Source: Saprospiraceae bacterium (GTDB lineage Bacteria > Bacteroidota > Bacteroidia > Chitinophagales > Saprospiraceae). From it: a stretch of 64,000 nucleotides of DNA. The stretch spans positions 292,739 to 356,738 of the forward strand of contig JAHDFP010000003.1 of the NCBI GenBank assembly GCA_020628095.1, in the 5' to 3' direction. Under the pieces are notes generated by a model. That model did not search any database. It had not been told where the DNA came from and saw only the letters and a program-made list of their open reading frames with translations. Both the position numbers and the translations under genes were made by a program. Shown here piece after piece: positions 1 to 64,000 of this stretch. Numbering within the stretch: position 1 is the first letter of the stretch; every line of letters begins with the position of its first letter.

Positions 1-57
1 ACTCAAGAAGATCACCACAGTTTAGCTTTGGTGGAAGACATCTTTTTGCAAGATTGA
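1..57 (+). CDS. 3' end of an unidentified protein (partial)
   Basis: An open frame runs from the first base to a TGA at 55-57 and ends in the residues LVEDIFLQD. Only 18 residues lie in the window, so the product cannot be named. A good intrinsic terminator follows 43 bases after the stop on the same strand, which supports a real gene ending here. Confidence 0.5.
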   Translation, partial: TQEDHHSLALVEDIFLQD

Positions 58-100
58 CGTATACACTAAAATAAATTTAGAAATTCTTAAATGATCAGCA

Positions 101-127
101 GCCTCGTCCTTTGGACGGGGCTTTTTT
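101..127 (+). terminator. Rho-independent terminator
   Basis: The arms GCCTCGTCC and GGACGGGGC form a 9-bp stem with one G-U type pair around a TTT loop, followed directly by six T. It closes the transcript of the partial gene at the window start. Confidence 0.8.
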
Positions 128-189
128 ATGTCAACCGTAGATGAATAATACTTTGTATAGCGACAACCATAATAAATCAATAGTCTTAG

Positions 190-197
190 TAGTTTTG
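190..197 (+). promoter_or_regulatory. Possible Bacteroidota -7 box
   Basis: TAGTTTTG matches the phylum consensus TAnnTTTG and lies 25 bases before the ATG of the LpxR-like gene, downstream of a terminator. No clear TTG-type -33 box is seen at the expected distance, so support is limited. Confidence 0.3.
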
Positions 198-222
198 AAT
201 AAGTATTAATAAGAAGGATTAT

Positions 223-1374
223 ATGCGTTTACTGTTTGGCTTTCTATTCTCATTGTCCATTTCTCTCCTAAATGGACAAGAAAAAGACATTAGTGGTTTT
301 GAATTTTCTATGGATCAGGATTACTTAGTGGACTTTGTAAGGAATGATAGCGTCTATTTAGAGGATAATTATGCAGTCAGCCTGCGCATAGGCCTATATG
401 GAGAATATGCAAACCATCCTTATCTGGGGCTTCCTTGGGTGAGAGAAAAAGCCGACGCTTTTCTCATAGATAAATTGATCCTGAGATCTGGTTTTTCTGA
501 AAATAGCCGATCCCACAATTTTGTATTCGTCGTCAATGGATTTTCGCCGCAACATATTTCTGATGAGATTCCAGAATTTGGAGAAGCGATAGATAATGGA
601 TATATGCTCGCCGATGATCGACCTTTTAGTTCTTTTACAGGATTCAGAAGTACACGTCGGATCGAGGGATTCAAAAGGTTTGTCCACTCAGCAATAGAAT
701 TAGATCTGGCTATTAGCACCTCATTTACCTTTGGTTTTGGTGGATTGGGTTTGGCTAAGGGCGTGGAGAATTTGTTTGGCAGTAGTCGACCTGATGGCAA
801 TCTATGGAGTCGTGATGAGAACAAATTATATCCGACTGGTCAACTCAACCCCGCGCCTTTACCAATGATGATGTATTCGATTTCTGCGGAAGCGGTCATA
901 TTTAGACCGATGGACAAAATTGTATTCCAGCTCAGACCAGAACTAAATCTCGGTTATTACACTAATCTCGGCATTGGCCTGGACATCGGTAAAGTTATGA
1001 ATGTAGAAAGACATGTCGATAACTTGTCATACACGGATACCAATAACCCTGGACTCATAGCGGTCAATAATGAATTTTTGTCACTGGCTATATCTGCTGG
1101 TCTTATGGCGAGAGTGATCGGATATAACCAACATCTGCAAGGATTCTTTAATAAAAATAGAGCGGATGACTACACCAGTACCATGCGTATTAATCGATTC
1201 TTATTAGAGGCTTATGTCGGAGTTAAGTTGCAATTTTTCAAAAAGATAGAAATTAACTTTTCTGTTAACAGAAGAACTCCTGAATTTAATACCGACTCTA
1301 ATGCCCAATTATCATGGGGAACATTAGGCGTAAAATATCTTATTGCACCAGAAGGCGAAGGATGTTATAATTAG
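223..1374 (+). CDS. LpxR-like lipid A deacylase family (DUF2219) outer-membrane protein
   Basis: The 383-residue product starts with a signal peptide (about residues 1-19, ending LLNGQ). It then alternates beta-strand-like segments and ends in strands rich in aromatic residues, as expected of an outer-membrane barrel. The segment D131-D-R-P-F-S-S-F resembles the DRPYAG signature of LpxR/DUF2219 proteins, and an early ND pair (41-42) before a strand recalls the family's N-terminal active-site region. LpxR removes the 3'-acyloxyacyl chain of lipid A at the outer membrane. The match is by motif and barrel character only. It stands alone between a terminator and the DCC gene, 76 bases away. It could be another DUF2219 barrel without deacylase activity. 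Confidence 0.55.
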   Translation: MRLLFGFLFSLSISLLNGQEKDISGFEFSMDQDYLVDFVRNDSVYLEDNYAVSLRIGLYGEYANHPYLGLPWVREKADAFLIDKLILRSGFSENSRSHNFVFVVNGFSPQHISDEIPEFGEAIDNGYMLADDRPFSSFTGFRSTRRIEGFKRFVHSAIELDLAISTSFTFGFGGLGLAKGVENLFGSSRPDGNLWSRDENKLYPTGQLNPAPLPMMMYSISAEAVIFRPMDKIVFQLRPELNLGYYTNLGIGLDIGKVMNVERHVDNLSYTDTNNPGLIAVNNEFLSLAISAGLMARVIGYNQHLQGFFNKNRADDYTSTMRINRFLLEAYVGVKLQFFKKIEINFSVNRRTPEFNTDSNAQLSWGTLGVKYLIAPEGEGCYN

Positions 1375-1450
1375 ATGGTACAAAGTAATAAGATCACTAT
1401 AAACAGAAGACCCGACTTTTCTGTTAGTATACAAAGCAATACATCTATAA

Positions 1451-1864
1451 TTGAATTCAAGATATAATGGTCCGATTGTTCTTTTTGATAGTGAATGCTT
1501 ACTCTGTTCCAGATCTATTCAACTTATCTTAGATAATGAACGATCAGAGGAATTATCTTTTGCGCCACTCAAGGGAAAAGTGGCGACCTCTTTGAACCTG
1601 AGTTTATCGGATGATAATACCTTACCAGATTCTATATTCCTATATCACGAAGGAAGATTATACACCGAAAGCACAGCAGCATTGATGATAACTAAATGGA
1701 TGAAAACACCTTATACTCTGCTGCAGTATTTACTTTGGCTTCCAGATTTTATTCGCAATCCCATATATCGGATTATTGCAAAAAACAGATACAAATGGTT
1801 TGGTAAAAATGATGGAAGCTGTATACTGCCCTCTTCGGATTTGAGCAACAGATTCTTTGATTAG
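1451..1864 (+). CDS. Thiol-disulfide oxidoreductase DCC family protein (DUF393)
   Basis: The 137-residue protein opens with the core GPIVLFDSECLLCSRSI, the D-x-x-C-x-x-C signature of the DCC/YuxK family. It continues with the usual LYTESTAAL segment and a C-terminal region holding RNPIYRIIAKNRYKWFG. The redox motif is complete (CLLC). The start is TTG: an in-frame TAA sits immediately before it and no ATG lies between it and the conserved strand. No signal peptide is seen, so it is probably cytoplasmic. The family's substrate is unknown. A symmetric terminator follows 12 bases after the stop. Confidence 0.8.
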   Translation: MNSRYNGPIVLFDSECLLCSRSIQLILDNERSEELSFAPLKGKVATSLNLSLSDDNTLPDSIFLYHEGRLYTESTAALMITKWMKTPYTLLQYLLWLPDFIRNPIYRIIAKNRYKWFGKNDGSCILPSSDLSNRFFD

Positions 1865-1876
1865 ATTCCAAAAAGA

Positions 1877-1911
1877 AAAGTGCTTAAGACGTCTGTTATC
1901 CTAAGCACTTT
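1877..1911. terminator. Bidirectional terminator between convergent genes
   Basis: AAAGTGCTTA and TAAGCACTTT form a perfect 10-bp stem with a 15-base loop. A-rich sequence on the left and T-rich on the right give a U tract in both directions, so it can end the DCC gene (+) and the 1938-2372 gene (-). Confidence 0.75.
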
Positions 1912-1937
1912 ATATTAATCTTAATAAGAAATACTGA

Positions 1938-2372
1938 TTAACCTAATAGGTTCTTAGCCTTATTAAGTAGATCACCAGCATTGCCTGATATCAGATTAGC
2001 GAGATTACTCAGATCAAATTCTTTGTCTGCCTCATCCGAAGAATGAAACTTTTCTTTAAGACTATTAATAAGATCTGGAGTCGTATTTTCAGCCTCAGCT
2101 GTTGCTTCCTCAGCAGACATTCCATTGTTCTGGAGGGCTTCTGTCATCTTTTGTTTTGCCTCACTGAATAATGAGTTAGATTCAAGATTTTCTCCAGAGA
2201 AAAGTGCTTGCACCTGATCTAGCCCACCGCTACCTAGTTTACTTTTAATAGATTCCATAATAGCACTTGCACCTTGCTCCGCTGCTGCCGAAGTAGCTTC
2301 ACCACTTAGTGCATTAGAAGCCATCTTTTGCATGAGCTTCTGCATCGCCATTCTTTTAAGACTTTCGAACAT
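1938..2372 (-). CDS. Hypothetical helical protein
   Basis: I do not recognise the family with certainty. The 144-residue product has no signal peptide or membrane segment. It is almost entirely helical by composition, rich in Ala, Glu, Ser, Lys and Met, with short glycine-bounded amphipathic helices (LLNKAKNLLG at the end). This composition recalls DUF937/YidB-like proteins, but no diagnostic motif is visible. It is monocistronic: a terminator lies beyond its stop and the molybdenum hydroxylase genes to its right end 81 bases upstream on the same strand. Confidence 0.65.
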   Translation of the reverse strand: MFESLKRMAMQKLMQKMASNALSGEATSAAAEQGASAIMESIKSKLGSGGLDQVQALFSGENLESNSLFSEAKQKMTEALQNNGMSAEEATAEAENTTPDLINSLKEKFHSSDEADKEFDLSNLANLISGNAGDLLNKAKNLLG

Positions 2373-2453
2373 GTATTTTTTGTTATTGCGTTAGTAATAC
2401 TATTAGGACGTGGACTAGGCGTCAAGTCACAAAGCCTTCTTCAACTGGCAAGA

Positions 2454-4622
2454 CTAAGTAAGATTCATAGGTAGCACGGTCAATCGTTTACCCGTCAATC
2501 TTCTTACTGCATTTCCTATCGCCGCTCCGATAGGTCCTAAAGGTGGTTCTCCCACGGCCATCGGCACATCAGCACCTTGTATAAGATGTATATCTATTTC
2601 CTCAGGAGTATCTTTCATCAATGCCATCTGGTATGCGCCGTAATTGATCGGTGATAATTCGTTGTCCTTGAGATCCATTTTTTCGAACATTGACGCACTT
2701 ATACCCATGCAGATACAACCTTCTACTTGTGCTCTGACCTGATCTGGATTGACAGCAATGCCACAGTCAAATGCCGCAGTTACTTTATGCACTTTTATTT
2801 TATTATTGATGATAGAGACCTCTGCGACTTGTGCACAAGGTGCTCCGACGTCTATAGATGCAGCTATACCCATCGCTCTGCCTTCTTTGACCTTATCGGT
2901 GTAGCCAGCCTTTTCTGCACATACTTGGATTACTTCCTTTATTCTTTTGCTATAAGGATTGTCATTAGTTAGATTATTTATACGCAAATCGACTGGACTT
3001 AGGCCCGACTTAAGGGCAATCTCATCTAGAAAACTCTCTATAGCAAAAGTGTTACAGAGTAAGCCCAGCGACCTCCAAAAACTAGTAGCAAATGGAAGGG
3101 TTACATGATGATATATCGCTCTATGATTAGGTATTCCATCGTACATAATAGAACCACCTCTTATTGATCCTATATCCGCCCTGAGCACAGTAGATGACAC
3201 ACCTGGATCTAAGGCAGAATTGAATAAAGTATCTCCGCTCGCAAAATGATGTTCTATACCGAGCAGTTTTCCATTTTCGGCTAATTTGGCTTTTAGTATA
3301 TGATGTGATGGTGGTCTGAAAGTGTCATTTTGAAACTCCTGAATTCTATCAAAGAAGCACTTAACGGGCTTACCGACGGCCTTAGATAAAAGCGCAGCTT
3401 GTATAGCATGTGGCGTATGTAGCCTTCTCCCAAATCCACCGCCCAAATAAGTCGATATTATATTGACATCTTCTGTTTTGATGCCTAAGGCTTTTGCAAC
3501 CTCATCTCTTGTTATTTTCGCTACTTGGGTAGATATTTTGATATCGACTTTTCCGTCTTTATAGTTGGCGACAGCACCATTGGGTTCCATTTGTGCATGA
3601 GCTCCTATAGGACTTCTAAACTCTAATTCCAGGATCTCACCATCTCCATCGATATCCTCTAGGGGCTTACCTTCTTTTTGTATCAATGTACGCGTACCAT
3701 TTCCGACGGTTATGGCAGCTTCTATATCGGCAAGACTCCAATCATTATTTTTGTCATAGTCGACTTTGATTTTTTTGCGAGCATTATCGGCTTCTACTTG
3801 GGAGCGTGCGACCACCGCTACAAAATCTTTTTCTTTTACTACCTTAACTACTCCAGGCATACTCTGTGCAGCGGATACGTCATAGTCTGAAATGGTCGCA
3901 TCTATAAGTTTAGGTCTGACCACTGAGCCATATAACATCTCTGGATATTCTGCATCTATACCGAATATCGGCGCACCAATAACTTTATCATGTAAGTCAA
4001 CACGGGGAATTGGTTTGCCTATATATCTAAAGTTCTTTGTCTTGAGAGCGGGCGCATCGGGTATTTCCCAGTCTGATACACCATCTACTACCTCACCGAA
4101 ACTTAATGTCTTCTCTCCAAAAGTAAATACGCCTGACTTTAGTTCTACTTTATCTATAGTGGCATTCAATTTTTTCGCAGCTTCTGATCTCAGCATCTCT
4201 CTCATCATCGCCGATAATTGTCTCAATGGTTGCCATAGACCAGAAATGGACATACTACCTCCTGTACTCATCTGATCGACGTTGCCCGATGCAGTGGTGG
4301 CGTGGACGACATTGATTCTGTCTATATCCACTTCTAGCTCTTCTGCCACCAACTGTGCCAGTCCTGTAAATGTGCCCTGTCCCATCTCCACTTTGGAGCT
4401 GTGAAGTATAATATTATTGGTAGGTGTAATTTCTAGCCATATAAGAGGGTTAGTATCTCCCATATAAGGTAGAATAACTTTTTCTCCATATTGGAATAAT
4501 TTCCTCCTTATCGGATTACGCATAGCCCAGCCTCCTATGATCATCAGCCCTAGCCCAGATCCAGCATATTTGAGAAATTTTCTACGCTTAGTTCCTTTCT
4601 TTTTTGTTTTATTTTCTGACAT
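2454..4622 (-). CDS. Molybdopterin-binding subunit of a Tat-exported xanthine dehydrogenase-family hydroxylase
   Basis: The 722-residue protein is of the xanthine oxidase/aldehyde oxidase family, closest in architecture to the isoquinoline 1-oxidoreductase beta (IorB) type. A twin-arginine leader (RRKFLK near residue 13, then a hydrophobic stretch) predicts folded export to the periplasm. Cofactor motifs are visible: GGGFGRRLHTPH, the FWRSLG loop, and near the C-terminus VGEPPLGPIGAAIGNA, which carries the presumed catalytic Glu. Such subunits hydroxylate aldehydes or N-heterocycles with water as oxygen donor. The substrate is unknown. The gene lies 9 bases downstream of its iron-sulfur partner and is paralogous to 15164-17311. 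There is no FAD subunit, so electrons probably go to a cytochrome or other periplasmic acceptor. Confidence 0.88.
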   Translation of the reverse strand: MSENKTKKKGTKRRKFLKYAGSGLGLMIIGGWAMRNPIRRKLFQYGEKVILPYMGDTNPLIWLEITPTNNIILHSSKVEMGQGTFTGLAQLVAEELEVDIDRINVVHATTASGNVDQMSTGGSMSISGLWQPLRQLSAMMREMLRSEAAKKLNATIDKVELKSGVFTFGEKTLSFGEVVDGVSDWEIPDAPALKTKNFRYIGKPIPRVDLHDKVIGAPIFGIDAEYPEMLYGSVVRPKLIDATISDYDVSAAQSMPGVVKVVKEKDFVAVVARSQVEADNARKKIKVDYDKNNDWSLADIEAAITVGNGTRTLIQKEGKPLEDIDGDGEILELEFRSPIGAHAQMEPNGAVANYKDGKVDIKISTQVAKITRDEVAKALGIKTEDVNIISTYLGGGFGRRLHTPHAIQAALLSKAVGKPVKCFFDRIQEFQNDTFRPPSHHILKAKLAENGKLLGIEHHFASGDTLFNSALDPGVSSTVLRADIGSIRGGSIMYDGIPNHRAIYHHVTLPFATSFWRSLGLLCNTFAIESFLDEIALKSGLSPVDLRINNLTNDNPYSKRIKEVIQVCAEKAGYTDKVKEGRAMGIAASIDVGAPCAQVAEVSIINNKIKVHKVTAAFDCGIAVNPDQVRAQVEGCICMGISASMFEKMDLKDNELSPINYGAYQMALMKDTPEEIDIHLIQGADVPMAVGEPPLGPIGAAIGNAVRRLTGKRLTVLPMNLT

Positions 4623-4631
4623 CTGATTTGC

Positions 4632-5105
4632 TTAGGATGATTGTTGATTATTGATTTCCGCCGCTCTTTTGATGGCTTTACGCATTCTATAATAGGTCGC
4701 ACACCGACATACATTGATTATATTTTCGTCTATATCCTGATCTGTCGGATTGGGTATTTCTTTGAGCATTGCCGCAGTCGCCATCATGAACCCTGGCTGG
4801 CAATAACCACACTGCGGTACGATCTCTTCCTTCCATGCCTGCTGGACTGGGTGTAGCTGACCATCCTTGGAGAGACCTTCTATCGTTGTTATTTCCTTAC
4901 CTTCTGCCATCTGCACTGGATAAGAGCATGACCTGACTGCTTCTCCATCGACATGCAGCGTACATGCCCCACAGGCTGCCATACCACAACCGAATTTAGT
5001 TCCTTTGAGGTTGAGTCCATCTCTTATGGCCCATAGTAATGGAGAGTTGCCATCAGAGACCTCTACTGACTTGAGTTCTCCGTTTATTCTGAATGATATA
5101 GTCAT
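4632..5105 (-). CDS. (2Fe-2S)-binding small subunit of molybdenum hydroxylase
   Basis: The 157-residue protein has the two-cluster layout of the family. An N-terminal plant-ferredoxin-like domain carries FGCGMAACGACTLHVDG followed by a fourth Cys in RSCSYP. A helical domain carries QCGYCQPG and, about 30 residues later, VCRCATYYRMRKA. It passes electrons from the molybdenum site of the downstream subunit. No leader is present, so it would be co-exported with the Tat-tagged partner. The usual CRCGTY is CRCATY here, a mild variant. It is first in a two-gene operon. Confidence 0.9.
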   Translation of the reverse strand: MTISFRINGELKSVEVSDGNSPLLWAIRDGLNLKGTKFGCGMAACGACTLHVDGEAVRSCSYPVQMAEGKEITTIEGLSKDGQLHPVQQAWKEEIVPQCGYCQPGFMMATAAMLKEIPNPTDQDIDENIINVCRCATYYRMRKAIKRAAEINNQQSS

Positions 5106-5224
5106 ATTTTATTGCTTTTGACCTCTATTAATCGATGCTCAACAAGATAATTATTATTGCATAGAATAAGCGATACTATATTAGATAAAAGAGGACATTC
5201 GATTGATCTTAGGTATATTTGATT

Positions 5225-6367
5225 ATGATAAGATTTCTTTTGATAATCTTGATTTTCTTTGGCTATGTATCGAGTCAAGCTCAGTTGAGCGATAGCAGTG
5301 CCGTGTATCTTTTGACATGTCGGCCTGGAGATGATCCAGAGAATCTTTTCGGACATACGGCCATTCAGATCATAGATCAGGAATATGAAAAAAACGAAAT
5401 CTATAATTATGGACTTTTTTCATTTGACCAACCTAATTTCGTTTCCAAGTTTCTAAGAGGCAAATTATTGTACAGCTTAGGCATTCAGTCACAAGCTGGA
5501 TTCGAGCACAATTATCATAGTCAAAAAAGATCCGTCGTCCGTCAAAAATTAAATTACACCATAGAACAAAAAAATAATATCTATAAGACGCTAAGAGAAA
5601 ATTACAAAAAAGAGAATCGCGATTATCTCTATGATTTTTTCTTTGATAATTGCTCTACTCGGCCGCGTGATATTTTGCTTAATACGACCCCAGGGGTGTC
5701 AGAAAATAATTTTAATGAAGGGGACAAAACCTTTCGTAATCTGCTAGACGAATTTACCTATCCACATCCTTGGACAGACTTTGGTATTGATCTAATCATA
5801 GGAAAGATAGCCGATAAAAAGTCTAATAACAGAGAACGTATGTTCTTACCGCAATATCTATATACGGCTGTCAAAAAAGCGGATATAAATGGTCAGAAGC
5901 TGGAAGAAAGAGATGACCTATTGGTCGACTACGAAGGAGTCCATCGAGCAAGACAACACAGACCATTTTTTACGCCCGTATTATTTTTTGGCTTGCTGCT
6001 TTTAATAGAATTATTGATTTTTCTCTATGGCAGAAAAAGACACTTTGGATTGGTAAAAATCTATGATAAAGTGTGGTATTTAGTCCTTGGAATAAGTGGG
6101 CTTATTATATTATTCATGTGGTTTGGCACAGACCACATTGCTACCAAGCAAAACCTTAATGCAATATGGCTTAATCCTTTATTCTTTCTTATAGTAATTA
6201 TTAGCAGAAGATGGATTAATATATTACTTATAGGATGCTTATGTGCTGCCTTGTTGGTCGCAGCTTTATTTCAAGAGTTTCATGTGGCTGGCTTGATTAT
6301 TATTTGTACGACCCTCCTTAGATTAATAAGAAATATTGCTTCCTCGCATAATGCGAATCTTTCATAG
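5225..6367 (+). CDS. DUF4105 domain-containing membrane protein
   Basis: A signal peptide (about residues 1-20) precedes a DUF4105 domain with the hallmark segments DPENLFGHTAIQI and FFDNCSTRPRDIL; the conserved His and Cys suggest a cysteine-peptidase-like fold. The C-terminal 130 residues contain about four hydrophobic helices, so the domain is held at the membrane facing the periplasm. DUF4105 proteins are common in Bacteroidota and their reaction is not settled. I chose the ATG at 5225 over an in-frame TTG two codons earlier. It is divergent from the molybdenum hydroxylase operon and 63 bases before the next gene. Confidence 0.8.
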   Translation: MIRFLLIILIFFGYVSSQAQLSDSSAVYLLTCRPGDDPENLFGHTAIQIIDQEYEKNEIYNYGLFSFDQPNFVSKFLRGKLLYSLGIQSQAGFEHNYHSQKRSVVRQKLNYTIEQKNNIYKTLRENYKKENRDYLYDFFFDNCSTRPRDILLNTTPGVSENNFNEGDKTFRNLLDEFTYPHPWTDFGIDLIIGKIADKKSNNRERMFLPQYLYTAVKKADINGQKLEERDDLLVDYEGVHRARQHRPFFTPVLFFGLLLLIELLIFLYGRKRHFGLVKIYDKVWYLVLGISGLIILFMWFGTDHIATKQNLNAIWLNPLFFLIVIISRRWINILLIGCLCAALLVAALFQEFHVAGLIIICTTLLRLIRNIASSHNANLS

Positions 6368-6430
6368 GCTATAATATTTCTTTCTCAATAGGTCACGGCA
6401 AAAATTCATAACTTACGACAAAGTTAGATC

Positions 6431-8974
6431 ATGCGAATTGCAATTATTATTTCATTCCTTTTGATACAGGTTTCCGTCTTTTCTCAAAGTAGGTTGCCAT
6501 TTCAAAACAATGAAATACTACCTCCTCAACTTCATAATTCATCGTATAATGATATTTGCGACTACCTAGATACCTACTTCGAAGAGAACAAAATAGAATA
6601 TGATGAGCAAGGCCGCATCATTGACAACAACTATCTGAAATACCAAAGATGGAAGCATAATTGGCATCATAGGTTGACAGATGGAGATTTCCCTACATTA
6701 GAATTTGAGGATGGACTCATCCATGAGAAAATAAAACTGATCAAAACTCATAAGCCTTACAAATCAGATGAGGTTTGGAAGCCAAGAGGTCCGTTTAAGA
6801 GATCAGGACTATATTGGGGAATGGGACGGGTTATGGCCATTGATTTTCATCCTACGGATGAAAATACATATTGGGTAGGCGCGGCTAAAGGTGGAATCTG
6901 GAAAACAGAAGACGGTGGACAAACTTATACATCCATAGGTGACCAATTACCCTTCAATAGTGTAACTAACCTTGTCGTTGATAAAGAAGACCCAGACCAT
7001 ATTTTGATTACCTTAGGCGATAGATGGGGATGGTGGGAATACAGCATCGGCATATACCAAACTTTTGACGGAGGCGAAAACTGGGAACCGACTAATTTCA
7101 CTTTTGACCTAGCTAATCAGTGGACGATTTTTGACATGCAAGCCAGTCCTGTTAACTCTAAGAAAATATATGCTGCATCCGCGGACGGACTTTATATATC
7201 TAATGATGGATCGAATTTCGATAAGATCGAATCTATAGAATTTCCAGAACCATCTTTCTCAGCAACATACCCACGTCAGATTGCCTTTCATCCCACAGAT
7301 GACAATGTGGCTTATGTATCGTGGTTTAGTTACTGGGATAATCTCAGTAGTATCTTTAGGACAGAGGATGGAGGAGAAACCTGGACTAATGTTACCGACT
7401 TCGATGTACAATCGAGAATTTTTATTTCTTTAGCAACAACTCCTGTAAATCCAGATAAGCTAGTCGCCAAATTTGATGAAGATGGTCGTCGATTCGTCAG
7501 AATATCTAATGACAAAGGAAACACATGGATAGACCAACCCGACCACAATGAGATGGATGGCAACCTGATCTATCTTTCGCCGACGATAGAGGATAGAATC
7601 TACTCAGGTTACTTTTATATTTGGGGATCTGGCGACAATGGAGTAACCTTCAATAAAATATCTGCTTGGGATATTAATAACGTCCATGTCGACCAATGGT
7701 ACATCAGGCATAACCCCTTGAACAATATGCTCTACTGGTGCAACGATGGTGGAGTGTATTCTTACGAAGAGGAAAGTGACGTATGGACAGAATTAAATAA
7801 TACTCTGGCGATAACACAAGTCTATGATATGTCCGTATCACAGAATGTACCAGAGTTCATGATTATGGGGTCTCAAGACAACGGAGGAGCCAGATATAAT
7901 TTTTTCTCAGACGAATGGGAAAACACCAACGGAGGAGATGGTATGACTAATGCCATGAATCCTTTGGATTTTAAAAATTTCTATTCTACCTATGTGCTAG
8001 GTCAGGCTATGTACAGAACGCGCAATAGTTGGTTTACTGTAGAAGAAATACAAGATAATATACCAGAAGGATGGAAGGGAGAAGCAGATTGGTTATCTCC
8101 ATTTTGCCTTAATCCTTTAGAACCCGAGCACTTATTTGCCGTGTCCAAAAATGTTTATCATTCTAAGGACCAAGGCGATACTTGGCAATTATTGGCTGAA
8201 GACATTCTATTTGGTAATAACGGAAGAAAAATAGAGGTGTCTCCAGCAGACGGACAGACAGTCGTAACGATAGGAAGTGAACTAATATCTGTGAGCCAAG
8301 ATTATGGCTTGTCCTGGCGAGAATATGACATACCCGATAACAATAATAATATCACTAATATAGATTTAGACCCAACTGATGCAGGTCGAATGTGGGCCAC
8401 TACTGGAGGATTTGCCGATGGAAAAAAACTGTATGTATCAGAGGACTATGGAGAAACATGGGCTAACTTATCATATAATCTTCCTAATATTCCAGCACTA
8501 TGCGTACTATACGATGAGGTGGAGAATAAATTATATCTCGGAACGGAAATCGGTATGTACATCTCAGATGCTGACGAAATAAAATGGGAGTATATGACTA
8601 ACGGACTTCCATTTACTCAGGTCAATGATCTCGAATTACAAGTGGATACGCGTAAGCTATTTGCCGCTACTTATGGAAGAGGTATATATGAACTACAGCT
8701 AGGAGACGGAGCTGTAACTTCTACAGAGTCTCTTGATACAAATGAAAACGGAACATACTATCCAAATCCTTCATCTGACATAGTCACAATAAATAACAAT
8801 GACGACATGATTAATCACGTTCAGATATATAATATTCATGGTAAACTTGTCATAGAAAAACATGGAGCTATTAAACAAATAAATACCGATAATCTATCCA
8901 CGGGGATTTATACAATATTTCTATTTCAAAAAGATGATTCAACCAAATCAAATAAATTAGTTATTAGTCGATAA
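6431..8974 (+). CDS. T9SS-secreted sortilin/VPS10-like beta-propeller protein (Asp-box repeats)
   Basis: The 847-residue protein has a signal peptide (residues 1-18). Its beta-propeller is marked by seven Asp-box-like motifs of the form S/T-x-D-x-G-x-T-W, for example TEDGGQTY, TFDGGENW, TEDGGETW, SNDKGNTW, SKDQGDTW, SQDYGLSW and SEDYGETW. The last ~75 residues (YYPNPSSDIVTI to KLVISR) are a type A T9SS sorting domain, which is cleaved on secretion while the protein is released or attached to the cell surface. Related VPS10/sialidase-like proteins include surface binding proteins and exo-hydrolases, but no catalytic set is visible. The stop codon overlaps the start of the next gene (TAATG), indicating translational coupling. 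Confidence 0.82.
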   Translation: MRIAIIISFLLIQVSVFSQSRLPFQNNEILPPQLHNSSYNDICDYLDTYFEENKIEYDEQGRIIDNNYLKYQRWKHNWHHRLTDGDFPTLEFEDGLIHEKIKLIKTHKPYKSDEVWKPRGPFKRSGLYWGMGRVMAIDFHPTDENTYWVGAAKGGIWKTEDGGQTYTSIGDQLPFNSVTNLVVDKEDPDHILITLGDRWGWWEYSIGIYQTFDGGENWEPTNFTFDLANQWTIFDMQASPVNSKKIYAASADGLYISNDGSNFDKIESIEFPEPSFSATYPRQIAFHPTDDNVAYVSWFSYWDNLSSIFRTEDGGETWTNVTDFDVQSRIFISLATTPVNPDKLVAKFDEDGRRFVRISNDKGNTWIDQPDHNEMDGNLIYLSPTIEDRIYSGYFYIWGSGDNGVTFNKISAWDINNVHVDQWYIRHNPLNNMLYWCNDGGVYSYEEESDVWTELNNTLAITQVYDMSVSQNVPEFMIMGSQDNGGARYNFFSDEWENTNGGDGMTNAMNPLDFKNFYSTYVLGQAMYRTRNSWFTVEEIQDNIPEGWKGEADWLSPFCLNPLEPEHLFAVSKNVYHSKDQGDTWQLLAEDILFGNNGRKIEVSPADGQTVVTIGSELISVSQDYGLSWREYDIPDNNNNITNIDLDPTDAGRMWATTGGFADGKKLYVSEDYGETWANLSYNLPNIPALCVLYDEVENKLYLGTEIGMYISDADEIKWEYMTNGLPFTQVNDLELQVDTRKLFAATYGRGIYELQLGDGAVTSTESLDTNENGTYYPNPSSDIVTINNNDDMINHVQIYNIHGKLVIEKHGAIKQINTDNLSTGIYTIFLFQKDDSTKSNKLVISR

Positions 8975-9357
8975 TGGTCAATTATATTTTTACTATCACA
9001 TTACTTTTCAGTTCCTTTCTATTTTCATGTAAGCATAATCATGCGCCACCCTCAGAAACGCTACAGAAGGCCTTTGAGATTCAAAAGGAAGCCTTGGCTG
9101 ACTTGAAATATTTGGATGTCATGATTGATAAGTTACCAGCAGAGGTGCAGTCCTCATTCACGGCTAAGAAAAAATTATGGCAGGATGGCATGATAGAAAT
9201 AGAAGGTATGGACCATGACCATAGCCAATGTGATGGAGATCATTCCAAGAAAAGATTTAGCATTCCAGACGAAGACATGCTTATAGCCCAGAAAGAGTGG
9301 CGAGATAGTATAGTGTCTCTTAAAAATCAAATCATGAATAGTCTAAAGAGTGAATAA
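8974..9357 (+). CDS. Small His-rich lipoprotein
   Basis: The 127-residue product has a lipoprotein signal peptide with lipobox FLFSC (Cys 19). A helical mature part follows, with a His/Asp cluster near the middle (MDHDHSQCDGDHSKK) that could bind a transition metal. The family is not recognised. The start codon overlaps the stop of the propeller protein by one base, so the two are co-translated. The lipoprotein may help surface display or metal loading of its neighbour (inference). Confidence 0.7.
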   Translation: MVNYIFTITLLFSSFLFSCKHNHAPPSETLQKAFEIQKEALADLKYLDVMIDKLPAEVQSSFTAKKKLWQDGMIEIEGMDHDHSQCDGDHSKKRFSIPDEDMLIAQKEWRDSIVSLKNQIMNSLKSE

Positions 9358-9376
9358 ACAATTAATATCCATATAA

Positions 9377-9859
9377 GTGAATCTCAACTATCTCGCATTC
9401 TTCCTGATCTCATTTGTTCCTTTAATTATAGGATATATATGGTATCAACCCCACTCAGCAATAAGTCGATGGTCTGGTATCACCTTTGGTAATCCGAAAG
9501 AACTAAGTCTCTTACAAATTATTATTTGTTTTTTATTAAGTTTTACGCTGGTGTACGGATATATTAATTTGGTCATACATCAGATGGGGTTCTATGAACT
9601 GTTCTTTACAGATATTATGAAAGGAAGCACAGAAGCAGAAAAAATAGTAACAGATTTTCTGAGTGAATACGGAGACAAACATCGGCACTTTGGTCATGGT
9701 GTATTTCATGGTGTTATAAATGCGTTTGTCTTTGCTCTACCGTTTATAGGGCTGCATGCCATAATGGATAATCGTGGTAAGAAATATGTGATCCATCATT
9801 TCTCATATTGGTTTCTTACGAGTGCCATCATAGGAGGACTGATTTCTGATTTTGTCTAA
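9377..9859 (+). CDS. DUF1761 family membrane protein
   Basis: The 160-residue protein has four hydrophobic helices (about residues 5-22, 47-68, 109-130 and 143-159). Its family-like N-terminal segment is GYIWYQP, and a His-rich loop (KHRHFGHGVFHG) precedes the third helix. DUF1761 proteins are small inner-membrane proteins without a known function. The start is GTG at 9377, directly before NLNYLAFF. The gene is 19 bases after the His-rich lipoprotein and 14 bases before the next gene, so it probably belongs to the same operon. Confidence 0.7.
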   Translation: MNLNYLAFFLISFVPLIIGYIWYQPHSAISRWSGITFGNPKELSLLQIIICFLLSFTLVYGYINLVIHQMGFYELFFTDIMKGSTEAEKIVTDFLSEYGDKHRHFGHGVFHGVINAFVFALPFIGLHAIMDNRGKKYVIHHFSYWFLTSAIIGGLISDFV

Positions 9860-9873
9860 TAAAACAGATCATT

Positions 9874-10404
9874 ATGAACAATTTGTATGGAATGATAATT
9901 CTCTCCGTTAGCCTATTTGCCATTGTATCATGCAATCACTCTCAGGATTTTGAAAAATCTAACATAAAGAATATCACTCGAGACGCAGAGAAAGAAAGAA
10001 TATTTAAAATCCTTCAGTCCAAAGACTCGCTTCTATTTGAGCAAAGTTTCAACAATTGCGATACCAGCGTCTTAAGAATATTATTGAATAAAGATTTTGA
10101 ATTTTATCATGACCAATCTGGCATCACAGACTCTCGTGATGCATTCGTTCAATCAATTGCTAACGGATTGTGTAAGCTAGAATATAAGGCCACTAGAGAA
10201 TTAGTACCTAATAGCCTACAGGTACACTTACTAAGAAATAACGGTGTCATATACGGAGCAATACAAAAGGGTGAACATAGCTTTTATAGTCAGGTAGAAA
10301 ACGAACCGAAAATAATGACCAGCACTGCCGAGTTTACACATCTGTGGATCTTAGAAGAGGGAGATTGGACATTGAAAAGAGTGCTAAGCTATAATCATCA
10401 CTAA
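9874..10404 (+). CDS. NTF2-like (DUF4440/SnoaL-type) lipoprotein
   Basis: A 176-residue protein with lipobox IVSC (Cys 20). The mature part reads as an NTF2-like alpha+beta barrel: an N-terminal helix ending in RILLNKDFEFYHDQSGI, then strands finishing with THLWILEEGDWTLKRVLSYNHH, the usual end of DUF4440 domains. Members may be small enzymes or binding proteins, and no catalytic residue can be assigned. It is last in the apparent 6431-10404 run. Confidence 0.7.
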   Translation: MNNLYGMIILSVSLFAIVSCNHSQDFEKSNIKNITRDAEKERIFKILQSKDSLLFEQSFNNCDTSVLRILLNKDFEFYHDQSGITDSRDAFVQSIANGLCKLEYKATRELVPNSLQVHLLRNNGVIYGAIQKGEHSFYSQVENEPKIMTSTAEFTHLWILEEGDWTLKRVLSYNHH

Positions 10405-10510
10405 AGCCTAAGGACCTTAATCTTATAAGTAGAATTGATAGTGCTTATATAAGTTGGCAAGAGGATCAGGGGTACCCTCTCACCACTTATTAGATTACCA
10501 GATTGTTAGT

Positions 10511-10864
10511 TTAGCACTTACCAAAAGATTGGCTTATAACTGTCACACCTAATATAGTAATGGTAATGCGAACACCCGTAGGTACTCCCCAAGTAGTGCA
10601 TAGACTAATGCAAGCCTTACCAGAAGCACCATCAGCAATACTAGTGGGAATAGAAAAACAATGCTTGCCAAAACCCAAAGGCAAGTTAACACATACCTTA
10701 TGATTTTCTACAGTTACATCTATACATTCTGCACCCACCAACATACAGTTACCGTGATTAACTTGAAGGTTAGCCACAGAGTTTTCCTGACTTTCTTGAT
10801 GACTTCTTTGTGCAGCTTCTACTGCACTTGCAATTGCTTTTTCATTAAACGAATAAGTTGCCAT
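10511..10864 (-). CDS. Orphan cysteine-rich small protein
   Basis: The 117-residue product has no signal peptide. About 38 polar residues rich in Gln, Ser and Glu come first. A compact beta-type region with seven Cys follows (40, 47, 58, 68, 84, 88 and the terminal residue), containing VCVNLPLGFGKHC, CISLCTTWGVPTGVRI and the ending QSFGKC. I have a faint impression of similar unnamed proteins in flavobacteria, but cannot name a family. The leader-plus-Cys-rich-core layout could be a modified peptide precursor, yet no maturation or export gene is nearby. It stands alone, with 277 bases upstream containing nested palindromes. Confidence 0.65.
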   Translation of the reverse strand: MATYSFNEKAIASAVEAAQRSHQESQENSVANLQVNHGNCMLVGAECIDVTVENHKVCVNLPLGFGKHCFSIPTSIADGASGKACISLCTTWGVPTGVRITITILGVTVISQSFGKC

Positions 10865-10932
10865 TTCAATTAGTTTTTTAGATTATGAATTTTCCTACTC
10901 TATTAAATATGGGCTTTTCGGATTCCGCCTTT

Positions 10933-10979
10933 GTAATCAATAGATTGTTAGTAGCTACTATAATTGTGTTGTTGATTAC
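10933..10979. repeat. Nested inverted repeat upstream of the Cys-rich gene
   Basis: Outer arms GTAATCAA (10933-10940) and TTGATTAC (10972-10979) are perfect complements. A further GCC/GGC pair lies outside after a 3-base bulge. Inside is the 12-bp perfect palindrome TAGTAGCTACTA (10949-10960). It lies 69-115 bases upstream of the start of the minus-strand gene and could be an operator or a structured leader. The rest of the 10865-11141 gap shows no other feature. Confidence 0.5.
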
Positions 10980-11141
10980 GGCACTAATGTCTGACCTTGA
11001 GTGTGATTATTTGAGCGTAGAAAAACCCATTTTATAAATCAGGTATAAACACCCATCGAAATGGCAATACAGATGTATGCCCATCTTATAAGACGACCTA
11101 AGAAAGTACTAACTTCGTGATATACGATTTATTAAATCAAT

Positions 11142-11519
11142 ATGATTAAGCATCCTCGTCACATTTTTCTTTTTGATGGTTTAGGAGCAGTGCTATCCGC
11201 CTTCATGACAGGCTTGTTTCTTGTAAATTGGGAAGCTATCCTTGGAATACCATCCAAGGTATTATATGTACTAGCCGCTATACCTTGCCTATTGGCAATC
11301 TATGATTTCTTCAGTTTTCACTTCGGCAATAATCATTATACTAAACTACTCAAGGGAATTGCCATACTTAATCTGGGCTATTGTATACTTTCTTTGTATT
11401 TGGCCTTTACTCATAAGGACGAAATAAGCTACCTCGGATGGATATATATAATTATAGAAATTATAATAATTACAACCATCGCTTTCTACGAATTTCAATA
11501 TTCTAAAAGAATAGCTTAG
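11142..11519 (+). CDS. Four-helix membrane protein of unknown function
   Basis: The 125-residue product has four predicted transmembrane helices (about residues 10-28, 38-56, 68-87 and 96-116), short loops and a positively charged start (MIKHPRH), giving an even-numbered topology with both ends inside. I recognise no named domain. It lies 35 bases upstream of an NTF2-like gene on the same strand, with which it is probably co-transcribed up to the shared terminator. Confidence 0.65.
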   Translation: MIKHPRHIFLFDGLGAVLSAFMTGLFLVNWEAILGIPSKVLYVLAAIPCLLAIYDFFSFHFGNNHYTKLLKGIAILNLGYCILSLYLAFTHKDEISYLGWIYIIIEIIIITTIAFYEFQYSKRIA

Positions 11520-11554
11520 TCAGAAGTTACTTGCGATAAAAACCATGACACGAT

Positions 11555-11917
11555 ATGACACCAGATGATTTTATCAGAGATTACGGCGAAGCTCTAAAAT
11601 CCCAAAAGTGGAAAAATGTAGAACATCTAATATCCAATCAAGCTTGTATCACATTCTCGACAGGTGATGTTCACAGAGGCATTAATAATATTCAAGTCGC
11701 ATTTGAAAACAACTTTTCTAAAATAAAAAACGAAGAGTTCAATATAGAAAATGTGAATTGGTTAATGACTGATGACAAGGTGGCTGTTTATACTTTTGAA
11801 TTTAATTGGTCTGGAAGAGTTAATGATAGAATAGTAAATGGAAAAGGTCACGGTACTTCGGTCCTGATCAAAGAGAAAAATAAGTGGAAGCTGCTGACAG
11901 AACACTTAGGAAAATAA
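11555..11917 (+). CDS. NTF2-like / SnoaL-type protein
   Basis: The 120-residue cytoplasmic protein has an N-terminal helix (FIRDYGEALKSQKWKNVEHLI), a central strand with FSTGDVHRGINNI and a C-terminal hairpin GHGTSVLIKEKNKWKLLTEHLGK, the expected pattern of the DUF4440/SnoaL family. It is distinct from the lipoprotein NTF2-like gene at 9874. The ligand or reaction is unknown. The gene ends at a strong bidirectional terminator. Confidence 0.75.
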   Translation: MTPDDFIRDYGEALKSQKWKNVEHLISNQACITFSTGDVHRGINNIQVAFENNFSKIKNEEFNIENVNWLMTDDKVAVYTFEFNWSGRVNDRIVNGKGHGTSVLIKEKNKWKLLTEHLGK

Positions 11918-11945
11918 AAAGCCCAAGTCATAGACTTGGGCTTTT
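11917..11945. terminator. Bidirectional terminator
   Basis: AAAAGCCCAAGTC and GACTTGGGCTTTT make a perfect 13-bp stem with an ATA loop and flanking A and T runs. It separates the NTF2-like gene (+) from the 11952-12605 gene (-). Confidence 0.9.
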
Positions 11946-11951
11946 ATTCTA

Positions 11952-12605
11952 TTAATCTTTACATTCATAAGTAAAGTTATAAGTCCATTTTTCTTCTTCC
12001 TGACCATTATATTGAGCAAATGAAGTTTCTTTACCCTCGTCATCATAGGTACTCCTAAAGATAGTATGCAATCTCCCACTAGCACTATAACCCTCTTTTC
12101 TTATCTGATTGCCCATGACGTCATAGTAATAGTTCCAAGTTGACCTTAGCTGACCATCGGCATTTTTCTTTTCCTCTTTTATAATTTTCCCATTTTCGTC
12201 AGTTGTATATATCCATTGGTCTTGCAACACGCCGTCTTTAGAATAATGCTTACAGCATGTCTCATACCCCGCGCCATCATAACCAAACTCGTAGTAAGAA
12301 TCATATATATCGTCCTTGTCATAATGTAAATACTTTATGCGGCGTCCCTTATCATCGTAGATTGACTTATTAGCGTATATAAGTGTACCGTTCTCATCAT
12401 AGTAATACCACTTATCTTCACGTCCTTCTGAGTCATAAGTGTAAGTACTCATAGTATTAGCAATAACCTTATCACCTTTCTTCTTTGTACCCTTACCGAT
12501 TTTGCAGTTCTCGATACCGTATATTTTCTTTAGATAAAAATCCGTGTTGCCTTGATTCTCTTCTCCGTAAGATAAAAGAAGGGTCAGGACTAATAATTTG
12601 ATCAT
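11952..12605 (-). CDS. Exported YD-repeat-like protein
   Basis: The 217-residue product has a short hydrophobic N-terminus that may be a signal peptide (MIKLLVLTLLLSYG). About seven repeats of roughly 22 residues follow, built on Y-x-Y-D-x-x-G-x and then a polar strand, for example TYTYDSEGREDKWYYYDENG, SIYDDKGRRIKYLHY and STYDDEGKETSFAQY. These resemble YD/RHS or MORN-like strands that stack into an open beta-sheet. There is no toxin domain and the length is far below an RHS protein, so it is probably a small periplasmic or surface protein of unknown role. It is 42 bases downstream of the fasciclin gene on the same strand. Confidence 0.65.
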   Translation of the reverse strand: MIKLLVLTLLLSYGEENQGNTDFYLKKIYGIENCKIGKGTKKKGDKVIANTMSTYTYDSEGREDKWYYYDENGTLIYANKSIYDDKGRRIKYLHYDKDDIYDSYYEFGYDGAGYETCCKHYSKDGVLQDQWIYTTDENGKIIKEEKKNADGQLRSTWNYYYDVMGNQIRKEGYSASGRLHTIFRSTYDDEGKETSFAQYNGQEEEKWTYNFTYECKD

Positions 12606-12647
12606 TTTAGTATTTTTTGGACTAACAAAATTTGATAATTAATTGTT

Positions 12648-13214
12648 TTACACCTTGGGCATAATGACCGTATCAATCACATGTATCACTCCATTAGAAC
12701 CCTCTATATCAGTCTGAGAGATAAATGACTTGTTACCTTTCTGATCAATGAGCACAGGATTACCATTTATTATTTTAGCCGTCAGACGCTGACCATTGAC
12801 AGTCTTCAGCACGAACTCACCACCTGCACCATTTATAGAATTGACTAAGGCATCGGCGTCTATTTTGGATGGTATAACATGATAAGTGAGAATAGAGGTT
12901 AGAGTTGATTTGGCAGATGGTTCTAACAGTGAATTTACAGTTCCCTCTGGCAATCTCGAGAACGCCGTATTACTTGGCGCAAACACCGTGAAAGGTCCAT
13001 CTGATTTGAGTGTCTCTACAAGATCCGCAGCCTTGACCGCTGCCACCAATGTGGTAAAATTATCATTACTTGCCGCGAGGTCTACTACATCATTATGACT
13101 ATAACTCGTGTATGATACTTTCTTATGATGCTTTTTTGATGATCCGCACTGCGCCATCATATCTGTAACAAAAAATAATGAAGAGATAAAAAATAGAAAA
13201 CCAAACTTTTTCAT
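12648..13214 (-). CDS. Secreted fasciclin (FAS1) domain protein
   Basis: The 188-residue protein has a signal peptide (about residues 1-21, ending MMAQ), a basic/His linker (KKHHKKV) and one FAS1 domain. Its conserved boxes are visible: GPFTVFAPSNTAFSRLP (H1-like), LTYHVIP, and the C-terminal GVIHVIDTVIMP (H2-like). FAS1 domains mediate adhesion or matrix contacts. It is divergent from the ECF sigma/anti-sigma pair 134 bases away. That pairing is frequent in Bacteroidota, so the sigma factor may control it. Confidence 0.92.
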   Translation of the reverse strand: MKKFGFLFFISSLFFVTDMMAQCGSSKKHHKKVSYTSYSHNDVVDLAASNDNFTTLVAAVKAADLVETLKSDGPFTVFAPSNTAFSRLPEGTVNSLLEPSAKSTLTSILTYHVIPSKIDADALVNSINGAGGEFVLKTVNGQRLTAKIINGNPVLIDQKGNKSFISQTDIEGSNGVIHVIDTVIMPKV

Positions 13215-13348
13215 TTTAGTAATTTTACTTTGTTAATAATGTTATCAATTTCAGTTACAGCATTTTTTAAAGTTTGGATTTCCAGATTAAAAAATAAATT
13301 GAACATTTGTAAACAAGTCCTGTTTTTCCATAGTAACTGCGCGAGTCT

Positions 13349-13939
13349 ATGACACACGAGAATCTCATAAAAAAATTAAAATCCAAAGACCCATCGGCTC
13401 TTTCCCATCTCTATGACAACTATGCCCCTGCCCTGCTCGGTGTAGTCAAAAGAATAGTGAAAAATCATAGTACGGCTGAGGACATACTGCAAGAGTCGTT
13501 CATAAAAATCTGGCGTAATATAGATCAGTATGACGAAGCCAAAGGCCGTCTCTACACATGGATGCACAGAATAACCAGAAACACAACTCTTAATTATATC
13601 AATCTCAAATCCGAAAAAATCAAAAGCGCAGAACGCATAGAAAATGAAAATTCTGACATCTACGGAATCCAAAAACCAAATATTGATGTAATTGATTTAA
13701 AAGGGAAAGTCAACACACTGGATCGTATATATTATGAGGTGATAGAATTGATATACTTTAAAGGTTACACCCAAAAAGATGCTTCCGAAAAATTGGGCAT
13801 TCCTCTAGGCACTGTCAAGACAAGATGTCGCATCGCCATCAGGGAACTTAAAAAAATATATGAATACACACCTGTCATCGCAATGGGATTAGCTTCGACA
13901 TTTTCGTTAATGTTATTAATGTTGCTATGGATAAAATAA
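13349..13939 (+). CDS. ECF-type RNA polymerase sigma factor with a C-terminal membrane helix
   Basis: The 196-residue protein holds sigma-70 region 2 (DNYAPALLGVVKRIVKNHSTAEDILQ split around ALL, then FIKIWRNI) and region 4 (LIYFKGYTQKDASEKLGIPLGTVKTR). It would direct polymerase to stress or surface-gene promoters under control of the anti-sigma factor encoded next, whose start overlaps it by 13 bases. Unusually, after region 4 the protein runs into a hydrophobic helix of about 20 residues (VIAMGLASTFSLMLLMLLWIK) that ends the protein and looks like a tail anchor. Region 3 is missing, as normal for ECF factors. Sigma identity is certain; the meaning of the tail is not. Confidence 0.93.
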   Translation: MTHENLIKKLKSKDPSALSHLYDNYAPALLGVVKRIVKNHSTAEDILQESFIKIWRNIDQYDEAKGRLYTWMHRITRNTTLNYINLKSEKIKSAERIENENSDIYGIQKPNIDVIDLKGKVNTLDRIYYEVIELIYFKGYTQKDASEKLGIPLGTVKTRCRIAIRELKKIYEYTPVIAMGLASTFSLMLLMLLWIK

Positions 13940-14679
13940 ATCAAATCATCGAGTCTGGAATCTTGGAGGATTATGTACTTGGGTTGCTTAATGAGAGTGA
14001 TATGTCCGAGGTAGAATCCTACCTGTCACAATATCCAGAACTGAGATCATATATAGAGGGCATAGAACGTGGTGTGGAAAAGATGGCGATAGATAATGCC
14101 ATCACACCATCACCAGACTTAAAAAGCAAAATAATAGAATCCGCAACTCAGCCAGTCTCTGTACAAAAAATATCTAGTAGCACGAGCTGGTGGAAGGTGG
14201 CGGCGAGCTTCTTACTTGGTATAGTTCTTTGTGGTTCTTTACTATTTAATAAAATAAATAACATTCAATCTGAAATTTCGGAGCTAAAGAAATCAATGGC
14301 GCTAAAAGACGAAGAATGTCAAAAAGCCAAAGAATTCCTAAGTAAAAACGAAGAGCTTATTTTCTTCTTAAAACATGAGGCAACCATCCCAGTACAACTT
14401 GATAACAACACTACCAATATGGTCGTCTATCACAATCCAGTTGCAAAAAAAACCAAGCTAAAAGTGAAAGATTTACCAGAGATAAATTCATCGGAAACTT
14501 ATCAGATGTGGGCAGATGTAAAAGGAAAAATGATCGACATGGGCACATTTAGCACAGGACAAGACTATAGAGACTTAAAATATATTGCAGAAGCGGAATC
14601 ATTCAATGTAACTATAGAGCCTGCTGGCGGAAGTGATCACCCGACGGTAAGCCGTCTGCTTGTATCTAATAAAGTATAA
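13927..14679 (+). CDS. Anti-sigma factor, RskA-like
   Basis: The 250-residue protein has a cytoplasmic N-terminal anti-sigma domain (ILEDYVLGLLNESDMSEVE, then ELRSYIEGIE). A single transmembrane helix follows at about residues 88-107 (WWKVAASFLLGIVLCGSLLF), then a coiled coil and a periplasmic RskA/anti-sigma-K C-terminal domain (YQMWADVKGKMIDMGTF). It should hold the sigma factor at the membrane and release it on an envelope signal. The 13-base overlap with the sigma gene gives coupled synthesis. Confidence 0.9.
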   Translation: MDKINQIIESGILEDYVLGLLNESDMSEVESYLSQYPELRSYIEGIERGVEKMAIDNAITPSPDLKSKIIESATQPVSVQKISSSTSWWKVAASFLLGIVLCGSLLFNKINNIQSEISELKKSMALKDEECQKAKEFLSKNEELIFFLKHEATIPVQLDNNTTNMVVYHNPVAKKTKLKVKDLPEINSSETYQMWADVKGKMIDMGTFSTGQDYRDLKYIAEAESFNVTIEPAGGSDHPTVSRLLVSNKV

Positions 14680-14735
14680 AACATCGTCTTATTATACTTG
14701 TGGATAATCACCATTATAATATATCTTAGATCGGT

Positions 14736-15089
14736 ATGAATATCAAAAAGATCGTCTATTGGTTGGCCACATTATTGATGTGTGCATTATTCCTTTTCTC
14801 AGCAGGTATGTACCTTTTGAAATATGAGATGGTGACCGGTTTTTTTAAGGAGTTTGGTTTTCCCGTATGGGTAATATACCCCTTAGCCATTGCAAAAATA
14901 CTCGGTGTCGTTGCCATACTTTCTAATCTGAATAAAACACTGAGAGAGTGGGCCTATGCTGGATTCTTCTTTGATGTTATATTGGCTACGGCTGCTCATT
15001 ATTTCGCAGGACACGGATTAATCGGACCGTCTTTATTTGGAATCGTGCTTGTCATAATATCTAGAATTATGCTTACTTATAGAAAGTAA
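14736..15089 (+). CDS. DoxX family membrane protein
   Basis: The 117-residue protein has four hydrophobic helices and the DoxX-type pattern: an N-terminal helix with LFSAGMYLLKYEMV, then FFKEFGFPVWVIYPLAIAKILG and a C-terminal helical pair with AAHYFAGHGLIGPSLFG. DoxX proteins sit in the inner membrane and are tied to redox or thiol stress in some bacteria; the substrate here is unknown. It is 56 bases after the anti-sigma gene and may be in the same transcript. Confidence 0.85.
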   Translation: MNIKKIVYWLATLLMCALFLFSAGMYLLKYEMVTGFFKEFGFPVWVIYPLAIAKILGVVAILSNLNKTLREWAYAGFFFDVILATAAHYFAGHGLIGPSLFGIVLVIISRIMLTYRK

Positions 15090-15163
15090 TCTTGAAACCA
15101 AATACTAGTCTTAATCACTATCCAAAGGCAATTTCTTATTCCTCATTGACAAGAAATCTCATA

Positions 15164-17311
15164 CTAGCCTAACACATCAATTTCTTTTATAAATGGTTGC
15201 TTATAAAGTCGCTTGCCCGTCGCAGAAAATAATGCGTTAGCCACTGCGCCACCCGCAGGCGGTAAGGTTGGCTCTCCTAATCCCGTCGGGTCATTATTGC
15301 TTTTGACAAAATGCACTTCTACCTCTGGTGCTGCGGCCATTTTGATAAGACGATAATGATTAAAGTTATCTATCGTCGCTCTTCCATTTTTTATTTCGAA
15401 ATCACCATACATCGCATGTCCTATACCATCAATTATTCCGCCTTCTATCTGATTAAGAGCTGCCAAAGGATTGATGACTAATCCGCAGTCTACAGCGCAG
15501 TAGACTTTATCTATCACCGTGCTATTATCCTTTTTGACGACTTCGGCCACTTCTGCCACATAGGTGTTATGAGAATAATATGCACAAAAACCCAAATTTT
15601 TATTGCCCTTATTATACCACCCTGATTTTTCCGCTGCCAACTTTATAACTCCAATAAATTTATCAGCGTCATAGTTATATTCTTCTTCTGGTGGATTAGC
15701 TTTAGCCTTTTCTAGTAATTCGATTCTATAATCTACTGCATCCTTGCCCAATATCTCCGCCAGCTCATCAAAAAATGCCTGCTCAGCAAAGGCTAAGAAA
15801 TTAGCATAAGGTGCACGCCACGCTCCTGTAGTCAAGTTACTTTCTATACTATGGCAATCTACCCTATAATTAGGGACAGCACCACAAGGGAAATTGCTTG
15901 GCATCGGATCGAACATCATTCCATTAAAAAAGGCTTCTGTCAGATGATAAGCCGTCATCTCTCCATCCTTTATTGCCACCTTGATTTTATATGCAGAAGC
16001 TGGACGATAAGTACCAGCGGTCATATCATCCTCTCTGGTAAATAGCAAGGATACCGGCCTCTTAGCAAGGCTAGATATCTCAGCCGCCTCTACCGTAAAA
16101 TCTCCATATAATCTCCTACCAAATCCTCCACCCATTCTCGTCATCTGTATGCTAATCTGCTCTTTGTCTCTTCCCAGCAAATCTGACACTCTATTCTGTT
16201 GCCATTGAGGTGTCTGTATCGGTCCGACTAATTCTACCTTGTCCTCTGTCACATCTGCGAAAAAGTTCATCGGCTCTAGACATGCGTGTGGTAAGAAGGG
16301 TGCCTCATATATTCTTTCGATAACTTGATCGGCATCTGCGAAGGCTTTGTCTACATCACCATCGACACGTCTTGGCTTTTCCGATTTTCTATCGAGGTGC
16401 TCTTTCAATATATCGGTATGATACGCACTGTCCTCTGCTTTTTCCTTTTGATTCCACTCGGCGATTAGAGCTTTTTTTCCCTTCATCGCAGACCAGTTGT
16501 CTTTAGCAAGAACAGCTATTTTATCACCAAATTTTATAACATCTATAACCCCGTTAACCTTCTTGGCGGCACTATCATCATAAGCTACTAAAGTCTGACC
16601 AAAAGAAGGCGGACGCATAACAGATGCATAGACCATCCCATCTCTTTTATAATCAATACCAAACAATGGCTTCCCTGTGAGGATGCCATCCATGTCTACA
16701 TTAGTCTGACTTTGTCCTATTATTTTAAAATCCTTAGGGTCTTTGAGAGTAACTTCTTCTGGCAGTTCTTTGCCTGCTGCCAAGGCCGCCATCTGACCAT
16801 AATCCGTTGTACGTCCATCACTATGAGAAATAACACCTTCTGAGGTTGTACAGTCCGATGCCTCCGCTTCCCACTGCTCCGCAGCTGTATTGACCAGCAA
16901 TTGTCTTACCTTGGCACCTGCATTTCTCAAGGTTTCCCATCCCTGTCTTATAGACTGACTACCCCCAGCCACCTGACGGGTATACCATTCGGTATTAAGG
17001 GGTGCTTGTTCTACAATCACATCCCGCCATGCCACATCGAGTTCCTCTGCAACGATCATCGGCATGGATGTCTTAATGTTTTGCCCGATCTCAGGATTTT
17101 GAGACATGATCGTCACTCGACCAGTATCTCCAATTTTTAAAAAAGCATCAAAGTCAAACCACTGATTGGGCATATCTTTGATAATTTCTACAGTGGCACT
17201 GTCAGTCTTACAAGACATATAATTAATTCCTATCACCAAACCCGCTCCTCCCACTATCGAATTCTTAAGGAATGATCTTCTTGAGTCAGAATATGTATTT
17301 TGATTAGTCAT
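15164..17311 (-). CDS. Molybdopterin-binding subunit of a second Tat-exported xanthine dehydrogenase-family hydroxylase
   Basis: The 715-residue IorB-type subunit has a twin-arginine leader (SRRSFLK at about 10-16 followed by a hydrophobic stretch). Molybdenum-site motifs are present: FLPHACLEPMNFFA, MGGGFGRRLYGDFT, TGAWRAPYANF and, near the end, TGLGEPTLPPAGGAVANA with the likely catalytic Glu. It is clearly paralogous to 2454-4622 but diverged enough to suggest a different substrate. Its iron-sulfur partner lies 28 bases upstream in the same operon. MocA, which would make the required cytosine dinucleotide cofactor, is divergent next to the operon. No FAD or heme subunit is encoded beside it. 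Confidence 0.9.
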   Translation of the reverse strand: MTNQNTYSDSRRSFLKNSIVGGAGLVIGINYMSCKTDSATVEIIKDMPNQWFDFDAFLKIGDTGRVTIMSQNPEIGQNIKTSMPMIVAEELDVAWRDVIVEQAPLNTEWYTRQVAGGSQSIRQGWETLRNAGAKVRQLLVNTAAEQWEAEASDCTTSEGVISHSDGRTTDYGQMAALAAGKELPEEVTLKDPKDFKIIGQSQTNVDMDGILTGKPLFGIDYKRDGMVYASVMRPPSFGQTLVAYDDSAAKKVNGVIDVIKFGDKIAVLAKDNWSAMKGKKALIAEWNQKEKAEDSAYHTDILKEHLDRKSEKPRRVDGDVDKAFADADQVIERIYEAPFLPHACLEPMNFFADVTEDKVELVGPIQTPQWQQNRVSDLLGRDKEQISIQMTRMGGGFGRRLYGDFTVEAAEISSLAKRPVSLLFTREDDMTAGTYRPASAYKIKVAIKDGEMTAYHLTEAFFNGMMFDPMPSNFPCGAVPNYRVDCHSIESNLTTGAWRAPYANFLAFAEQAFFDELAEILGKDAVDYRIELLEKAKANPPEEEYNYDADKFIGVIKLAAEKSGWYNKGNKNLGFCAYYSHNTYVAEVAEVVKKDNSTVIDKVYCAVDCGLVINPLAALNQIEGGIIDGIGHAMYGDFEIKNGRATIDNFNHYRLIKMAAAPEVEVHFVKSNNDPTGLGEPTLPPAGGAVANALFSATGKRLYKQPFIKEIDVLG

Positions 17312-17339
17312 ATAAGCTATAAGTTCTTTGCGTTTTATA

Positions 17340-17798
17340 TTATAGATTTTTAGCGGCTGTTTTTATGGCCTTTTTTATTCTCAGGTATGTTCCACAGCGA
17401 CATATATTTCCTTGCATATAATCATCTATGTCCTGATCACTTGGATTTTTATTTTCCTCGAGCAAGGCGGCGGCAGACATTATCTGACCTGCCTGACAAT
17501 ATCCACACTGCGGTACATCATGTTCTTTCCACGCTTCCTGTAAGACATGATCTGCATTATCAGATAAGCCTTCTATGGTTGTTACTTTTTTGTTGCCGAG
17601 CTGGGATATAGTCATAGCACAAGATCTCATCGCCTCTCCATCGGCATGTACTGTACAGGCACCGCATTGAGCCACGCCACAACCATATTTAGTACCTACC
17701 AGACCTAAGTGATCGCGCAGTACCCACAGCAAAGGCATGTCACCATCTACATTCACCTTATGATCCTGACCATTTACATTTATCGTATATTCTGCCAT
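17340..17798 (-). CDS. (2Fe-2S)-binding small subunit of the second molybdenum hydroxylase
   Basis: The 152-residue protein has ferredoxin-like cluster ligands in [17 protein letters not shown] with a fourth Cys in RSCAMT. The second cluster uses QCGYCQAG and [13 protein letters not shown]. It relays electrons from the downstream Mo subunit. It is first gene of a two-gene operon and closely resembles the small subunit at 4632-5105, so the two operons probably arose by duplication. Confidence 0.92.
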
Positions 17799-17945
17799 TG
17801 TAAAAACTTTGCAATTAAGATAAGAATTTAATTAGTATCCAGAATTATAATTAGACTAACTAATCTGAATAATATAGACCTTTATTACTTTACTTAGAAA
17901 ACGCCTAACTATAGTCATATCTTTTGGCCTGAAAGCGAATTTATA

Positions 17946-18530
17946 ATGAAAATAATGGCATGCATATTAGCCGCTGGATCATCGTCCAGGATGTCTCGAC
18001 CAAAACAGCTATTAGACTATAAAGGAGAGACACTTATAACGGCAACGGTCAAAAAGCTAATGAATCTCGCCATAGAAGAACTTGCATGTATAACAGGATT
18101 CCTAAAACAAGAAATCGAAGAAGAACTAAAAGAATACAATATTACTTTTTTGCATAATAACACATTTCAAGAAGGTATAGGTACGAGCCTTAGTCTGATT
18201 GCCAACTATGCGCAAAGCAAAGACTATGATGGACTTCTAATTGCCCTATCAGACCAGCCACTTATTGATGTAAAACATTATGAAAAAATTTTGAAAACTG
18301 GTATCAGCCAAAATATAAATATCGTAGCGACCGATTATGGTTCTACAATTGGCGTACCCGCTTATTTTCATAAAAATGTATTCAATCAATTATCGGAACT
18401 AAAAGCTGACAAAGGGGCCAAATCAATAATCAATAGCCATCTCAACAAGACCATACTTCTAAAATCCATCGAAGCCAACATAGATATAGATACAGATCAG
18501 GACTATCTTAGTCTACTCAACCGAGAATAA
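17946..18530 (+). CDS. mocA: MocA-like molybdenum cofactor cytidylyltransferase (NTP transferase)
   Basis: The 194-residue cytoplasmic protein has the nucleotidyltransferase signature LAAGSSSRMSRPKQLLDYKG at the N-terminus, the acidic segment IALSDQPLID near residue 100 and the DYGSTIGVPAYF motif typical of MobA/MocA-like enzymes. In this family the enzyme joins CMP (MocA) or GMP (MobA) to molybdopterin. Position beside a molybdenum hydroxylase operon, whose enzymes use the cytosine form, favours MocA. It is divergent from that operon (147-base gap) and 34 bases before a TlpA-like gene. Confidence 0.85.
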   Translation: MKIMACILAAGSSSRMSRPKQLLDYKGETLITATVKKLMNLAIEELACITGFLKQEIEEELKEYNITFLHNNTFQEGIGTSLSLIANYAQSKDYDGLLIALSDQPLIDVKHYEKILKTGISQNINIVATDYGSTIGVPAYFHKNVFNQLSELKADKGAKSIINSHLNKTILLKSIEANIDIDTDQDYLSLLNRE

Positions 18531-18564
18531 TAACTGTATCTTGTAGACCATAATACAAATTAGA

Positions 18565-19170
18565 ATGACCAAGCAAATACTTCTACTAATTTTTATACTA
18601 CTAAGTGCTGCGTGCAAAACTTCTGTGGAAGAAACCAACCAAGAAAAAAGCAATACGACAAGCAGCAAAACTAATCATCAGACTACCGCACCAGCAACAC
18701 AACAGTTAAGCAGTAATGAATTAAATACTTCTTTTCCTTTTGATATAAAACTAAAGGACGCCGATGGAAAAATTCATAATTCCGCAGATATATTTAAGCT
18801 AAATGGAAAACCCACAGTACTCATGTTCTGGTTAACGACCTGTGGGCCATGTCATCAAAAATTAAATGCCATAACCCCACTATATACTGAGTGGGCTAAA
18901 GAAGCGGATTTTAACATCTATGCTATTTCTGGAGATTTCCCAAAGAACTATGGCAAATTCGTAGAGCATACAAAGGCAAAAAACTGGCCTTGGGAAACTT
19001 ATAATGATGTCACGAGGAGTTTCAGAGATGTACTACCTGGAAAACTCAATGGCTATCCGCAGACTTTCATTTTTGATGAGGCTGGGAAACTTGTGTATCA
19101 AGATAAAAAATATAGGCGTGGCGATGAGGTTCGCTTATTTGATACTATAAAGGAGATTTGTAATAGTTAA
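18565..19170 (+). CDS. TlpA-like thioredoxin-fold lipoprotein
   Basis: The 201-residue product has lipobox LSAAC (Cys 17) and a Ser/Thr/Gln-rich linker of about 40 residues. A thioredoxin-like/AhpC-TSA domain follows with the redox motif TTCGPCHQ (C-G-P-C) and the cis-proline segment NGYPQTFIFDEAG. It should act as a membrane-anchored disulfide reductase on the periplasmic side, perhaps for cytochrome or cofactor maturation. It follows mocA closely, so it may serve the exported Mo enzymes (inference). Confidence 0.88.
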   Translation: MTKQILLLIFILLSAACKTSVEETNQEKSNTTSSKTNHQTTAPATQQLSSNELNTSFPFDIKLKDADGKIHNSADIFKLNGKPTVLMFWLTTCGPCHQKLNAITPLYTEWAKEADFNIYAISGDFPKNYGKFVEHTKAKNWPWETYNDVTRSFRDVLPGKLNGYPQTFIFDEAGKLVYQDKKYRRGDEVRLFDTIKEICNS

Positions 19171-19203
19171 AAGACGAAGAGCTCTATCCCGCTAAGAACA
19201 TGT

Positions 19204-19225
19204 TAACTAAATGATTATTTAGTTA
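19204..19225 (+). other. AT-rich hairpin after the TlpA-like gene
   Basis: TAACTAAAT and ATTTAGTTA form a perfect 9-bp stem with a GATT loop 34 bases after the stop of the TlpA-like gene. No strong T tract follows, so terminator function is uncertain. A smaller GTGCAT/ATGCAC hairpin lies at 19260-19276. Neither resembles a CRISPR repeat. Confidence 0.3.
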
Positions 19226-19301
19226 TATTCCATCAACAACTCCAAAGTTCCACTCTTAAGTGCATCTAATATGCACGAAAACATTTATTTTTTGACAATA
19301 A

Positions 19302-20107
19302 AAAGACAATATCAAAGTCGTAGAAGAAGATAAAAGCGGGAATACATTATATAATGTCGAATTGCGTAATGATATCGTGGGAGAATATCGTACTAAGGAA
19401 AAACTAAACTGGATAGGCAAAAAATTAGATTTTATTGTTTCGGAAAAGAAATTAAAAGATGGAACTCTGAAAGTAAATCTTTCCACTCCAGATCCGACGG
19501 ATTGGACATTACGTAAAAAGAAAACCGAAAAAGACATCTCCAATATGAACCTTACTGTAGGAGAGTATGTACTACAAACTCTAATCGACAATCCATCTTC
19601 TAAGGTTAGAGGCAAAACTGTACACACTATAGATAGAAAATATTACAAAAACGAACTTAACCAAATACTCGATAGGCAATCAAAATATCATGAGGAATTA
19701 TCAGATCACAAATCACTGTGCAAAGCAGTTGCACTACTTTACAAAAACAATGTAGCGCATAGAGACACATTAGAAAGAAACACCATGCACTCGACGCACT
19801 TATAATTGCTTGTACTTCTCGCCAACATATCCAGTATATCCACTCTTATGAGAATGAAAATTTAAGATTTGATTTGCAAGCTAAGCTCTTTGAAAAGAAA
19901 GGCAATAAACACAAAAAAACCTATCTCAAACCATGGAAAACAATTACAGAAGATGCCTACAAATCAATATCCACGATCATTCCTTCTTTTAAATACACTC
20001 ATCGTATCATCAATCGTACTAACAACTATTATCAAAAGTATGTAAGTAAGGATGGTAAAATGGTCAAAAGATATATCAAGCAAAAGAAGTCATATCTAAA
20101 GGTGTAA
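19302..20107 (+). pseudogene. cas9: Decayed type II-C cas9 remnant (HNH region deleted, frame broken)
   Basis: Two fragments in different frames match parts of a Bacteroidota type II-C Cas9. The first, 19302 to about 19775, carries the segment before the RuvC-II/HNH half of the protein: WTLRKKKTEKDI, TVGEYVLQTLIDNP, GKTVHTIDRKYYKNEL, LNQILDRQSKYHEEL, then LYKNNVAHR. It then jumps out of frame to KKHHALDALIIACTSRQH (about 19775-19825), the RuvC-III motif. A stretch follows resembling the post-RuvC domain (LKPWKTITEDAYKSI, IPSFKYTHRIINRTNNYYQKY), to a TAA at 20107. The first RuvC motif, arginine-rich bridge, most of the recognition lobe, HNH and PAM-interacting part are absent. Stops at 19293-19295 and 19299-19301 cut the upstream frame. 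No cas1, cas2, repeat array or tracrRNA is seen. Confidence 0.85.
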
Positions 20108-20147
20108 GCAAGAGGAGAATGTATGCTATTCCCAATAGTGTATTGAG

Positions 20148-20771
20148 TCAGTTTTTGATTAGTCCTTTGAGAAGTATTTTCTTTAATTGATGTTCCATTT
20201 CTATTGGACTAATTTTTTTGTTTTTGTTATGCCAATTATAAAGCCAATGTAGACTTGACAAAATGGAGTAGAGGGCAAGGTCAATGTTAATTGTGTCTTC
20301 GATATAGCCCTCTTTTTTGCACAGGGAGAGTATCAATAAGAACTTTTCTTCGTAAGCGTTTCTTTGGGATTTATAATATGAAAGTTTGGGTTCTTCTAAG
20401 TGTACCCATTCTCCAGTAATAAGCGCTATGGCATCTGGATTTTCGAGAGTAATTTTTACATGTAGACTTACTAGGCTTTCCAGTTTCTGTATTGTTGATA
20501 GAGAGGATTCTTCTATGTCCATCATGCCTTGTGTAAATTTTTTGGCAATGGAAATAAGGAGCTCTTCTAGCATTTCTTGTTTTGAAGAAATGTGGTTATA
20601 CAAGCTTGCGGCTTTCATGTCCATAGCCGTAGCGATATCTTGCATACTCGTAGCAACATATCCTCTTTTTCTAAAAAGATACGCCGCTCTATTATGGATG
20701 ATTTCTTTTTTTGTTTTGATGGATTGATTTTTTTTAAGGAGCCAGTCTGACGATGTGCCATTTTTCATCAT
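20148..20771 (-). CDS. TetR/AcrR family transcriptional regulator
   Basis: The 207-residue protein has the TetR DNA-binding region at about residues 22-68, with the recognition part ATSMQDIATAMDMKAASLYNHISSKQEML. A helical C-terminal ligand domain contains ENPDAIALITGEWVHLEEP, reminiscent of KstR2-type regulators. Its N-terminus overlaps the end of pdxH by 38 bases. No later ATG exists before the HTH, so the overlap appears real. The adjacent ATG at 20768 is an equal alternative start. It is the last gene of the minus-strand run from the efflux operon. Confidence 0.88.
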   Translation of the reverse strand: MMKNGTSSDWLLKKNQSIKTKKEIIHNRAAYLFRKRGYVATSMQDIATAMDMKAASLYNHISSKQEMLEELLISIAKKFTQGMMDIEESSLSTIQKLESLVSLHVKITLENPDAIALITGEWVHLEEPKLSYYKSQRNAYEEKFLLILSLCKKEGYIEDTINIDLALYSILSSLHWLYNWHNKNKKISPIEMEHQLKKILLKGLIKN

Positions 20772-21375
20772 CTGATAAGGTGTATCTATATCTATCGTGG
20801 TATCTGCTTTCGCGACCTTGCCAGAATTCTATCATGGAGGGTTTGACAATGAAACCGCCCCAGAAATGAGGGAGCGGAATCTTGTCTATATCCTTGAACT
20901 GGTCTTCAATTTGTTTTCTTTTTTCATCAAGATAATTCTCTTTGATTTCCTGACTCTGCGGCGATGACCATGCACTGATCTGACTACCTCGTGGTCGAGA
21001 CTGAAAATAACTTTTCGATGTATCCTCGTCCACTTTGTCGGCTATACCATCAATGCGTACTTGTCGTTCTAGTTCTTTCCACCATAACACAAGTGATACC
21101 TGAGGGTGCGCCAAAATTTCTTGTGCTTTGCGACTGGTATAATTGGTGTAAAAGGTAAACCCTTTCCTACTAAATCCTTTTAGCAGAACGATACGTGCAG
21201 ACGGTTGACCCGACTTACTTACTGTAGCCAGTGTCATGGCGTTTGGTTCTTTGATCCCCTCTTTTTCGGCATCCTGATACCATCTTTCAAATTGGATCAA
21301 AGGGTCTTCTGAAAGATCAGTTAATTCTAGTTTGTTCTTTGTATAATTTTCTCTCTGATCTGCTAGATTGTTCAT
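20734..21375 (-). CDS. pdxH: Pyridoxamine 5'-phosphate oxidase
   Basis: The 213-residue FMN enzyme oxidises pyridoxine/pyridoxamine 5'-phosphate to pyridoxal phosphate, the last step of vitamin B6 synthesis or salvage. Family landmarks are present: NAMTLATVSKSGQPSARIVLLKG at the N-terminal barrel, TFYTNYTSRKAQE (FMN phosphate region), SYFQSRPRGSQISAW and the C-terminal WQGRESRYHDRYRYT. The ATG at 21375 gives the usual MNNLADQREN start; an ATG two codons earlier is possible. The gene begins 15 bases after the RND transporter stop, so it is probably read from the efflux operon. Confidence 0.95.
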   Translation of the reverse strand: MNNLADQRENYTKNKLELTDLSEDPLIQFERWYQDAEKEGIKEPNAMTLATVSKSGQPSARIVLLKGFSRKGFTFYTNYTSRKAQEILAHPQVSLVLWWKELERQVRIDGIADKVDEDTSKSYFQSRPRGSQISAWSSPQSQEIKENYLDEKRKQIEDQFKDIDKIPLPHFWGGFIVKPSMIEFWQGRESRYHDRYRYTLSDDEKWHIVRLAP

Positions 21376-21390
21376 AACCAAATATTCTAA

Positions 21391-24300
21391 TTATGAGTCC
21401 AAAGTCATTTCGTTAATCTGAGGTCCTCTAAATTTGTTAATCAAATTTAGTGCGCCTCTCTTCATTCTATAGGCTAACCAGTACATTGCTGGCACGACTA
21501 CCAATGTCAAAAACGTAGCAAAGATAATCCCATAGATAATCGTCCAAGCCATCGGGCCCCATAACGCCGTGTTATCACCACCTAAGAAAAACTGCGGATC
21601 CCAATCGCTCACAAAGGAAAAGAAATTAAAATTAAATCCAATAGCTAAAGGTATCAAGCCAAGTACTGTGGTTATAGCCGTTAGCAATACAGGTCTTAAT
21701 CTTGTTGCTCCACCTTCGATAATGCTTTCTTTCACTTCTTCTTTGGAGAGATCGTTCATGCTAGCCAAGTTTTTGGATAGTCTTTTTCGTTTTACCAAAA
21801 GATTGATATAATCCACTAGAACAATGGCATTATTGACCACAATACCCGCCAAGGATATAACACCGACACCAGAAAAGATGACGTTAAAATCTTCACCAGT
21901 AATGACATAACCAAGGAAGACTCCTATCAAACTAAAAAATACAGACAGGATAATGATAAATGGTGTTATCAGAGAGTTGAACTGGGTAACCAGAATTAGG
22001 AAAATTATGAATAAGGCGATGTTAAAGGCATTACCCAAAAATGCCATATCTTCTGCCTGCTGCTGAGCCTCTCCCGTGAATGCATAATTGTATCCCTCAG
22101 GAAGCGAATAGTCTTCTAAGAGCAAAGCCAATTCTCCATTTATTTCATTGGCGTTGTAGCCTGTGAGTACGTTGGAGCTGATTGTGACTACACGTTGTCC
22201 ATTGATCCTTCTTATAGAATTATATGTCGATGAGTATTCTGTACTTGCGACAGATGATATAGGCACTTGTACTAACCTACCAGTGGATTGATCTCTAAAT
22301 GTAATTTTTTGATTAATTAATTTATCAATATCATTTCTCTGACTTTCTTTCAGTCTAATCATAATAGGGTAGTCATCCTCTCCATCTTTGAATTTAGATA
22401 CCTCTTTTCCAAAAACGGACGTCCTTATCGATGATCCGATCTGTGCTGTGCTTATCCCATACTTTCTAGCTGCGTCGCGATCTATATTGATGAGTAGTTC
22501 TGGTTTTCCGAGTTCTACATCGAGTTTTAGTTTTTCTATTCCCGCTATATTTTGTGCATCTACGTGCTTGATCAGTTGATCACTAATAACAAGTAAAGAA
22601 TCTATTTCGTCCCCTCGCAATTCTAGGTTGATCGGTTTTCCAGCAGGTGGTCCACCAGCATTCTGATCGACAACTACTTTGATACCAGGTCTTCCTTTGA
22701 TGGCTGATCTGATATCTTCCATGATATCTTTGGTGCTAATACCGCCTCTATCTTTGTATTCCAAAAACTGAACAGTCATCCTTGCCTTATTCGGCGTGAT
22801 GCCCGGCTCAGGTGGTGCGTTGGGGTCAGAGGTGTTTTCTCCGATTTGCGTGAGTACGGCTTCTACGATCTTCTCATAAGGCTCGATGACTTCTTTTACT
22901 TTTTTCTCAAGATCGAGCATCACTTTGTTGGTCGCTTCTATATCACTACCTGTTGGCAGCTCTACGAAGATGTTAACATATAAAGGATCCGTCGTAGGGA
23001 AGAAGGTAATGTTAGGACTAAACTTGAAGAACAGTCCGATGGCACCTATCAGTAAAAGAAAAGTAGATGCTAAGGTGATGACTGGCATGATCCCTTTCAG
23101 ACAAAAGCTTAAAAATTTATTATATAATCTCTCTAACCAGGGTAGGAATGTATTCTGAAATCCAAATGAAGCCGGTCTCAAGATGAAGTAATTCACTAAA
23201 GAAAAGATCGTCACTATAATCAATAGATTACGCAACCAATCAATAGAACTTAAGTGACTTAGTCCCGCAAAAAGTAGCATTATAAAGGAGCCAATGATGA
23301 CATTTCTTGCTTTGTTTCTTCTTGTCTTTGCATCTTCTGATTTTTCATCCACTTTCATAAACTTACTTGTAAAGACGGGATTTATAACCAATGCTACAAA
23401 GAGTGAAGAGGAAAGGACTATCATCAAAGTGATGGGCATGTATTGCATAAATATACCCATGATGCCAGGCCAGAAAAGTAAAGGAAGAAATGCTGCTAAC
23501 GTAGTGGCCGTAGACGCTATTATGGGCCATGCTACTTCTCCAGCACCATATTTGGATGCATACTTTCCATTATTACCATTTTGTCGATATCTATATATAT
23601 TTTCTACGGTGACTATACCATTATCCACAAGTAGCCCAAGAGCTAGTATCAATGAAAAGAGTACAACAATATTCATTGTCACACCAAAGATGTTCAGGAT
23701 CATAATTCCTGTCAGCATCGATAACGGTATGGCTATACCCACGAAGAGCGCATTTCTAAATCCTAAGAAGAAGAGTAGTACAAGTATAACAAGTATAACT
23801 CCTGAGATAATGGAGTTTTCTAGATTGTTGACTTCATTACGTGTATAAACCGATAGATCATTAAACAAACTTATATCCAACTTGTCTGGAAGATTGACTT
23901 TGGCTTCTTCTATAGCTTTTTTGACCTTATCTGCTGTAGAGAGTAAGTTCTCTCCACTTCTCTTGATCACATTTAAAGATATCAAAGGCTTAATACCAGA
24001 TCTAGAATAGGAGGTTCTTTCTTCAAATCCATATTCTACATCGGCGATATCTTTTAGATAAATGGACCTTTGTTTTTCGGCAGTAATAATGAGGTTTTCC
24101 AGCTCGCTCATTTTCTCAAACTGTCCGATGACTCTTATGGCGCGGCGATTATCATTATTGATAATTTCTCCACCCGACATCGTCATGTTCTCTCTTGCTA
24201 TTGCTGCTTCTATGTCATTAAAACTAACTTTTAAAGATTGAAGTCTGTAAAGGTCGATATTGATTTTTACCTCTCGATCTAGAGCGCCTTGCATCTCCGC

Positions 24301-24846
24301 TTCAGATACTTCTGCAATGTTTTCTAACTTTTCCTGAACGTACTCTGCGTATTCTCGTAAATCATCCATCGAGTAATCCCCAGCAACATTGACTGTAACA
24401 ATTGGGATCTCTGCAAAATTGACTTCTTGTATTAGCGGGTCTTGGTCAAGATCGCTGGGTAATTCACTTTTGGCTTTATCGACGGCATCTTTGACTTTGG
24501 TAAGGGCAATGTCTACATCTTCGTCTCCGTCAAATTCCGCAATGATGACACTGTAATCTTGTACATTGGTGGAGGTCACAGTTTTGATACCGACGATAGA
24601 GTTCAGTTCTTGCTCTAGCGGTCTGGCAATTAGGTTTTCTATTTCTTCAGCCGAGTTTCCAAAGTATGGTGTATTAACATAGATCGTTGTGAGCGATGCC
24701 TCTGGATATTGCTCCTTAGGCATGTCGCGATAGCTCCTCAGTCCTATGATTAATATCATAAAGGTCAATAGAAAAATGCTCACAGCATTATCTATTGCAA
24801 TAGATGTAATCTTGAATTCTCTAAGCTCTTCTATAAATTTATTCAT
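21391..24846 (-). CDS. Efflux RND transporter permease subunit (AcrB/HAE1-like)
   Basis: The 1151-residue proton-driven inner-membrane pump shows the RND duplication. An N-terminal membrane helix is followed by porter domain text (YPEASLTTIYVNTPYFG, EEIENLIARPLEQELN). Helices 2-6 include the DD-type LGLLVDNGIVTVENIYRYRQ. After a long loop come the second porter half (TGEAQQQAEDMAFLG) and helices 8-12 with GIVVNNAIVLVDYINLL. It is longer than AcrB because of an insert in the middle and an extended loop before the last helix (WDPQFFLGGDNTALWG). It overlaps the adaptor gene by 8 bases and forms a tripartite pump with it and the TolC protein. Confidence 0.95.
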   Translation of the reverse strand: MNKFIEELREFKITSIAIDNAVSIFLLTFMILIIGLRSYRDMPKEQYPEASLTTIYVNTPYFGNSAEEIENLIARPLEQELNSIVGIKTVTSTNVQDYSVIIAEFDGDEDVDIALTKVKDAVDKAKSELPSDLDQDPLIQEVNFAEIPIVTVNVAGDYSMDDLREYAEYVQEKLENIAEVSEAEMQGALDREVKINIDLYRLQSLKVSFNDIEAAIARENMTMSGGEIINNDNRRAIRVIGQFEKMSELENLIITAEKQRSIYLKDIADVEYGFEERTSYSRSGIKPLISLNVIKRSGENLLSTADKVKKAIEEAKVNLPDKLDISLFNDLSVYTRNEVNNLENSIISGVILVILVLLFFLGFRNALFVGIAIPLSMLTGIMILNIFGVTMNIVVLFSLILALGLLVDNGIVTVENIYRYRQNGNNGKYASKYGAGEVAWPIIASTATTLAAFLPLLFWPGIMGIFMQYMPITLMIVLSSSLFVALVINPVFTSKFMKVDEKSEDAKTRRNKARNVIIGSFIMLLFAGLSHLSSIDWLRNLLIIVTIFSLVNYFILRPASFGFQNTFLPWLERLYNKFLSFCLKGIMPVITLASTFLLLIGAIGLFFKFSPNITFFPTTDPLYVNIFVELPTGSDIEATNKVMLDLEKKVKEVIEPYEKIVEAVLTQIGENTSDPNAPPEPGITPNKARMTVQFLEYKDRGGISTKDIMEDIRSAIKGRPGIKVVVDQNAGGPPAGKPINLELRGDEIDSLLVISDQLIKHVDAQNIAGIEKLKLDVELGKPELLINIDRDAARKYGISTAQIGSSIRTSVFGKEVSKFKDGEDDYPIMIRLKESQRNDIDKLINQKITFRDQSTGRLVQVPISSVASTEYSSTYNSIRRINGQRVVTISSNVLTGYNANEINGELALLLEDYSLPEGYNYAFTGEAQQQAEDMAFLGNAFNIALFIIFLILVTQFNSLITPFIIILSVFFSLIGVFLGYVITGEDFNVIFSGVGVISLAGIVVNNAIVLVDYINLLVKRKRLSKNLASMNDLSKEEVKESIIEGGATRLRPVLLTAITTVLGLIPLAIGFNFNFFSFVSDWDPQFFLGGDNTALWGPMAWTIIYGIIFATFLTLVVVPAMYWLAYRMKRGALNLINKFRGPQINEMTLDS

Positions 24847-26014
24847 CGGTGTCTTCTGTTAGGGGTATAGAATTAACTTTAGATCCATTAGATAAATCTC
24901 GATATCCTTTAATCACAATTTCGTCTCCTTCTTCAATACCAGATGTTATGATCACTTTATCAGTGGCGGATTCGCCTAAGACGATATATGACTTTCTTAC
25001 TGTTTTGATCGTGTCAGATTTGTTTTCGACGATATAGATATATTTTTCTCCACCGACTTCTTCTTGGATAACTTCTAATGGTATAGTGAGTACGTTTTTC
25101 TGAGTAAAGTCATTGAGCTTTACTTCGGCAAGCAGATTAGGTTTGAGCTGACCATTACGACTGCTGCAGTTTATTTCTGCCTTAAAAGTTCTATTAGCAG
25201 GGTCAATGGTTCTACCGATTAGTGTAATGCGATCTCTGATGTCTAAGCCCAAAGAAGGAAAATGTATATCTACATAGTCGCCTCTTTTTATCGATCCCAA
25301 TAATGATTCTTGCAAGTCGGTAACGACTTTTACTTTATTAGTATTCAGTATTTGAATAATAGGCATCCCTGGGCTAGCAGTTTCTCCCTGCTTCATAAAT
25401 TCCTTATCGACGACACCTGATATTGGAGCATAGACATTTTTCTTTTTGGTCTGAGAAGCAAGAGTTTCTAGAGATTTCTCCAGACGCTCTTTATTGTTTT
25501 TAGCTTCCAAAAATTGCAACTCCGACCCTATGTTTTGATCCCATAATCTTTTTTGTCTTTCGTATACTGTCGTTGCAAGGGATAATGACGTTTCTATTTC
25601 TGTGCGTTGTCGTTCTAGTGTTTCCATATCTGTGGTGGCGACAAGTTGACCACGCTTGACGTATTGACCTTCTTTTACCGTAAGACTTGTTATACGTCCT
25701 CCGATATCGCTGCTTACATTGACCACATCATCACCGACGATTCTACCTTCTGCTTTTATGTATCTTTTAAATTCTTGAGGCTTGACCACCATAGTATTGA
25801 CATCGATGGGTGGTTTTTCTTTAGGTGGGTCGAGTTCTAGTATTTCTCCTTTTACTTGTTCGATCTTAGCCTCTAGTGCTCTGAGATCTGCTTTTCTTTC
25901 GGCAAGATATTTTTTCTTTCCTTCGAGATCTTCAGGAATGGCATCTGATTTTGCTCCAGGGCGGCATGAGAAAAGGAGCGAGGTCGCGAGTAATATTGTA
26001 AATAGTGTTTTCAT
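24839..26014 (-). CDS. Efflux RND periplasmic adaptor subunit (membrane fusion protein)
   Basis: The 391-residue lipoprotein has lipobox LLFSC (Cys 17). A coiled-coil hairpin comes early (ADLRALEAKIEQVKGEI), then a split lipoyl domain (GGRITSLTVKEGQYVKRGQLVA and VYAPISGVVDKEFMKQGETA), beta-barrel and membrane-proximal domains. It links the RND pump to the outer-membrane channel. It lies between the TolC and RND genes, 10 bases from the former and overlapping the latter by 8. Confidence 0.94.
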   Translation of the reverse strand: MKTLFTILLATSLLFSCRPGAKSDAIPEDLEGKKKYLAERKADLRALEAKIEQVKGEILELDPPKEKPPIDVNTMVVKPQEFKRYIKAEGRIVGDDVVNVSSDIGGRITSLTVKEGQYVKRGQLVATTDMETLERQRTEIETSLSLATTVYERQKRLWDQNIGSELQFLEAKNNKERLEKSLETLASQTKKKNVYAPISGVVDKEFMKQGETASPGMPIIQILNTNKVKVVTDLQESLLGSIKRGDYVDIHFPSLGLDIRDRITLIGRTIDPANRTFKAEINCSSRNGQLKPNLLAEVKLNDFTQKNVLTIPLEVIQEEVGGEKYIYIVENKSDTIKTVRKSYIVLGESATDKVIITSGIEEGDEIVIKGYRDLSNGSKVNSIPLTEDTDE

Positions 26015-26024
26015 AAGTTTTTGA

Positions 26025-27398
26025 TTAAAGTTCTCCTAAAGCAATATCTAACTCTGTCTTATTTATGATCAGATCATAGATTGCGTTGATAAATGCAGAT
26101 TGCGCTTGATATAATTGTGTCTCGGCCTGTGTGACTTCGATACTGGAGCCGACACCTTCGTTAAATTTGATTAATGTTTTGTTGTATATATCTTCAGTTA
26201 TGTCGAGTGCATCTTTTCTATTGTAGTAATTTCTCTTGGCGTTGCTAAGTTGCATCCTCGTCGTACGTACTTGTAGGTTAACCGCTCTCTCGAATTCTGA
26301 TTTCTGAATTTCATTTTTTTCTAATTCGAGTTTGGCTTGTTTTATTTGAGCCTTTTTTTCGTTACCATCATAGATAGGTACTCTTACACCAAGGCCCACA
26401 TAAGCTTGTGGAATCCATCCTGCTTCTGCACTATCGAATAAATCATTTCTTTGTAGTGATTCGTTGATCGTAGCATTGGCAGAGACACTTGGTAGGTATC
26501 CTTTCTTTAGTCTTTCGAGGTTGAGTTCGTTTAGAGATCGACCCAGTTCTATTTGGTTGTATTCTTCTCTCTGTGTTATGTCTATTTGCTCTTCGTTATC
26601 TAGGTTGTCAAGGATAGTCAGATCTATTAATTCTCCTAATTCTTCTGACAATTCTATAGTCTCAGTAAGCGGATAATTCATTTGGAACTTGAGTAGGTCT
26701 TTGCTGACAAGTATAAGCTGCTCTATATTATCCAATTCTGTTTCCAGATTGTCATGTGACAATTGAAGCCTTGACACATCCAGTTGTTCCATAAAACCAT
26801 TCTCGTAATAGGCTTTGGCTTCTGTCAATGATTTTTTAACAGTTGTTACATTCTTAGATATCATTTGTTGATTCTCTTGTGCAATGAGAATGTTGAGGTA
26901 AGCCTTGGTTACTTGTGCCTTGATTTCTTCTTCTTTGACATCTATAGACTTTCTCGTCAGTTCCTTAAACATTCGAGCGGCTTTCAGCCCAGACAAATAA
27001 GATCCATCGAATAGTAAGACACTGGCATCAATATTCGCAGAAAGATTGTGCTTAGTGAAAAAAGAAAATTCGTTGATCTCTGGTGGCCCGACAAATGGTT
27101 CTACCCCAGGTACTTCTTCTTCTACTAATATGTTATATACCGCGGGAGTGATAAAATCAGGAATTGGATTGACTGGGCGAGCAAAATAATAGGTGTAGTT
27201 GGCTCGACCCGTTACCTTAGGCATTCCTATGGATTTGAATTCTGTGATTTGCGCATCGGCATTATCTACTTCTATCTGGGTTAGTTTCAGATCTGTGCTA
27301 TGCTCTAGAGCATAAGAGATGGCCTCATCCAGTGTAAAACTAGATTGTCCGAACATCTCCACTGAAAGTAGTATGGCTATAGCTGTGATTATTCTCAT
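26025..27398 (-). CDS. TolC family outer-membrane channel protein
   Basis: The 457-residue product has a signal peptide (residues 1-17). The paired outer-membrane efflux repeats of the TolC family follow: long coiled-coil helices with periodic Asn/Gln/Glu, LDVSRLQLSHDNLETEL and a C-terminal SIEVTQAETQLYQAQSAFINAIYDLIINKTELDIALGEL. It forms the exit duct of the pump. Its start overlaps the stop of the upstream tetR by 4 bases. Confidence 0.93.
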   Translation of the reverse strand: MRIITAIAILLSVEMFGQSSFTLDEAISYALEHSTDLKLTQIEVDNADAQITEFKSIGMPKVTGRANYTYYFARPVNPIPDFITPAVYNILVEEEVPGVEPFVGPPEINEFSFFTKHNLSANIDASVLLFDGSYLSGLKAARMFKELTRKSIDVKEEEIKAQVTKAYLNILIAQENQQMISKNVTTVKKSLTEAKAYYENGFMEQLDVSRLQLSHDNLETELDNIEQLILVSKDLLKFQMNYPLTETIELSEELGELIDLTILDNLDNEEQIDITQREEYNQIELGRSLNELNLERLKKGYLPSVSANATINESLQRNDLFDSAEAGWIPQAYVGLGVRVPIYDGNEKKAQIKQAKLELEKNEIQKSEFERAVNLQVRTTRMQLSNAKRNYYNRKDALDITEDIYNKTLIKFNEGVGSSIEVTQAETQLYQAQSAFINAIYDLIINKTELDIALGEL

Positions 27399-28006
27399 TC
27401 TGAAGTTCTGTTAAGATATTTAGCTAATTCTTTACGGCCTTTGTCGTTAATGATTCCATTGAGATGGTATAGTATAAAGTTCTCGTAGATCTCTGAGAGT
27501 CTGAAGTCGTTATGAGAAAATATCTCATCATTCATACTATTTAGAGCCATTGACAAATATATTTTTGAGACTATTTTTGCATTAAAATTATCTCTGTAAA
27601 ACCCTTCGTCTATTCCTCTGAGTAGATTTTGTCTTATCGTACCTTCCATAAAACTGAAATGATTGTCTTCCACTTTTCTCCAGGCATTGGGGTGGTATTT
27701 TTTCAGATCATAAGTGAGGCTGGGCTTCATCAGTCTAAGAGATCGTAGGACATGCCTGGCGATGGATGTCATTTCATCCACGGCGTTTTTAGCTTCTTCG
27801 GTTATTTGTTTTACAACCTTTTGTTCTTCTTCTATGAATACCTCCATGACATTACTGACGAGGTCTTTCTTATTGGTGACATGGTTGTAAATGGTCTTCT
27901 TGGAGATGCCTATGAGTCGAGCAATGTCATCCATGCTGACGCTTTTAATTCCATATTTCAGGAACATGTCTTTGGCGGATTGGATCAGAATAGATCTATT
28001 ACTCAT
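27395..28006 (-). CDS. TetR/AcrR family regulator of the efflux operon
   Basis: The 203-residue regulator has the HTH in residues 10-50 (YGIKSVSMDDIARLIGISKKTIYNHVTNKKDL). A helical ligand-binding C-terminal domain follows. It is first in the TetR-TolC-adaptor-RND operon with overlapping ends, the standard layout for an autoregulated repressor. A 9-bp inverted repeat starting 29 bases before its start codon is its likely operator. Confidence 0.93.
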   Translation of the reverse strand: MSNRSILIQSAKDMFLKYGIKSVSMDDIARLIGISKKTIYNHVTNKKDLVSNVMEVFIEEEQKVVKQITEEAKNAVDEMTSIARHVLRSLRLMKPSLTYDLKKYHPNAWRKVEDNHFSFMEGTIRQNLLRGIDEGFYRDNFNAKIVSKIYLSMALNSMNDEIFSHNDFRLSEIYENFILYHLNGIINDKGRKELAKYLNRTSE

Positions 28007-28034
28007 ATAGCGAAATTACATCAATTAAACTGTG

Positions 28035-28060
28035 GAAACTATTTATGGTTTAATAGTTTC
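28035..28060. promoter_or_regulatory. Candidate TetR operator (inverted repeat)
   Basis: GAAACTATT (28035-28043) and AATAGTTTC (28052-28060) are perfect 9-bp inverted arms with an 8-base spacer, 26 bp overall. The site lies between the divergent tetR (ATG at 28006) and anmK (ATG at 28118). Size, symmetry and place fit a TetR dimer site controlling the efflux operon, and perhaps anmK too. Confidence 0.5.
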
Positions 28061-28117
28061 TCAAGTTTTTTGACAGATAATTGCTCTTTATCGACGAAAG
28101 TTGCTAATTATATATAA

Positions 28118-29194
28118 ATGATCGAATCTGTGCAATGCATCGGTGTTATGTCAGGGAGTTCTTTGGATGGTATTGATATAGTAATTGTACAATACGATGA
28201 AGAGGATTCTCTACATTGGCAACTTATGGATCATCGGTGCTATTCACTTCCTGCTGCACTGGCTTCCGCATTGAAGGAAGTCCATACGTTATCTGTCAAA
28301 GAATTGGCGCTACTAGAGTCGACATATACGGGTTACCTGAGTGAGTGTATACTGGATATAATTAGTAACAAAAATTATCAAATAGCTTGCTGTGGTGTCC
28401 ATGGTCATACGGTGTTGCATTTACCAGATAGTAAGGTCTCTTGGCAATTGCTTAACGGAGGGCTATTGGCTGAGAATACGAATTTAGTAACCGTCTGTGA
28501 TTTTAGAAATCAAGATATCGCTCAGGGCGGGGTAGGGACGCCAATGGCGGTTATTGCGGATCGTGACCTTTTTCCTGGATACGATTATTACATTAATCTT
28601 GGGGGTATCGCCAATATAAGTTACTGCCATAATGGTCAGTGGGCGGCGTATGATCTTTTTCCTTGTAATCAGGTCTTTAATTATTATGCACAAAAAATGG
28701 GAAAGCCCTATGACGAAAGCGGTACTATGGCATCTCAGGGAAATATAGATCAGAAGTTGCTCCATCTGATGCTAAGTGATGAATACATACGAAGTGCATT
28801 CCCCAAGTCGATAGATAATCAATGGGTAAAGGACCATTGGTTAGTTATGATGGATAACTCACGATGCTCCATCTATGACAACATGCGAACGCATACGGAA
28901 TGCATGGTAAACCATCTTAGCTCTTTGATAACAGATACGGAAGAAGTGAAAGTTCTGCTCTCAGGAGGCGGTGCTTATAACTCTTTTTTTATCGAACAAC
29001 TCAAGAGCAGAATCGCCAATGCTAATTTTATTATTCCGGAAAATAACATCATAGATTATAAAGAAGCGATTCTAATGTCTTACATGGCCTATTTAAGAAT
29101 TAATAACAGACCTAACTTCATAGCCTCAGCAACAGGAGCGAATTATGATGTATGTGGTGGTGCGGTATATTATCCTTCTGGACTAAATAATTGA
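28118..29194 (+). CDS. anmK: Anhydro-N-acetylmuramic acid kinase
   Basis: The 358-residue cytoplasmic enzyme cleaves and phosphorylates 1,6-anhydro-MurNAc to MurNAc-6-phosphate during peptidoglycan recycling. Signatures are GVMSGSSLDGIDIVIVQY at the N-terminus (ATP phosphate loop), CGVHGHTVLH, the nucleotide-site GGIANISY near residue 165, and LLSGGGAYNSFF near the C-terminus. Length is normal. It is divergent from the efflux tetR and 69 bases before a symporter on the same strand. Confidence 0.95.
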   Translation: MIESVQCIGVMSGSSLDGIDIVIVQYDEEDSLHWQLMDHRCYSLPAALASALKEVHTLSVKELALLESTYTGYLSECILDIISNKNYQIACCGVHGHTVLHLPDSKVSWQLLNGGLLAENTNLVTVCDFRNQDIAQGGVGTPMAVIADRDLFPGYDYYINLGGIANISYCHNGQWAAYDLFPCNQVFNYYAQKMGKPYDESGTMASQGNIDQKLLHLMLSDEYIRSAFPKSIDNQWVKDHWLVMMDNSRCSIYDNMRTHTECMVNHLSSLITDTEEVKVLLSGGGAYNSFFIEQLKSRIANANFIIPENNIIDYKEAILMSYMAYLRINNRPNFIASATGANYDVCGGAVYYPSGLNN

Positions 29195-29263
29195 GAATGT
29201 TATTATAATATAAGACGAAATAAAACAAGAATAATTTTCTAAATCCTATATAAAACACGACCA

Positions 29264-30877
29264 ATGAATACAACACTTGAGCAACTAGATTGGATAGTCA
29301 TAGGATTATACTTTGCCGTGCTTATAGGCGTGGCAATCTGGGTCATATTGCAAAAGAACAAAACGACAGAAGATTACTTTCTTGCTGGGCGTAATGTGGG
29401 ATGGTTCGTTATCGGAGCTTCCATTTTTGCATCCAACATTGGTTCTGAGCATGTGGTCGGGCTAGCAGGTACGGGCGCGGAATCTGGAATGCCAATGGCC
29501 CATTATGAGCTGCATGCCTGGATTGTATTATTACTGGGATGGGTGTTTTTGCCATTCTATATGCTCAGCGGAGCTTATACGATGCCTGAGTTTTTAGAGA
29601 AAAGATTTGACTCTCGTGCCCGATGGTTTTTATCTATATTTTCCATTTTTGGTTACGTACTTACAAAGGTGTCCGTGACCATTTATGCTGGTGGTATAGT
29701 AGTCTCGCAACTACTTGATATTCCGTTTATCTATGGTGCGCTAGGTATTGTTATAATCACAGGTGTATATACAGTCTTGGGAGGTATGCGGGCAGTCTTG
29801 TTTACAGAAGCATTTCAGACCATTATCTTGATCTTGGGGTCTTTGTTTTTGACCTATCAAGGCTTTACTGCCATTGGAGGCTGGGAAGAATTAAAAGCAA
29901 CCGTAGGACCCGATCATTTCAATATGTGGCGTCCCATGAATGACCCAGAATTTCCCTGGACAGGTATGTTATTTGGTGGAACGATCGTCGGAATATGGTA
30001 TTGGTGTACGGATCAGTACATTGTACAGCGCACCCTTTCGGCTCACAATATTAAGATAGGACGTCGAGGGGCAATTTTTGGAGCTTACCTGAAGCTGCTT
30101 CCTATTTTTATTTTTCTAATACCGGGTATAATTGCTTACGGACTAAAGCAAAAAGGTATCCTTACTTATGAAAGAAGTGACGAAGTATTTCCTGTACTAG
30201 TACAGACTCTTCTACCGACGGGTATAAAGGGGTTAGTAGCAGGTGGATTGATGGCGGCTTTGATGAGTTCTTTGGCCAGTGTGTTTAATTCTAGTTCCAC
30301 ACTATTCACCGTCGATATATTCAAAAAATTATATCCCGATTCCTCAGAATCCAAATTGGTCAATATAGGAAGACTTGCTACTGTAGTTGTCGTGATACTC
30401 GGTATGTTATGGATTCCTGTGATGCAAAAAATAGGCGGTGGTGTCTTGTATCAATACCTACAAAGCGTACAGGCGTATATTGCACCGCCGATAGCTGCTG
30501 TTTTTCTACTTGGTATATTATGGAAGAGAGTCAATGCCATTGGAGCCATATCTACACTCTTCTTTGGTTTGTTCGCGGGTACGATGCGTATTATATCAGA
30601 ACTTACAATCTCCGAAGGTGATAGTGGTCTATGGTATGAGTTCGCGACGATCAATTTTGCGCACATGGCTATCTTTTTGTTTTTGGCCTGTGTGACCGTA
30701 TGTGTCATAGTCACCTTACTGACCAAGCCACCTGACTATAATAAAATAGCAGGATTGGCTTATGGAACTTTGTCGGCCGAACAGAAAAATGATAGGAAAT
30801 TCTCCATATTGGACCTAGCGGCTTCTATCTTGCTTATTGTCGTTGTAATATGCATATTATCATATTTTACTGGATAA
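29264..30877 (+). CDS. Sodium/solute symporter (SSS family, SGLT-like)
   Basis: The 537-residue integral membrane protein has about 14 helices. The family motifs are early and clear: TTEDYFLAGRNVGWFVIGASIFASNIGSEH split around the W, then GLAGTGAESG and, later, GLMAALMSSLASVFNSSSTLFTVDI (sodium-site helix 8 region). It imports a sugar or related solute with Na+. The position between anmK and a GH26-like secreted hydrolase suggests a cell-wall or polysaccharide sugar as substrate (inference). Confidence 0.92.
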   Translation: MNTTLEQLDWIVIGLYFAVLIGVAIWVILQKNKTTEDYFLAGRNVGWFVIGASIFASNIGSEHVVGLAGTGAESGMPMAHYELHAWIVLLLGWVFLPFYMLSGAYTMPEFLEKRFDSRARWFLSIFSIFGYVLTKVSVTIYAGGIVVSQLLDIPFIYGALGIVIITGVYTVLGGMRAVLFTEAFQTIILILGSLFLTYQGFTAIGGWEELKATVGPDHFNMWRPMNDPEFPWTGMLFGGTIVGIWYWCTDQYIVQRTLSAHNIKIGRRGAIFGAYLKLLPIFIFLIPGIIAYGLKQKGILTYERSDEVFPVLVQTLLPTGIKGLVAGGLMAALMSSLASVFNSSSTLFTVDIFKKLYPDSSESKLVNIGRLATVVVVILGMLWIPVMQKIGGGVLYQYLQSVQAYIAPPIAAVFLLGILWKRVNAIGAISTLFFGLFAGTMRIISELTISEGDSGLWYEFATINFAHMAIFLFLACVTVCVIVTLLTKPPDYNKIAGLAYGTLSAEQKNDRKFSILDLAASILLIVVVICILSYFTG

Positions 30878-30932
30878 TGAATTTTATAATAAATGAAAAC
30901 AACCTAAAGAAATAACTAAACTGATAATCATT

Positions 30933-32222
30933 ATGAGAAAAGAGCTTTTCCTTTTGTCATCGTTTTGGATTCTAATACTCCTGAGTACATCAGGTAATTG
31001 CCAGATAAGCGCTGCCAACGGTCAGCCTAAATTTTCTCCAAAGGATGGAAAGAAAATTTTAGTCATTGGTCAGGACTTAGGTTCAGTCGGAGGCCTCGCA
31101 CGCTACTCTAATGGATATGTCGATCATGTCGGTGAAAAAACGCCATCGGGTATAACGACGTACACATCTATAGAGTCACTCAATGGACTTAGACAAACAG
31201 CGAATTGGGGTGCTGGAGATATCAATGCACAATTGTATATGGATGACTCTACATTTGATAATACGGTCTTAGTCATTGGGTTGTATTTAGTGGGTATTCT
31301 GGACGAAATAGGGCAGGGACAATATGATCAGAATATTATAGATTTTGCTCGATGGATTAAAGATCAGAACAGACCAATTTTTATAAGGATAGGATATGAG
31401 TTTGAGGGTCCCTGGAATAATTATAACCCATCTTCATATAAAAACGCTTGGCGTCATATCGTCCATATTTTCGATACTGAAAAAGTGAACAATGCCTCTT
31501 TTGTCTGGCAATCTGCAGGGCTGAATTATTACAATATTGAAAATTGGTATCCCGGTGATGAATATGTTAATTGGGTGGGTTACTCACAGTTTGATGGACG
31601 TAATATGGGGCAAGGTATAAAACAGTTGGCCGCTAGAAAGAATAAGCCCATCATGATAGCGGAAGCCACTCCTAAATTGGATTTGAGCGATAATAGGGGA
31701 GAACAGAATTGGCAAAGTTGGTTTCAAAGAGTATTTGACGAGATCTATGAAAATGATAGGATTAAAGCCTTTTGTTATATCAACGCGAATTGGGATGTAC
31801 AAACGATGTGGGCTGGGCAAGGCTGGGGTGACTCCAGAGTACAACAAGACGAGTATATAAAAGAAAAGTGGGAAACTGAAATAATAAAAGAACCTTGGCT
31901 GCATGGCGAAGAAGGATTATTCCAAGAATTAGATTATTATTTTTGGACGACGAGTTCTACTAGTATTGTCGAAAATGACATAGCGGATAAGGAAGGGTTA
32001 CTGATTAGACTTGTTGATGGACATTATAACATTCAATATTCTGACGAAAGAACCATAGATAGTGTGATGATCTATGAAATGAGTGGCAAATTACTTTTTG
32101 AGGAAAGAGATATAAATAATAATTATATAAGAGTGGAGCAAAATAATTTACCAATTGGAATTGTAGTGATAAATACGTTCTCTAAATCAGAAAATTCTAG
32201 TATTAGAATCTATAATTACTAA
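30933..32222 (+). CDS. T9SS-secreted GH26-like glycoside hydrolase
   Basis: The 429-residue product has a signal peptide (about residues 1-23). Its TIM-barrel-like catalytic domain carries the general acid in RIGYEFEGPW (E156 or E158) and the nucleophile in IMIAEATP (E244), the spacing and context of GH26 and related clan A enzymes. It would cut beta-mannan or a related glycan outside the cell. The last ~75 residues (YNIQYSDERTI to IRIYNY) form a T9SS type A sorting domain. It follows the symporter by 55 bases, forming a possible degrade-and-import pair. Exact substrate cannot be read from the sequence. Confidence 0.75.
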   Translation: MRKELFLLSSFWILILLSTSGNCQISAANGQPKFSPKDGKKILVIGQDLGSVGGLARYSNGYVDHVGEKTPSGITTYTSIESLNGLRQTANWGAGDINAQLYMDDSTFDNTVLVIGLYLVGILDEIGQGQYDQNIIDFARWIKDQNRPIFIRIGYEFEGPWNNYNPSSYKNAWRHIVHIFDTEKVNNASFVWQSAGLNYYNIENWYPGDEYVNWVGYSQFDGRNMGQGIKQLAARKNKPIMIAEATPKLDLSDNRGEQNWQSWFQRVFDEIYENDRIKAFCYINANWDVQTMWAGQGWGDSRVQQDEYIKEKWETEIIKEPWLHGEEGLFQELDYYFWTTSSTSIVENDIADKEGLLIRLVDGHYNIQYSDERTIDSVMIYEMSGKLLFEERDINNNYIRVEQNNLPIGIVVINTFSKSENSSIRIYNY

Positions 32223-32285
32223 CCTAGGTTTCTTTTAATAGCCCTTAGTTTCTAAGATCATCTGATAGCATAATTAATGATAAAA

Positions 32286-32329
32286 GGTCGATATGCCTTT
32301 TGGGTTAATCTTTAAAAGGCATATCGACC
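32286..32329 (-). terminator. Long perfect hairpin, likely terminator
   Basis: GGTCGATATGCCTTTT (32286-32301) and AAAAGGCATATCGACC (32314-32329) are a perfect 16-bp inverted repeat with a 12-base loop. On the minus strand it is followed by TTTTA, so it can end the OmpA-like gene, whose stop is about 30 bases away. It may also stop the GH26-like transcript from the other side, though without a T run. Confidence 0.7.
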
Positions 32330-32359
32330 ATGATGTAGAATAATTATCTATGTAATGGA

Positions 32360-34240
32360 TTACTCTGCTTCCGATTCAGTGCTGACTGCATTTAGCGCAT
32401 TTTTTATTTGCTTTAGAGAACTTGGTGCAAAGTTTAGATTAATGTCATTATCTCTTTTTATAACAACATCTTTGCTGGCTAATAGAGGTTGATTATTTTC
32501 AAGTTTGACGGCGACAAGTTTTACTTTCTCACCAATCGGCAGTTTTCCGAAATCTGATTTTCCGTTTTTATTATTGGCGTTTATAAGGCTTCTTATATCA
32601 CTAAATATCAAATAGTACTTTGCTTCATCGTCAGTATTGTTGATAATCACACTTGCTAAATGCTGTTCAGGATAATTCAAGAATCTATCACAATTAATCC
32701 ATCCCAATTTATTTATTTTGGTGACGTATTGGGAAAATACCGCCTCTTCCATTTTTCCAGTTTCTTCAAAAGAATGCTCTATCAATTTTGTGGAATATTC
32801 ATTTATTAGTGATCTCAATTGACTTGATATTACGTTACTAACATTTAGCTCTGATACTCCCTCTTTTCTGTAGTCAATATTCCGCTCAGTAAGTATTTGG
32901 GTTGTATATTGACCTAGTACTTTTCTGTATAGAACTTTGTCATTGTATTTGTAATTAACATTGGCGGAGATGGCCTTTTGCAGAAAACTTGAGATGGCGC
33001 TTGAGGTCATGACGCCTTCCATTTTTTCGATTTTTTTCAATGCAATTTTGGCTTGTACTTTTCCTAGGAATTGTTGGATGTTGTATTTATAATTATTGAC
33101 TAGTGTGATGCGTCTAGATACTTCTTGTTCCCATTGATTGATTTTTTCTTGTATTAGTGGAATGTTATCGTAATAGTCTTCTAGTGATTTCTCATAGTTT
33201 TTGTATTTGGTTTCGTACTTGATGTAGTCTTCAGGAAATCCAGCTTTTGGCTTGGCAGGAGGTTGCGGTTTCCATTCTTTTCGTGGTCTTGATGGCAATT
33301 CTGGTTCTGATAGGACAGGTTTTACCATTTCTCCAAAGTCATAGTACACTATTTCTTGTAGATCAATGTCTATATCTTCGTAGAACAGGTCTTTATCTTG
33401 GGGTGTGATTCTTCTATTAGTTGGAACCCAATCCAGATCATTATTAGCACCAGATTCTCCATAGAATAGTTCCATATCTCTTTTGACCTGTTGCTGTGGA
33501 TATGTAATTTCAATGCTATGGTTTTCCTTTAACTTAAGCTCTTTACCGTTGGCGCTTGCACTAATTTTGATCATGCCTCCTGTCTCTAGTAACTGATCTT
33601 TGCTCTTGGTAAATAAATTTTCTGATACAAAATCTGCATTAGAAAAGGCTTCCTTTATGTTAAGCGTAATTTCTCCGATAGGCTCATTAGACCCATCAGC
33701 AAAGCCAAATGCATTTGCGGGAATCGTGAATACTGTTCCTTGATCTGCTATAATTGTTTGTTTTTCTGAGGTTGTTATTTGATATGATTGCTCTGAGACC
33801 TGATGAGAAGCCTTCAGTATATCTTCCGCATTGCTGAGGTCATAAGCCGCAGCCACTATCTCCACACGACGATTTTTACTCTTAGCGCCTTGTGTATTAT
33901 TTGTATTAACTAGCTGAGACTCTCCTTTCCAGTCTATATTAATGTACTCAGAAGCTGTTCCTTGATCCTCCATGAATAACTTCACAGATTTTGCTCTGCG
34001 CTCTGATAGAATCTGATTATAAAGGCCAGATCCATCCTGATCCGTGTGTCCTATGATAGAATATTCGTAGTATAATCCATCCTCCATATCGTCAAGGAGA
34101 GATGTGATTTGTTCACCTGCTCGATCATCCAGGACGTCGCTATCATGATCGAAATATATCTGTATACTTTTCTTGGATTGGCCAATGGATATTTGCAGAC
34201 ATGCCAGTAATAGAATAATTGATGATCCTAATTTTTTCAT
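32360..34240 (-). CDS. OmpA-family protein with N-terminal OmpA and ZU5-like domains
   Basis: From the ATG at 34240 (626 residues) a clean signal peptide runs MKKLGSS to ISIGQ. An upstream ATG would add ten polar residues and spoil it. The OmpA peptidoglycan-binding domain comes first (about 20-130): SIIGHTDQDGSGLYNQILSE, RRAKSV and NRRVEI. Next is a beta region with VFTIPANAFGFADG, typical of ZU5-like domains in this phylum. A Pro-rich stretch and a long helical region follow. OmpA domains usually sit at the C-terminus, so this order is uncommon. It probably ties the outer membrane to the cell wall. Confidence 0.85.
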   Translation of the reverse strand: MKKLGSSIILLLACLQISIGQSKKSIQIYFDHDSDVLDDRAGEQITSLLDDMEDGLYYEYSIIGHTDQDGSGLYNQILSERRAKSVKLFMEDQGTASEYINIDWKGESQLVNTNNTQGAKSKNRRVEIVAAAYDLSNAEDILKASHQVSEQSYQITTSEKQTIIADQGTVFTIPANAFGFADGSNEPIGEITLNIKEAFSNADFVSENLFTKSKDQLLETGGMIKISASANGKELKLKENHSIEITYPQQQVKRDMELFYGESGANNDLDWVPTNRRITPQDKDLFYEDIDIDLQEIVYYDFGEMVKPVLSEPELPSRPRKEWKPQPPAKPKAGFPEDYIKYETKYKNYEKSLEDYYDNIPLIQEKINQWEQEVSRRITLVNNYKYNIQQFLGKVQAKIALKKIEKMEGVMTSSAISSFLQKAISANVNYKYNDKVLYRKVLGQYTTQILTERNIDYRKEGVSELNVSNVISSQLRSLINEYSTKLIEHSFEETGKMEEAVFSQYVTKINKLGWINCDRFLNYPEQHLASVIINNTDDEAKYYLIFSDIRSLINANNKNGKSDFGKLPIGEKVKLVAVKLENNQPLLASKDVVIKRDNDINLNFAPSSLKQIKNALNAVSTESEAE

Positions 34241-34424
34241 TTGTTTTCGTTTTTGTAAATAGTTATTCAATGATCTATGCCTGCTGTACTTAAAACTCCG
34301 AATAATATTTTTTATTATAAAATTGCAATTATTTGTGGGTTCTTGACCGTGTCATTAAATAGGCAAAAAATAAATTCGATTTACTTTTACTTTATTATTA
34401 GCTGTATCACTATATTGACGCTAA

Positions 34425-36485
34425 ATGAGATCAATACTTCCTATCCATCATATCGTCAGATGCTTTTTCCTATCAATATGGTGCATTCCCCATCTCAGTG
34501 CCCAATGTAATAAGACCGTCTCGGTTGCAATTCATTCTATAAACTTTGTCGATGGCTGCGAGTTTGACGAAAGTAATGGTCTGGACGCCGTGCTTGAGAT
34601 TAGAGATAATTTGGGCAATGAGATTTATCTAAGTGAATTTGAGAATCTTTCCCAAGTACGCAACCCACAAGATAGTTTTATAATTGACCTTAATGTTAAT
34701 CCCAACTCTTGCGGAAACCAAGGGCTAACATTCGAGTTAGGCGTTTTTCCTTCAGATCAGCCTAGGGCTGATTTCCGAGTTGATATTTTCGACAGGGATA
34801 ATATTTTTCCGTGCGCTCCCTTTTTTGCTTTATTAGATGATGATCATGGAGGTGGGACTTTTAGTTTTGACTTGAACGCTTCGACTGGGGTCATAGATAT
34901 GGGAAGTTGTATCAGTTTCAACTATAATATGGAGTTTGACTTTGATGGAACTGTTGATAGTATGTTGACGGAGTTTTTATGCTATAATGATGACCTGATT
35001 ATAGGAGGCGAGACATTTGATAGAAATAATCCGATAGGTCAGGTGTTATTGCCTTCTGCTCTTGTGGGTGGCTGCGATACCATTGTAGACGTCAATCTTA
35101 CTTTTCGTCCGCCTATAATTCTTAATATACCTGTGACGACGACTGTTTGTCCGTTAGATACCGTTGTTTTAGAGCCGATGATGTCTTTTTCTGAGTATAT
35201 ATGGAATACGGGTGCTCGTTCATCTTCCATTGTATCTATAGGTGGCGGTGATTATAGTCTGACAGTAACGGATAACTATGGATGTCAAGATTCTATTGAT
35301 ATTATGATATTCGATTATCCATTAGATGAATTATCATTATCTGGAGATACCACATTTTGTTATGGAGGTGAGACAACTATTGCTGTAGATGATTTTCTAT
35401 ATGAAATGTATATATGGGACGGGGTAGAAGGGGAGTCTAAGCAGAACTATAATTCTTCTGGAAATTATAATCTAGCCGTGATAGACGCCCAAGGGTGTAG
35501 GCAGGAATTAGATTTCTCAATAATAGAAGAGGAGCAAGACACTTTTTATATGTCAAGGTCGACCTGTGATCAAAATGCTGTAGGAGTCATTGACTCTATC
35601 GTCTATGACGCGGGTTGTGAGATTCTGTATCTAATTGAGCAGATTCTTTCTCCAGATGTAGATTGTAATATAGAGGTGGTCGTAGAGCAAATAAGATATC
35701 CATGTGAAGAGACTGGCTTAGGTCAGATTACTATATCTATGATAGATGGATCTTTGCCCTTTGATTTTTGGCTATGGAGTTATCCGAGAGGCGTCACTTT
35801 CGCTGGATCGAATATCAGTAATAGTAGTGAGGAATATAAAATAGAACTCCCTCAAGGGAATTATGAAATAGAAGCATGGAATGATAATGGCGCAATGTCT
35901 TCGGTCATTTTCGAAGTAGAGCAGGCTCCGGAGTTACAATATGATATAGAGACAGAGCATGCTGTAATCTCAGAACAACCATTGGATATAGAACTGTTCA
36001 CAGATTTCGCAGAAGTATCGGAAGTATTATGGATAGATGAATTGGGTGATACTATATGCCGAGATTGTCAAGTGCTTAATCTTATCCCCTCGGAGCGTAT
36101 GGATTATGAGCTAATAATAACAGACATATATGGATGCATGTATCGTGAGCTTATTAGAGTGACACTTCTCTCAGATGGCGGAACAGCAGATCTAGATACA
36201 CTGAGTAACCCGATATTCATACCGAATATATTTTCACCTGGTTCTTCAGATCTGAATAATGAACTAAAAGTATATGTGACCAACGGTAATGTACAAATGA
36301 GCAATTACAAAATCTATGACCGATGGGGTAGTGTGATATATGTGACTACTGATATAAATGATGCTTGGGATGGCACTTATGAAGGGAAGATGGTGGCCTC
36401 AGGCGTGTACGTTCTTTGTATAGAATTAACTTATAATGACGGAAGAATAGAAAGAAGATGCGAGGACTTAATGGTTGCTAATTGA
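34425..36485 (+). CDS. T9SS type B (gliding motility-associated C-terminal) surface protein
   Basis: The 686-residue protein has a signal peptide (residues 1-26, ending HLSAQ). Repeated Ig/PKD-like beta domains, paired Cys and motifs such as TTVCPLDTVVLEPMMSFSEY and ADNYGC-like turns (VTDNYGCQDS) follow. The last ~90 residues are a type B sorting domain: IFIPNIFSPGSSDLNNELKV, YKIYDRWGSVIY, NDAWDGTYEGKMVASGVYV. Type B substrates are attached outside the cell and often act as adhesins or fibres. A shorter overlapping ORF at 34277-34510 was not accepted. Confidence 0.85.
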   Translation: MRSILPIHHIVRCFFLSIWCIPHLSAQCNKTVSVAIHSINFVDGCEFDESNGLDAVLEIRDNLGNEIYLSEFENLSQVRNPQDSFIIDLNVNPNSCGNQGLTFELGVFPSDQPRADFRVDIFDRDNIFPCAPFFALLDDDHGGGTFSFDLNASTGVIDMGSCISFNYNMEFDFDGTVDSMLTEFLCYNDDLIIGGETFDRNNPIGQVLLPSALVGGCDTIVDVNLTFRPPIILNIPVTTTVCPLDTVVLEPMMSFSEYIWNTGARSSSIVSIGGGDYSLTVTDNYGCQDSIDIMIFDYPLDELSLSGDTTFCYGGETTIAVDDFLYEMYIWDGVEGESKQNYNSSGNYNLAVIDAQGCRQELDFSIIEEEQDTFYMSRSTCDQNAVGVIDSIVYDAGCEILYLIEQILSPDVDCNIEVVVEQIRYPCEETGLGQITISMIDGSLPFDFWLWSYPRGVTFAGSNISNSSEEYKIELPQGNYEIEAWNDNGAMSSVIFEVEQAPELQYDIETEHAVISEQPLDIELFTDFAEVSEVLWIDELGDTICRDCQVLNLIPSERMDYELIITDIYGCMYRELIRVTLLSDGGTADLDTLSNPIFIPNIFSPGSSDLNNELKVYVTNGNVQMSNYKIYDRWGSVIYVTTDINDAWDGTYEGKMVASGVYVLCIELTYNDGRIERRCEDLMVAN

Positions 36486-36532
36486 GTGGGTCCTTTTATC
36501 TTAATGTTTTTATTTTTTAGAGATTGTCATCA

Positions 36533-36937
36533 ATGAAAAAGAAAACACTCGTCAACACAGAAACGGATAAGGATGTCAAAGCTTTCATAGAAAGTGTCAA
36601 AAACAAAAAGCGCAAAGAAGACAGCAAGATTCTACTAGAGCTCATTAAAAAAATCACTAAAAAAGAACCCAAAATTTGGGGTCAGCGCATTATTGGTTTT
36701 GGTAAATATAGTTATCAGAGAAAGAATGGAGAAGAGTACGAGTGGTTTAATGTCGGCTTTTCTCCTGGAAGCAAACATCTTTCTGTGTATGTGATGTTTG
36801 ATCTGGAACAAGAGCCTTTATTGGAAAAATTGGGACCACATACACACGGCAGAGGCTGTCTTTATATCAAAAAGCTAGAGGACATAGATATAAAAATCTT
36901 AGAGCAACTCATCCTAAAAAGTGACCGTTGGAGATAA
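36533..36937 (+). CDS. DUF1801 domain-containing protein
   Basis: The 134-residue cytoplasmic protein has the DUF1801/YdhG-like fold text: an N-terminal helix (DKDVKAFIESVKNKKRKEDSKILLELI), PKIWGQRIIGFGKYSY, and a C-terminal THGRGCLYIKKLEDIDIKILEQLI. Function is unknown. An in-frame TTG at 36524 precedes the chosen ATG. It is convergent with the acyl-CoA dehydrogenase gene, with only 5 bases between the two stop codons. Confidence 0.85.
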   Translation: MKKKTLVNTETDKDVKAFIESVKNKKRKEDSKILLELIKKITKKEPKIWGQRIIGFGKYSYQRKNGEEYEWFNVGFSPGSKHLSVYVMFDLEQEPLLEKLGPHTHGRGCLYIKKLEDIDIKILEQLILKSDRWR

Positions 36938-36942
36938 TGTCT

Positions 36943-39252
36943 CTAAGACCAATCTTTGAGTGCTATAGGAGCGGCTACTAACTCGTCAGGAATAGCAAAG
37001 GCATCCACAAAGCTCAAGGCATGCGGTTTGATGTCTTGATATAGTTTAGATAGCATACGTCTGATGGCTTTGGTTTTGTTTCCTTCCATATAATCCGACT
37101 CCAGGTACCAGCCCTTATTATCATGTATGGTTTCGAGCGCGTAGACTTGTACCAGCGTGGTCATGGCCTTCTTAGTCGCAGGATCTTCTATTTTGTCCAC
37201 ATGATTATAGAATGACTGCAACGTAACTTGATCTATAAATGCATTCGCTAGATCAATGGTATGATTCTGAACTCGCAAGAAGGCCTCAAAAGCATCTGTG
37301 CCTCTCTTAAGATATTTCTGCATCCTTTCACTGAGAGTATGCAATGTCTTACGCTTTCTATAGTTGAACGCATGGAAATGAAACTTAGGATCTAGCAGAT
37401 GTTCTGCATCCGCATTACGACCGAATATAGGATTTAGCTCGTATACATCATGTTTGGCTTTTCTATAGAGATACTTGATAACGGCCCTGTAGCCGTCATT
37501 ATGGAATGATTGCTTGAACTCCGTTAATAATCCCTTCGCCACTAGCTGCATAAGCACCGTATTATCTCCCTCGAAAGTGGTGTATATGTCCGTATCCGCT
37601 TTGAGTGTCGCAAATCTATTTTCGAATAAATATCCTTTACCACCACAAGCCTCACGGCATTCTTGTATGGTTTGAGTTGTTTGCCAGGTAGCTTTGGCTT
37701 TCAGGCCAGCAGCGAGTGTTTCTATTTCTCGAGTTTCTTCTTCTGTGGCGTGTTTATATTTCTCAGCTAAGTCCCTTAGGGCAAAATTGTAAGCATAAGT
37801 CTTAGCCAGCAATGGGAAAAGTCTTTTTTGGTGCGTCGGATAATCTATGATTCTGACTTCTTCGCCATTCTTAGCTGTGAACTGTTTTCTTTTATAAGCA
37901 TATTTAAGCGCTATGGTGAGGGCTGTCTTGGAGGCATTGATACCTAATAATCCGACACAGATCCTACCGACAACCAATGCACCGAGCATGGTAAAAAATC
38001 GTTTAGACGGATTGGCTATTTGACTTTCGTAGACGCCTTCTTCTGTAATATTTCCATATCTATTCAGTAAATTTTCTGCTGGTACGCGTACATTATCAAA
38101 CCAAAGTCGACCATTATCCACACCATTAAGTCCCAGTTTATATCCGCAGTCTTCTATTTTAACACCTTTCAGCACTTGCCCATTTTCATCTCTGACGGGT
38201 ACGAGTACTGTGTGTACTCCATGATTTTCTCCATCTACAATAAGTTGTGCGAATACGGCGGCCATAGAACAATGCATGGCATTACCGATGTACTCTTTGC
38301 CAGAAGAATATTCAGGAGAGTGAATTACTATTTCTTTAGTGCCATGATCGTACGTGGCGGTCGTCTCTAGTCCCTTGACATCTGAGCCGTGACCTGTCTC
38401 TGTCATGGCAAAACATCCTAACAATTCTCCTTTATGTAGTTTTTCTACATATTTTTTATGATGTTTTTCTGTACCTAACATATAGACCGCTCCTCCAAAT
38501 AATCCGATCTGCACACCAAACTTAATCGCCAAACTAGGATCGCCATATCCCAGCATCTCAAAAACCGCAATATGATCTCCCTGTCTATCATGACCTCCAT
38601 ACTCTTTAGGAAAAGCATAGCCCGCTAAGCCTTGCTCGCATAGTGCCTTGAGTTGATCTAATATTCTAATGCGATACTTGTCTTTGTCAAATTCTGGTTT
38701 TAGCGCAAAATGTGGATCTCTTAATAGCTTCCTTACTCTGTCTTTAGTTTCTGTATATGGTGCATCCAGCACTTCTTTTAGTATCGCTGTATCAAATTTG
38801 GAATTCTCATCCGCTAAAGCTCTCCCGTTAGGGAATAATCTATTAAGAAGTAGTTTTTCGCTTTCTGCAGATAGGCCCAAGGCACCATGAAGATCATGCA
38901 ATGCATCATTGGCCTGTGCACGCTCCCCATTTTTAAATCCGACATTGTTATCCGCTATCTCTAGCCCCATTTTTACAAGGGATATTTTTTCGTTTTCCGA
39001 AAACTCTTTCGCCGCTTTTTTGAGTGCATTATTCCATTGTCTGAACTCTCGATCTGAAGGTGGATTCTGCGGATCTGACCAATGTATAAGATACTTTTTC
39101 TCTTCCTCGGTCAAGAAAGGTATATCTTGGATTTTACCATGTATTATTTTCATCTCCGAAGGACTGAGCACGGAGTCTGACCACCCGACATAGAGCATGG
39201 GCAGAATACTAAGAATATTGGAGGAGAGTTTGTCTATGTTTTGTGTGGACAT
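36943..39252 (-). CDS. Acyl-CoA dehydrogenase/oxidase-like flavoprotein
   Basis: The 769-residue protein is longer than classical acyl-CoA dehydrogenases (~380-600) and resembles acyl-CoA oxidase-type members. It has a helical N-terminal extension (about residues 1-150), then the flavoprotein core: LLGCFAMTETGHGSDVKGLETTATYD (FAD and substrate region), GLNGVDNGRLWFDNVRVP, and ACGGKGYLFENRFATLKADTDIY in the C-terminal helical domain. A second helical tail follows. It oxidises acyl-CoA at the alpha-beta bond. The electron acceptor, oxygen or ETF, is not clear. It is 5 bases after the GNAT gene on the same strand. Confidence 0.88.
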   Translation of the reverse strand: MSTQNIDKLSSNILSILPMLYVGWSDSVLSPSEMKIIHGKIQDIPFLTEEEKKYLIHWSDPQNPPSDREFRQWNNALKKAAKEFSENEKISLVKMGLEIADNNVGFKNGERAQANDALHDLHGALGLSAESEKLLLNRLFPNGRALADENSKFDTAILKEVLDAPYTETKDRVRKLLRDPHFALKPEFDKDKYRIRILDQLKALCEQGLAGYAFPKEYGGHDRQGDHIAVFEMLGYGDPSLAIKFGVQIGLFGGAVYMLGTEKHHKKYVEKLHKGELLGCFAMTETGHGSDVKGLETTATYDHGTKEIVIHSPEYSSGKEYIGNAMHCSMAAVFAQLIVDGENHGVHTVLVPVRDENGQVLKGVKIEDCGYKLGLNGVDNGRLWFDNVRVPAENLLNRYGNITEEGVYESQIANPSKRFFTMLGALVVGRICVGLLGINASKTALTIALKYAYKRKQFTAKNGEEVRIIDYPTHQKRLFPLLAKTYAYNFALRDLAEKYKHATEEETREIETLAAGLKAKATWQTTQTIQECREACGGKGYLFENRFATLKADTDIYTTFEGDNTVLMQLVAKGLLTEFKQSFHNDGYRAVIKYLYRKAKHDVYELNPIFGRNADAEHLLDPKFHFHAFNYRKRKTLHTLSERMQKYLKRGTDAFEAFLRVQNHTIDLANAFIDQVTLQSFYNHVDKIEDPATKKAMTTLVQVYALETIHDNKGWYLESDYMEGNKTKAIRRMLSKLYQDIKPHALSFVDAFAIPDELVAAPIALKDWS

Positions 39253-39257
39253 ATCTT

Positions 39258-39704
39258 TTATATATTATTTTCCCAGAAATAGAAGTTGTTCTCTTCTAAA
39301 TGAAAGTCTGTTTTCAAATACAGCTGATTTCCTATATGATTACTCGTCTCTGTTTCCAACAACAGACCACAGCCATTAGTTGCAGAACAATGCTCTTTAC
39401 ATCTGTCAATTAACATTTTGGAAATGCCCTGACCTCTATACTTACTTTCTACGTATAAATCATTAAGTATCCACAGTCGCTGCATTCTGACCGAAGAAAA
39501 AGAAGGATAGAGCTGTACAAATCCCGTTAATTCTTCATTTTTATTTATTGCAACATAGATTACGGAGTCTTTTTGTTGTATTCTTTTAGCTATAAATTCT
39601 TTCGCAGCGATGAGATCGGCGTCTTTTCTGTAGAAGACTCGATATCCATCGAAAAGAACTGATAACTTGTCGAGATCGTTAATGGTTGCCTCTCTTATGT
39701 TCAT
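39258..39704 (-). CDS. GNAT family N-acetyltransferase
   Basis: The 148-residue protein has the GNAT acetyl-CoA motif ESKYRGQGISKMLIDRC preceded by strand LWILNDLYVE, and the terminal segment HLEENNFYFWENNI. Substrate unknown. It is upstream of the acyl-CoA dehydrogenase gene with a 5-base gap and 63 bases downstream of ddl, all on the minus strand. Confidence 0.9.
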   Translation of the reverse strand: MNIREATINDLDKLSVLFDGYRVFYRKDADLIAAKEFIAKRIQQKDSVIYVAINKNEELTGFVQLYPSFSSVRMQRLWILNDLYVESKYRGQGISKMLIDRCKEHCSATNGCGLLLETETSNHIGNQLYLKTDFHLEENNFYFWENNI

Positions 39705-39767
39705 GTACTTTTGGTTTCTGACGGAATAATCCTCTATTGAGTTTTATCTATTTAGTTAAAAGAAACA

Positions 39768-40853
39768 TTATTGATCCAGTAGATTATTTTGGACCCGATG
39801 CTCCTCTATAGCTAAATCTATAAGCTCTGATATAAGTTCTGTTTGACTCTTACCACTGTATTCCCAGAGCTTGGGATACATGCTAATATTGGTAAATCCA
39901 GGAATGGTATTTATCTCATTGATTATGAGGTCATTTTCTGGGGTGAAGAACATGTCGACACGTGCCATACCTCTGCACTCGAGGACGGTAAATGTTTTTA
40001 TAGAAAGAGTCTGTATCGCTTTGATTTGATCGTCTGATAATTCTGCGGGTATTTTGAGCTTGGCCCCGTGCTCATCTACATACTTGTTTTCGAAAGAATA
40101 AAAGTTGTCCTTAGGTATTATTTCTCCGGGGATCGATGCTTGCGGACTTTCATTGCCTAGTACGGCGCATTCTATCTCTCTTCCTGTAATTCTTTTTTCT
40201 ATGAGTACTTTACGATCATATTGTAATGCCCGTCTGAGTCCTTTCCAGAATTGCTCTTCGTTTTCTACATATTCCACGCCTATAGACGAACCTAGATTGG
40301 CAGGTTTGATAAAAAGCTCCGCACCGAGCAGGGATACGATCTTGTTATAATTGGCGTTATCCGCATGATGCCTTACAGTGACACCTTCTGCCACCTTGAT
40401 GCCTGCATCTCTTAGGATGCGTTTCATCATGTCTTTATCCATACCTACGGCAGACCCTATGATGCCGCACCCCACACATGGCAGATTGGCCAACTTAGCA
40501 AACCCTTGTACAGAGCCATCTTCGCCATAGTTACCATGTAAGACGGGAAACAGGACATCTATACTTAATATATCTTGACCTGTATCGGCAGAGATTAGTT
40601 TGTGGTGGTTGGTGTTTTGAGATATAAGTATCGGATTGGAATTTTGTGTTAGCTCTATGGTCAATGGATTTTTTTCATTCATTAATGATAGGGACTCATC
40701 ATTCTGATGCCATTGTCCTTGCTTATCTATGCCTATAAGTATGGGCTCATATTTCTGCTTATCTATAGATCTGAATATGTTTTGAGCAGATAATAATGAT
40801 ATGTTATGTTCTGGAGATCGACCTCCAAAGAGGATGGCTACTTTTTTTTTCAA
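39768..40853 (-). CDS. ddl: D-alanine--D-alanine ligase
   Basis: The ATP-grasp enzyme makes the D-Ala-D-Ala dipeptide of peptidoglycan. Landmarks are KKKVAILFGGRSPEHNISL at the N-terminus, VLHGNYGEDGSVQGFA, the ATP-grasp lid region FIKPANLGSSIGVEYV and the metal site INEINTIPGFTNISMYPKL. I place the start at the TTG at 40853, which gives LKKKVAILFGG, the family's normal beginning. The ATG at 40892 would add 13 residues without homology and remains possible. Length from the TTG is 361 residues. Confidence 0.94.
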   Translation of the reverse strand: MKKKVAILFGGRSPEHNISLLSAQNIFRSIDKQKYEPILIGIDKQGQWHQNDESLSLMNEKNPLTIELTQNSNPILISQNTNHHKLISADTGQDILSIDVLFPVLHGNYGEDGSVQGFAKLANLPCVGCGIIGSAVGMDKDMMKRILRDAGIKVAEGVTVRHHADNANYNKIVSLLGAELFIKPANLGSSIGVEYVENEEQFWKGLRRALQYDRKVLIEKRITGREIECAVLGNESPQASIPGEIIPKDNFYSFENKYVDEHGAKLKIPAELSDDQIKAIQTLSIKTFTVLECRGMARVDMFFTPENDLIINEINTIPGFTNISMYPKLWEYSGKSQTELISELIDLAIEEHRVQNNLLDQ

Positions 40854-40987
40854 TCCTTTGGCTTTGCATGCAAAATTAAAAACTATAAACACCTCTTGCT
40901 ATGCTCACCGCCAAAAGAAATCAAGGTTTGATTTTGGAATACAAAAAGCTGCGAGACTGAAAGGAAATTATTCTTTAGAGCATAAAA

Positions 40988-41010
40988 AAAGGGACTCAAT
41001 GAGTCCCTTT
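40988..41010 (-). terminator. Terminator of the RRM gene
   Basis: AAAGGGACTC / GAGTCCCTTT form a 10-bp stem with an AAT loop. Read on the minus strand it is followed by a run of seven T, so it ends the RNA-binding protein gene lying 30 bases away. Confidence 0.85.
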
Positions 41011-41039
41011 ATGATAGTATATCTTAGAAAAATTAATTC

Positions 41040-41312
41040 TTAATATCTTCTTCTATCATTTCTGTTGTTTTCTCGGGGTTGAGCCACTTTGACAACAATA
41101 TCTCTACCATCTAAGCTAGATTCGTTGAGATTGTTGATCGCGCTGTGACCTTCATCCTCATTAGGCATTTCTACGAAGCCATATCCTTTAGATCTGTTCG
41201 TAAACTTGTCCTGAATGATTTTGACTGATTCAACAGTACCAAAAGCCTCAAAAGCATCCCTTAAGGTGTCTTCTGACGTGCTAAAATTCAATTTTGCTAC
41301 AAAAATATTCAT
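41040..41312 (-). CDS. RNA-binding protein (single RRM)
   Basis: The 90-residue protein is one RRM domain: RNP2 NIFVAKLNF at the start and RNP1 RSKGYGFVEM near residue 50, followed by a basic tail (RENNRNDRRRY). Such small RRM proteins in bacteria bind single-stranded RNA and are often cold-responsive. The 156 bases upstream, to merC, show no clear structure. Monocistronic with its own terminator. Confidence 0.93.
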   Translation of the reverse strand: MNIFVAKLNFSTSEDTLRDAFEAFGTVESVKIIQDKFTNRSKGYGFVEMPNEDEGHSAINNLNESSLDGRDIVVKVAQPRENNRNDRRRY

Positions 41313-41468
41313 GATTAAAAGTTGTGTAGATTAATATAAAGAGCAAAATCTTACCTTAACACAGAAGAATGAGAAAGTGCTAAATACATAAAATACAGGT
41401 TAATAAAATTAAGTGAACCTAAAAGCCAGATTCATTTTATATAATCATACAAAGGTCAGATTAGTTCC

Positions 41469-41864
41469 TTAATGTTCCAAATGTCTGTGAAAGAAAAAAT
41501 TGACTAGATGTGCAGAGGCAATCATAATACCCCCAAGTACCACGGTATACGTACTGTATTCTCCTAAAAAATGGTGGAAAACCACTAGTAAAAGGCCCAA
41601 ACAGCAGGTAAAAAACACTTTAAATGATACAATTCCCTCGAAATAGCCTTTGATAATTGATTTGTAGACGAAATACAAGGTCATACTTATCATGACAACC
41701 TCAAATAGAGGTGATGCAAACCAATTATGCGAACCGATAACGCCTGCTGAGAAGAAAATGGGTAACATTGCACAGTGTATTGCACAGGCGATGGATAATG
41801 TACTACCCCATAGGTCACTATTCTTTAGTATATTCTTCAAGTTACAAATGCAATGCTGTTGCAA
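41469..41864 (-). CDS. MerC domain-containing membrane protein
   Basis: The 131-residue protein has four membrane helices and the metal-binding CAIHC motif (27-31) in helix 1, with GLLLVVFHHFLGEY later. MerC proteins move Hg2+ or other soft metals across the inner membrane. In this phylum they are often found beside fur/zur genes, as here. The annotated ATG overlaps a TATATTTG promoter-like box, so the real start may be the in-frame TTG at 41840, giving LKNILKNSDLWG. Confidence 0.82.
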   Translation of the reverse strand: MQQHCICNLKNILKNSDLWGSTLSIACAIHCAMLPIFFSAGVIGSHNWFASPLFEVVMISMTLYFVYKSIIKGYFEGIVSFKVFFTCCLGLLLVVFHHFLGEYSTYTVVLGGIMIASAHLVNFFFHRHLEH

Positions 41865-41890
41865 ATATAAATCAATTAAACGTACTTTTG
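41859..41890 (+). promoter_or_regulatory. Bacteroidota-type promoter for fur
   Basis: TTG (41859-41861) and TACTTTTG (41883-41890), separated by 21 bases, match the phylum's -33/-7 arrangement. The -7 box ends only 5 bases before the fur ATG at 41896, which predicts a leaderless or nearly leaderless message. It overlaps the merC control region, so Fur could repress both. Confidence 0.45.
41862..41869 (-). promoter_or_regulatory. Possible -7 box for merC
   Basis: On the minus strand this reads TATATTTG, an exact TAnnTTTG match. It overlaps the ATG usually assigned to merC and lies 22 bases before an alternative TTG start. Only a weak -33 candidate is seen. Confidence 0.35.
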
Positions 41891-41895
41891 TTCAT

Positions 41896-42312
41896 ATGAG
41901 TCAAAAAGCAGAAGACTTATTATTGTCTAAGTCCATAAGGAAGACACCATTCCGTGTAAAAGTCCTCGATATATTTATGAGTAATAGATCTCAGGCGATG
42001 GATACGGCTATGGTCGAGCAACGTTTAGATGACTTTGATCGCATTACGCTCTATCGTACAATCAAAAAATTTGAAGAAGAAGGAATAATACATCAGGCGA
42101 TAGATGGGACTAACGAAAAAAAGTATGCCTTATGTGGCGAAAAGTGCTCTAGCCATAATCATACTGATAATCATGCCCATTTTGTTTGTTCTTCCTGCTC
42201 TCAGACTTCATGTATAGAATATACCATACCTAATATTTCGGCTCCCGCGGAGTACCAAGTAGATCAAGTTCATATTGCGCTAAAGGGTATTTGTCCAAGC
42301 TGTCAAGCTTAG
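41896..42312 (+). CDS. Fur family metal-responsive transcriptional repressor
   Basis: The 138-residue protein has a winged helix (TPFRVKVLDIFMSNRSQAMD, then DRITLYRTIKKFEEEGIIHQA). The regulatory domain has the His/Cys metal sites SSHNHTDNHAHFVCSSCSQT and a final GICPSCQA; the two CxxC pairs form the structural zinc site. It is more Zur- or Fur-like than PerR by inspection, and the metal cannot be fixed. The longer open frame back to 41692 has no signal of coding and overlaps merC. MSQKAED is the correct start. It is divergent from merC with 31 bases between starts. Confidence 0.92.
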   Translation: MSQKAEDLLLSKSIRKTPFRVKVLDIFMSNRSQAMDTAMVEQRLDDFDRITLYRTIKKFEEEGIIHQAIDGTNEKKYALCGEKCSSHNHTDNHAHFVCSSCSQTSCIEYTIPNISAPAEYQVDQVHIALKGICPSCQA

Positions 42313-42579
42313 ATCTTTCGATTTTTACTTTTCTAATTAAAGGAGAATAGCCTTTGGAGGTGTTTTAACACCCAAGTATCTCAATACGCTCTAGAGCTTA
42401 GATAATACTTTGTATTTCAATACAGTACACATACATAAATATTATCATCTGATTTCAAATCTAAATTGAAATATAATATTGCCATTAATAATTATTGAAG
42501 AATAATAATTTTTAATATATTAATTCTTTAAAATTTATCTTCGAATAATTCATTTCCTAAACAATAAACTGACTTCACA

Positions 42580-44706
42580 ATGGCAAAAACATCCAAAAAC
42601 ATCAGAAACATCTGTCTGCTTGGGCACTCGGGTAGCGGGAAGACCACCTTTGCAGAAACCATGTTATTTGAGGCAGGTGCGATTCCCAGAAAAGGTACAA
42701 TAGAAGGGAAAAATACAGTATCAGATTTTACCAATATAGAAAAGGACAGAGGCAACTCTGTTTTCAGCACGCTAATGCATGCTCACTGGAAAGACAGCAA
42801 GATTAATATCATAGATACTCCTGGATTGGACGATTTTATTGGAGAAGTTGTGTCCTCACTCAAGGTCGCTGACACTGGAGTTATACTTATCAATGCATCT
42901 CAAGGCGTAGAAGTCAGTACAGAATTGGTTTGGGAATATGTAGATCAATTTAGCACGCCAGCCATGTTCGTCATTAATCAGATGGATCACGAAAAAGCGG
43001 ATTATGATAGTGCATTGGAACAAATGAAATCTAGATTTGGGAATAAAGTTCTTCCTATCCAATATCCTATAAATCAAGGCGAAGGATTTAATAAAATAGT
43101 GGATGCACTTCGTATGACGATGTATGTATTCCCAGATGGCGGAGGCAAGCCAGAAAAACAAGACATCCCAGAGTCAGAGATGCCTCGCGCCCAAGAATTA
43201 CATAATCTTCTGGTAGAAGCCGCCGCAGAAAATGAAGAAGGCCTGATGGAAAAGTTTTTCGAAAATGGCACATTGAACGAGGAGGATCTTGCCACTGGGC
43301 TGACCATTGCACTGGCTAACCAGCAGATTTATCCCGTATTTATATGTAGCTCTGAGCGCAACATGGGAAGTGGTCGTATCATGGGATTCATTAATGATAT
43401 TGCACCATCACCAGTCGATAGGTCAGCCACTAAGTTAGCGGAAGGTGATGATCTCGCAGTAGATAGCAGTGGACCTAAATCATTATTTATATATAAATCT
43501 ATGTCCGAGCCGCAGGTGGGCATGGTCTCTTATTTTAAGGTATTCTCAGGTACGCTTAACAGTGGCGAGGACCTCATCAACCAACAAAATCAAAACACAG
43601 AGAGATTCAACCAAATATTTGTATCCAATGGAAAAATAAGATCAAATGTAGATTCTCTATTGGCAGGAGATCTTGGAGCGACGGTGAAGCTCAAAAACTC
43701 GCAGACTAACCATTCTCTCTCCGAAAAAGGAAAAACTATAATCGTAGAACCGATAACCTTCCCACTAGATAAAATAAGAGTTGCAGTCCGGCCTCCTGGC
43801 AAAAACGAAATGGAAAAACTGATGAAGGCCCTTAATCAGATTGCCGACGAAGACCCAACTCTCAAAGTGGAACAATCTGCCACGCTCAAACAAACATTAT
43901 TACATGGTCAAGGACAATTACACCTGGACCTAATAAAATATAGGATAGAAAAGGTCAATGGTATCACAATGGAATATGATAGACCGAAGATTGCCTACAG
44001 GGAAACTATCACGGCCAAAGCAGATGAAAGCTACAGACATAAGAAACAATCTGGCGGATCAGGGCAATTCGCTGAGGTACATCTGCGCATAGAGCCTTAC
44101 TACGAGGGTATGGCTGATCCAGCAGATCTGACCGTAAGAAATAGTGAGGTCGAATTTTTGCCTTGGGGAGGTAAGTTAGTCTTCTTATGGTGTATTGTCG
44201 GTGGATCTATAGACGCGAAGTATAGCAATGCTATCAAAAAAGGTATTATGAATAAGATGGAAGAAGGCCCTCTTACGGGTTCTAACTGTCAAAATATCCG
44301 AGTAAGCATATATGATGGTAAGATGCACAGTGTGGATTCCAATGATATGGCATTTATGTTGGCGGCGACACAGGCATTCAAGAGTGCTTTCCAGCAAGCC
44401 AGACCGCAGCTCATGGAGCCTATATATGATGTATCCATTTTATGTTCTGATGAGGTCATGGGAGATATAATGAGTGACCTACAATCTCGACGGGCCATTA
44501 TACAAGGTATAGAGGCAGAAGGTCATTATCAGAAAATAAAGGCTAAAGTACCATTGGCAGAAATGTATAAGTATAGCTCTACCCTAAGATCATTGAGTCA
44601 GGGACGTGCTAAGTTCAGCCGAATATTTAGCGAGTATGTTTCTGTGACTCCAGATCTACAAAAGACCTTAGTGCAAAACGCTAGTATGGAAGTGGTGGAA
44701 TCCTAG
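42580..44706 (+). CDS. Elongation factor G-like GTPase (EF-G2 type)
   Basis: The 708-residue translational GTPase has EF-G domains I-V: P-loop GHSGSGKTT, DTPG at about residue 75, NQMD in the G4 place, then domain II, and domain IV/V with KQSGGSGQFAEVHLRIEP and ALL-type C-terminal LRSLSQGRAKFSRIF. It is not the main EF-G. The switch-1 RGITI is replaced by RGNSVF, the normal DTPGHVDF has Leu in place of the catalytic His (DTPGLDDF), and NKxD is NQMD. Such EF-G-like proteins form a separate bacterial subfamily of unclear role. The 267-base leader is very AT-rich with no recognised element. Confidence 0.9.
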   Translation: MAKTSKNIRNICLLGHSGSGKTTFAETMLFEAGAIPRKGTIEGKNTVSDFTNIEKDRGNSVFSTLMHAHWKDSKINIIDTPGLDDFIGEVVSSLKVADTGVILINASQGVEVSTELVWEYVDQFSTPAMFVINQMDHEKADYDSALEQMKSRFGNKVLPIQYPINQGEGFNKIVDALRMTMYVFPDGGGKPEKQDIPESEMPRAQELHNLLVEAAAENEEGLMEKFFENGTLNEEDLATGLTIALANQQIYPVFICSSERNMGSGRIMGFINDIAPSPVDRSATKLAEGDDLAVDSSGPKSLFIYKSMSEPQVGMVSYFKVFSGTLNSGEDLINQQNQNTERFNQIFVSNGKIRSNVDSLLAGDLGATVKLKNSQTNHSLSEKGKTIIVEPITFPLDKIRVAVRPPGKNEMEKLMKALNQIADEDPTLKVEQSATLKQTLLHGQGQLHLDLIKYRIEKVNGITMEYDRPKIAYRETITAKADESYRHKKQSGGSGQFAEVHLRIEPYYEGMADPADLTVRNSEVEFLPWGGKLVFLWCIVGGSIDAKYSNAIKKGIMNKMEEGPLTGSNCQNIRVSIYDGKMHSVDSNDMAFMLAATQAFKSAFQQARPQLMEPIYDVSILCSDEVMGDIMSDLQSRRAIIQGIEAEGHYQKIKAKVPLAEMYKYSSTLRSLSQGRAKFSRIFSEYVSVTPDLQKTLVQNASMEVVES

Positions 44707-44732
44707 ATATCATTTGATATAGATTCTTTCTT

Positions 44733-44765
44733 AAAAAAGTCTTCGCTTCAAACGAGGACTTTTTT
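44733..44765 (+). terminator. Terminator after the EF-G-like gene
   Basis: AAAAAAGTCTTCG and CGAGGACTTTTTT form a 13-bp stem with one wobble pair and a CTTCAAA loop; the right arm ends in a T run. An ATG directly after it (44766) is in frame with the glycosyltransferase but is unlikely to be its start. Confidence 0.85.
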
Positions 44766-44828
44766 ATGTACTCTACAAGTTTTTATGGTTTTGTTCTCAG
44801 GAATATTTGCTGTATCCTTAAGTCGTAT

Positions 44829-45926
44829 ATGTCCAAGGTCAGAATAGGGTTCGATGCTAAGAGATTATTCTTCAATAGGGAAGGGCTAGGCAGTTATGCA
44901 AGGACTTTGATCCATGATATACTTACTTACCTTCCTGAATACGAGTTGCATCTATATACACCTGAGCTAAGACGTAATGAAATGACAGCGCCGATTATCG
45001 AACATCCCCAGGTCCAAGTGCACACACCAGAAAGGGGTTCTATGTTTTGGCGGTCCAAAGGAATGATAAGTGACCTAAGGCGCGATAACATTAATATATA
45101 TTGGGGACTCTCCAATGAACTACCTTACGGAATCAAAAAAGAAGGTATCCATACGATTGTCACAATCCATGATTTGATTCATCGTAAGTTCCCAGCACAA
45201 TTTAAGCTAGCGGATAGAATGGTCAATCGACTGAAATTTACTCATGCAACTCAAGCTAGTGATCTTATAATTGTTCCTTCTTCTAATACTAAGGACGATC
45301 TTTTATCTTATTATCCAGAGGCATCCTCTAAGACCAAGGTGATGTATCAATCTGTCAATCCCCAGATCAGACAAGCCACTAAGAATACTGGCCAAGGGGA
45401 ATACTTACTTTTCGTGGGAACAATTAATGAAAGAAAAAACCTTAAACTACTTATCCAGGCTCTAGGCAATATGAAATCTGAGGATAGGTATAAGGTCAAA
45501 GTTGTAGGAGAAGGCAAAAAATACAAAAGAGAATGCTTAGATATGATTGATGGCTTAGGATTGAGCGATCATTTTGATTTTGTATCTAATGTATCTACAG
45601 ATGAGTTGATCGTTTTATATCAGAATGCTAAGTGCTTAGTATTTCCTTCTCATTATGAAGGTTTTGGCATTCCTGCGATAGAAGCACTAACGCTTAATAT
45701 ACCCGTTATAATAAGCAACTCGACGTCACTACCGGAGATAATTGGACAACATGGCATTGTTATTGATAACTTTAGGGCAGAGACACTGACTAATGCCCTT
45801 TATCATATCAAGTCAAAAGAGTGTAGGTCAAAGACTCTTATTGGTGTAGAAGATCACATCAAGAAATTCGATCCGCAAACAATTACTTTACAAGTAAAAG
45901 GATTGATAGACAGTTTACTGAATTAG
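44829..45926 (+). CDS. Glycosyltransferase family 4 (GT-B) enzyme
   Basis: The 365-residue cytoplasmic or membrane-associated enzyme has the GT-B double Rossmann fold: N-terminal VRIGFDAKRLFFNREGLGSYA, then GTINERKNLKLLIQALG opening the C-terminal domain. The donor-site motif FPSHYEGFGIPAIEAL carries the E-x7-E type pattern. It transfers a sugar from a nucleotide donor in surface glycan synthesis. The start MSKVRIGF is 63 bases after an in-frame ATG that lies on the terminator and encodes a non-homologous tail. Confidence 0.92.
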   Translation: MSKVRIGFDAKRLFFNREGLGSYARTLIHDILTYLPEYELHLYTPELRRNEMTAPIIEHPQVQVHTPERGSMFWRSKGMISDLRRDNINIYWGLSNELPYGIKKEGIHTIVTIHDLIHRKFPAQFKLADRMVNRLKFTHATQASDLIIVPSSNTKDDLLSYYPEASSKTKVMYQSVNPQIRQATKNTGQGEYLLFVGTINERKNLKLLIQALGNMKSEDRYKVKVVGEGKKYKRECLDMIDGLGLSDHFDFVSNVSTDELIVLYQNAKCLVFPSHYEGFGIPAIEALTLNIPVIISNSTSLPEIIGQHGIVIDNFRAETLTNALYHIKSKECRSKTLIGVEDHIKKFDPQTITLQVKGLIDSLLN

Positions 45927-46023
45927 CTTTAATACGATTATAAGTTTAGGTTATAGCATAATATTTTTATATTGCATCAGCTTAAACGCTAAGAATAAAT
46001 CCAGGTTTCATTCTCATTATCTT

Positions 46024-46057
46024 GGGGTGATTTTCTCAAAAATCACCCCTTTTTTTA
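46024..46057 (+). terminator. Terminator after the glycosyltransferase
   Basis: GGGGTGATTTT and AAAATCACCCC form a perfect 11-bp stem with a short loop, followed by eight T. It isolates the giant surface protein gene; the 132 bases to its ATG are very AT-rich and contain no certain promoter. Confidence 0.9.
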
Positions 46058-46189
46058 TGCCCCTAATCAAAGGGCACTCAAAAAAATAAAATAACATATT
46101 ATAAATATTTTGATATATAAATAATTATAATGTGTATATTCGTGTAGAATAACCACTTATCCTGTTGGGTAAGTAACAAAAACTACACA

Positions 46190-49100
46190 ATGTCTCAGCT
46201 CAACTTAAGAAAACTCTTAATTGTCCCTACGTGTATATTTTCTATTAGTGCATTTCTGTTCCTTAACCCTGCCATTGCACAACAGACACGAACTTGCTCT
46301 ATTATCTACAACCAAGATGAACTACGACTAAATAGTGCCTCACAAAAAGTGGCATCTCAAGTCAGCATGTCCTCCGAAAGAATTTATACGGATTGGTCAG
46401 ATCTGGATAACGGACAATTGATGGATAATCGATCTATCAACATGACCATTAATCCAGGAGAGATATCTAAAGGGCTGATCTTTAGCGATTTTGGTTTTAA
46501 TATTCCTAGTACATCTCATGTAACGGGTATAGAGGTATTACTTACAGGCTCGGGTGACAGTATTGCGGGTGTATGGGATCATAGCATCAGACTGACAAAG
46601 TCTAGTGGTGTTCCGCATAGTGAAAACAAAGCTAAAAATCTGACAAAAGGGACACCTTGGTCTGTAGATTCCACATTCCATACTAATACATGGATGTATG
46701 GACATACAACGGATGATTGGAATTCTGCTTGGTCTGCATCAGATATTAATAATGCGGGTTTTGGCGTTGTTATACAATATTCTAATTCTGGGACAGAAAC
46801 AGCTACGTTACATTTGGACCAACTGAGGATTGTTGTGCATTACGAGCCACCAATCAGAGTATGCAGCGATCATGCATGTATACCAGTCTACACATTGCCT
46901 GATAATGATGTGGAAAGTTATAGTTGGGAGGTGAGTGGAGGATTAGTCTGGGAGCCTATAGAGAACAGTGATTTCACGATCAATGTGCTAACGGATCAAT
47001 CATCTTATGGTACTTATGAGATATGCCTAACTAAGACTTATACAGATGGTCATGTAGAGACCTGCTGTCGGGCTCTTGTCTACGAAGACTGTACTAGAGC
47101 ATCGCTGGGAGATTATGTTTGGGCTGACTATAATGGGGATGGTCTTCAAGATTCTGGAGAACCTGGATTACCAGGTTGCCGAATTAACCTCTATGATGAA
47201 TCACTCAATTTTATAGATTACGACTATACAGATAGTGAGGGTAAATACCTATTCGAAGATCTCAAGCCAGGTCATTACATCGTACAGGTTGGCCTTAAAG
47301 GAATGATGCGTACAGTGACTAATAATTCCTCTGAGGAATTAAATTCTGATTATTCTCCGATGATTATGATGGATGCGTCTGGCATAATTTGGTTAGATCC
47401 AGACGAACATAGAAGAGATGTAGATTTTGGAATTGTCAGGCCCGGTAGTATCTGTGGCGTATCGTGGATAGATACTAATGGGGACGGCGTTATTGATGTA
47501 ACTGATGGCGTATTAGACAGTATAGAAGTCTGTCTTTATAATAGCGCCAATGAACTTATGTCCTGTACGACTACCGATTCTTTGGGTAATTATAGTTTCG
47601 ATAATATAAGACCGGGGGATTATAATGTGCAATTTACTATTGATGAAGAATTTGTGGCTACTAGCACGGATCAGGATAATAACATCAGCAATCAAAATTT
47701 TTCTTCCTCTGTCAATGTACCTTATGGTGGAAAATCAGTTATCAATGCTGGCGTATATAGGTATTCTACACTAGGTGATTATGTATGGTTCGACGAGAAT
47801 GAAGATGGTGTACAAGATCCATCAGAATCTGGAATAGAAGATATCACGGTGAGGTTACTCACTTGTGATGGAGATGTAGTGGACGAAGTGGTTACGGATG
47901 CCAATGGAGCTTATCAGTTTGTCGATGTAAGTCCTGGACAATATCAGATATGTGCAGAAACTGATAGAAATGATATAGTGCCTACAGACGGTGTTAATTC
48001 TGATTCTCATACGGATTCTAATATAGATCTGACCAGTGACACCTATTGCACAACTTGTTTTATAGTAGGAGAAAATACGCATGATGACTCCTTTGATTTT
48101 GGTTTCAAAAATGGATTGGTCAAAATAGATGTTGTCACATTCATAGATGATAACACAGATAATAGGGTCGATGATAATGAGGAGTTAGTTCCTGGGGCAA
48201 CTATAGAATTATATCATTGTGATGGTACGCTCATCGCTACTGCTGTTACTAATGACGAAGGCTATGTATGGTATGAAGATCTCCTTCCAGAGGAATATTA
48301 TATCAAGGTTATTCCTCCTCATGGATATGATATAGTGCCTAACGGTTATGTAGATGGGACGCACGGTGAAGGTACAACAGCCTGTTATGATAGTCGTCCA
48401 GAGGGATTTACCCTAGAGATAGGTCTGGTAAGACAACTTGTAGATATAGATGTCTTTGTATTTGATGACGTCAATAATAATGGTGTTATAGATGCTGGCG
48501 AAACGAGAATGGAAGGCGTGGTCATTGAGGTATATAAGTGCGATGGTACTTATGTAGACAGGGCGGTAACTGATTCTGATGGTGGTGTATGGTTTGAAGA
48601 GCTCATAAGGATGGGGTACTATTTTCAGATGACTATGCCTGATGGTTACCAATTAGTACGTAATAATATAATTACAGGAAATAATGGTGCTGGCACAACG
48701 GATTGTTATGACGAAGACCCACCTGGCTTCACATTAGAAATAGGTATAGAAAGACAAAAAGTGGCCATTGACGTCTATGTCTTTGAAGATGAAAATGGGG
48801 ACGGCATTATAGACGATAATGAAAACAGAATAGTCGATGTCGAAGTCAATGTATATAGTTGCGATGGGACATTCATAGGGTCTCAGATTACGGATATAGA
48901 CGGTGGTGTATGGTTTATGGATCTTATAAGAATGGGCTACTATCTACAAATAGATGTGCCTTACGGCTACCAACTTACTGATAACAGTCTCATCACGGGA
49001 GCCAATGGACCTGGTACGACAGATTGTTATGATGATAATGTTCCAAGATTTGATGTGGAGATAGGATTAGAAAGACAAAGAGTCGACTTAGACCTGTTTG

Positions 49101-52100
49101 TTTTCGCCGATGATAATAAAAATGGAACAATCGATGATGATGAGAGGAGAATGGATGATGTTACAGTAGCGGTCTATAAATGCGATGGAACATTTATAGA
49201 CGAAGCCAATACGGATGCAGATGGTAGTGTTTGGTTTGATCAATTGATTAGAATGGGCTACTATTTTCAGGTGACAATTCCAGATGGATACCAATTAGTC
49301 GATAATGATATAATAACTGGGGCCAATGGTGCTGGTACTACGGATTGTTATGACGAAGATCCACCAGGTCTGACTTTGGAGGTTGGCCTCGAAAGGCAAA
49401 AGGTTGATATCGACGTATTCATTTTTGAGGATGATGATCTAGATGGTGTAATAGATAATGGTGAAGATAGAATAGAAGGTGTGGAGATTAATCTTTATGA
49501 ATGCGATGGAACCTACGTGGATACGCAAATAACAGATGGAGACGGCGGAATATGGTTCATGGGAATGATCAGAATGGGATATTATGTAGAAGTTATCATC
49601 CCTGAAGGCTATGAGTTGGTGGATAATAATATTATCACTGGAGCAAATGGTCCGGGTACGACGGATTGTTACGATGATGATGTACCGCGGTTTGACTTAG
49701 AAATAGGTCTACAAAAGAAGCGTGTAGACATAGATGTATTCATTTTCGAAGATGATAACCGTAATGGTTCTATAGATAATGATGAAGACAGAATATCAGA
49801 TGTGGTTGTCGAGATTTATAGTTGTGATGGTACTTTGGTACAAAGCCTCACAACGGATGCTGACGGTGCCGTATGGTTTGAGCAACTTGTGCAGTCAGGT
49901 TATTATATTAAAATAGAAATGCCAGAGGGCTATGAGCTTGTCAACAATAATATCATTACTGGTGCTAACGGTGCAGGTACGACTGATTGCTATGATATTG
50001 ATGATACCAATTTTGATCTGGAGATAGGCTTGGTCAGACAAGAAGTGGGCATAGATGTCTATGTGTATAATGACGAAAATGGAGATGGCGTATTTGATAA
50101 TGAAGAAGATGGAATACCTCAGGTAGAAGTTGAGGTTTATCTCTGCGATGGTACATTGGTTGATAGTGATTTAACGGATTCCAGTGGAGGCGCATGGTTC
50201 AAAGACTTGACCAGAATGGGTTACTATCTTAAGATTATTGTTCCTGATGGCTACCAGTTAGTTGATGACAGTATTATTACTGGAGCTAACGGTGCAGGTA
50301 CGACAGATTGTTATGATGATAATGTGCCTAGGTATGATATAGAAATTGGTTTGGAGAGGCTGAGGATGGATGTGTATGTTATCGTTTTTGAAGACGAAAA
50401 TAGAGATGGTACCATAGGCAATGGAGAATCAGGTTTTGAAGGACTGGAGATCGAGATATATAGATGTGATGGCACATTAGTAGAGGATGAGCTAACTAAT
50501 GCCGATGGTGGTGTTTCTTTTGATCAAATCGTAAGGACAGGATATTATATAAAGGTTCAACTTCCTTCTGGCTATCAGCTAGTGGATAATGATATAATTA
50601 CAGGAGCTAATGGGTCAGGAACAAGCGATTGTTATGACAATGATGTCCCTAGTTTTGTGTTGCAAGTAGGCTTGCAGAGACAAGAGGTCGGAATAGATGT
50701 GATAGTTTATGAGGATGATAACGAAGATGGTATTCTATCCACTGATGAGTCCAGAATCCAAGACGTTAATATTGAATTATATCTTTGTGACGGTACACTA
50801 GTAGACGATCAGGTAACTGATGTCACTGGTGGTATATGGTTTAGAGATTTACCGCGTACAGGATATTACCTTAAGATAAACGTACCGACAGGTTACGAGC
50901 TGACCAGTAATAATATTATCACAGAGGCCAATGGACCGAACACGACAGATTGCATAAATAATAATGTTCCAAGAATAGATATAGAAATAGGTCTAAAGCC
51001 AGTCGTGCAGCAATTCGATATATCAGGTTATGTATGGCGAGATTCTGATGGCAACTTAATAGATAACGATGAGCTGGCCCTAGAACAAGTTTCTATCGAC
51101 TTGTACGATTGTAACCAGCAATATATAATGACAGAGACCTCTGATGAAGGTGGTAATTTTTCTTTTGCTGATATGCAAGAAGGAGATTATTATATCGGAG
51201 TGCAGCCTATGGATGACTTTGACGTGGTTGTTGGTGGCGATTCTGATATATCTGACGCCAATGGAGAAAACAGCACGGACTGTATCAGATTCAATGTCCA
51301 AAATTCTGGACCTATTACTTTGGGTATGATTCCGATGTCCAGGATCATATCTAATACTTTCATGGATAATAATCGTAATGGTATAAGAGATGCTGGCGAT
51401 ACAGACATAGAAGGAATGATGATTGTCATGCGTGATATGCAAGATAGTGAGATACAGCAATTCGAAAGTGATCAAAATGGGCAGGCTCTTTTCCAAAATG
51501 TCTATCCAGGATCATATAGACTGGAAGTCATGCCTTCACAATCCAATTTGATTCCTACTTATCCTAACAATGGTCCTGAGGATAGTGATTCTGATATAAC
51601 TAATGAGAATGGTAGATTCTTGACAGAAGTGTTTACTCTCAGAGACCTTAATGTCATAGAAAATATTGATTTCGGTTTCGTAGAAGTGGAAGAAGAAAAG
51701 AATGCTCTTATCTCTGGTACGGTCTGGAGAGATTCTAACGGTGATAGATTGTATGAGGGAGAAGAGACTATAGAAGGAATAGAAATAAAGCTGCATAACT
51801 GCGACGGAGGTATAGAAGTTGCAAGGACATTAACGAATCAGCAAGGTGGGTTTTCATTCACTGATGTTGTTCCAGGAAATTACTATCTGCAAGTAGAAGA
51901 TCATCGTGACTTCTATTATGCTACTGGTGGTGACTCTGATATAAGTAATGTCATGGCCATTGGTGCGACAGATTGCATTACTATTGAGGAAGAGGAGGTA
52001 GTAGAGCAATTATTTGGAATGATACCATTGTCAGATATAGGGGATTACGTCTGGTTGGATTCTAATGTGAATGGTATACAAGATGCAGACGAGCAGGGTA

Positions 52101-55100
52101 TACCTAACGTGCAGCTAGAATTAGTAAACGAAAATGGAGTACCGATTTGGGTTATGGAAACAGATGATACAGGGCACTACCTAATCCAAGATATACCAGC
52201 AGGAAATTACCAATTAGTCATTAATAATCTGGAAGGATATCAGCCCACGATCGCATCTGCTGGATCAGGTGATGTAGATTCAGATCTTAACTTAGTTAAC
52301 TCCGCGATGATCTCTGATCAATTTACGCTTTACGATGGTGAAGATGACTTGTCGATTGATTTGGGACTTGTGTTAGAATCTTTTGTCCTAGGAGGTTTGG
52401 CTTATTTTGATTCTAATGGAGATGGAATATTTGGAGGAGGCGATACTCGCGCTACAGGTTTGCCAGTAGAGTTATATACAGAGAATGGTGATCTGGTAGA
52501 TTCTGCTACCACAGATAATGATGGTGTATACAGTTTCTATAGTGTTGTCCCTGGTAGTTATTATGTACATTTTGAGATAGAGGATCGATACTCTTTTTCT
52601 GTCCCTTATCAAGGAGGCAATGATATACTGGACTCTGATGTCGTAGACCAAGACGGCAATTCTGAGATCATTGTGGGGTCTGGTGGTGATGTAATAATTG
52701 GTATTAATGCGGCTATCAGATTAAAGTCATCGCAAGTATCAGGACGTGTATGGGATGACGCTAACTATAACGGCAATCTAGATAATAATGAAAATGGCGT
52801 TGGTACTGTAACAGTTAATCTATTAGATACTGATGGCGACTTAGTGTTGACCACCAGAACAAATTCAAATGGAGACTACCTTTTTGATAATGTAGTAGCT
52901 GGTGCTTATAGTATAGAGGTAATCAAGCCAGACGCTTATGATGATTATACCCTCTATCAGATGGGTAATAACCAAAGTAGTTCTTCGCAGGTCATAAGAT
53001 CTAATGGTCAGACTCAGATATTTGACGTTGTAGAAGGAGAATCTTATAATCAGATTAATGCTGGTCTTTTTGTAAATAATACGCAGATAGGAGGTATCGT
53101 CTGGAATGATAGTAATGAGGATGGTCTGTACACACCTGATGAGTTAGGTTTAGAATCTATTAAGGTTTACTTACATACCTCTGATCGACGTCGTATAGAT
53201 TCCACACTCACAGATGTATTAGGGAATTTTACCTTCGAAAAAGTAAGTGCTGGTGAGCATTATTTGATTTTTGATATTGTAGAAGGCTTCAGGGCCACAA
53301 GTTATAGGGCTGGTGGATCGGCGACTAATGATTCTGAGGTAATCTATCCAGTATTAGGAGCCACTAATGTTTTCTTTATTAGATACGGAGAGCAGTTCTC
53401 ACATATCAATGCAGGTCTTATCGAAATAGAAGAACCAATAGAGGTGGAATTATTTTCGGTAAGCGGGAGTGTCTGGGAAGATACCAATGGTGATGGAAGA
53501 TTTGATAATGCGGAGTCTGGAGCCGATGGCATAACTGTGAATCTATATGACGAATCTGGAAGTCTAATACAATCTGTTCTCTCCACTGATCATCCTGACC
53601 TAGGGACATCTGGTTATTACATTTTCGAAAATGTAGAGGTAGGATCATACTATGTAGACTTTAGATTACCTAATAATGCTGTGGCCACGATAACGGGTGC
53701 AGATTCTGATATTCTGACGACTCAACGCACAACTGTATTTACTGTACAAGGAGGGTCTTTGAGTAACATAGATGCTGGATATTTTTACTATGCCAGCATA
53801 GGCGATTATATATGGTTTGATAATAATGAAGATGGGGTACAAGATGATAATGAGACAGGTGTAGAGAGGTATCTTATACAACTCTATGACGAGCAGGATA
53901 GACAGGTTTTCACGACATTCTCTGATCGTACAGGAAAGTATTCATTCGATGAGGTGGTGCCTGGAGATTATTATGTCAAGATTAATTTGCAGCAGGGTAT
54001 AACTTTTTCTGCGGGTCTTAGCACTGATGCAGAAAATGATTCTAATGTTACAGGTGCTAACGGTGTCGGTACGACAGAATTCTTTACAATAAATTCTGGT
54101 GAGGTTGATAATTCTATTGATTTAGGGTTGGTACTTGCACCAGCGACTATAGGTGATAGATTATGGTTTGACGAAAATGCCAATGGCATATTTGAGAATA
54201 ATGAAGAAGGGATCAATGGCATAGATGTCCATCTTTATACGTCTACAGGAACATTGGTAGAAACTGTCACGACTTATGGGACAGGAGAAGGTGATGGCTA
54301 TTACTTGATAGAAAATATTATTCCTGGTCAGTATTATGTTCGGTTTGATTTACCTAGTAATTATTCCACGAGTGCTTCAGATGTGGGTGGTAATGATGCC
54401 ACAGATTCTGATATAGATAATTCTAACGGTTTTGGTAGTACAAGTATATTTTCACTCGATCCAGGAGAAGAAGATTATGATATAGACGGTGGTGTCTTTA
54501 GTACCATGAAAATCGGGTCTTATGTATGGCATGATCGTGATGAGGATGGTATAAGAGATGTATTGGAGACTGGAGTATCTGGGGTAGATATTATACTTTT
54601 TAGTGAGAGTGGAGAATTGTTGGCTCAGACTACGTCTAATGGGGTAGGGAGATACTCTTTTGATGATGTCGCCGCGGGCAATTATTTTGTGCAGTTTCTT
54701 CTTGCGGAAGATTTTACATTCACTACTAAGAATAGCGGATCATCAGAAGAAGATAGCGACGTCAATGCCAACGGAAGTACAGATGTATTTACCGTAACTA
54801 CTGGAGTAGATAGATTGGATATAGATGCTGGCTTAGTCAGACCTAAAAATGTAATAAGTGGTCTCGTATGGTATGACAATGATCTAGATGGCGTGTACCA
54901 ATCAAGTGAGTCAGTGGTAGTAGGTAATACAGTATGGCTACTTACAGAGTCCCTGACGGTATTAGACGAAACACAGACAGGTTCTGGTGGTAGGTACATT
55001 TTTGAAAATATACCTGATGGCTCCTATGTGGTGCAATTTTTTAAAGAAGCAGGATTAGAGTTCACCTCTATCAATATAGGATCTGATGGTCTGGTAGACT

Positions 55101-55465
55101 CAGATGCGGACGCCAATGGTTATTCCGAAGTCCTTGTCGTCGATGGCATTACGGTGCATAGAGGAGTCAATGCGGGTATGATCACATCGCAATCTAATCG
55201 TGCCAGTGAGGTTTTTCCTAATCCTGTACGCGGTGAAACTATGACCGTTCGCACCGAATTATACAGAGATAACCTCAACCTAACTTATGAATTATATGAT
55301 CTAAATGGTTTTCTGATCAAATCATGGAATAAGCACGGCGGACATTATCAAGGTCAGCAGACGCATCATCTGGATGTAGATAATGTCAGGCCAGGTACTT
55401 ATTTGCTCAGAACCCTATACGGATCATGGGTGGATAAAAGAAAAGTTATAATCCTAAATGACTGA
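46190..55465 (+). CDS. Giant SdrD-B/Cna-B-like surface protein with T9SS sorting domain
   Basis: The 3091-residue protein has a signal peptide (residues 1-31, ending AIAQ) and an N-terminal beta domain of about 270 residues. Some 24 SdrD-B-like domains follow, each starting with a D-x-N-x-D-G-x-x-D-x-x-E calcium-type loop, for example YVWADYNGDGLQDSGEPG and YVWFDENEDGVQDPSESG. Domains 4-12 are nearly identical tandem copies. The last ~80 residues (FPNPVRGETMTV to KVIILND) are a type A T9SS domain. SdrD-B/Cna-B modules build stiff stalks in adhesins, and Ca2+ loops stiffen them. It probably presents the N-terminal domain far from the cell for adhesion. It is monocistronic, with terminators on both sides. 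Confidence 0.93.
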   Translation: MSQLNLRKLLIVPTCIFSISAFLFLNPAIAQQTRTCSIIYNQDELRLNSASQKVASQVSMSSERIYTDWSDLDNGQLMDNRSINMTINPGEISKGLIFSDFGFNIPSTSHVTGIEVLLTGSGDSIAGVWDHSIRLTKSSGVPHSENKAKNLTKGTPWSVDSTFHTNTWMYGHTTDDWNSAWSASDINNAGFGVVIQYSNSGTETATLHLDQLRIVVHYEPPIRVCSDHACIPVYTLPDNDVESYSWEVSGGLVWEPIENSDFTINVLTDQSSYGTYEICLTKTYTDGHVETCCRALVYEDCTRASLGDYVWADYNGDGLQDSGEPGLPGCRINLYDESLNFIDYDYTDSEGKYLFEDLKPGHYIVQVGLKGMMRTVTNNSSEELNSDYSPMIMMDASGIIWLDPDEHRRDVDFGIVRPGSICGVSWIDTNGDGVIDVTDGVLDSIEVCLYNSANELMSCTTTDSLGNYSFDNIRPGDYNVQFTIDEEFVATSTDQDNNISNQNFSSSVNVPYGGKSVINAGVYRYSTLGDYVWFDENEDGVQDPSESGIEDITVRLLTCDGDVVDEVVTDANGAYQFVDVSPGQYQICAETDRNDIVPTDGVNSDSHTDSNIDLTSDTYCTTCFIVGENTHDDSFDFGFKNGLVKIDVVTFIDDNTDNRVDDNEELVPGATIELYHCDGTLIATAVTNDEGYVWYEDLLPEEYYIKVIPPHGYDIVPNGYVDGTHGEGTTACYDSRPEGFTLEIGLVRQLVDIDVFVFDDVNNNGVIDAGETRMEGVVIEVYKCDGTYVDRAVTDSDGGVWFEELIRMGYYFQMTMPDGYQLVRNNIITGNNGAGTTDCYDEDPPGFTLEIGIERQKVAIDVYVFEDENGDGIIDDNENRIVDVEVNVYSCDGTFIGSQITDIDGGVWFMDLIRMGYYLQIDVPYGYQLTDNSLITGANGPGTTDCYDDNVPRFDVEIGLERQRVDLDLFVFADDNKNGTIDDDERRMDDVTVAVYKCDGTFIDEANTDADGSVWFDQLIRMGYYFQVTIPDGYQLVDNDIITGANGAGTTDCYDEDPPGLTLEVGLERQKVDIDVFIFEDDDLDGVIDNGEDRIEGVEINLYECDGTYVDTQITDGDGGIWFMGMIRMGYYVEVIIPEGYELVDNNIITGANGPGTTDCYDDDVPRFDLEIGLQKKRVDIDVFIFEDDNRNGSIDNDEDRISDVVVEIYSCDGTLVQSLTTDADGAVWFEQLVQSGYYIKIEMPEGYELVNNNIITGANGAGTTDCYDIDDTNFDLEIGLVRQEVGIDVYVYNDENGDGVFDNEEDGIPQVEVEVYLCDGTLVDSDLTDSSGGAWFKDLTRMGYYLKIIVPDGYQLVDDSIITGANGAGTTDCYDDNVPRYDIEIGLERLRMDVYVIVFEDENRDGTIGNGESGFEGLEIEIYRCDGTLVEDELTNADGGVSFDQIVRTGYYIKVQLPSGYQLVDNDIITGANGSGTSDCYDNDVPSFVLQVGLQRQEVGIDVIVYEDDNEDGILSTDESRIQDVNIELYLCDGTLVDDQVTDVTGGIWFRDLPRTGYYLKINVPTGYELTSNNIITEANGPNTTDCINNNVPRIDIEIGLKPVVQQFDISGYVWRDSDGNLIDNDELALEQVSIDLYDCNQQYIMTETSDEGGNFSFADMQEGDYYIGVQPMDDFDVVVGGDSDISDANGENSTDCIRFNVQNSGPITLGMIPMSRIISNTFMDNNRNGIRDAGDTDIEGMMIVMRDMQDSEIQQFESDQNGQALFQNVYPGSYRLEVMPSQSNLIPTYPNNGPEDSDSDITNENGRFLTEVFTLRDLNVIENIDFGFVEVEEEKNALISGTVWRDSNGDRLYEGEETIEGIEIKLHNCDGGIEVARTLTNQQGGFSFTDVVPGNYYLQVEDHRDFYYATGGDSDISNVMAIGATDCITIEEEEVVEQLFGMIPLSDIGDYVWLDSNVNGIQDADEQGIPNVQLELVNENGVPIWVMETDDTGHYLIQDIPAGNYQLVINNLEGYQPTIASAGSGDVDSDLNLVNSAMISDQFTLYDGEDDLSIDLGLVLESFVLGGLAYFDSNGDGIFGGGDTRATGLPVELYTENGDLVDSATTDNDGVYSFYSVVPGSYYVHFEIEDRYSFSVPYQGGNDILDSDVVDQDGNSEIIVGSGGDVIIGINAAIRLKSSQVSGRVWDDANYNGNLDNNENGVGTVTVNLLDTDGDLVLTTRTNSNGDYLFDNVVAGAYSIEVIKPDAYDDYTLYQMGNNQSSSSQVIRSNGQTQIFDVVEGESYNQINAGLFVNNTQIGGIVWNDSNEDGLYTPDELGLESIKVYLHTSDRRRIDSTLTDVLGNFTFEKVSAGEHYLIFDIVEGFRATSYRAGGSATNDSEVIYPVLGATNVFFIRYGEQFSHINAGLIEIEEPIEVELFSVSGSVWEDTNGDGRFDNAESGADGITVNLYDESGSLIQSVLSTDHPDLGTSGYYIFENVEVGSYYVDFRLPNNAVATITGADSDILTTQRTTVFTVQGGSLSNIDAGYFYYASIGDYIWFDNNEDGVQDDNETGVERYLIQLYDEQDRQVFTTFSDRTGKYSFDEVVPGDYYVKINLQQGITFSAGLSTDAENDSNVTGANGVGTTEFFTINSGEVDNSIDLGLVLAPATIGDRLWFDENANGIFENNEEGINGIDVHLYTSTGTLVETVTTYGTGEGDGYYLIENIIPGQYYVRFDLPSNYSTSASDVGGNDATDSDIDNSNGFGSTSIFSLDPGEEDYDIDGGVFSTMKIGSYVWHDRDEDGIRDVLETGVSGVDIILFSESGELLAQTTSNGVGRYSFDDVAAGNYFVQFLLAEDFTFTTKNSGSSEEDSDVNANGSTDVFTVTTGVDRLDIDAGLVRPKNVISGLVWYDNDLDGVYQSSESVVVGNTVWLLTESLTVLDETQTGSGGRYIFENIPDGSYVVQFFKEAGLEFTSINIGSDGLVDSDADANGYSEVLVVDGITVHRGVNAGMITSQSNRASEVFPNPVRGETMTVRTELYRDNLNLTYELYDLNGFLIKSWNKHGGHYQGQQTHHLDVDNVRPGTYLLRTLYGSWVDKRKVIILND
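48116..51005 (+). repeat. Nine tandem coding repeats of about 321 bp
   Basis: Nine in-frame units of about 107 residues each read: an entry such as VDIDVFVFEDDNxNGxIDxxE, a CDGT strand, VTDxDGGVWF, RMGYY, PDGYQLV, then IITGANGxGTTDCYD and the closing LEIGLERQ. Protein identity is high between units, yet nucleotide drift is visible at synonymous sites. Units 1 and 9 are the most diverged. Each unit has two conserved Cys (in CDGT and DCYD). Confidence 0.92.
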
Positions 55466-55498
55466 TTAAAGTAATATCATATCTAAGGAAGTTGAGAC

Positions 55499-55533
55499 GC
55501 CCCTGCTACGTGACAGTAACGGGGGCATTTTTT
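55499..55533 (+). terminator. Terminator after the giant surface protein gene
   Basis: GCCCCTG and CGGGGGC pair with one wobble around a 14-base loop, followed by A and six T, 34 bases after the stop codon. It lies at the convergent end with the bacilliredoxin gene. Confidence 0.8.
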
Positions 55534-55535
55534 AT

Positions 55536-55952
55536 TTATGCACAGTGCTTATCAAAAGCGTCTCTCAGATTATCTGCTATCATTTGTGCTGATCTTCCTT
55601 CTATGTTATGTCTTTCTATCATGTGCACTAGCTGACCATTTTTAAATAAGGCAATAGCTGGTGAAGATGGTGGATATGGCAGTAAATGCTCTCTCGCCTT
55701 ATCTGTTGCTGCCTTGTCCACACCAGCAAATACTGTTACTGCTTGCTCTGGTCGATTGCTATGTCGCATGGCCATCTTAGCGGCTGGTCTTGCATTTCCT
55801 GCCGCGCAGCCGCAGACAGAATTAACAACGAGAAGAACAGCTCCCTCTTTGTTTTGAAGTATTTCGTCTACTTGTTCTGGCGTATTCAGTCCTTTAAAAC
55901 CAAAATCTGTAAGATCTTTCGCCATTGGCGTTACCAATTCTATTGGATACAT
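55536..55952 (-). CDS. Bacilliredoxin (BrxA/BrxB family)
   Basis: The 138-residue cytoplasmic thioredoxin-fold protein has the CGC redox motif (C47-G-C49) within VVNSVCGCAAGNARPA, and the conserved TVFAGVDKAATDKAR and LPYPPSSPAIALFKNG. BrxA/B proteins remove bacillithiol or related thiols from protein cysteines. The organism may use bacillithiol, as many Bacteroidota do (inference). Start MYPIELVTPMAKDL is typical. It is monocistronic on the minus strand. Confidence 0.94.
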   Translation of the reverse strand: MYPIELVTPMAKDLTDFGFKGLNTPEQVDEILQNKEGAVLLVVNSVCGCAAGNARPAAKMAMRHSNRPEQAVTVFAGVDKAATDKAREHLLPYPPSSPAIALFKNGQLVHMIERHNIEGRSAQMIADNLRDAFDKHCA

Positions 55953-56014
55953 ATATTATAGTTAATTTTAATACGTGAATTTATTTATATTGTTCTGCGA
56001 TTATACTAACAAAA

Positions 56015-56377
56015 ATGCGAATGCAAAAGATTTCAATATTGACTGTTTTTTTGGTCGGTTTTATAATCTTATCCTGTACTAGAGACGTAGCACCAGAAAT
56101 CACCTGTGAGGGAGTAGCAAGTTGGGACGAAAACATACAACCAATAGTCGAAACCTATTGCGTCTATTCTGGTTGCCATGATGGTAGTCCGGGCGTGCCA
56201 GGTATATATAATAATTATGCGAGTATTCTGCCTTGGCTTAATGATGGTTCTTTTGATAATAGAGTCGTAGGTACAGGTGATATGCCTCCTAATTATGCTA
56301 CTGGACCTAAAGAAATTACCCCTGAAGACTTGGATCTTCTTATCTGTTGGATAGAAGAGGAGTATCCAGAAAACTAA
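56015..56377 (+). CDS. Cytochrome-like lipoprotein with CX4CH motif
   Basis: The 120-residue product has a lipobox (IILSC, Cys 21) and a short domain, IQPIVETYCVYSGCHDGSPG, followed by GTGDMPPNYATGP and LICWIEEEYPEN. The Cys49-x4-Cys54-His55 arrangement looks like a c-type heme site with two extra residues instead of CXXCH, and the Met in GDMPP could be the distal ligand. Similar short domains of this kind occur in Bacteroidota and Planctomycetes lipoproteins. Heme attachment is not proven. It leads the operon with DUF5777 and a diheme cytochrome, with gaps of 44 and 8 bases. An ATG two codons later is an equal start. Confidence 0.75.
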   Translation: MRMQKISILTVFLVGFIILSCTRDVAPEITCEGVASWDENIQPIVETYCVYSGCHDGSPGVPGIYNNYASILPWLNDGSFDNRVVGTGDMPPNYATGPKEITPEDLDLLICWIEEEYPEN

Positions 56378-56421
56378 TCTTGACTAAATACGAAATAAAG
56401 TAACAGCTATTATATTAACGA

Positions 56422-57306
56422 ATGAAGGTTTTACAATTTAGTATCTTATTTCTGTTGTTATGCACGATAGAATCAATAGCACAAGAAAAGGTACATCAGA
56501 TATTTAAAGATACGAGGGTTATTAATACACATTCCGTGGAGACTTTGAGAAAAGGAATCATGGATATCAGAATAGCGCATAGATTTGGAGATTTTGCGGG
56601 CGATGCTGGTGGATGGCCAACTTTTTATGGACTAGAAACAGCATCTGATGTGATGATAGGTCTGGAATATGGCATATCTAATAATCTAATGGTCGGAGTC
56701 AGTCGGACCAAAGGCTCAGGGCCACTTAAGCAAAACATCAATGGTTTTCTCAAATTCCGAGTTATGTCACAGGACGTAGGCGGTAGCAATCCCTTTAGTG
56801 TCACATTTGTCGGTACGGGATCATATTCTTCTATGCAAAAGTGTTCTACTCCTGGGTTGTTATGCTTTTTTGGTAAGACGGCACATAGGTACAGCTATAA
56901 CTTTCAGGCTATTATAGGTAGTCGATTGACTGAGAGATTGTCATTGCAGGCTAATTTGTCCTGGACTTACCGAAATAATGTGGAATTCAATGATCAGAAT
57001 GATTTACCAAGTGCGGGAGTAGTTTTTAAATATCAATTTTCTAAAGTCTTTGCGTTGATTGTGGATGCGACATTCCCGTTTTCAGAATTTAGAAATAATG
57101 AACTTGGTCCAGATGGTACCAAAGAATTCTACAGACCGCTGGGTGTAGGATTTGAATGGGAAACAGGTGGTGGACATGTATTCCAGATTAATTTTACCAA
57201 TGCGACTGGATTGATAGAGACAGATTATATACCATATACAACAAGTGACTGGGGTAAAGGCGAATACAGATTAGGATTTACAATTTCTAGACAGTTCAAA
57301 TTGTAA
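56422..57306 (+). CDS. DUF5777 family beta-barrel protein
   Basis: The 294-residue protein has a signal peptide (about residues 1-20, ending SIAQ). A series of amphipathic beta strands follows, beginning TLRKGIMDIRIAHRFGDFAG and LETASDVMIGLEYGISNNLMVG and ending GKGEYRLGFTISRQFKL with a terminal Leu after aromatic residues, as in outer-membrane barrels. DUF5777 genes commonly sit next to cytochrome genes in this phylum. It may be a porin-like element of the electron-transfer set. It is 8 bases before the cytochrome gene. Confidence 0.85.
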   Translation: MKVLQFSILFLLLCTIESIAQEKVHQIFKDTRVINTHSVETLRKGIMDIRIAHRFGDFAGDAGGWPTFYGLETASDVMIGLEYGISNNLMVGVSRTKGSGPLKQNINGFLKFRVMSQDVGGSNPFSVTFVGTGSYSSMQKCSTPGLLCFFGKTAHRYSYNFQAIIGSRLTERLSLQANLSWTYRNNVEFNDQNDLPSAGVVFKYQFSKVFALIVDATFPFSEFRNNELGPDGTKEFYRPLGVGFEWETGGGHVFQINFTNATGLIETDYIPYTTSDWGKGEYRLGFTISRQFKL

Positions 57307-57314
57307 GTAATACC

Positions 57315-58337
57315 ATGAAAGGAAAATTATATATTGGTTTTTTTATCGCTTGCTTTGTCGTTTGCGCTTCCTTGCTTATACCAGAAGATAAATCTATAGG
57401 TGGAGATGATAGAGTGTTTAAGGTTCTTTCTTCGCTAGGTGATACAGGCTTAGATCATTTTCCTAATACTAAAATTTTCGGTGTCTCCGCAAAGAGAGGT
57501 AAAGCTCTAGTAGAGAATGGTTTTAGTACCAAGCCAGGCGGAGGGAAGACCAGAAAGCAGAGTAAGCATTTCGTATGTACTTCTTGTCATAATCTGGAGC
57601 GAGAGGATCCTGATCTAGCAATATCTGATCCACAGGCCCGATTAGAATATACTAATCAGAAAGGACTACCATTCTTACAAGGAACAACGTTATATGGTGC
57701 AGTCAATAGAGAATCATTTTATAATGACGACTATGAGAAAAAGTACGGTCAGCTTGTCATACCTGCCCGCAATAATATAAGAGAAGCTATACAGCTATGC
57801 GCCGTAGAATGTGCGCAAGGAAGAAGACTCAAAGACTGGGAAGTGGAGTCCATATTGGCATATCTATGGACTATAGACCTCAAGTTATCAGATCTATCAC
57901 TCAGTGAAAACGAAATGATCGCAGTCAATGAGGCGATGGATGGAAAAATACAATCGGACTCGGTTATATCCATGATAAAATCCAAATATCTAAAAGGGTC
58001 TCCTGCTCATTTTGTATCGGCTCAAGATTCTCGCGAAGCTAGTGTCAGCGTAGAAGGTAATCCTGATAATGGAAAACTCATCTATGATAACAGTTGTCTG
58101 CATTGTCATCAGGACAGAAGGTATTCTTACTTTGCTCTAGATGATTGTGATGTGACTTTCAAGTTTTTGAAAAGAAAAGAAGATAATTACTCTGATCACT
58201 CTATATATCAAGTGACGAGATATGGTGTACAGTCGGTATCTGGAAGAAGATCTTACATGCCTCAGTATCCTATAGAAAAAATGAGTGACCAACAACTTCA
58301 GGATCTCAGAGCATATATTAATATGCGTGCCGAGTAG
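57315..58337 (+). CDS. Diheme c-type cytochrome
   Basis: The 340-residue protein has a hydrophobic N-terminus (about residues 4-21) acting as signal peptide or anchor. It contains two heme-binding motifs: CTSCHN (C88-x2-C91-H92) in an N-terminal domain and CLHCHQ (C261-x2-C264-H265) in a C-terminal cytochrome c domain with RSYMPQYP as the distal Met. A central helical region with WEVESILAYLWTIDLKLS separates them. It would carry electrons in the periplasm or at the outer membrane. It is last in the three-gene operon. Confidence 0.9.
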   Translation: MKGKLYIGFFIACFVVCASLLIPEDKSIGGDDRVFKVLSSLGDTGLDHFPNTKIFGVSAKRGKALVENGFSTKPGGGKTRKQSKHFVCTSCHNLEREDPDLAISDPQARLEYTNQKGLPFLQGTTLYGAVNRESFYNDDYEKKYGQLVIPARNNIREAIQLCAVECAQGRRLKDWEVESILAYLWTIDLKLSDLSLSENEMIAVNEAMDGKIQSDSVISMIKSKYLKGSPAHFVSAQDSREASVSVEGNPDNGKLIYDNSCLHCHQDRRYSYFALDDCDVTFKFLKRKEDNYSDHSIYQVTRYGVQSVSGRRSYMPQYPIEKMSDQQLQDLRAYINMRAE

Positions 58338-58383
58338 TCGAGACACCGTTGTGCATTCATGCTTTTAGTTTCTACTTAACGCC

Positions 58384-58408
58384 AAGGCAAAATAGGTTTT
58401 GCCTTTTT
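58384..58408 (+). terminator. Terminator after the cytochrome operon
   Basis: GGCAAAA and TTTTGCC (extended by AA/TT) form a 9-bp stem with a short TAGG loop, followed by five T, 46 bases after the cytochrome stop. Confidence 0.8.
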
Positions 58409-58485
58409 GAATAATTAATGCACTCGTTATCAGAAAGCTTCTAAGAAGAATAAATGCAGATGCCAAGGATCAACCGTTTATAGGG

Positions 58486-59925
58486 ATGGTTGTCTATGCG
58501 CTATTGGGATTTTTGAGACCCGCTATTTTGTTCTTTCTTTTACCCTTCTATATCAAAGTTTTTACTGAGGCAGAATATGGATTGTTTAACTTGATGGTAG
58601 ACTTTGGGATGTTTACTATGATTGTCATCACCTTCCGTCTTAATAATGCCATGCTGACCTTCTATTATAATTATATGGATGATAGATCCGAGCAGAGACA
58701 TTATCTACGTAATATTTTCACTTTCAGTATAGTATTGGCTTTCTTCATTATAGGCATAGCTTACTACCTAGGACCTTATATATTTGACCTAGTGTATAAG
58801 TCAGAGGAGGTGCTATTCTTTCCTTATGGATTTACCGTGGTTGTATATGCCGCCCTGTCCGAAATTAATCAGACCTATTACACATACCTCAAGAATAAAA
58901 AGGAAATTATCAGATATAGTTTTGTAGTGGGTACTCAGATGCTCTCGGTTATCGTGTTGCAATTAATTTTGATTGCCGGATTTAGCATGGGTGTGCAAGG
59001 TGGGTTAATAGGAATGCTCTTGGCTAATATCTTAACTACTGGCATCATTCTCTTATTAGAGCGAGATATAATAACTCTTAATCTAAGGAAGGATATGATA
59101 TGGCCTTCACTTAAGTTTACTTTGGTGTTGATACCTTATTTGGTCATCTATTGGCTCATGACGAGAGGTGGGAGAGTTTTCTTAGAGCGGATGACTGACC
59201 TTAGTACGGTGGCTTTGTATGCAGTATTAATCACATTTTGTGGACTCATTATTATGGCTGTAGAGGCTGTGATTAATGGAATAAGACCATTTTTATTCGA
59301 GCAATTCGCATTGAAAGAAAATTCTGACAAGCGGAAGTTATACTTGATGGGTAATATGATGGTTAATTTACCTTTGCTGGCTATCCCAGTTATCGTCTTA
59401 GTCGGTACTAATATTTCTCTGATAACTTCCAAAGAGAACTATCTCAATATACCAGAGTATACAACGTATGCCTGTTTTGTAGTTTTTCTTTTGGTCTATG
59501 CACGTATGTTTTATCAGCAGTTACTCTATGCCAAAAAATCTGATAATGTCACTTTCTTATCGCTTATTACCGTCATTGTTTTAGTGATAGGTTTTTATTA
59601 CTTCATTCCTCTATATCAAGTCTGGGGTCTTCTACACGCTACCTTGATAGCGAATGTATTATTAGCCATTCTATTTTATATATCAGGCACTAAATACCAA
59701 AAGGTGGAGTATAGCCACAAGAACATACTGGTTATTCCTGTAGTAGTTTTCTTGCTTTTGTTTGGTATCGAATTTTTGGTGACTTCTTTAGGATACAGTC
59801 TTTCCTTTTTTGGAATTATCCAATTTTTTATTGTAGTGCCTCTGATAATATTTTCCAACTGGAATAACATTCTTGCCTACAAAGACCTTTTTATGACGAA
59901 ACAAAAGCATGTCGCTAAGAGTTAA
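58486..59925 (+). CDS. Polysaccharide flippase (Wzx/MATE-like oligosaccharide transporter)
   Basis: The 479-residue integral membrane protein has about 12-14 helices and the family start PFYIKVFTEAEYGLFNLM, with LSEINQTYYTYLKNKKEIIRYSFV midway. It flips lipid-linked surface glycan precursors across the inner membrane. The frame is open for about 25 codons upstream with the family-like text KLLRRINADAKDQPFIG but no ATG, GTG or TTG. The true start may therefore be a rare codon upstream, or the ATG at 58486 as listed. It is two bases before the longer start of ribA. Confidence 0.9.
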   Translation: MVVYALLGFLRPAILFFLLPFYIKVFTEAEYGLFNLMVDFGMFTMIVITFRLNNAMLTFYYNYMDDRSEQRHYLRNIFTFSIVLAFFIIGIAYYLGPYIFDLVYKSEEVLFFPYGFTVVVYAALSEINQTYYTYLKNKKEIIRYSFVVGTQMLSVIVLQLILIAGFSMGVQGGLIGMLLANILTTGIILLLERDIITLNLRKDMIWPSLKFTLVLIPYLVIYWLMTRGGRVFLERMTDLSTVALYAVLITFCGLIIMAVEAVINGIRPFLFEQFALKENSDKRKLYLMGNMMVNLPLLAIPVIVLVGTNISLITSKENYLNIPEYTTYACFVVFLLVYARMFYQQLLYAKKSDNVTFLSLITVIVLVIGFYYFIPLYQVWGLLHATLIANVLLAILFYISGTKYQKVEYSHKNILVIPVVVFLLLFGIEFLVTSLGYSLSFFGIIQFFIVVPLIIFSNWNNILAYKDLFMTKQKHVAKS

Positions 59926-59945
59926 TATTGCATAATTTTGCAGAT

Positions 59946-60536
59946 ATGCTAAAAAAGGAAGTAGAGGCGCAGATACCTACTAAATGGGGAGAATTCAGAG
60001 TTATAGCCTACAGATCAGAGCATTCGGATTATTCTCCGGAGTTAGTCTTAGTACATCCTGATTGTAAGCTAGATGAGGTGGTTGATGTAAGAATTCATTC
60101 TGAGTGTATTACAGGAGATTTGTTTCATTCCGAAAAATGCGACTGTGGATCGCAGCTTGACTATGCGTTAGATCATATAAGTAATAACAAGGGCGTGCTT
60201 ATTTATCTGAGACAAGAGGGTAGAGGCATAGGCATAATTAATAAACTCAAGGCTTATAACAAACAATCCGAGGGTATGGATACTGTAGAGGCTAATCTTT
60301 CTTTGGGTTTGGAAAATGATTATCGTCGTTATGACAAAGCCATAAGCATACTTACAGATTTAGGCATATCTCGAATCAATCTACTGACTAATAATCCAGA
60401 TAAGTTATCCGCCTTTGATACTGGACAAGTTCAGTTGGTAAGCCGAATTCCCGTCTTAACTAAAGCTAACGACAATAACCTTTCGTACCTCCGAACCAAG
60501 CAAGAGTCCCTAGGGCATTTACTGGGAATGGATTGA
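59946..60536 (+). CDS. ribA: GTP cyclohydrolase II
   Basis: The 196-residue enzyme opens GTP to the pyrimidine used for riboflavin. Zinc Cys ligands sit in HSECITGDLFHSEKCDCGSQ, the GTP/catalytic segment is IYLRQEGRGIGIINKL, and the later LLTNNPDKLSAF is family-typical. It is a stand-alone RibA without the RibB domain. I chose the ATG at 59946; an in-frame TTG at 59928 adds six residues. No FMN riboswitch is visible. It follows the flippase closely, so it is probably co-transcribed with it. Confidence 0.95.
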   Translation: MLKKEVEAQIPTKWGEFRVIAYRSEHSDYSPELVLVHPDCKLDEVVDVRIHSECITGDLFHSEKCDCGSQLDYALDHISNNKGVLIYLRQEGRGIGIINKLKAYNKQSEGMDTVEANLSLGLENDYRRYDKAISILTDLGISRINLLTNNPDKLSAFDTGQVQLVSRIPVLTKANDNNLSYLRTKQESLGHLLGMD

Positions 60537-60539
60537 TAC

Positions 60540-61514
60540 TTACAATTTTCTATTGCTCTTTTTCTTTAACCTCTTGACCTGATCTTTATAGAATTCGTAG
60601 TGTCCTTTTTCTTTTAAGAAGTTTTCCAGTTTGAGCGTTAGTTCTCTGTCTTCGGACTCATTGAGGTTATGTAGGATTTCTGTAAGATCATTACCGAGAA
60701 TACTTCTCTTACGAAGAAAATAAGACCAATAAATAAGGCTCGCGATCAAGAAAAAGCCCAACCATGCCAATAAGATGGCATTTTGTCTCACCAGTACAAC
60801 GATGCCTGGCAATGGCTCAGTGATATCTATGTTGTTTTGTACGGCTGTGGCAAGACTTATGATACTATCCCGTAGTTCTGGACTGAGGAGTTCTGTGCTT
60901 ATTTTTTTGGATAGGGGCTGTAGATTAATATTGGCGATGGAATTATTCAGAAAATTATTGAGGCTGTCTTGCAGATTTTGAGATAGTACATTTACTAAAG
61001 ACTCATCTAGGCTAGATAGTTCTGTGTCGAGCGATGCCGCAACCCTTTTAAGACTTGCCGATAAAGTGTTTTCTAATGATAAGATGGCGTCGGAAAAGTT
61101 TTCATCTGTTGACTTTGCTGTTGTGGTGATAAATTCTTTTAGAGAAGTTTCGACCTCATCGTTGATAAGCGATTCTACGATACCTTTGGAGAAATTCTGA
61201 CCAGGCGTTCTTGTGTCGATTTTAGAAAATACCTTATTGAGTTCTTGTTCTAAATTTTTGGTAATGGTCTGTGTGAGTTTTTGTATGGATTCTTCAGATT
61301 CTGGAGTTTGACTACCGGAGAGGGCTCCTTCTACAGCCTTCTGAGACATGGTGGATATCTTGTCAGGCTCGGTTATATTATCTAACTTTTCGTTGAGCTT
61401 CTCTACCGATTTATATCCCATTTTTTTGTGCTGGAATGCAATACATGAGGATAATGAAATAACACTCCATGCTACAAAAAATATAATCAAAGACCTATTT
61501 GCCCAGCTTTTCAT
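60540..61514 (-). CDS. Helical lipoprotein with C-terminal transmembrane segment
   Basis: The 324-residue product has a lipobox (SLSSC, Cys 24). A long region of amphipathic helices rich in Leu, Ser, Asn and Glu with coiled-coil periodicity follows (about 45-230). One strong transmembrane helix comes next (about 246-266, AILLAWLGFFLIASLIYWSYFL), then a basic helical tail (EFYKDQVKRLKKKSNRKL). I recognise no domain. Two anchors suggest a looped or envelope-spanning protein. It converges on ribA with a 3-base gap and stands alone on the minus strand; the 196 bases upstream hold no clear feature. Confidence 0.7.
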   Translation of the reverse strand: MKSWANRSLIIFFVAWSVISLSSCIAFQHKKMGYKSVEKLNEKLDNITEPDKISTMSQKAVEGALSGSQTPESEESIQKLTQTITKNLEQELNKVFSKIDTRTPGQNFSKGIVESLINDEVETSLKEFITTTAKSTDENFSDAILSLENTLSASLKRVAASLDTELSSLDESLVNVLSQNLQDSLNNFLNNSIANINLQPLSKKISTELLSPELRDSIISLATAVQNNIDITEPLPGIVVLVRQNAILLAWLGFFLIASLIYWSYFLRKRSILGNDLTEILHNLNESEDRELTLKLENFLKEKGHYEFYKDQVKRLKKKSNRKL

Positions 61515-61710
61515 TTAAGGTATTTATAGTTCCAAAAGATTGATTGTCAGTAAGTCGTAAATAATAGCCCTGTCCTAAAAGTTATTAAAAAAAATTGTGG
61601 CGCAGATATTTCGTTAGCCAATAAAAGTAAGTTAACTGATAAACATATAATATATTTACTTAATCTCTAAAAACACAAGATCAGACAGCTAATAAATTAT
61701 ATTTCTATAC

Positions 61711-62619
61711 ATGATTTCTATACTCATACCGATTTATAATTTTAAGGTAGTCAAGCTGGTCAAAAAACTGCAAAAGCAATGCGAAAGGGCTAATGTGGAT
61801 TATGAGATACTATGTTTCGATGACGGCTCAGCTGAGAAATATAAAAAGGAAAATGTCGTCCTATCTGATCTTTTTAGAGTTAATTACACAGAGCTTTCTC
61901 AAAATCTAGGGCGCGCCAGAATAAGGAATTGGCTTATGAAATCTGCAAGCTACCCCTATCTTCTCTTTTTGGATTGTGATACAAAGGTATTGTCTAACAG
62001 CTTTATTAAAGAATACCTTAAGGTGGCCCGAAAGGGTATGATTATATCAGGAGGACGTACATACGCCAAAAAACAGCCAAGAGCTTATACTAAGAAGTTA
62101 CACTGGCTCTATGGCACGAAGAAGGAATCCAAAGATGCAAAGTATCGAAATAAATTTCCAGTCCAATATTTTCATTCTAATAACTTTCTGGCGGATGCGG
62201 AGATATTCAGAAAAGTCAGCTTCGACGAAAGTCTGACCACTTATGGATATGAAGACTTATTGCTAGGTAAGGAGATAATCGACCAAGGATTTGCGATCTG
62301 GCACATTGATAATCCGACAGAACATTTGGGATTAGAAAAGAATACTGTTTTTCTCAAAAAAACCAGAGAAGCAATAGATAACCTATTAATGCTTAATAAT
62401 TCTGGTCATAAGGTGCCATCACATCTGGAAAAAATGGCCAATAGATTAAATAAAATGGGGTTAGTAAATGCCTATTTGACCTTCATGGAAAAAAGGATAC
62501 CAACAATAGAGAAAAAGCTACTATCTAAGAATCCTAAAGTCATGTATCTGGACCTGTACAAGTTGTACTACTTTCTAACAAAAAGAAAAGACTCGACCCT
62601 TGGCGACACTTTCAAATAA
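61711..62619 (+). CDS. Glycosyltransferase family 2 (GT-A) enzyme
   Basis: The 302-residue protein starts with the GT2 core SILIPIYNFKVVKLVKKL and YEILCFDDGSAEKY, then ARIRNWLMKSASYPYLLFLDCDTKVL (DxD metal motif), the acceptor region and GYEDLLLGKEI. It transfers a sugar for surface polysaccharide or lipopolysaccharide. It is monocistronic, 141 bases before the TonB receptor gene. Confidence 0.92.
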   Translation: MISILIPIYNFKVVKLVKKLQKQCERANVDYEILCFDDGSAEKYKKENVVLSDLFRVNYTELSQNLGRARIRNWLMKSASYPYLLFLDCDTKVLSNSFIKEYLKVARKGMIISGGRTYAKKQPRAYTKKLHWLYGTKKESKDAKYRNKFPVQYFHSNNFLADAEIFRKVSFDESLTTYGYEDLLLGKEIIDQGFAIWHIDNPTEHLGLEKNTVFLKKTREAIDNLLMLNNSGHKVPSHLEKMANRLNKMGLVNAYLTFMEKRIPTIEKKLLSKNPKVMYLDLYKLYYFLTKRKDSTLGDTFK

Positions 62620-62760
62620 TGTTTCGTTGATTGGCTGATATTTGTACTTAAATTTTGATAGAAATGTCTCAATCTTTCAAATATTTTAAAGATATTGCGA
62701 TCATAGCTTAAAAATTATTTCAATATTTTAAGAATTTCCCATCTATAATTAACTTTCAGT

Positions 62761-64000
62761 ATGAAGAAACTCAAAGCAGAAATGAGAAAGGTGTGTTTGA
62801 TTTTGGTCTGCACATTTTTTGGTGGCATATCTTATGCACAGACAACGGTAAGTGGGTCAGTAATCGATGCAGAGCTCAATGAGGCCATCATAGGTGCAAA
62901 TATTATAATTGAAAATACAGCGGAGGGAACCGTATCGGATTGGGATGGAACTTTCGAATTTACAACCGATCGACCTTTACCTTTCAATGTGGTTGTATCT
63001 TATATTGGTTTTGCGGATAAAATAATAGAGGTCCTAGACGAAAGTAAGATAGAAGTGCTCATGGCGGAGAGTTCTGAGGTCATTGAGGCAATAGTAGTGA
63101 AAGGCAGCAGAATATCAGAGGAAAATAAAAAGTCACCACTGACGGTGGAGTCCCTTGATGTACTTGCCGTAAAAGAAACTCCAGCTTCTAACTTTTACGA
63201 AGGATTAGGAGCGCTTAAGGGTGTTGATCTGACGACGGCTAGTTTGGGTTTTCAGGTAATTAATACCCGTGGCTTTAATAGTACCAGTCCAGTAAGATCC
63301 TTGCAGATCATAGATGGCGTAGATAATCAGGCACCTGGGCTTAATTTTTCTTTAGGTAATTTCCTTGGGTCCTCTGAGTTAGATGTGTTGAAAGTCGATA
63401 TCATAGTCGGAGCAAGTTCTGCTTTCTATGGTCCTAATGCATTTAATGGTGTTATTAGTATGGTAACCAAGAACCCTTTTTTCCAAAAGGGACTGTCGGC
63501 GTCTGTCAAGTTAGGAGAAAGAAACCTAAGAAAAGGAGAGGTCAGGTACGCGGATACTTTCAAGAACAAAGAAGGTCATGACTGGATAGGCTATAAGCTA
63601 AACGTTTCTGCTTTTAAGGCAGATGACTGGGAGGCCAACAATTTTGACCCCGTATTTGATACGGAATCAGGAGTCGATAACCCTGGTGGTTATGACGCGA
63701 TCAATATATATGGTGATGAGTATAGATCGGCTTATGATCAATCCAGTGCTGTTCCTTGGAGTAGAGACTCTAAGGCTGTCGGAGTGTACCATAGGACTGG
63801 TTATAAAGAATCAGATTTACTTAATTACAACACAGAAAACCTTAAGACCAATGCAGCCCTACACTTCAGGCTCAACCCAGCATTAGAATTTGAGTCACCA
63901 GAACTGATATTCGCAGGAAGTTACAGTAATGGAACGACAATATATCAGGGGGATAATCGCTTTGCACTTAAGAATATTGAATTCTTTCAAGGGCGTATAG
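62761..64000 (+). CDS. TonB-dependent receptor (5' part)
   Basis: The open frame starts at ATG 62761 and runs off the window after 413 codons. After a signal peptide (about 1-27, ending SYAQ) there is a carboxypeptidase-regulatory-like domain (SGSVIDAELNEAIIGANIII, then SYIGFADKII). A plug domain follows with SPLTVESLDVLAVKETPASN, VINTRGFNST and GASSAFYGPNAFNGVISMVTK, then the first barrel strands. It imports a siderophore, vitamin or glycan across the outer membrane. No SusD partner can be seen because the window ends. Confidence 0.92.
   Translation, partial: MKKLKAEMRKVCLILVCTFFGGISYAQTTVSGSVIDAELNEAIIGANIIIENTAEGTVSDWDGTFEFTTDRPLPFNVVVSYIGFADKIIEVLDESKIEVLMAESSEVIEAIVVKGSRISEENKKSPLTVESLDVLAVKETPASNFYEGLGALKGVDLTTASLGFQVINTRGFNSTSPVRSLQIIDGVDNQAPGLNFSLGNFLGSSELDVLKVDIIVGASSAFYGPNAFNGVISMVTKNPFFQKGLSASVKLGERNLRKGEVRYADTFKNKEGHDWIGYKLNVSAFKADDWEANNFDPVFDTESGVDNPGGYDAINIYGDEYRSAYDQSSAVPWSRDSKAVGVYHRTGYKESDLLNYNTENLKTNAALHFRLNPALEFESPELIFAGSYSNGTTIYQGDNRFALKNIEFFQGRI

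Follow-up and report, generated by a model that had tools for sequence, protein, structure and literature searches.

Two cas9-like coding fragments, read in different frames, lie side by side between a TlpA-like thioredoxin gene and a TetR-family gene in the 64,000-nucleotide stretch of DNA analysed here (the window; G000:C11:292739-356738 of the source genome, G000). This genome comprises 4.2 Mb in 33 contigs and is 98.7% complete. Together with remnants found elsewhere on contig C11, in the stretch designated L015, these fragments apparently are what remains of a type II-C-like CRISPR-Cas locus, now dead, which was broken within cas9 and whose halves lie about 40 kb apart. The features at the break are collected in Table 1.

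Table 1. Features at the window half of the locus and at its distal counterpart (window positions except in the last row).
Feature	Position	Strand	Remark
xdhB (block C)	15164-17311	-	at the inside edge of the putatively inverted segment; name read from sequence
xdhA (block C)	17340-17798	-	name read from sequence
MobA-like nucleotidyltransferase (block C)	17946-18530	+	name read from sequence
Block C, whole	15164..18530		
TlpA-like thioredoxin gene	18565..19170	+	beside the cas9 half
Expected site of cas9 start and tracrRNA region	19171..19304	+	no match to G015, G004 or G054 Cas9; no anti-repeat above shuffles
cas9 piece 1, recognition-lobe segment	19305..19766	+	blastx; no internal stop; about G015 Cas9 193-349
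Internal deletion junction	~19767..19780	+	about 660 codons missing, frame shifted
cas9 piece 2, RuvC-III	19778..20086	+	other frame than piece 1; about G015 Cas9 1007-1109
9-mer TATATCAAG at putative inversion breakpoint	20072..20080	+	window copy
Sequence past putative breakpoint	20081..20147		probably outside the inversion
TetR-family gene (block D)	20148..20771	-	probably first outside the inversion; name read from sequence
PdxH-like oxidase (block D)	20734..21381	-	name read from sequence
9-mer TATATCAAG at distal breakpoint	L015 10696-10688 = G000:C11:272,695-272,687	-	cas9 sense

Cas9 fragments in the window

Homology searches confirm that both fragments, which the sequence-only reading had taken for pieces of cas9, are real Cas9 homologues. 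Piece 1 matches the Cas9 of relative G015 by blastx (E 3e-36) and, among solved structures, residues 214-365 of CbCas9 (E 1.7e-26), which we take to be a II-C enzyme; it has no Pfam match below E 0.04. Piece 2 scores 59.5 bits against the Pfam RuvC_III profile, well over its cut-off of 26.2, and matches CbCas9 residues 1033-1148 (E 1.9e-16). Against the NCBIfam Cas9 model the two pieces score 25.0 and 28.8 bits, under the cut-off of 100, as expected because they are fragments. CbCas9 (PDB 8iyq and others) is the sole solved structure strongly matched by both window pieces. Its entry counts 1442 residues; of the relic about 260 remain in the window, and the distal half adds about 325.

Residues 350-1006 of the G015 protein and 366-1032 of CbCas9, roughly 660, are absent between the two pieces, and this gap presumably holds RuvC-II and HNH. 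The description of this cas9 as II-C-like and decayed, its HNH region hit by an internal deletion that also broke the frame, is borne out, although it missed a separate loss: the 5' ~192 codons (G015 numbering) are also gone from this half. No match to the Cas9 of G015, G004 or G054 was found before about 19305, and a gappy alignment with G059 Cas9 starts at 19227. Elsewhere in the window, a DUF805b RNA (RF02914) at 10892-10931 on the minus strand reaches 43.1 bits against a gathering score of 35.6 and is the window's only Rfam match at gathering scores.

The distal half and its state of decay

The sequence-only reading treated the fragments as the last trace of a lost locus. That reading was dropped when a whole-genome search for Cas1, which matched two pieces at C11:270.9-271.7 kb on the minus strand, led to the C-terminal part of Cas9, cas1 and cas2 on the same contig. 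This rest of the locus lies 40 kb upstream of the window half, on the opposite strand. It comprises about 325 codons for the Cas9 C-terminus, a type II cas1 with two frameshifts, a cas2 whose frame is open and a single incomplete CRISPR repeat. The reported absence of cas1, cas2 and an array nearby therefore stands for the window as inspected and fails for the contig. Searching the whole G000 assembly with G015 Cas9 at E <= 1 returned three matching places: residues 192-351 and 1002-1110 on the plus strand at C11:312.0-312.8 kb, and residues 1110-1417 on the minus strand at C11:271.7-272.7 kb. The same search gave no further pieces moved elsewhere, and residues before about 192 and from 352 to 1001 had no match in the assembly; at this threshold a complete Cas9 with RuvC-I, RuvC-II and HNH is lacking.

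By blastx, the distal frame matches G054 Cas9 residues 1171-1508 (E 4e-65) and G015 Cas9 residues 1110-1418 (E 1e-54), with no NCBIfam match. Adjacent type II cas1 and cas2 follow directly downstream. The cas1 gene runs through three frames and is therefore not intact; TIGR03639 matches it in three parts (best part E 1.4e-32), each scoring under the whole-protein cut-off of 120, and its frameshifts could in principle be sequencing errors. The cas2 frame matches TIGR01573 over the cut-off (E 3.3e-17). The order cas9-cas1-cas2 is that of G004 and, by ORF sizes and matches, also that of G015, G054 and G059.

A single repeat-like stretch begins 60 bases past cas2, and in G015, G054 and G059 the distance from cas2 to the first repeat detected is about 50-110 bases. 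Type II-C loci are expected to carry neither csn2 nor cas4 as a fourth gene ahead of the array; only those 60 bases separate cas2 from the relic repeat, and the G004 ORF list shows neither csn2 nor cas4 there. Alignment of the relic repeat with that of G004 spans 35 positions (score 25), the last 18 of them identical, and 0 of 500 shuffles reach this score. The same holds for the repeats of G054 and G059 (0 of 500 each), while the G015 comparison is not significant (9 of 500). A genome-wide search allowing up to three mismatches found a 34-base pattern of the relic repeat only once, at the relic itself, and one at the same tolerance with a pattern from the end of the relatives' repeats gave no match; what is left is one incomplete repeat and no array of this repeat. 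An anti-repeat upstream of cas9 is clear in G004 and G054 (0 of 300 shuffles reach the score) and weak in G015 (14 of 300), and none stood above shuffles in three G000 stretches at the breaks. Based on gene content, kinship with CbCas9 and general knowledge of these systems, the locus is assigned to a type II-C-like descent, and it is judged to be without function now.

The damage amounts to two large losses in cas9, two frame breaks in cas1 and the disappearance of the array except for one repeat-like stretch. Within the open stretches of cas9, cas1 and cas2, which total 982 codons, there are no premature stops, the lone stop counted in the last cas1 piece being its natural end, and for this reason the decay looks young. 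Assuming neutral drift and joint loss of constraint, the lack of nonsense changes in these codons caps the divergence near 0.023 substitutions per site (95%), a rough bound because the stretches were picked as open segments between frame breaks; bounds of the same kind are 0.070 for the C-terminal piece alone and 0.084 for the window half alone. The suggestion that the deletion junction could be dated against relatives is answered only by this rough bound, since the junction turned up in no close relative.

CRISPR-Cas systems and gene order in relatives

RuvC_III of Cas9 was detected in 12 of the 60 genomes searched, G000 included, and in 2 of 14 within the genus (G000 and G004), and Cas1 in 3 of 15 (G000, G004 and G015); several of these genomes are incomplete, which makes the absences weak. 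The window pieces match CbCas9, and all three pieces match the Cas9 of relatives. G004 (L019/L020), a member of the same genus, resembles the relic in carrying homologues of cas9, cas1 and cas2 arranged alike, along with a 47-nt repeat to which the relic repeat can be aligned. Unlike the relic, it has full frames (1443, 297 and 113 aa, respectively), an array of ~77-nt units whose end lies about 1 kb short of the contig end, an anti-repeat on the upstream side of cas9 and another chromosomal context. A telomere-like low-complexity TTGGG/TTTTGG run lies just past the end of this array (L020 309-492, G004:C61). G015, G054 and G059 have ORFs of fitting size and place as well as arrays; the G054 cas9 is an open frame without a usual start, and the G015 cas2 was recognised by eye.

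Gene order was compared with that of seven genomes from the same genus (G001, G002, G004, G005, G006, G011 and G012), in 14 stretches altogether. In G000, a block of LytTR, histidine-kinase and TonB genes (block A) lies beyond the distal cas genes. In G012, xdhB(-) and xdhA(-), three other ORFs and MobA(+) are followed directly by LytTR(-), histidine kinase(-) and TonB(-). This junction has the order and orientation expected on undoing an inversion between the two breaks, in one relative only. Between MobA and LytTR, G012 has no Cas9, Cas1 or Cas2 match and no tlpA, and its MobA match reaches only 34% identity. G012, which is 53% complete, provides the best PdxH match (75% identity) among 35 other genomes searched, and the second predicted junction, of block B with block D, was not seen in it.

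Comparison of the syntenic interval thus gave the predicted C-A junction in G012 and in none of the other relatives. G004 and G006 have block A with other genes past LytTR, the G002 contig stops inside LytTR, and the neighbours of tetR in G005 are genes from the 262-kb side. The TlpA-like orthologues of G004, G011 and G001 sit in other surroundings. Contigs of named relatives were also searched. With xdhB as the query, no C-A junction appeared among the best 80 of 414 loci, many of them short and the nearest labelled Saprospiraceae, Bacteroidetes or Chitinophagales; three of these 80 carry a 26-30% match to a block A gene. The Cas9 C-terminal piece as the query found no relative there. Gene order in this region is evidently fluid among relatives.

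Some further features of these blocks were observed. A Uma2-like gene (name from sequence; no NCBIfam match) lies between the relic repeat and LytTR (L015 7731-8327, plus strand), and its place is empty in G012. The G002 orthologue of the histidine kinase is broken into two overlapping frames (L030 9965-10985). Directly inside the left breakpoint are three consecutive lipoprotein-like genes with SdrD-like domains, named from sequence (L015 11084-14358, G000:C11 ~273.1-276.4 kb), one of which has a long Asp/Met-rich tract. An open-frame scrap on the B side (L015 ~10704-10880, plus strand) was weighed as a possible remnant of a gene disrupted at the other breakpoint.

An inversion through cas9 as the likely cause

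The two halves of cas9 are reciprocal. In blastx alignments, the window half ends at residue 1109 of G015 Cas9 and the distal half starts at 1110, and with G054 the corresponding residues are 1170 and 1171; with the G004 and G059 proteins the halves do not abut, and 42 and 38 residues remain unaligned between them. Near 20086 the window half stops at a rearrangement breakpoint, not at an eroded gene end. A 9-mer, TATATCAAG, occurs at both breakpoints, the copies being about 40.1 kb apart. Its support is only modest because the 45-nt windows compared were set after the match had been seen: 37 of 4000 random pairs of 45-nt windows from the region share a match of at least 9 nt. Long inverted repeats that might have driven an inversion were sought between the 6-kb breakpoint regions, and no inverted match there exceeds 17 bases; the best inverted match has E 1.3, and the best direct match covers 29 bases at 86% identity (E 0.11). 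No mobile-element genes were seen by eye among the breakpoint ORFs. Reversing a 40.1-kb inversion rebuilds a single cas9-cas1-cas2 operon.

It is very probable that an inversion of about 40.1 kb split a type II-C-like cas locus, of which the window holds the 5'-side half. Under this model, the ancestral order would have been xdh-mobA-tlpA-cas9-cas1-cas2-array, followed by the LytTR/histidine-kinase/TonB block in reversed orientation. One breakpoint would have fallen inside cas9, just past RuvC-III, and the other beside tetR, and two inversely oriented copies of TATATCAAG may have recombined. Such an event would have left cas9 as far as residue ~1109 at C11:312.8 kb and cas9 from ~1110, together with cas1-cas2, at C11:272.7 kb (residues numbered as in G015). 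Before or after it, the window half would have lost its 5' ~192 and ~660 internal codons, cas1 would have taken two frameshifts, and the array would have been reduced to one incomplete repeat. More tentatively, the inversion itself may have switched off CRISPR immunity, and recently, by cutting an intact cas9 through short homology, with all other damage later; this sequence of events is conceivable and falls somewhat short of being probable.

Other explanations account for parts of this picture. Simple erosion by deletions at one site, leaving an isolated last trace, would agree with the internal deletion and the 5' loss, which are both real, with the absence of cas genes from the ORFs inspected in the window up to 24 kb and with the lack of any Rfam match near the cas9 pieces. 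Yet the C-terminus, cas1, cas2 and the repeat survive 40 kb away, and the halves abut at the same residue in two homologues. This contradicts erosion as a full account, so that it holds only for the two losses inside the window half and is very improbable as the history of the locus. An assembly artefact, with a segment inverted or misjoined through a contiguous cas9 and frameshifts that are base-calling errors, is conceivable in a genome of 33 contigs. Against this, the breakpoint regions share no inverted match longer than 17 bases, the two large cas9 losses and the collapsed array are independent signs of decay, and several flanking genes match their orthologues at near full length, making such an error quite unlikely.

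More than one event, such as transposition of cas9C-cas1-cas2 or nested inversions, could also have separated the halves, as the fluid gene order among relatives and the unseen B-D junction predicted by a single inversion might suggest. However, the halves lie on one contig in opposite orientation with reciprocal ends, G012 has one of the predicted ancestral junctions, and the breakpoints show no mobile-element gene by eye; a multi-step history is accordingly rated unlikely. Selection might instead have kept the halves as working parts, for example as a stand-alone Cas9 C-terminal domain or as cas2, given that the ~325-codon C-terminal frame and cas2 are open and that no open piece has a premature stop. 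But the missing Cas9 parts are unmatched, cas1 is broken, and neither an array of the relic repeat nor, in the stretches tested, an anti-repeat is present. Young decay accounts for the open frames equally well, and retained function is highly improbable. The best-supported account remains that short inverted homology led to a 40-kb inversion through cas9; it draws on the reciprocal halves and one relative, and confidence in it is slightly reduced because the ends fail to abut in two of four homologues.

A decayed cas9 has been described before. In Campylobacter jejuni NCTC 12664, as in the relic, a type II-C cas9 has turned into a pseudogene, although the passages of that report dealing with the gene describe no split of the locus into two places (PMC6003733). 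Inversions and CRISPR elements in S. suis are treated in another study, whose passages on them describe no inversion through cas genes (PMC5398294). No paper listed by the literature search appeared to describe a cas9 gene or cas locus split by inversion. A dead II-C-like locus belongs to a known kind, and the rearrangement through cas9 is the notable part of this one.

What appeared to be the last CRISPR trace proved to be half of a split locus, and tallies of cas genes as lost or orphaned may therefore mislead when they are based on short windows or contigs. The locus also illustrates one concrete way in which CRISPR can be lost, by a rearrangement through cas9; both junctions are readable and later point mutations are few, so that strains of the same species could reveal the order of events. 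If the inversion did come first, and recently, the locus would be an early-stage fossil of CRISPR loss through chromosome rearrangement.
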